Position numbers and translations under genes: made by a program
Shown: positions 1-25,719 of the stretch, piece after piece
Layout of the letters: each line of letters opens with the position of its first letter
Numbering within the stretch: position 1 is the first letter of the stretch
Virus record (IMG/VR): IMGVR_UViG_3300044638_001982
Coordinates: 1 to 25,719 of that record
Length of the DNA stretch: 25,719 bases
DNA from: a virus
Direction: 5' to 3' (one strand)
The notes under the pieces: generated by a model
What the model was told of the DNA's origin: nothing
Seen by the model: only the letters and a program-made list of their open reading frames with translations
The model's database searches: none

Positions 1-14
1 GTCCTTCCCAGCCA

Positions 15-380
15 TCAGCACTTTGGAGGCCCCCCTCCCGTTTCAGGCCGTGCGCGCGCGTTTTTTCGCCGCGCCTTCAGGTCGCGGATGGTTTTCTCGT
101 CGTGACACGGCCCGCACAGCGGCTGCAGGTTCTCTCGATCGTTCTTGCCGCCGTCTCGAAGGGGCATGATGTGATCCACCTCAGCGGCTGGCGTCACCTT
201 GCCGCGCTCCATGCAATGCCTGCACAGCGGCTCGGCATCCAGCACCACCTCGCGCAGCCGGCGCCAGTTCACACCGTACCCACGACTGTGCGCACTGCCT
301 CGCTCATCGCGTGGCGGCGTCCATGCCATCGGCATCTCGCGCGGCTTGCCCACGCGCAGCCTGGGCGGGCGCTGTCTCAC
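15..380 (-). CDS. HNH endonuclease, packaging-associated type
   Basis: A 121-residue protein of the HNH nuclease family, which nicks or cuts DNA with a beta-beta-alpha metal fold. Visible are a CxxC at residues 53-56, the Asp-His pair at 69-70, Asn84, and a second CxxC followed by His at 89-93: a complete zinc-stabilised HNH site. I chose the GTG at 380 because it overlaps the upstream stop as GTGA and has GGAGG eight bases before it; an upstream ATG at 410 is possible but lacks this. It is the last gene of the leftward operon. If the genome is circular it sits just before the small terminase, where HNH proteins of HK97-like phages assist terminase cutting (family knowledge). That role is inferred. 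Confidence 0.88.
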   Translation of the reverse strand: MRQRPPRLRVGKPREMPMAWTPPRDERGSAHSRGYGVNWRRLREVVLDAEPLCRHCMERGKVTPAAEVDHIMPLRDGGKNDRENLQPLCGPCHDEKTIRDLKARRKNARARPETGGGPPKC

Positions 381-661
381 TGATCCATCCTCCGATACCC
401 AGCCTTCCACAGCGCGCGAGCGATAGCCGTGGCCGTGGCCTCGACCGCCTGCTCGTCGAGCTCAGGGCGTGCAGCGTGCAGCACCTCATGCACCAGCACG
501 TCCATCGCCCGGTAGCCACGCAGGGCGCGCCGCAGCTGGATGAGCGGGTGCCGGCCGGCGGGCAGCCAGCATCGGCCCCAGTCCTTGCCCATCGTCTTCG
601 CGTCCTCGTACACGATGCGCCAGGTACGGCCAGCGATCTTGCTGCGGAACTCACTGCGCAC
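377..661 (-). CDS. Small HExxH metallopeptidase-like protein
   Basis: A 94-residue protein with an HEVLH motif at residues 58-62, followed by an acidic helix (LDEQAVEATATAIARAL) that could supply a third metal ligand. This resembles short phage proteins with a zinc-protease-like HExxH core. The fold is too short to assign a peptidase family, and proteolysis is unproven. The GTG start at 661 has GGAGGT five bases upstream. The gene overlaps the phosphoesterase gene by 11 bases and the HNH gene by 4, so it is translated as part of the operon. Confidence 0.65.
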   Translation of the reverse strand: MRSEFRSKIAGRTWRIVYEDAKTMGKDWGRCWLPAGRHPLIQLRRALRGYRAMDVLVHEVLHAARPELDEQAVEATATAIARALWKAGYRRMDQ

Positions 662-1610
662 GGGTCACCTCCGCTGCGAGTCGGTACTCGCCTTGCTTGC
701 CTGCAATGTGCAGACGCATCCACACTGCGCCCTTCGACTTCGGTGCCATGCCGCGCTCGACAGACCACCCGCCGAAGCCGTCGCCGTGTTCGTCCTTGTA
801 TGTGCCGATGCGCACATGCAGCTGCTCGTCGATCACCACCTCGGCTTGCCCGTTGAACTGGCGCAGGCGCTCGCGTGCGATGGGGACGGTCCAGTGGTGG
901 TGCGAGTGTCCGGTTATCACCATGTCTGCATCAGGCCAGAACGACGCATGCCGGCGCGTGTCAAGCACGCCGTGCGTCATCATCGCGCCGCCGCCTGCAC
1001 CGTGGAAGTAGCGCACACGGAACGAGAAGCTGCCGCCCTTGCTCGTGATCAGTCGGAACAAGACGTAGCCGCCGTAGCCGCCCGAGTAAACAGGGCAGGG
1101 CGCGCTCGCACTCAGCCCGGCACACAGGCGCTCGGTCAGGTCGGTCTCGTGGCGCTTGGTGATCGCGGTCTCGTGGTTCCCGCGGCCGATCACGACGAAA
1201 CGGTCGGCGTATGGCTTGTAGAACTCGGTCGCCTCGCGCACGAGCGCGTCGAGGTAGTCGCCGCACTGGTGCTCGGGCCTGCATGCGCTGCGGTCGGCTC
1301 GCGGATCCCACTTGCCCTGCATGCAGCAGAACAGGTCGCCGCAGTCGATCACGCCGCCCTTGCGCCTCACCAGTTCGTCGAGGTGCTTGCGCTCAAGGTC
1401 TTGGTCGGTGTGGCTGTTGTCGTGGTGGCGGTCGGATGCCAGCAGCCCGTTCCACTCGAACGCATGCGGCGTGTCCGCCAGCATGGTCACGCGGTGGATG
1501 TTCCGGCCCATCTTCTCGACGGTCCACTTCGAGCCCGGCGATGCGCCTTCGCGCCAGTGGTGGCTGGCGAGCGGATCTTCAACGCGCTTGCGTTCGCTGA
1601 GTCGCTTCAC
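651..1610 (-). CDS. Calcineurin-like metallophosphoesterase
   Basis: A 319-residue protein carrying the metallophosphoesterase motif series in order: DxH at residues 60-62, GD at 91-92, GNHE at 144-147, a lone His at 203 in FHGAGGG, and GHSHH at 234-238. Together these form a two-metal phosphoesterase or nuclease site. The substrate cannot be read from sequence; DNA, RNA, nucleotides or phosphoproteins are all possible for this superfamily. The GTG start at 1610 overlaps the upstream stop (GTGA) with a GGAGGTG Shine-Dalgarno. Position among DNA-processing genes favours a nucleic-acid or nucleotide role, which is inference. Confidence 0.85.
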   Translation of the reverse strand: MKRLSERKRVEDPLASHHWREGASPGSKWTVEKMGRNIHRVTMLADTPHAFEWNGLLASDRHHDNSHTDQDLERKHLDELVRRKGGVIDCGDLFCCMQGKWDPRADRSACRPEHQCGDYLDALVREATEFYKPYADRFVVIGRGNHETAITKRHETDLTERLCAGLSASAPCPVYSGGYGGYVLFRLITSKGGSFSFRVRYFHGAGGGAMMTHGVLDTRRHASFWPDADMVITGHSHHHWTVPIARERLRQFNGQAEVVIDEQLHVRIGTYKDEHGDGFGGWSVERGMAPKSKGAVWMRLHIAGKQGEYRLAAEVTRAQ

Positions 1611-1975
1611 GGCTTCACCTCCACGGGCACGGTCGCCTCGCCCAGCAGCTGCACAAGCCGGCGCGCGAACTCGGGCGCGTCAGACACCCGCAGCATCACG
1701 GTCCACTCGGTCGCCGCGTCCTCGCGCATCACCACGACCGGGACGGCGCCAGGCACCGCATCGGTCTCGGCCTGCTTCAAGAATCGCAGGGCACTGATCG
1801 CGGCGTATCGCTTGACCTCGACGTGGATGCCGGGAACGCCCACAAGGTCGGCATCGCCCGAGCGCCCACAGAACTGCACACTGCGACGGGCGTCGCGTGC
1901 GTTCCAGTGGTGCGCAAGTTGGGCAGCGGCTTCGCGCTCGCCGCGCTTCCCCTTCTGCCGGCTGGCCTTACCCAT
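1607..1975 (-). CDS. Holliday-junction-resolvase-like PD-(D/E)XK nuclease
   Basis: A 122-residue protein with the arrangement of Hjc-like or phage PD-(D/E)XK resolvases: a basic KGKRGEREAA start with the first acidic residue near 14, GDADLVG at 40-46, and the EVK catalytic strand at 53-55 in GIHVEVKR. Such enzymes cut branched recombination or replication intermediates and often replace RusA in phage genomes. I chose ATG 1975 because GGGAGAG lies about nine bases upstream; the longer GTG at 2002 has no Shine-Dalgarno. It would act with the Exo/RecT pair encoded upstream in the same transcript. Confidence 0.75.
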   Translation of the reverse strand: MGKASRQKGKRGEREAAAQLAHHWNARDARRSVQFCGRSGDADLVGVPGIHVEVKRYAAISALRFLKQAETDAVPGAVPVVVMREDAATEWTVMLRVSDAPEFARRLVQLLGEATVPVEVKP

Positions 1976-2020
1976 GGACACACTCTCCCACGGGAAATGC
2001 ACGGCGCAAGGGCGGGGGGC

Positions 2021-2263
2021 TCAGGCGGGCGACCAGTACGCGCTCCCGCCGGCATCGCTGTAGCGCATCCGGCCCGCGTACCACCAGACCCCAGCCTCGT
2101 CCGGCAGGTAGATCGCCTCGGTGTACACGTCGCGGCCGAGGTTGGCCGGCAGCTCGTCCAGGCACACGCCGCAGACCACAGGCACGCGCACCTCCCGCAC
2201 GCCGTCCTCGATGGTCAGGCGATCGCCGTCGCACGGTCCCCAGCGCAGCTGCGTCTCGGTCAT
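2021..2263 (-). CDS. Hypothetical protein (80 aa)
   Basis: An 80-residue protein I do not recognise. It has a single CxxC (residues 31-34), is moderately acidic, and ends in an aromatic-rich stretch (GVWWYAGRMRY), suggesting a small compact beta fold. The start has only a weak ribosome-binding site. The stop codon is followed by a C-rich segment whose 14-base core also abuts the prohead-protease stop. It is a real gene by position, filling the operon between the cysteine-containing protein and the resolvase-like gene with short gaps of 24 and 45 bases. Function unknown. Confidence 0.6.
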   Translation of the reverse strand: MTETQLRWGPCDGDRLTIEDGVREVRVPVVCGVCLDELPANLGRDVYTEAIYLPDEAGVWWYAGRMRYSDAGGSAYWSPA

Positions 2264-2287
2264 GCGCGCATCGTCTCACGGGATCGT

Positions 2288-2599
2288 TCACCGTCTACCC
2301 CCTGGCGGCACGCCGAGCGCGTCGTACACGAGCGCGACCATCGCCAGCAGGTTCTCGTCCTCGACCGGGTTCGACTTCAGCCGCGCCATGCAGACCATGC
2401 AGTCGCGCTGGCCGAGGCTCAGGCAGGCGTCGCAGGGGTCGGCATCGCAGACCACCACGATCACCCACACGGCCATCACGAGCTGCTCTCTGTCTCTGGA
2501 CAGGTTCGCCAGCCACGAGCGCATGGCGTTGCCTTGGGCCTTGCCCGTCTCCAGCGAGCACAGGGCGCGGACGACGGCGGTGGGGTGGGGGCGGCTCAT
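2288..2599 (-). CDS. Hypothetical protein with paired CxxC motifs
   Basis: A 103-residue protein without a family I recognise. A short hydrophobic run (about residues 40-50) is followed by Cys51, CxxC at 56-59 and CxxC at 67-70, which could bind one zinc ion in a small knuckle. The ATG overlaps the stop of the preceding 60-codon reading frame by four bases, so translation is probably coupled. It lies immediately downstream of the repeat-rich candidate origin. A small DNA-binding or accessory replication protein is possible but not shown. Confidence 0.6.
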   Translation of the reverse strand: MSRPHPTAVVRALCSLETGKAQGNAMRSWLANLSRDREQLVMAVWVIVVVCDADPCDACLSLGQRDCMVCMARLKSNPVEDENLLAMVALVYDALGVPPGGRR

Positions 2600-2778
2600 C
2601 GAAGGTCCGCTTTCTGTCCGAGGCGGATCTGTCGGTCGATCTGTTCGTCCACCCAGGCAGCAGAACGAATCTGTCGGTGCGTTCCCTTTAGGGACGCACC
2701 GACAGATTCTTCTGCCCGATCTGTTCGAGTATCTGTCTGCACCGACAGATTCACCGACAGATAGTTATCAGTGCTCAT
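2596..2778 (-). CDS. Short ORF (60 aa) overlying the iteron cluster
   Basis: A 60-codon frame beginning with ATGA overlap on the primase-helicase stop and a strong GGAGGT five bases upstream, and ending with an ATGA overlap into the next gene, so ribosomes probably translate it. Its amino-acid content is dictated by repeated DNA: the unit ATCTGTCGGT, in both orientations and several frames, yields the recurring pieces LSV, ESVG and RQI. That suggests selection acts on the DNA sites more than on the peptide. No domain is recognisable. It may be only a translated spacer through the origin or operator. Confidence 0.55.
   Translation of the reverse strand: MSTDNYLSVNLSVQTDTRTDRAEESVGASLKGTHRQIRSAAWVDEQIDRQIRLGQKADLR
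2612..2762. repeat. Iteron-like cluster, candidate replication origin
   Basis: Five exact copies of ATCTGTCGGT lie within 136 bases: forward at 2627 and 2669, reverse (ACCGACAGAT) at 2698, 2741 and 2753. Degenerate relatives occur at 2612 (TTCTGTCCGA), 2638 and 2718 (GATCTGTTCG twice) and 2731 (ATCTGTCTGC). Such a dense array of a ten-base unit is far beyond chance for 25.7 kb. Its place directly downstream of the primase-helicase gene is typical of phage and plasmid origins bound by an initiator. A repressor operator array is the main alternative. Confidence 0.7.
2667..2709. repeat. Long inverted repeat within the iteron cluster
   Basis: The left arm GAATCTGTCGGTGCGTTCCC (2667-2686) and right arm GGGACGCACCGACAGATTC (2691-2709) are reverse complements except for one extra T, around a TTTA centre. 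In single-stranded DNA or RNA this makes a 19-base-pair hairpin with one bulge. Each arm carries one iteron, so the pair also forms a symmetric protein-binding site. It could be a primer or initiator structure, or a transcription attenuator between the replication genes and those downstream. Confidence 0.8.
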
Positions 2779-4700
2779 CGTGACCTCCGGTAGGTGACAT
2801 TTCGGGCTTCGCCGAGCACCTCCAGCAGGGGTCCGCGCTTGCCCGTTCCAGCCGTCGCCTCGCGCCGGAACTCCTTGACCCGGTAGGCGCTCAGGCCGCG
2901 CTCCTTGCCTCGTGCCAGCATCTCGTCGGTGCTCAGTTCGGACGTGCCGACCACCTCGTCCACGAACCGCTCCACGTTCCAGCCGTCGTCCTTCTTGGCC
3001 TTCTTCTTCAGGGTCGGGGCCAGCAGGGGCTCCGGATGGAACAGCGGGTACTCGAAACGCACCACGGTCGGCTCCAGAGGCTTCCACGACCGCGTGGCGG
3101 CGTCGATCACGAGGTGCCCGGCCAGTTCGTGCTCGCGGAGCACCAGATGGGTGTCCGCGGCGCGGCTCATCGACCCTGCGCCGGCTCCCACGTCCGTCAC
3201 CGCCTTGTCCGACTGGTTGCCCTTCGAGGTGTGGTGGATGCAGACCAGGCAGGCGTCGAGGCGCTTGGCGAGCTTGTCCAAGCCGTTGTAGGTCTGCGCC
3301 ATGTAGGCGTTGTCGTTCTCGTCTGCCCCGTCGTCGCAGTTGAACCGATAGAAGGCGTCGAAGATCACCATGCCGTACTGCCCAGGCTCGACCTTGCCAT
3401 CGCCCAGCATGCCGTCCTGCAGCGTCTTGAAGCTCTTCAGGGCACCGCGCAGGCTCTTCACCTCTAGCCACCCGTCCAGATCGTCCAGGGCGATCCCCTT
3501 GGCTTGTACGACGCGCTGGAGGCGGTCGGCGAGTGTCTCCTCGTGCAGCTCGTTGTCGATCAGGAGGACGGGCGAGCGCTCGACCTTGAACCGATTGAAC
3601 CACGGGCGGCCCGTCGCGACGCACAGGGCGAGGTCCATCACCATCCACGACTTGCCAGTCTTCGGCGCGGCGATGATGTTCATGGTCTCGGCCGAGCGCA
3701 GCAGGTCGTGCACGATGGGGCGGCGCACCTTCGGGTTGCGCTGCAGCAGCTCGCGGATGCCCACGGGCGGCGTCTCTGGCGGCTGATCGACGACCACCTG
3801 CGCCTCCTCAGCCCTCCCGAGGATCGGCGTGCGCTCCTTCGCGAAGGCGTTGCCGATCTGCCTCGGCAGGTCGAGCAGGTCGTCGGCGGTCAGGCCCAGC
3901 GCCCGTGCGCGGTTCAGGATCGCCGCCTCGGCGTCGCCCTGGCGCCACTGGCGCGCCCGCATGTCGCAGGCGACCGTGTAGATCGTGTCCCGCCGGCCTC
4001 GCCCGGGAATCAGGTAGCCGCTCTCCAAGAACCGCCGCGACAGGTCGCTCAGGGTGCCCGCGGTGACGGGCTCAGGCTCGACGGGTGCCGCCGCCGGCTC
4101 GACGAACTGCGTCGGGTCGGGGAACTCGTCCAGGCTGTAGGCGTTGTCGGGGTCGCAGTTCTCGACCACGCACAGCGGCTGGTGCTGATACTTCCAGTTC
4201 ACGAAGCCCGGCAGGCGCATGATGCGCGGCGCGTCTGTCACCGACTGATCTGACCCCAGCCGGCGGGCGAGCGCCTTCTGGTGCTGCGTCCACAGGGCCA
4301 AGTCTTCCATCGGCTCCTGCAGCCTCCACCAGGCATGCACGCCGCCGCCCGTGATCACGATCACGGTGGGCTCTGGGATGCACGCCTCACTCCAGCGGAT
4401 GCGCGCCTGCTCGACGGTGGTGCCACCATCGAAGTCTGCGAACAGGCAGCGGGCGATGGCAACGTCGTCGGCCTTGCCGCCGCGTCGCTTGCGCGGGTTG
4501 GCTCCGAAGTACACCTGAACGCCGTGCCCCAGCGTCGCGAGCTTGGCGATCGCCTGCGCGGCGTCCCGCTGCTTCGCCCAAGTCGAGCCGACGACCTTGC
4601 CGAGCGTGCGGAACTCGATCAGGTCGTCGGCGTCGAAGATGAATCCGAGCAGCTGGTACGCGGCCTCGATGGCTGCGGCTGCGGTGTCGGTGGTGGTCAT
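2775..4700 (-). CDS. Primase-helicase (RepB-like primase plus RecA-like ATPase)
   Basis: A 641-residue replication protein in two parts. Residues about 1-200 look like the RepB/archaeo-eukaryotic primase type: FADFDG at 87-92, GGGVHAWW at 118-125, and DAPRIMRLPGFVNWK at 156-170. After a linker, residues about 310-540 form a RecA-type ATPase like hexameric RepA helicases: Walker A APKTGKSW at 345-352, Walker B MVIFDAF at 444-450, and a paired His with Thr-Ser-Lys at 489-493. The C-terminal region could be a winged helix. It should prime and unwind at the phage origin. AAGGA lies five bases before the ATG, and the iteron cluster follows directly. Fold assignments are from motifs by eye. Confidence 0.87.
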   Translation of the reverse strand: MTTTDTAAAAIEAAYQLLGFIFDADDLIEFRTLGKVVGSTWAKQRDAAQAIAKLATLGHGVQVYFGANPRKRRGGKADDVAIARCLFADFDGGTTVEQARIRWSEACIPEPTVIVITGGGVHAWWRLQEPMEDLALWTQHQKALARRLGSDQSVTDAPRIMRLPGFVNWKYQHQPLCVVENCDPDNAYSLDEFPDPTQFVEPAAAPVEPEPVTAGTLSDLSRRFLESGYLIPGRGRRDTIYTVACDMRARQWRQGDAEAAILNRARALGLTADDLLDLPRQIGNAFAKERTPILGRAEEAQVVVDQPPETPPVGIRELLQRNPKVRRPIVHDLLRSAETMNIIAAPKTGKSWMVMDLALCVATGRPWFNRFKVERSPVLLIDNELHEETLADRLQRVVQAKGIALDDLDGWLEVKSLRGALKSFKTLQDGMLGDGKVEPGQYGMVIFDAFYRFNCDDGADENDNAYMAQTYNGLDKLAKRLDACLVCIHHTSKGNQSDKAVTDVGAGAGSMSRAADTHLVLREHELAGHLVIDAATRSWKPLEPTVVRFEYPLFHPEPLLAPTLKKKAKKDDGWNVERFVDEVVGTSELSTDEMLARGKERGLSAYRVKEFRREATAGTGKRGPLLEVLGEARNVTYRRSR

Positions 4701-4713
4701 GGCGTCCTTGCCC

Positions 4714-4728
4714 GCGGATCGAATCCGC
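4714..4728 (-). promoter_or_regulatory. Small hairpin before the primase-helicase RBS
   Basis: GCGGAT and ATCCGC pair across a three-base loop, immediately upstream of the AAGGA ribosome-binding site and at the stop codon of the preceding gene. It could modulate translation or processing of the primase-helicase mRNA. The stem is short (six pairs), so this is weak. Confidence 0.3.
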
Positions 4729-5015
4729 TACAGATGTTCAGATGTGTCTGCAGTTTGATCCGAAAAGCAGTCCCAGCCGCGCACGATCGCAATGTCTCGG
4801 AATGATTTTGCGGAGGTTGCGCCCTGCCACGCACACACTTCCCGCCTCGCCTCGTCGCGCTCGGCTTGCAGAGTCTTGATGTGTTGCTCCATCTGCTGAT
4901 TTCGAACCCCGACTGGCTCGCAGGTCATGCAGGTGCCCTCTAGCCCCTCCATGATCCGGCCAAGTTTGGCCTGCAAATCCGCCACCTGCTGTCGAAGTTG
5001 CATGGTGTCACTCAT
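4728..5015 (-). CDS. Hypothetical coiled-coil protein (95 aa)
   Basis: A 95-residue protein rich in Gln, Arg, Glu and Leu with heptad-like spacing over most of residues 5-65, suggesting a helical coiled-coil dimer. It contains a CxxC (residues 29-32) and ends in a more varied segment with Trp and Cys. I do not recognise a family. Its ATG overlaps the previous stop as ATGA. Similar small coiled-coil proteins are common in early operons of temperate phages and are usually of unknown role. Confidence 0.6.
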   Translation of the reverse strand: MSDTMQLRQQVADLQAKLGRIMEGLEGTCMTCEPVGVRNQQMEQHIKTLQAERDEARREVCAWQGATSAKSFRDIAIVRGWDCFSDQTADTSEHL

Positions 5016-5299
5016 GCCCGCACCTCATGCATGCACGCCGCATAGCCCGCGATGTCGATGGCGTTGTCTTCCTTCGCCACCTCGGCGTCGCGCGCGAGCT
5101 TGTCGATGATCATCATCTTTGCCCAGTCCTCGGGCTCTGGGGTTCGCGCAAACAGGTCAGGCATCAGCGCCAGCAGCGCGCGCACGGTGCGCTCAAAGTG
5201 TTCGCGCGGCGGGCCGTAGTGGCGGCCACGCTCGACCACGGTGTCGGCAGCCTTCAGCAGTAGCCGCGCTCGTGGCGGGCAGGTCACGGAATCATCCAT
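5012..5299 (-). CDS. DUF6378-like phage protein
   Basis: A 95-residue protein whose pattern matches, from memory, the small phage family DUF6378: LLLKAADTVVERGRHYGPP, a middle helix, then WAKMMIIDKLARD and a closing DIAGYAACMHEV. The family is common in replication and nucleotide-related regions of proteobacterial phages, but its activity is not known to me. I chose the ATG at 5299 because AAGGAGG lies seven bases upstream; a GTG at 5320 would place that sequence inside the coding region. It overlaps the preceding small membrane-protein gene by 16 bases. Confidence 0.7.
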   Translation of the reverse strand: MDDSVTCPPRARLLLKAADTVVERGRHYGPPREHFERTVRALLALMPDLFARTPEPEDWAKMMIIDKLARDAEVAKEDNAIDIAGYAACMHEVRA

Positions 5300-5460
5300 A
5301 GCAGTGCCTCCTTGCTCCACGCACCGACGATGAACGCCGCAGGCGCAAACGCGCCCAGGGCGAAGCCCAGCCAGAAGGTGGTGATCTCTCCGACGGTTGG
5401 GGAAGTAGCCAGGGCGGGGCTTGCGCCACCGCCCCGGCCTTCCGGGTGCTTACTTCGCAT
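5284..5460 (-). CDS. Small single-span membrane protein (putative)
   Basis: A possible 58-residue protein starting at ATG 5460, inside the last codons of the ParB-like gene, with GGAG about nine bases upstream. The second half is a hydrophobic segment (TFWLGFALGAFAPAAFIVGAW), probably one membrane span. The first 25 residues are Gly/Pro/Ala-rich and overlie a strongly structured DNA segment, so the true start could be later at a non-standard codon, or the frame may be non-coding. The stop overlaps the DUF6378-like gene, consistent with coupling. Confidence 0.4.
   Translation of the reverse strand: MRSKHPEGRGGGASPALATSPTVGEITTFWLGFALGAFAPAAFIVGAWSKEALLWMIP
5401..5443 (-). terminator. Nested GC-rich hairpin after the ParB-like gene
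   Basis: GGAAG (5401-5405) pairs with CTTCC (5439-5443), GCC (5408-5410) with GGC (5436-5438), and GGGGC (5416-5420) with GCCCC (5431-5435), giving a nested stem just past the ParB-like stop codon. No T-run follows on the minus strand, so it is not a classic intrinsic terminator. It may partially terminate transcription or mark an RNA-processing point. Confidence 0.35.
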
Positions 5461-6316
5461 CGTTCCAGATCTCCCCGAAGACACTGCCGCGGAGATCCTC
5501 AATCTCAGCGCCAGAGAATCGGTACAGCTTCTGCGCTCCGTGATTGAACGTCCGACTCACCACAAAGATCGGCCAGTGATGAGCGTTTGCAGGCGTCATG
5601 AAGTTCAGAAGGTGCTTCCGGATGGCCTTGCTTTCATCAGTCTGCTGCGCCTCTTCGTCGCAAACCTTCACCAGCAAGCCGCGCACCTCTGGGGTCTGGC
5701 ACAGCAGATATCCGATGTGCTTCGGTGACAGCAGCCTCACGCGGGTCGGCTGGGAGAGGTAGATCCGATGCACATCGGAAATGAAATCGTCGGCGCACAA
5801 ATAGCCGCGTCCATCCTTCAGTGTGTCGGAAATGACGCCCACGAAATCGTCCGGCGTCCAGCTGCGACCGCAAGTCAAGTGCCGAATGGACAGCGTTCCA
5901 TGCTCTCGACGCTGCAGCAGTGCATGCGCAATCGAGGCGACGCTCGTCGCGTTCTTCGCCCCAATCATTTCAAGACGATCACGCATGGTCCGCGGCAAAG
6001 TGTTCGCGATCGCGTTGAGCAGCTGATCCGAGACGGTGCGAACGTAGAACACCACCGGACGGTTGAATTCAATAACCGCACGCAGCCGATGCTGGCCGTC
6101 AGCAAGTTGTCCGTTCATGTTGAACAGCAACGGAAGGAGCGGATCTGCAGCCCACTTCCCAGATCGGAACTCCGCCAGGTACTGCTGCACCTTCGGCACA
6201 CGCAAGACGCGGTTTTCGATCTGATTCTCCAGCCATTCCCGTGCCATATCAGGCGTGACAACAGCCACGCGCCCGAAGTCAGTTCCACGCTCATTCTTCA
6301 TTGAAGTAAGTGTCAT
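5450..6316 (-). CDS. ParB/Srx-fold protein (phage DGQHRL family)
   Basis: A 288-residue protein with the ParB/sulfiredoxin-like core: a leading VTPDMAREWLE helix, a basic stretch, then GQLADGQHRLRA at residues 69-80 and a following strand with FYVRTV. I recall similar phage and chromosomal proteins sharing the DGQHRL box, whose biochemical function is unknown; some ParB-fold relatives bind CTP or act on DNA. The ATG at 6316 has AGGGAG about five bases upstream; the longer frame from 6379 lacks this. No HTH domain is evident, so a true plasmid-type ParB partition role is unlikely. It lies between the recombination genes and the replication genes. Confidence 0.7.
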   Translation of the reverse strand: MTLTSMKNERGTDFGRVAVVTPDMAREWLENQIENRVLRVPKVQQYLAEFRSGKWAADPLLPLLFNMNGQLADGQHRLRAVIEFNRPVVFYVRTVSDQLLNAIANTLPRTMRDRLEMIGAKNATSVASIAHALLQRREHGTLSIRHLTCGRSWTPDDFVGVISDTLKDGRGYLCADDFISDVHRIYLSQPTRVRLLSPKHIGYLLCQTPEVRGLLVKVCDEEAQQTDESKAIRKHLLNFMTPANAHHWPIFVVSRTFNHGAQKLYRFSGAEIEDLRGSVFGEIWNDAK

Positions 6317-6356
6317 AGTGGCTCCCTGCGGCTGTGCCGCTGCTAGTTGTGATTCT

Positions 6357-6830
6357 TCAGAACGGAATGTCAGACGCATCGACCTTCACCTTGCCGGGTC
6401 CGGCCTTCTTGCCTTCGATCACGGCCTTCGGAGCCAGGTAGTCGCCCACCTTCGCCTTGCCCGTCGTCTTGCTGAGGTAGGTGCGAATGCGCACGGTCTT
6501 GCCGAGCAGCACCTCCTCGTTGAAGTCCTTCATTCCAGCAGACGGCACTGGAAGCCCGGCCGATGCGAGCACGGTGGTGATGCGCTCGGTGTGGGTGGCT
6601 GGGATGCCATCGAACACGCGGAAGCGCTTCCCGTTGACGTGCACGTCGAGCCACAGGCTCAGTTCCCAGCCTTCAGGGTTCTGCGCGGTCTTGACGTTGT
6701 CGAACGGGCTCTGACGCGACTCGCTCTTCACGACCTCGGCCTCGTGCTCGCCAGCCGGCAGGACTTCCTGCGACACGCTCGTGGGTTCCTTGCGTGCCTT
6801 CTCTTCGCCGCTATTCCAGATCAGCTTCAC
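6357..6830 (-). CDS. SSB-like protein of the recombination operon (DUF669-like)
   Basis: A 157-residue protein ending in DASDIPF, the acidic DIPF-type tail with which bacterial and phage single-strand DNA-binding proteins recruit partners. The middle is beta-rich (WELSLWLDVHVNG, VRIRTYL), as in an OB fold or the DUF669 family. The GTG at 6830 overlaps the RecT stop as GTGA with AAGGAG eight bases upstream, which decides the start. Placed after exonuclease and annealase genes, it completes a three-part recombination set: resection, coating and annealing. The OB-fold assignment is inferred. Confidence 0.7.
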   Translation of the reverse strand: MKLIWNSGEEKARKEPTSVSQEVLPAGEHEAEVVKSESRQSPFDNVKTAQNPEGWELSLWLDVHVNGKRFRVFDGIPATHTERITTVLASAGLPVPSAGMKDFNEEVLLGKTVRIRTYLSKTTGKAKVGDYLAPKAVIEGKKAGPGKVKVDASDIPF

Positions 6831-13345: not shown

Positions 13346-14259
13346 GTGGTGAACATTCCGGTGGGCGGGAAGGTGGCGGTGTCTGGGAACGGCTGGCGCC
13401 AGAAAACGCAGGAGGCGTGCGAAGTCTGTCCGCTCGGCGGGGCGGTCGGCGTGCCGCCGCAGGTGTCGGCCTTTGCAGACTTGACCACCTCGCCGTTCTC
13501 TGCGCTCTTCTTCGCGATCTGTCGCAGGTGAAACTTCTCGTCGTAGGCGAACGAGTACACGATCTCGTAGGTGCTGCTGCCGACGCGGCTGATGTTGCAG
13601 CCCGTGAAGAGCAGGGTGTGTGCCGCGAACGAGTAAGGGCCGATTGAGTACGAGTTGTTGTTGCGCCTGTTGATGAAGCCGAGCGGGGGGGTGGGACGGC
13701 CTACGATCACGTTGCGAACGGTCACGCGCGCGACGTTGTTGAAGCTGCTGATCGGTTCGCCGCCGCTGTCCACCTTTGTGCCGCCGATGTCGGTGTCGGC
13801 CGGCGTTGACTTGTCTGCAGGAGCCGTCGCGCCGGAGCGCCAGATATCCACCGGCTCGCCCTGGACGCTGTACTCGATCGCGATGAAGGACGGCTGCCCC
13901 TCGTTGCGCGCATCGACTGGCGTGATCGTGCCAGTACTGTCGCCCACGCTGGAGTCGAACTGCACGACCGCCTCCCAGACATAGCCGCCGTCGTCTACCT
14001 GCTTCAGGTCGAACCCGACCTGACGAAGGCGGCCGGAGTAGTACGTCCCGGACCCGTCAAGTTCTGCCAGCGCGCCACTGCTGCCGCCCATGTCAGACGG
14101 GCCAAGCTTCGCGTTCACGTTCGTGTCTTCCATGATCTGCCCGGCGTTCAGCTGCGCGCCGGCATCGTCTCGGATGACGTATGCGCTTGACGCTTGCCAC
14201 TTGCCGCGGTCGAAGGTGACGCTCGTGCCGTTGGGCTTCTGGGCAATCGTGATAGCCAT
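13342..14259 (-). CDS. Uncharacterised tail protein after the tape measure (305 aa)
   Basis: A 305-residue, beta-rich protein directly after the tape-measure-like gene, joined by TGATG with AGGAG upstream. Recognisable pieces are DIGGTKVDSGGEPISSF (157-173), which resembles an IGG...D..G.P motif I associate with uncharacterised phage-like proteins, and LLFTGCNISRVG (216-227) then YEIVYSFAYDEKFHLRQ (231-247). The last 40 residues are Pro/Thr-rich (TPTAPPSGQTS) and end FPPTGMFTT. No distal-tail or tail-tip-lysozyme motif is visible. By position it should cap the tail or form the tip. The function is inferred. Confidence 0.6.
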   Translation of the reverse strand: MAITIAQKPNGTSVTFDRGKWQASSAYVIRDDAGAQLNAGQIMEDTNVNAKLGPSDMGGSSGALAELDGSGTYYSGRLRQVGFDLKQVDDGGYVWEAVVQFDSSVGDSTGTITPVDARNEGQPSFIAIEYSVQGEPVDIWRSGATAPADKSTPADTDIGGTKVDSGGEPISSFNNVARVTVRNVIVGRPTPPLGFINRRNNNSYSIGPYSFAAHTLLFTGCNISRVGSSTYEIVYSFAYDEKFHLRQIAKKSAENGEVVKSAKADTCGGTPTAPPSGQTSHASCVFWRQPFPDTATFPPTGMFTT

Positions 14260-15272
14260 CAGGGTGCTCCTGCTGCGAGGGGTGCGGTGTTCTTTACGAT
14301 CTGCTGCAGGGCGAGTTTCATGGCTTCCTGCGTGGGCATCATGCGCTCAAGGCTGAAGGAGGTCATGCCCGCCACCTTGACGCCGCCGATGGCTGTGCTG
14401 AGGCTCTCGGCGTTGCCGAAGTTCATCATCCCTGCGAGCCGAGTATTCGCCTCTTCTTGCAGCTGCCCCTGGCGCTGCTCCATCTCGGTCATCTTCTGAT
14501 CCCACGCATCGAAGTCGCTCAGCCAGTCCTTCATGTCCGCCTTGTCTTGCACGTCCTTCGCCAGCTTCGCGGTGATCGAATCGAACTTGGCCCGCACGTC
14601 TTCAAGCTGCGCAAGCTTCTCTTCGATGCTCATGCCCGTCTTGTTCTGCGCCTCGATCATTTCCTTGCGCAGCTTGTTCCATTCAATTTGCCGCTCGATT
14701 CCAATACGCTCTGATTCGCCGATGGCGTCCGTCAGTCGCTTCTGATTTTCAAGAGCCGTCAGAACTCCGTTGATCGAACTTTCTGCCTTTTGCGCATCTT
14801 CTGCCGCTCGTGCCTTTCGATCGTCATCCGCCTTCCTGGCTTCGATCATCTGCATTCGCCTAGCGTCGGCGGACTTCTGGGCATCTCGCTCATCCTGCTG
14901 CGACCTATCGAGCGCCATAGAAATGCCTGCGCCAAGTTCAAACGCCGCACCGATCAGCGGAATGCCCTTGACCACCTCTCCGACACTTTCGGCCACGCGA
15001 GAGAATGATCTCGCAAGACCATCCACTCGGCTGTAGTCCATTTGCTGGAGTTCTTTGCCGACGTTGCGAATCACCTCGTCGAGCGCATTCGCGCCAAATA
15101 GTCCGACGCCTGCGCCCAGGATCGCCTTTGAGTAGCTGTTGCCGGCCTTCTGCATGATGCGGCCGATCTGTCCAGACATGCTGTCCGTCCGGCGCACCAC
15201 CTTCTCGGTGGCCGCCATGTATTCGCCCGTCTCCAGCACCATGCGCGCGGTCAGAGATCCGATGACACCCAT
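14259..15272 (-). CDS. Short tape-measure-like protein
   Basis: A 337-residue protein starting at ATG 15272 (TGATG with the G-T frame). It has the mix expected of a tape measure: a helical N-terminus, two hydrophobic segments (about 49-66, YSKAILGAGVGLFG; 103-120, GIPLIGAAFELGAGISMA), and a long charged coiled coil (about 124-255). Location immediately after the G/G-T chaperones is diagnostic for the tape measure in long-tailed phages. It is unusually short: as an extended helix at 0.15 nm per residue it would give roughly 50 nm. Either the tail is very short or the protein is atypical. A frame extending upstream to 15290 is less likely. Confidence 0.72.
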   Translation of the reverse strand: MGVIGSLTARMVLETGEYMAATEKVVRRTDSMSGQIGRIMQKAGNSYSKAILGAGVGLFGANALDEVIRNVGKELQQMDYSRVDGLARSFSRVAESVGEVVKGIPLIGAAFELGAGISMALDRSQQDERDAQKSADARRMQMIEARKADDDRKARAAEDAQKAESSINGVLTALENQKRLTDAIGESERIGIERQIEWNKLRKEMIEAQNKTGMSIEEKLAQLEDVRAKFDSITAKLAKDVQDKADMKDWLSDFDAWDQKMTEMEQRQGQLQEEANTRLAGMMNFGNAESLSTAIGGVKVAGMTSFSLERMMPTQEAMKLALQQIVKNTAPLAAGAP

Positions 15273-15607
15273 CACACACCGTCCTTCCATTTGGGCTTGA
15301 CGCCGAACGCCTGGGCCAGCATTTCAGCCATCGCTTCGGGAGACTGCTTCGGGCGCTCCACGAACGGCATGAAGTCCTGCGGCTTGAACGCCGCGGCCTT
15401 GCTGGATCGGTGGCAGTTGGCGACCGTGGCCGCGACAATCCCAGAGCGCAGGTCTGCGCGCTGGTTGCCGATCGGGCCGTCGATGGCCTCAAACGCCTGC
15501 CACTCAGTCAGTTCTCTGCCGCTCAAAGTCTCCTCCAGTTCAGACACGGTCTTCCCGAGCGCCAGCGCCAGCCGAAACAGAAACTGCCTCAGCGGGCGCT
15601 CTCGGAG
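15272..15607 (-). CDS. Tail assembly chaperone T extension (via -1 frameshift)
   Basis: The downstream portion of a G-T fusion. Entering the -1 frame at the slippery heptamer gives LRERPLRQFLFRLALALGKT, then VSELEETLSGRELTEWQAF, a clear match to the tail assembly protein T family (LALALGKTV.ELE.TLS.RELTEW, DUF4035-like). The part before the GTG at 15547 has no start of its own but belongs to the domain, which shows that it is read by frameshifting. The fusion would be about 224 residues. It helps wrap the tape measure for tube assembly and is not expected in the finished virion. Confidence 0.85.
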   Translation of the reverse strand, partial: LRERPLRQFLFRLALALGKTVSELEETLSGRELTEWQAFEAIDGPIGNQRADLRSGIVAATVANCHRSSKAAAFKPQDFMPFVERPKQSPEAMAEMLAQAFGVKPKWKDGV

Positions 15608-15945
15608 TTTTTTTCGATCGTTTCCTTGTCCTGCGACCCGAGGCCACTCAGCCGAGCCGCCACGTCGTAGAGCCCGTCGATCACCTGCGCCGGCAGTTCG
15701 CCGAGCAGCTCGATGTCTCCAGAGCCGAACAGCGGCTTGCCGTCGTCAAACAGGCACAGCGCCACAAGGGAGGCCCGCACGTTGCGCACGGTCTTGCCCT
15801 TGCTCTGGTAGATCCGCTGCTCCCACTCGTCGCGCCCGGCGGCGGTGAGGCCGCGTACTTCGACCTCACCGACGCCGGGGACATTTACGACCTCGCTGGG
15901 AACCGTTGCCTTGAGCCCGAGAAACTTGGTCTTCAGGTCGCTCAT
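15589..15945 (-). CDS. Tail assembly chaperone G
   Basis: A 118-residue protein directly after the tail-tube gene, with a pattern typical of G-type chaperones: VNVPGVGEVEVRGLTAAGRDEWE, RASLVALCLFDDGKPLFG, then DIELLGELPAQVIDGLYDVAARLSGL. It binds tape-measure protein during tail assembly (family knowledge). The 3' end carries the frameshift signal, so most ribosomes stop at 15589 and a minority continue into T. The last zero-frame residues after the slip are SESAR. Confidence 0.85.
   Translation of the reverse strand: MSDLKTKFLGLKATVPSEVVNVPGVGEVEVRGLTAAGRDEWEQRIYQSKGKTVRNVRASLVALCLFDDGKPLFGSGDIELLGELPAQVIDGLYDVAARLSGLGSQDKETIEKNSESAR
15607..15613 (-). promoter_or_regulatory. Programmed -1 frameshift site A AAA AAC
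   Basis: The minus strand reads gAA AAA AAC in the G frame (Glu111-Lys112-Asn113), placing the heptamer A AAA AAC exactly in the X XXY YYZ register required for -1 slippage. The -1 frame then stays open for 111 codons into the T domain. Twelve bases later lies the G stop codon. Confidence 0.9.
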
Positions 15946-15948
15946 GGA

Positions 15949-16365
15949 TCAGCCCAGGGTGACGGCGCCGGTGATCTTCATGGTGAACGACGCGGTGAGC
16001 GCCGAATCCATGCCAGCCTTGACCGAGAAGTCGGTCACGAAGCAGTTTCCAGAGGCGGTGTGCGTCGTGCCAGAAGCGCCGAATGTGAGCGCAAACGACT
16101 TGGCGGTTGGAGCGGTTGAGGCTGCGGTGTCGTCAAGCTGATCCCACAGGGCGCTGTGCGCGCTGAGGATGTTCACTTCCATCGAGATCGTGCCGCTGTC
16201 GATCAGGCCCGCGACGAACTTGCGATGACGGTCGGCGAGCGTGGTCACGTCGATCGTGTTCAGCTTGAGGCCGTCGATGTTCAGGCTGAGAACTTCGGCG
16301 ACTGCGACCGCGTTGAAGGTGATGGTGGTGCCGAACGTGGGCACCGCTGCGGTGATTCCTGGCAT
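15949..16365 (-). CDS. Major tail tube protein
   Basis: A 138-residue beta-rich protein: GTTITFNAVAVAEVLSLN, TIDVTTLADRHRKFVAGLIDSGTISMEVN, and an ending TASFTMKITGAVTLG. This is the layout of the TP901-1/lambda-V tail tube family, which polymerises into the tube around the tape measure. AGGAGGA lies seven bases before ATG 16365, the strongest ribosome-binding site in the structural block, as expected for an abundant protein. Position between the tail terminator and chaperone G supports the assignment. Confidence 0.85.
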   Translation of the reverse strand: MPGITAAVPTFGTTITFNAVAVAEVLSLNIDGLKLNTIDVTTLADRHRKFVAGLIDSGTISMEVNILSAHSALWDQLDDTAASTAPTAKSFALTFGASGTTHTASGNCFVTDFSVKAGMDSALTASFTMKITGAVTLG

Positions 16366-16385
16366 GGTGTGATCCTCCTAAATGA

Positions 16386-16847
16386 TCAAGGAACGCCACC
16401 ACCGGGCTCGGTGATGGTCGTGGGTGAAACGGAGCTGGAGCGGTACGTCGCTTCCAGCGTGACGCTTGTGATGTGAATGCCGGTCTCGGTGGCCTCGCTG
16501 CCCACGTCGTACTGGCTGGTGATCCCGGTCTCGCGGATCTCAAAGATCGTCACGCTCCGGGCTTGGCCGCTCGCGCCGTGCATCTTGACTCGCACGGCCT
16601 CCGCGATCTGGCGCGACACCTTCAGCGTCGAGGCGATGCAGTCCACCTCGACGGTGAACTTGCGCAGGCAGTCCGTGCGGCCGAAAGTCGGCGAGACGTT
16701 CGCATCCTGCCCCGTGGTGAGCACGATGGCGGGGAGCGTGGAGGTGTCGCGGAACGCGGTGAAGATGCGCGTGGAAACCAGATTGGTGACGCTGGTCGAT
16801 TGCGTCAGCGCATCTCGCACGGCTGCGACGATCGCCTGGCTGCTCAT
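16386..16847 (-). CDS. Tail terminator / completion protein (DUF3168-like)
   Basis: A 153-residue protein from ATG 16847 (overlap TGATG; a GTG three bases earlier is equally open). It has the DUF3168 pattern: an opening helix, VSTRIFTAFRDTSTLPAIVLTT, a FTVEVDCIAS strand, and a long helix KVSRQIAEAVRVKMHG. Members cap the tail tube and join it to the head connector. Order between the gp10-like gene and tail tube is the standard one. Confidence 0.75.
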   Translation of the reverse strand: MSSQAIVAAVRDALTQSTSVTNLVSTRIFTAFRDTSTLPAIVLTTGQDANVSPTFGRTDCLRKFTVEVDCIASTLKVSRQIAEAVRVKMHGASGQARSVTIFEIRETGITSQYDVGSEATETGIHITSVTLEATYRSSSVSPTTITEPGGGVP

Positions 16848-17401
16848 CACTTCACCCCCGCGCGCGCAGCGGCTTGCGCCACGGCCCGCTCAAATGCCGC
16901 CGGCATCTTCTGATTCAGCTGCGCCACGGCTCCATTCGCCCAGCGCTTCAGCATCAGCAGGCCCGCGCGCCAGCCGGTGTATTTGCGGGAGCCCTTGTAT
17001 CGGCCCTTCTCGATCAGGTGGATGCCAGGGCCGAACGCCTTGATGCGCAGGAAGAAGCCTTCCGACTTCTTCAGCTTGGCGACCTTGAAGCCGAAGCCTT
17101 CCTGCGTCAGCGTGCGCACGGCCAGTGCGCGAGAGAACCCGACGGGCAGACCCTGCTGCCGGCGTCGGCTCCACCAGCGGTGCTGCATCGCGCGCGTCAG
17201 GGATTCGTTGTCGTGCTTGCCCTTCTTTGCCTGGTAGTAGTGCATCAGCCCGTTGCGGGTAGGGCGGCCGATGTCCTCCAGAACTTCAAGGATCAGCGGC
17301 GCGAGGGTCTCTTCATTCAGCGAACGGATCGCCTCCTTGAGCTCGGGCATGCCCTCGATCAGGTACTTCTGCAGGTTTGACGTGCGGCCGGAGCGTGCCA
17401 T
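16847..17401 (-). CDS. HK97 gp10-like neck/tail protein
   Basis: A 184-residue basic protein from ATG 17401 (one-base TGATG overlap with the upstream stop). Helical N-terminal half (YLIEGMPELKEAIRSLNEETLAPLILEVLE), then GLMHYYQAKKGKHDN, a Trp-rich stretch, and a C-terminal segment of Lys/Arg and Ala. It occupies the slot of HK97-gp10-like proteins, thought to sit at the head-tail junction or be involved in tail completion. Similarity is weak by eye and the assignment rests mainly on synteny. It could instead be a minor tail protein of another family. Confidence 0.6.
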   Translation of the reverse strand: MARSGRTSNLQKYLIEGMPELKEAIRSLNEETLAPLILEVLEDIGRPTRNGLMHYYQAKKGKHDNESLTRAMQHRWWSRRRQQGLPVGFSRALAVRTLTQEGFGFKVAKLKKSEGFFLRIKAFGPGIHLIEKGRYKGSRKYTGWRAGLLMLKRWANGAVAQLNQKMPAAFERAVAQAAARAGVK

Positions 17402-17751
17402 CAGGTCACGATCTCCCGGCACATGAGGTCGAGGTACTGCCGGCGCTCCTGCCAGTCCACGACCGTCACGACCTCCCAAGTGCGCGAGATGGTGCCTTGC
17501 TCGTCGCTGACGGTGCGCAGTTGGCTGCGGTGGCTGACGGTGGGGTGCCAGCGCATGCGGATGCGGTGCGTCACCGTCTGATTCATCTGGCGGTGGTTCA
17601 TCTTCTCGTCTGCGCTCGCGTCGTTGATCGCGGCGAAGAGCACCGTGCCGCTGCCGGCGGCGTTCACGGTGCGCACGGGCTGACCGTACTCGTCGGTGCT
17701 GGTGGACGCGCCGAGCAGTTCGAGCGGGGTGCGCATGTAGCCCGGATTCAC
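17401..17751 (-). CDS. Head closure / head-tail adaptor protein
   Basis: A 116-residue protein from GTG 17751, chosen because it overlaps the upstream stop as GTGA and has GGGGGA seven bases before it; the internal ATG at 17736 lacks this. The pattern matches head-tail adaptors of the HK97-gp7/SPP1-gp16 type: PLELLG, a DEYGQPV loop, VLFAAIND, then strands with VTHRIRMRWHPTVSHRSQLR and a closing WEVVTVVDWQERRQYLDLMCRE. It forms the gate under the connector that retains packaged DNA. Confidence 0.78.
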   Translation of the reverse strand: MNPGYMRTPLELLGASTSTDEYGQPVRTVNAAGSGTVLFAAINDASADEKMNHRQMNQTVTHRIRMRWHPTVSHRSQLRTVSDEQGTISRTWEVVTVVDWQERRQYLDLMCREIVT

Positions 17752-18335
17752 TGATAGTCCCCCGAGTGGTACTGCACGATCAGGCGCTGCACCGTGAAGG
17801 GGATCTCGTTCACGATGTTGCCGATGTTCACGCTGCTGCGGTTGTCGTACAGGTGCGCAGCCTGCAGCAGCACGGCGTGGCGCAGGGCGGCGGGGATGTT
17901 GGCGGTGGCTGCGCCATAGCCCGCGGTGAAGTTCACGGTGACATCGAGCGCGCCAGTGCCCAGCGTGGCCGGCCAGGAGGAGGTGCTCTTCAGCACGACG
18001 CGGCCGATGTTGTCCACGCTGTAGGCGTGGTACTCGCTGCTCGCCAGCGTCTGCGTCGCGCCGGCGGTGTCGGTGTAGGTGATGCTGGAGACGCTCAGCC
18101 AGGGCGAGCGGGGCAGGATGATCTGCCCGGACGCTGGGAACTCCTCCAGCTGGTAGGAGAACGCCCGGGTGATCAGGGCACGCCGGGTCTCGTTCTCGAT
18201 GCACTGCGTGGCCGTGAGCACGAGCGTGGCGATGTATGCGTCGTCCTGCGCGTGATAGATACGCGCGTGCGTCTTCAGGTCGCTGGTGCTCACGGCCGCG
18301 GTAACTGCGCCTGCGTCGGTCAGGTTCGTCCTCAT
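17748..18335 (-). CDS. Head-tail connector protein (gp6/phiE125 gp8-like)
   Basis: A 195-residue protein with the gp6-like connector layout: helix DLKTHARIYHAQDDAYIATLV, ATQCIENETRRALITRAFSY, a beta domain (IILPRSPWLSVSSITYTD), FTAGYGAATANIPAALRHAVLLQAAHLYDNR, and a short tail. This family forms the ring below the portal. The ATG overlaps the 67-residue gene stop (ATGA). Length is typical for the phiE125 gp8 subgroup. Confidence 0.85.
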   Translation of the reverse strand: MRTNLTDAGAVTAAVSTSDLKTHARIYHAQDDAYIATLVLTATQCIENETRRALITRAFSYQLEEFPASGQIILPRSPWLSVSSITYTDTAGATQTLASSEYHAYSVDNIGRVVLKSTSSWPATLGTGALDVTVNFTAGYGAATANIPAALRHAVLLQAAHLYDNRSSVNIGNIVNEIPFTVQRLIVQYHSGDYQ

Positions 18336-18535
18336 CGCTTGGCTGCCTTCCTCGTCGCCTTGCAGCAGTCGGGCCTGACGCAGGCTTCAGGCTGGTCTGG
18401 GTGGGCCTCGGCGCGTTCGGCGAGCCCGGTGGCGATCAGCTCGATCGCGGTGCGCTCATCGACGGTGATCAAGTCGCCAGGCGCATGCACGGCCTGCTGG
18501 ACGATGAATGGCTGGATGACTCGCACGGTCTTCAT
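18332..18535 (-). CDS. Small hypothetical protein between capsid and connector
   Basis: A 67-residue protein: MKTVRVIQPFIVQQAVHAPGD, then VDERTAIELIATGLAE, followed by a Cys/basic tail CVRPDCCKATRKAAKR. The first 45 residues match a tiny beta-hairpin-plus-helix type often found just after phage capsid genes (K..V..PF...... PGD...VD..TA.ELIA.GLA). Function unknown. Its Shine-Dalgarno is weak (GGCGGA) and falls in the 3' arm of a strong hairpin, so translation may depend on unfolding that structure. Confidence 0.6.
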   Translation of the reverse strand: MKTVRVIQPFIVQQAVHAPGDLITVDERTAIELIATGLAERAEAHPDQPEACVRPDCCKATRKAAKR

Positions 18536-18545
18536 GTTTGGAAAT

Positions 18546-18573
18546 CCGCCCGGGGGCTTTCGCCCCCGAGCGG
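18546..18573 (-). terminator. Strong GAAA-tetraloop hairpin after the capsid genes
   Basis: On the minus strand CCGCT-CGGGGGC, loop GAAA, GCCCCCG-GGCGG fold into a 12-pair stem with one G-U wobble. It lies 20 bases after the second capsid stop and before the next gene. No U-run follows, so it is more likely a partial attenuator or an mRNA 3'-end stabiliser that raises capsid output relative to downstream genes. Confidence 0.65.
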
Positions 18574-18592
18574 TGTGGGTTTAGGTCAGTGA

Positions 18593-19897
18593 TCAGGTGG
18601 AGCTGGTGCTCAGGTAGCGGAAGGCGTTCACGTTGGTGACCGTGAAATCGACTCGGCTCTGCGCGTAGTAGCCACTTTGGTTGCTTTCCGCATAGCGCTC
18701 GCGCAGCACCTTGAGGGTGTAGCCGTTGCGCTCGCCGATCACGCCGTAATCGAACGCACCGATGCAAGCCAGCTTGGCGGGGTTGCTCGTGGTGCCAGCC
18801 GTTGCCACCGCATGCGACGCGTAGATCGGGATGCCCATGAAACGATCGGGCTCGCCGAGCACGCCGCTGGGCTGCCAGAAGTAGGTCGTGGTCGAGCTGC
18901 TGATGATCGCCAGCCTGCGCAGGTTCTGCAGGAAGGTGTCGCTGCAGACGATCGCGCAGCTGGGGTGCATGCGGTACTCGCGCGGCAGGCTGTAGACGAA
19001 CTCGATTACGTCAGCGATGGCGTAAGTCGGGCTGGCAGCCGTGCCACCAAAAGCCTTGCCGTCTGCGATCAGGTTCTGGCCGGTGCTGGTGTAGTTGAAC
19101 AGGCCGCGGGGGTTCGGTGCCGTTGCGCTTCCGGCGATGAAGCCGTTCTCCTCCACTTCCGCAAACTTGCGGGCGAACTGCTCGGTCAGGATCGACTCGA
19201 TCGAGAAGCCGGGGCCGCGAGCAGGGGCGTCTTCGATCAGTTCGTTCGAGACCAGCGCGAGGCCAGCCAGGCGACGAGGCTGCAGCGTGCGTGCAGCGAA
19301 GGTGCCAGTGCTGTCGCTTGCAGCTCCGGCCTCGGACAGGAACGATGCGCCGACCAGACCCGTTTCGATCGCGATCTCGCGCTTGAACGAGCCGAGCGGC
19401 ATCACCTTGCAGAGCTTGCGCATGATGCACATCTGCTGCAGGCGCTTGGTGAGCTCCTGGTGGAACTCAGTCGGTGGCAGAACATCGCCGGAGCCCGAGG
19501 TGCCCTCGGACAGGGCGCGCATTTCGGCCACGGGGGTGTGCTCGCCACGCTTCAGGTAGGTCGCGTAGGCGTTCTCGTACTCGTTGCTGCAGCGGAAGTC
19601 GCCGAAACGCGGGGCGCGCTGCGCGGTCTCGCGAGCAGCGGGAGCGCGACGCACTTCGGGCGCGTCCGGGCCCACGTCAACGAAGCCCGCGTCCTTGTCC
19701 TTCGCGGCGAGGCCCATCAGCGCGTGGTTGCGCTCGATCTGGCTCTGCACGCTGCGGTACTCGGCGTTCAGCGCGTCGAACTTGGCAGTGTCCTCGGCGC
19801 TCATGTCGCCGCCGTTGGCGTTGGCCGCCTCGATCATGTTCTGCATGGCGCGGTAGCGGGCGTCGTTGCCCTCGCGCAGTTCCTTGTAACCCTTCAT
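18593..19897 (-). CDS. HK97-fold major capsid protein with delta domain
   Basis: A 434-residue capsid protein. Residues 1-75 are a helical scaffold (delta) domain (DARYRAMQNMIEAANANGG, LNAEYRSVQSQIERNHALM), followed by a linker to about 105 where the prohead protease probably cuts. The HK97 core starts NEYENAYATYLKRG and includes EMRALSEGTSGSG (125-137), FAARTLQPRRLAGLALVSNELIEDA, and a closing RVDFTVTNVNAFRYL. AAAGGGA lies eight bases before the ATG. It follows another full capsid gene after 27 bases. By domain content this is the copy able to direct prohead assembly. Confidence 0.9.
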   Translation of the reverse strand: MKGYKELREGNDARYRAMQNMIEAANANGGDMSAEDTAKFDALNAEYRSVQSQIERNHALMGLAAKDKDAGFVDVGPDAPEVRRAPAARETAQRAPRFGDFRCSNEYENAYATYLKRGEHTPVAEMRALSEGTSGSGDVLPPTEFHQELTKRLQQMCIMRKLCKVMPLGSFKREIAIETGLVGASFLSEAGAASDSTGTFAARTLQPRRLAGLALVSNELIEDAPARGPGFSIESILTEQFARKFAEVEENGFIAGSATAPNPRGLFNYTSTGQNLIADGKAFGGTAASPTYAIADVIEFVYSLPREYRMHPSCAIVCSDTFLQNLRRLAIISSSTTTYFWQPSGVLGEPDRFMGIPIYASHAVATAGTTSNPAKLACIGAFDYGVIGERNGYTLKVLRERYAESNQSGYYAQSRVDFTVTNVNAFRYLSTSST

Positions 19898-19924
19898 GGT
19901 GTGTTCCCTTTCAATGTGCGGCGA

Positions 19925-21085
19925 TCAGCCGCGGTGGATTCCAAATGCCGCGTTCACGTCAGTCAGCGCTCCAGCGCATCGAACCGACACGATGAACGCG
20001 ACTTCGTTCGTGGCGGCGTAAGTTTCATTCAGTCGCGTCACGCTGATCCCGTTGCCAGCGAACGCGAGCAGGTAGCGCGACAGGTCAGCGGCAACGAGAA
20101 GCTGCTCTCCAGCCTGTGCTCCGTTAGTCGTGTTGAACTGTGCCGGGCTCATGTCGTAATGCATCCAGGGCCGACCCCAGATAATGCGATCGCCGACGCT
20201 CAGCATGTTCGAGGCCGATCCGGTGGTGCTGGAGCCGAATCCAGTGCCCACGCTGCTGCCAGTGTTTCGGTGCATGGTTGCGTTGAAAATCCAAGTCGCC
20301 CGCTCCCAATAGTGCGGGGCCAGTCGGTCGTCCATGCAAATGCCGAGGGTCGCGGAAAGAACTGCATTCGCGGTTCCCAAGTTGCCAGCGCTTGAACCGA
20401 GGATTGTGGTGGTCGTGGCACTGCGGCTGTAGCGCTTGAGCGTGTTGATGATGCCGTGACACGCATCGCTGCCCGCGGTGCTCGCCGTGCCGGCGGTCAC
20501 GCTGTCGTCCTTGTTGCCGAGCAGGATCTGCCGGCTCAGTTCGCGCAGAATGTCCTGCGAAGCCTGCTTGATGATGATGTTCTCGACGCTCGCGTCGCCC
20601 TGCGAAGCAGAATCCTCGACCAGTTCCCGCGAGGCGCGCACCATGACGCTGATGCGCTTCAGGGTGAATGTCGAGGTTCCGGTGCCAGTGTTGCTGGTGC
20701 CTGGCTGCGTGAATGACGGCACGGTCACCTGCGCCTGGCTGCCGGCTGTTGCGTCGATCAGGGTGCCAGCCTCGCCGGGGTTGTTCTGCACGCTAAATCC
20801 GCGCGGAGCGGAGCTGCTGCTGTTTGCTGGCGTGATGATCGGCACGCTGAAGGTGCCCGTCGAGGTGTAGACCTTGCTCACCTGTCCGACGATGCGGTCG
20901 TCGCCCATCTCGGCCATGAACATGTTCGAGTAGGTCGTCGGGAACAGAACGGCGCCGCCCGTCGCGCTGCCCTCGCTCAGTGCGCGAGCTTCGACGTCGG
21001 TCAGACCGTTGTGCCCGCGGGCGAGGTAGCGCGAGAACAGGCCGCGGTACTCCTCGCTGTTCCGATCCAGTTTGTTCTTCTCCAT
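19925..21085 (-). CDS. HK97-fold major capsid protein lacking a delta domain
   Basis: A 386-residue capsid paralogue. It begins almost at the mature N-arm (EEYRGLFSRYLARG, residues 11-24), then EARALSEGSATGG (32-44), aligning with residue 125 of the second capsid protein, so the ~90-residue scaffold domain is absent. Further matches are LKRISVMVRASRELVEDSAS, QILLGN, and a closing SVTRLNETYAATNEVAFIVS. GGAGAA is five bases before the ATG, and a 226-base leader precedes it. Divergence from the second copy is substantial, so this is not a recent duplication. It may co-assemble with it or form special capsomers. Confidence 0.88.
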   Translation of the reverse strand: MEKNKLDRNSEEYRGLFSRYLARGHNGLTDVEARALSEGSATGGAVLFPTTYSNMFMAEMGDDRIVGQVSKVYTSTGTFSVPIITPANSSSSAPRGFSVQNNPGEAGTLIDATAGSQAQVTVPSFTQPGTSNTGTGTSTFTLKRISVMVRASRELVEDSASQGDASVENIIIKQASQDILRELSRQILLGNKDDSVTAGTASTAGSDACHGIINTLKRYSRSATTTTILGSSAGNLGTANAVLSATLGICMDDRLAPHYWERATWIFNATMHRNTGSSVGTGFGSSTTGSASNMLSVGDRIIWGRPWMHYDMSPAQFNTTNGAQAGEQLLVAADLSRYLLAFAGNGISVTRLNETYAATNEVAFIVSVRCAGALTDVNAAFGIHRG

Positions 21086-21258
21086 CGCGTTCTCCGGTTA
21101 GCGCCGGGGTGCGACGAAAAAGGCGCACTAGCCCGGCGGTTCGTTGTCTTCCAGTTCAACGTCCGCATGCAGGCCAGTGCGCCACGAGGGCAAGCACGGA
21201 GGTCTGTCTCGCGCGGTGGTGTGCATGCACTAGGCAGGGGCACCCACGCGCGGCAGGT

Positions 21259-21286
21259 ATTCAATTGGCCGCCATTGTCGCGTCAA
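21259..21286 (-). promoter_or_regulatory. Candidate sigma-70 promoter before the capsid genes
   Basis: On the minus strand TTGACG (21286-21281), a 16-base spacer and TTGAAT (21264-21259) resemble -35 (five of six) and -10 (four of six) elements. Transcription from it would begin near 21250 and cover both capsid genes and the neck/tail genes. Confidence 0.4.
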
Positions 21287-21296
21287 AAAAACGCGA
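21278..21296 (-). repeat. Inverted repeat TCGCGT/ACGCGA with T-rich loop
   Basis: TCGCGT and ACGCGA flank a TTTTTTG loop on the minus strand, 16 bases past the prohead-protease stop. The T-run is in the loop, so it is not a classical terminator. The second arm overlaps the candidate -35 element, so it could be a regulator site. Confidence 0.5.
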
Positions 21297-21311
21297 TGCA
21301 AGGGCGGGGGG

Positions 21312-21839
21312 TCAGCGCGGCGGCAGGAGCCGGATCGTGCGGCGCACCGCCTCGGCCTGCGCCTCGCGAGCCTCGACGCTGGTCGCCGGATTCGCGGGGA
21401 AGGTCACGAGGCTGATCTCCAGCAGGTCGGCGTCGAGGATGACGCGCACGGGCTTGTCCACGCCCTTCTCGTAGCGCTCCGCCCGCACCATGAAGCCGAA
21501 GCTGCACTGGCTCACCACGCCGCTCTCGACCAGGGCGTGGGCCTCGCGGGCCGTTGCCGTGTCGGGCAGGGTCGCCTCGAAGCCGAGGCCAGTGGCGTCG
21601 GTGAACAGGCGCAGGTTGCCGGCGCGCACCCGGGCGAGGGGCTTGCCAGTATCGTGGTTCCAGAGCAGGGCGATGTCGCCGGGCTCTTCCATCGAGCGCG
21701 CGAAGGCGTTGGGATCGACGCGCTCCATCTCGCGACCCATGTCGTAGGAGTCCCAGGTCACGGCGTAGCCGCGCACCTTCAGGTCGGCGGCGGGGGCGAG
21801 GGTGCCGAGGGCACGGGTTTCAGGCTTCGGGGTTGGCAT
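21312..21839 (-). CDS. Prohead maturation protease (HK97 gp4-like, U35/S78)
   Basis: A 175-residue serine protease that trims scaffold domains from the procapsid. The catalytic set is visible: His62 in ALLWNHD, Ser113 in SQCSFGF, and Glu141 in LLEISLVTFPANP. The opening RGYAVTWDSYDMGREMERVDPNAF is also characteristic. It overlaps the portal gene by 20 bases and precedes the capsid genes in canonical order. Its expected target is the delta domain of the second capsid protein, and perhaps the portal extension. Length is normal for the shorter members. Confidence 0.92.
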   Translation of the reverse strand: MPTPKPETRALGTLAPAADLKVRGYAVTWDSYDMGREMERVDPNAFARSMEEPGDIALLWNHDTGKPLARVRAGNLRLFTDATGLGFEATLPDTATAREAHALVESGVVSQCSFGFMVRAERYEKGVDKPVRVILDADLLEISLVTFPANPATSVEAREAQAEAVRRTIRLLPPR

Positions 21840-23592
21840 TGGTGGTGGTCTCCAGCAGGGGTGCGTGTGTGGTTTCGAGGCGCACCATCTCCAGCAGCTC
21901 GTCGGCCGCCAGTTGGGGAAGGTCGCGCCAGCCGTCGATAGATTCAGACAGGGTGCCGATGGCCGTCACCGCGCTGCGCAGGTGGCGGGCGTGTCGGAGC
22001 AGGGCGGCGTCGAGCGCCTTCGTGGCGCGCTCCTCGTTGCCTAGGAGGCCGCCCAGGGTGCGCACCGTCGCGCGCAGGTCGTCGTCGATGCAGTCGATGG
22101 GCGGCTCCCACTTGTCGAGCTTCGACTGCGTGCGCTGCTTCAGCAGGTAGTCCGACACCCGCTGCAGGTGGCGACGGAATGCGCCCTCCACGGCGGGGCG
22201 CACGGCTGCCATTGCAGACGCCGCCGCGCGTGCCGAGCTATACGCCTCGTCCTCCGCGTCGAGATCGACGCTAGGAGAGACCGCCTCGGGCTCCACGTCC
22301 ACAGACGGGTGCACGCCATCCGATGGCGCAGCGGGCTCGCTCGGCGCTGGAGCGGGCTGCCCGGGCGCCTCGGTGTTCATGGGCAGGCGAATACTGTCTC
22401 CACCCTCGACCGCCGGCAGACCTTCGCGCGCGCGGATCTCGTTCGGGGTCAGGATGCCGTTGGTGACGGCGACCGCGTAGGCGGCGTAGCGGGTGCTCAT
22501 GTCGGCCCGCAGCAGGCTGTCGAAATTGATCCGGGTGCAGTAGCGCTCGCCGCGCTGGAGGAGCTTGCGGCTCGCCTCCTGCTCCAGTCGAGCAGCCCAG
22601 CCGGCCAGCGTGTGCTTCACAAACTCGGCGTCGGCCTGCTCGTTCGAGGAGTACGACTGGCTCTCAGTGTCGCCGACCTTGTGCGCGGGCACGCCCATCG
22701 CCGCCGCGATCTGCTGGCGGCAGTACTTCCGCATCTCGATCAGCTCGTTGTCGCGGGCCGTCGGCGTGATGGGTTCATACGTCAGGCCATCTTCCAGCAC
22801 GGCGACGCGGCCGGCGCGGCTCGCGCCACCGTGCGCCGCCTGCCACGCATCGCGCAGGCGCTTGCTGGCCTCGGGGCTCAGGCGGCCCGGCATCTTCAGC
22901 ACGCCGCCGGGCACTGCGCCCTGAGCGAAGAAGCGCGTCACGAACTCCGTGACCTCCAGCTCCAGCCCGATCAGGTCGCGCATCTGGTGGATGAAGGGCA
23001 CGCCGAGCATGCCCTCGAACGTGGTCGGCCCGACGAGGTGAAACATGTCGTAGCCGCGGAAGCGACGCATGGCCTTCTCTTCGTTCTTGCCCGTGTACTT
23101 GCCCGTCCACACCTGGTAGTAGGGCTGGTTGTCGCCGTCGCGGTACATGGCGACGTAGTCGCTGCGCAGGGGCTCCAGCGCGACCGGGCGGCCCGCCTTG
23201 TCGCGGTGGATGTAGGCGTAAAAGTTTCCCGTCAGCAGCGCCGAGGTGAGCGCCATCTCGCGCCACTGGATCGCGCCGATGTCGTCTGACGCCTCGTAGT
23301 TGAGCAGGTTGTAGAGCGGGTGCTCGCTGTCCGCGACCTTGCCCTCGGGCGTCTCGCGCAGCACCTGCCAGTCGAGGCGGCTGATGCTGCTGGCGATCAG
23401 GCGCACGCACGCGAACACGGTCGGCGCTTCGAGCGCGCGTGCCGGCGTGATGCTCTCGCCCGTGTAGGAGTACGACTGCACATACGACTGCACGCTGCCG
23501 CTCGTCGGCTGTCCGATCGGCACGGTGTCCTCGAAGTCGGAGCGCGGTGGGGTCGGGCCGAGGTATCGGCGCAGGATGTCGATCAAAGCCAT
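21820..23592 (-). CDS. HK97-type portal protein with C-terminal extension
   Basis: A 590-residue portal protein. I chose ATG 23592 because AAAGGA lies eight bases upstream and it overlaps the terminase stop; a longer open frame to 24051 is a shadow. The HK97 portal core spans about 1-410: SYTGESITPARALEAPTVFACVRLIASSISRL, NFYAYIHRDKAGRPVALEPL, QQIAAAMGVPAHKVGD, and TNGILTPNEIRAREGLP. A Pro-rich linker with two PSVD units (429-443) leads to an extra helical domain of about 140 residues, which usual portals lack. It forms the dodecameric DNA channel at one capsid vertex. The extension may aid assembly or be cleaved. Confidence 0.92.
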   Translation of the reverse strand: MALIDILRRYLGPTPPRSDFEDTVPIGQPTSGSVQSYVQSYSYTGESITPARALEAPTVFACVRLIASSISRLDWQVLRETPEGKVADSEHPLYNLLNYEASDDIGAIQWREMALTSALLTGNFYAYIHRDKAGRPVALEPLRSDYVAMYRDGDNQPYYQVWTGKYTGKNEEKAMRRFRGYDMFHLVGPTTFEGMLGVPFIHQMRDLIGLELEVTEFVTRFFAQGAVPGGVLKMPGRLSPEASKRLRDAWQAAHGGASRAGRVAVLEDGLTYEPITPTARDNELIEMRKYCRQQIAAAMGVPAHKVGDTESQSYSSNEQADAEFVKHTLAGWAARLEQEASRKLLQRGERYCTRINFDSLLRADMSTRYAAYAVAVTNGILTPNEIRAREGLPAVEGGDSIRLPMNTEAPGQPAPAPSEPAAPSDGVHPSVDVEPEAVSPSVDLDAEDEAYSSARAAASAMAAVRPAVEGAFRRHLQRVSDYLLKQRTQSKLDKWEPPIDCIDDDLRATVRTLGGLLGNEERATKALDAALLRHARHLRSAVTAIGTLSESIDGWRDLPQLAADELLEMVRLETTHAPLLETTTNANPEA

Positions 23593-25220
23593 TGAATGGT
23601 CCTTTCGGGTTGTTCGTAGACGCTTGGTCCGGTTGCGTCGGTCTTCTGGTGCAGCCATGTCGCCAGCGCCGTCACCAGCGCCGCAGCTGCGTCGATTCGT
23701 TCGGTGCTGCTCGCCTTGCTGGGCTTCAGGTTGCCGGCGGGGTCCGACTCGCAGACCACGTTCGAGATGCACCAGTTCAGCAGCAGGTTGTTCGGGTGCC
23801 GGATCTTGCGCGACACCACCAGCGACTCCAGCTTCTTCGCCGGCTCGCTGAGGGTGCGGTAGCCCTGGCGCACCTCGATCATCGGCACGCCCTCGCCGTA
23901 CAGCCCGCTCGCGAGCTGCGTCGCGTTCCACGGGTCGAAGCCGATCGACTTCACGGCGTAGCGCTTGCAGCACTGGCGGATGGTCTCGGCGATGAAGTCG
24001 TAATCGACCACCGCGCCCGGCGTGGGGTGCAGGAAGCCCTTCGCAGCCCACACGTCATACGGCGCGCGGTCGCTGCGGCTGCGCCGGCGGATGCCCTCCT
24101 CGGGGCACCACGACCACGACAGCACGTCCACGCTGCCGTCGTCGCACGGAAAGATCAGCGACAGTGCCGACAGGTCGGTGGTCGTCGAGAGATCGAGCCC
24201 GCCGTAACACTCGCGGCCGGCGAGGCGATCGGCGGTCGCATCGCTCGACGCGCACGCCGCCCATGCGTCAGTGCTGATCCATGCGCGCTTCGACTCCGTC
24301 CACTGGCACAGGTACAGCTGGCGGAAGGTCGTCTCGTAGGCGGGCAGTTCTTTCGCCTTGTCGCACTCACCCTGCAGGAAAGCCTCGGTGACGGTGACGC
24401 CCAGGCTGGGGTTCGCCTTGTGCCAAACCTTCGGGCTCTTCCAGTTTGCGTCGATCGGTGCGCTAAACACCGCAGGGTAGAAGGCGTGATCCTCGACCAG
24501 ACCGTCGCGCACCTTCTCGGCGTAGGCATGCAGTTCCCAGCACAGGCTCTCGCGGTCGTGGCCCGCAGTCGTGATCGACACGATCAGCGGCTGCTGGCGC
24601 GCGCCCATCGAGGTCACCATCGCGTCGTACAGGTCGCGATCTGCGAACGTATGCACCTCGTCGAAGATCACCGCGCTCGCGTTCTTGCCGTGCTTCGTGC
24701 CCGCGTCGCTGCTCAAAATCTCAAGCTTGCTGTTGCCGAAGGTGATCACGTTGCGGAACACTTCGACCGCCTTCGCCAGCGCCGGGTTCGACTGCACCAT
24801 TTGCCGGCAGGCGTCGCCCACGATCGCAGCCTGGTCGCGCGCGCTCGCGCAGCAGTAGACCTCGGCTCCGGGCTCGCGATCGGCGAGCAGCAGCCACAGC
24901 GCGAGGCCGGCGACCAGCGTGCTCTTCCCGTTCTTGCGTGGCACCTCGATGTACGCCTGGCGGAAGCGCCGGGTGCCGTCCGCGCGCTTCCAGCACAGCA
25001 GCGAGCCGAGCAGGTCGCGCTGCCACGGCAGCAGCTCGAACGCCTTGCCAGCCCAGATTCCCTTTTGGTGCGACAGCAGGCCGAAGAACTTATCGATGCG
25101 CGCCAGTTCGTCCACGTCGAACCAGTCGCCCTTCGCGGCGGTTGCCGATGCGTTGAAGCCCGCGACGGGCGCGAGCTTAGGCCGTCTTCGACTTGAGGAT
25201 CGACTCGATCCCGCTGGCAT
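23583..25220 (-). CDS. terL: Terminase large subunit
   Basis: A 545-residue DNA-packaging motor of the Terminase_1 family. The ATPase has Walker A PRKNGKST at 94-101 and Walker B SAVIFDEVH at 182-190, with a coupling TTAGH at 217-221. The nuclease domain has GGLDLS at 340-345, FDPWNA at 429-433 and a final Asp510 in ERIDAAAAL. It cuts concatemers and pumps DNA through the portal. The ATG at 25220 overlaps the small-terminase gene by 44 bases, and the G-rich Shine-Dalgarno is very close to it; translational coupling is probable. Confidence 0.95.
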   Translation of the reverse strand: MPAGSSRSSSRRRPKLAPVAGFNASATAAKGDWFDVDELARIDKFFGLLSHQKGIWAGKAFELLPWQRDLLGSLLCWKRADGTRRFRQAYIEVPRKNGKSTLVAGLALWLLLADREPGAEVYCCASARDQAAIVGDACRQMVQSNPALAKAVEVFRNVITFGNSKLEILSSDAGTKHGKNASAVIFDEVHTFADRDLYDAMVTSMGARQQPLIVSITTAGHDRESLCWELHAYAEKVRDGLVEDHAFYPAVFSAPIDANWKSPKVWHKANPSLGVTVTEAFLQGECDKAKELPAYETTFRQLYLCQWTESKRAWISTDAWAACASSDATADRLAGRECYGGLDLSTTTDLSALSLIFPCDDGSVDVLSWSWCPEEGIRRRSRSDRAPYDVWAAKGFLHPTPGAVVDYDFIAETIRQCCKRYAVKSIGFDPWNATQLASGLYGEGVPMIEVRQGYRTLSEPAKKLESLVVSRKIRHPNNLLLNWCISNVVCESDPAGNLKPSKASSTERIDAAAALVTALATWLHQKTDATGPSVYEQPERTIQWL

Positions 25221-25653
25221 CCCCCTTCGCTCTCTTGGAAGACACTAACCCGACACGGTCGCTCGGCGTCAAGCCGAAGCACTTCGACAGGCGCGCGACC
25301 TCAGCCCTCGCATCGTCGCGCACCTTCTTCATGGGATTCATATAGGTTCCCTGCGCAGTTTCAAGGACCAGACCCTTTTCCTGCAGGGCGTTGTGGGCCC
25401 GCTCAAACTCGGCCGACGCATGCGCGAGCGCGTTGTGCGCCTGGTAGTCCTCGGCCGCGTACAGCCCCAGCCGGCGCAGGTCTTCGATCAGCCGGTCGAA
25501 GTACCTGCGCGCCACCTCGTCGCTGGCGACGAACGGCAGCAGCAGCGGGGGGCCGTCGCTGCCCTCGGGTTCGTTCTCGCGCTGTGCCACTAGTTCACTC
25601 CCGCGGAACTTCAGCACGCTTGTCGGTGTTGGTTTTGGTCCTCGTTTTCCCAC
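25177..25653 (-). CDS. terS: Terminase small subunit (P27 family)
   Basis: A 158-residue DNA-recognition subunit of the P27/Terminase_4 family. Features: basic start GKRGPKPTPTSVLKFRGS, helix VARRYFDRLIEDLRRLGL, then YMNPMKKVRDDARAEVARLSKCFGLTPSDRVGL, the FGLTPSDR box at 126-133 being the family hallmark. GTG start at 25653 with AAAGGAG upstream. It should bind the cos or pac site, probably the adjacent segment with a palindrome at 25665-25680. Confidence 0.9.
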   Translation of the reverse strand: MGKRGPKPTPTSVLKFRGSELVAQRENEPEGSDGPPLLLPFVASDEVARRYFDRLIEDLRRLGLYAAEDYQAHNALAHASAEFERAHNALQEKGLVLETAQGTYMNPMKKVRDDARAEVARLSKCFGLTPSDRVGLVSSKRAKGDASGIESILKSKTA

Positions 25654-25719
25654 GTTTTACTCCTTTCGCGCTTGCGCGAAGCCACCGGGTGCCGTAACTG
25701 TCGATAACGAACAGACGGC
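25654..25719. other. Non-coding segment upstream of terS, candidate cos/pac region
   Basis: Sixty-six bases without a gene before the small terminase, continuing into bases 1-14 if the genome is circular. It contains TTCGCG-CTTG-CGCGAA at 25665-25680, a perfect six-base stem next to the terS ribosome-binding site, and GTCGATAACGAACAGAC near the end. The window breaks between the HNH and terminase genes, where a packaging site is expected. No terminal repeat between the two window ends was visible. Confidence 0.4.

Follow-up and report, generated by a model that had tools for sequence, protein, structure and literature searches.

Nearly all HK97-fold shells build both their pentamers and their hexamers from one protein. 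The locus examined here raises the question of how a phage head might be made with two adjacent capsid genes of the HK97 family, only one of which encodes a delta domain. A first-pass annotation, made from the sequence alone, had placed two tandem capsid genes at positions 18593-21085, and both open reading frames were found there on the minus strand. It had further suggested that the two products form either a mixed shell, in which one scaffolds the other in trans, or alternative capsids.

Layout of the head module

The window, by which we mean the whole stretch of DNA that was analyzed, is an IMG/VR virus record of 25,719 bases whose head module is coded on the minus strand. The module begins with the small terminase, the large terminase, the portal protein (21820..23511, minus strand, start approximate; Pfam PF04860, 3.3e-95) and a prohead protease of the peptidase S78 family (21312..21839, minus strand; PF04586, 4.6e-41). 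These are followed by the gene for MCP1, a second HK97-family capsid protein of 386 residues without a delta domain (19925..21085, minus strand), and that for MCP2, a canonical HK97-type capsid protein of 434 residues with a delta domain (18593..19897, minus strand). Next come a 67-residue open reading frame, a head-tail connector (17748..18335, minus strand; PF05135, 1.4e-10; PHROG 442, 1.8e-26), a head completion protein, a tail terminator and the major tail protein. The intergenic gap between the MCP1 and MCP2 genes is 27 nt, a likely ribosome-binding site precedes each, and no third capsid gene copy was found in the window.

Directly 3' of the MCP2 gene lies a perfect hairpin, CGGGGGC-GAAA-GCCCCCG (18551..18568, minus strand). 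When 66 loci were surveyed, hairpins of at least 7 bp lying no more than 90 nt 3' of MCP2 were present in 42, versus 7 of 225 control windows taken at portal genes. The element suggests the end of the capsid transcript or a stabilizer of the mRNA.

The stretch that separates the major tail protein from the integrase (10324-15949) has no long tape-measure gene. The largest open reading frames there encode 343 and 305 residues, neither with a PHROG match, and the tail of this phage may be very short or of an unfamiliar type. A tyrosine integrase is encoded at 8948-10324 (Pfam, 4.3e-15), and the phage is thus probably temperate.

Family assignment and N-terminal difference of MCP1 and MCP2

The Pfam family Phage_capsid (PF05065) matched MCP2 at 1.9e-41 over residues 137-429 (model positions 1-278 of 280), and in a PDB profile search the best solved relative of MCP2 was the RcGTA capsid protein (4e-36). 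The same family matched MCP1 at 1.7e-15 over residues 44-379 (model positions 1-274 of 280) and scored above the cut-off in eight diverse MCP1s as well. The PHROG 'major head protein' was matched by both proteins, and profile-profile comparison with hhalign paired MCP1 residues 8-379 with MCP2 residues 102-425 at 99.6% probability (E 1.7e-24, 24% identity). With PF05065 covered over practically the whole model and this pairing beside it, the sequence profiles bear out the first-pass view that both are full HK97-family proteins. Because the pairing takes in MCP1 from residue 8 to residue 379, the difference between the two proteins is N-terminal.

A PDB profile search with the MCP1 alignment gave no match, nor did a search of INPHARED phages with three MCP1 queries. 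The AlphaFold model of MCP1 (pLDDT 42, from an alignment of only 18 rows) gave weak Foldseek matches, with HK97-fold shells at the top of the PDB matches listed (best E 8e-5), so that the fold proposed for MCP1 is drawn from sequence profiles together with these weak matches. The predicted structure of MCP2 had a pLDDT of 55 from an alignment of only 13 rows, and HK97-fold shells were again the top PDB matches listed (best E 1.1e-8).

The propeptide or delta domain of MCP2, delimited from the model and from the site position in relatives, comprises residues 1-127 and ends at R127|A128 (19517..19897, minus strand). In the predicted structure it contains long helices at residues 4-27 and 34-72, with a block of pLDDT 65-85 up to residue 60; two modeled long helices within residues 1 to about 72 are as expected for a delta domain. 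MCP2 also carries a signature insertion, E-DAPARGPGFS (19202..19234, minus strand), located before the long P-domain helix and invariant in the MCP2 alignment. The form common to MCP2s is [ED]DAPxRGxGF, and it is not found in single-capsid relatives.

By homology, MCP1 has a leader of residues 1-34 (20984..21085, minus strand) that reaches to a predicted protease site, R34|A35-L-S-E-G. In the profile alignment this leader, MEKNKLDRNSEEYRGLFSRYLARGHNGLTDVEAR, is the counterpart of the final part of the MCP2 propeptide. Residues R34, A35, L36 and S37 are invariant in the MCP1 alignment, and cleavage at R34|A35 is predicted. An overlooked longer start was considered for MCP1 and excluded by an in-frame stop just upstream of its ATG. 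The median number of residues preceding the predicted R|A site was 35 in 58 MCP1s versus 127 in 66 MCP2s, where the range was 121-168. The first-pass claim that only one protein has a delta domain thus holds, the domain being in MCP2 alone, and needs amending for MCP1, whose start is not the mature end, since some 34 propeptide residues and the site are kept. Self-scaffolding capsid proteins begin with a delta domain roughly 100 residues long, as does MCP2, whereas MCP1 has 34 residues before its predicted site. Judged by its sequence, MCP1 is not self-scaffolding yet stays in PF05065, because possession of a delta domain is the mark of the self-scaffolding type and not of the fold family.

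Distribution of the capsid gene pair

IMG/VR was searched with each capsid protein and with the alignment of each. One contig can carry several locus ids (L numbers below), and pairs were therefore counted as distinct protein pairs. At least 82 distinct MCP1-MCP2 pairs, at least 66 of them complete, were recovered from many metagenomes, all in the same order. The order protease-MCP1-MCP2-connector was constant in all relatives whose contig reaches far enough, with both capsid genes on the same strand. Identity among the 45 pairs with flanking genes fell as low as 15% for MCP1 and 28% for MCP2. The first-pass annotation had named decay of one gene among related phages as an outcome that would speak against it; no decayed or broken MCP1 was present among the complete pairs. 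These comparisons indicate that the pair is ancient and that its order is kept in every relative covering the site.

A DNA-pattern scan for the MCP2 insertion [ED]DAPxRGxGF was run independently, which avoids the bias of an MCP1 query. Among the matches listed, each insertion-bearing gene with upstream sequence was directly preceded by MCP1. Two loci, L157 and L211, were considered as exceptions lacking MCP1 and were rejected as such: the gap encodes a highly divergent MCP1 that the MCP1 profile had overlooked. The L211 protein has a Pfam capsid match of 7.8e-14, and its L157 counterpart is a close relative.

In relatives free of the insertion (L076-L088 and four cultured phages, L234-L237), no second capsid gene was found; in cultured phage L234, the capsid gene is unannotated and on the sense strand. 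A genome scan for prophages with the capsid pair yielded single-capsid relatives only (L082-L088), and the MCP2 signature was absent from 289 scanned genomes belonging to the same class as L084. A search of the openly accessible literature gave no description of tandem capsid genes in phages of the HK97 type. The pair appears to mark an old, diverse lineage of small, uncultured phages whose head is apparently made from two versions of the shell protein, one with a built-in scaffold.

Two contigs called for separate inspection. In 3300045125_000050 (L040, L121, L167), frameshifts split MCP2 and the reading frame of TerL is likewise disrupted, a sign of an error-prone contig and not of decay in MCP2. 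In 3300042321_001003 (L242, L243; 27,717 bases), the final 120 bases recur near the start, from position 827 onward. Such a repeat suggests a circular assembly and a genome size near 26.8 kb, and an apparent third capsid copy at the end of the contig was set aside as terminal redundancy.

A predicted protease site common to both proteins

The predicted maturation motif R|A-L-S is kept in MCP1 and MCP2, the window proteins both reading R|A-L-S-E-G, and the site is retained in most MCP1s. The linker that follows it is short in both proteins of one clade (e.g. L012, L047, L053, L123) and long in both elsewhere, and in L072 and L074, R-D replaces R-A in both. Such covariation of site and linker, taken as lineage-linked observations and not as independent events, suits a single protease that would cut MCP1 and MCP2 alike.

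Origin and exchange of the two genes

In a maximum-likelihood tree built by a quick method, the MCP2s formed one group (SH-aLRT 99) beside the single capsid proteins of cultured phages. The true MCP1s stood apart from the MCP2s and from the single capsid proteins and were not sister to MCP2. The tree has long branches and unsure deep joins, and about 10 of its single-capsid rows are mislabeled as MCP1; it was used only for the grouping of MCP2s and their separation from true MCP1s. Because it sets the true MCP1s apart, MCP1 is, on this phylogeny, either an ancient paralogue or a gene acquired early on and not a young copy of MCP2, and recent duplication of MCP2 as its source is ruled out.

Selection on MCP1, measured among close relatives, is purifying: the median dN/dS is 0.26, and the value in the C-terminal part is 0.07. 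Its axial (A) domain (residues ~223-328; 20102..20419, minus strand; delimited by homology, dS and identity) behaves differently from its flanks. In this domain, taken as residues 226-335 for the comparison, dS was mostly 1.2-2.5, near saturation (the two nearest relatives excepted), compared with 0.02-0.37 in the C-terminal part. Near-saturated divergence beside nearly identical flanks indicates that phages swap this hypervariable part of MCP1 as a cassette. In the MCP2 axial domain of the same genomes dS was 0.08-0.44, except for L007 at 0.84. Over 33 main-clade pairs, with MCP1 and MCP2 domain limits set by homology, mean identity was 0.32 in the MCP1 axial domain versus 0.63-0.70 in other parts of MCP1. 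Codon bias was tried as a proxy for copy number and abandoned: C-ending codons were lower in MCP1 in 89% of loci, mostly in the swapped cassette, and this says little on copy number.

The two mature proteins are also exchanged relative to each other. Between L033 and L037, MCP1 and the protease are identical and the delta domains 95% identical, with MCP2 bodies that are 51-66% identical; conversely, L125 and L128 share an identical mature MCP2, with mature MCP1 only 25-35% identical. Related MCP2 variants were seen again in other metagenomes (L035, L036, L055), which makes chimeric assembly unlikely. Identity of the protease correlated with that of the MCP1 leader (r 0.74) and the MCP2 delta domain (r 0.90) versus 0.32-0.51 for the mature parts of MCP1. 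By these measures, mature MCP1 and mature MCP2 reassort independently, and leader and delta domain track the protease; the leader-protease correlation may be plain linkage, as the genes are neighbors. The gp10-position gene (window 16847-17479) is another swapped module, occurring among otherwise near-identical relatives in two forms (~33% versus 94-100% identity).

Proposed architecture of the head

The reading we prefer, held tentatively and at a little short of even confidence, is that one head is made from two HK97-fold subunits. MCP2 would be the canonical subunit and the hexamer former, its delta domain (residues 1-127) serving as the internal scaffold that builds the prohead. The scaffold-free MCP1 would use its conserved N-arm, E-loop and P domain to join the lattice of the prohead and would make capsomers of its own, most likely the pentameric vertices (eleven), as T4 gp24 does. 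The S78 protease would then trim the MCP2 delta domain and the 34-residue MCP1 leader at like sites (R|A-L/I-S). If MCP1 is in the shell, scaffolding of MCP1 in trans by the MCP2 delta domain would be a natural consequence and is predicted.

Within one capsomer, the axial domains of neighbors pack on each other round the axis. The free change of this domain in MCP1 suggests that its capsomer neighbors would be of its own kind, and the swaps in L033/L037 and L125/L128, together with axial swapping in MCP1 only, suit separate, homomeric capsomers. Placement of these capsomers at the vertices is most likely by analogy with T4, the sequence itself being neutral between pentamer and hexamer. Of the earlier proposals, a pair acting in one shell survives as this two-subunit head, shared hexamers have become less likely in view of the same swaps and of axial change in MCP1 only, and alternative capsids have found no support.

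Relatives in the clade of L028 (including L063 and L064) bear an insert of about 80 residues in the E-loop region of MCP1 (L028 6708-7955). It is related to repeats of virion structural and tail fiber proteins (PHROG 701, 19630), and we count it as a sign that MCP1 may be exposed on the virion. The same clade has an extra gene between MCP2 and the connector (L028 9520-10851), whose 443-residue product matches PHROG tail family 5939 at 4.1e-59 and virion proteins weakly, and is possibly a head fiber or spike.

Mixed hexamers, with MCP1 and MCP2 at fixed or variable positions in the same capsomers and the MCP2 delta domains scaffolding in trans, are in our estimation unlikely. Both proteins have full folds, their genes are adjacent and always together, and co-assembly of two HK97-fold proteins by irregular tiling is known from a Family 2B encapsulin (PMC12407261). 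Entire mature bodies nevertheless reassort freely here, and the MCP1 axial domain is swapped while that of MCP2, with which it would have to pack, stays as it is.

Homomeric MCP1 capsomers might instead lie away from the vertices, for example as a set of hexamers, as prolate end caps or as a ring round the portal. This placement shares the evidence for separate capsomers, and the sequence is compatible with it. We judge it improbable because the T4 vertices are the sole precedent; to our knowledge, dedicated capsomers elsewhere than at vertices have no precedent in HK97-fold phages. About as improbable is a capsid-derived accessory with no role in the lattice, such as a decoration, a plug, a head-size factor or a decoy against capsid-sensing defenses. 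Fast evolution, the swapped axial cassette and the free exchange of MCP1 would suit such a looser, decoration-like role as well, but the whole fold, including parts of the N-arm, E-loop and P domain, is conserved under strong selection, and most MCP1s retain the predicted protease site.

Heads built from either protein alone, depending on conditions, would give a use to two complete capsid genes but are very unlikely. MCP1 has no scaffold domain, nor was one seen next to it; there was no sign of a switch or of independent regulation; and the genes, with 27 nt between them in the window, adjoin on one strand in all relatives, every genome having both side by side in one orientation. A recent duplicate in decay or an assembly artifact, for which only the frameshifted MCP2 of contig 3300045125_000050 (L040) could be cited, itself with a disturbed TerL frame, is already refuted by the at least 82 distinct pairs from many metagenomes, by the position of MCP1 in the tree and by the purifying selection upon it.

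Comparison with known systems

In every respect tested, MCP2 agrees with the capsid proteins of HK97 (gp5), RcGTA and Sfi21-like phages, and the order portal-protease-capsid-connector is theirs too. Those systems differ in having one capsid gene, as checked in four cultured relatives (L234-L237), and in lacking DAPxRGxGF.

For the two-subunit head we propose, the closest parallel is T4, which a 2025 paper singles out as the one virus known to give separate roles to two different HK97-fold proteins (PMC12407261). T4 gp24 forms the vertices, loses 10 residues where gp23 loses 65, and shares ~20% identity with gp23 (PMC9958956). As with gp23 and gp24, MCP1 and MCP2 are two shell proteins of low mutual identity with neighboring genes, and a short leader is paired with a long-leader partner (here 35 versus 127 residues ahead of the predicted site). 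In T4 one prohead protease cuts both proteins; here this is predicted from the shared motif. The systems differ in that MCP1 and MCP2 both belong to PF05065 and PHROG 10, not to the T4 capsid family. MCP1 matched only Phage_capsid and PHROG 10/17162, with no PDB sequence match, which places it outside the gp23/gp24 family, and it would work like gp24 by analogy and not as a family member. The scaffold here would be the delta domain of MCP2 itself, the shorter gene (MCP1) comes first, related contigs reach up to ~25-28 kb, and the window has an integrase.

In the two-component Family 2B encapsulin of Streptomyces lydicus, a single operon encodes two HK97-fold shell proteins, which have diagnostic motifs of their own and can occupy the same shell; mixed tiling was described for it in 2025 (PMC12407261). 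That system is a cargo compartment without protease, portal or terminase and has no delta asymmetry; MCP1-MCP2 lies among genes for terminase, portal, protease, connector and tail, which sets the locus apart from an encapsulin operon. Among membrane viruses, the Sphaerolipoviridae and relatives combine two major capsid proteins in a single shell, both of the unrelated jelly-roll fold.

It is conceivable, though we offer it as the more doubtful part of the proposal, that this lineage split its capsid independently of T4, into a hexamer protein that scaffolds itself and a vertex protein that has no scaffold and varies by cassette. If so, an exposed vertex could vary through cassettes passed from phage to phage with the rest of the shell untouched. 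A second, unrelated two-subunit lineage would be a compact natural experiment on the tasks required of the delta domain, on the number of subunits that need one, and on what decides between pentamer and hexamer, and its natural swaps, the same MCP1 with a different MCP2 and the reverse, would show which interfaces must match.
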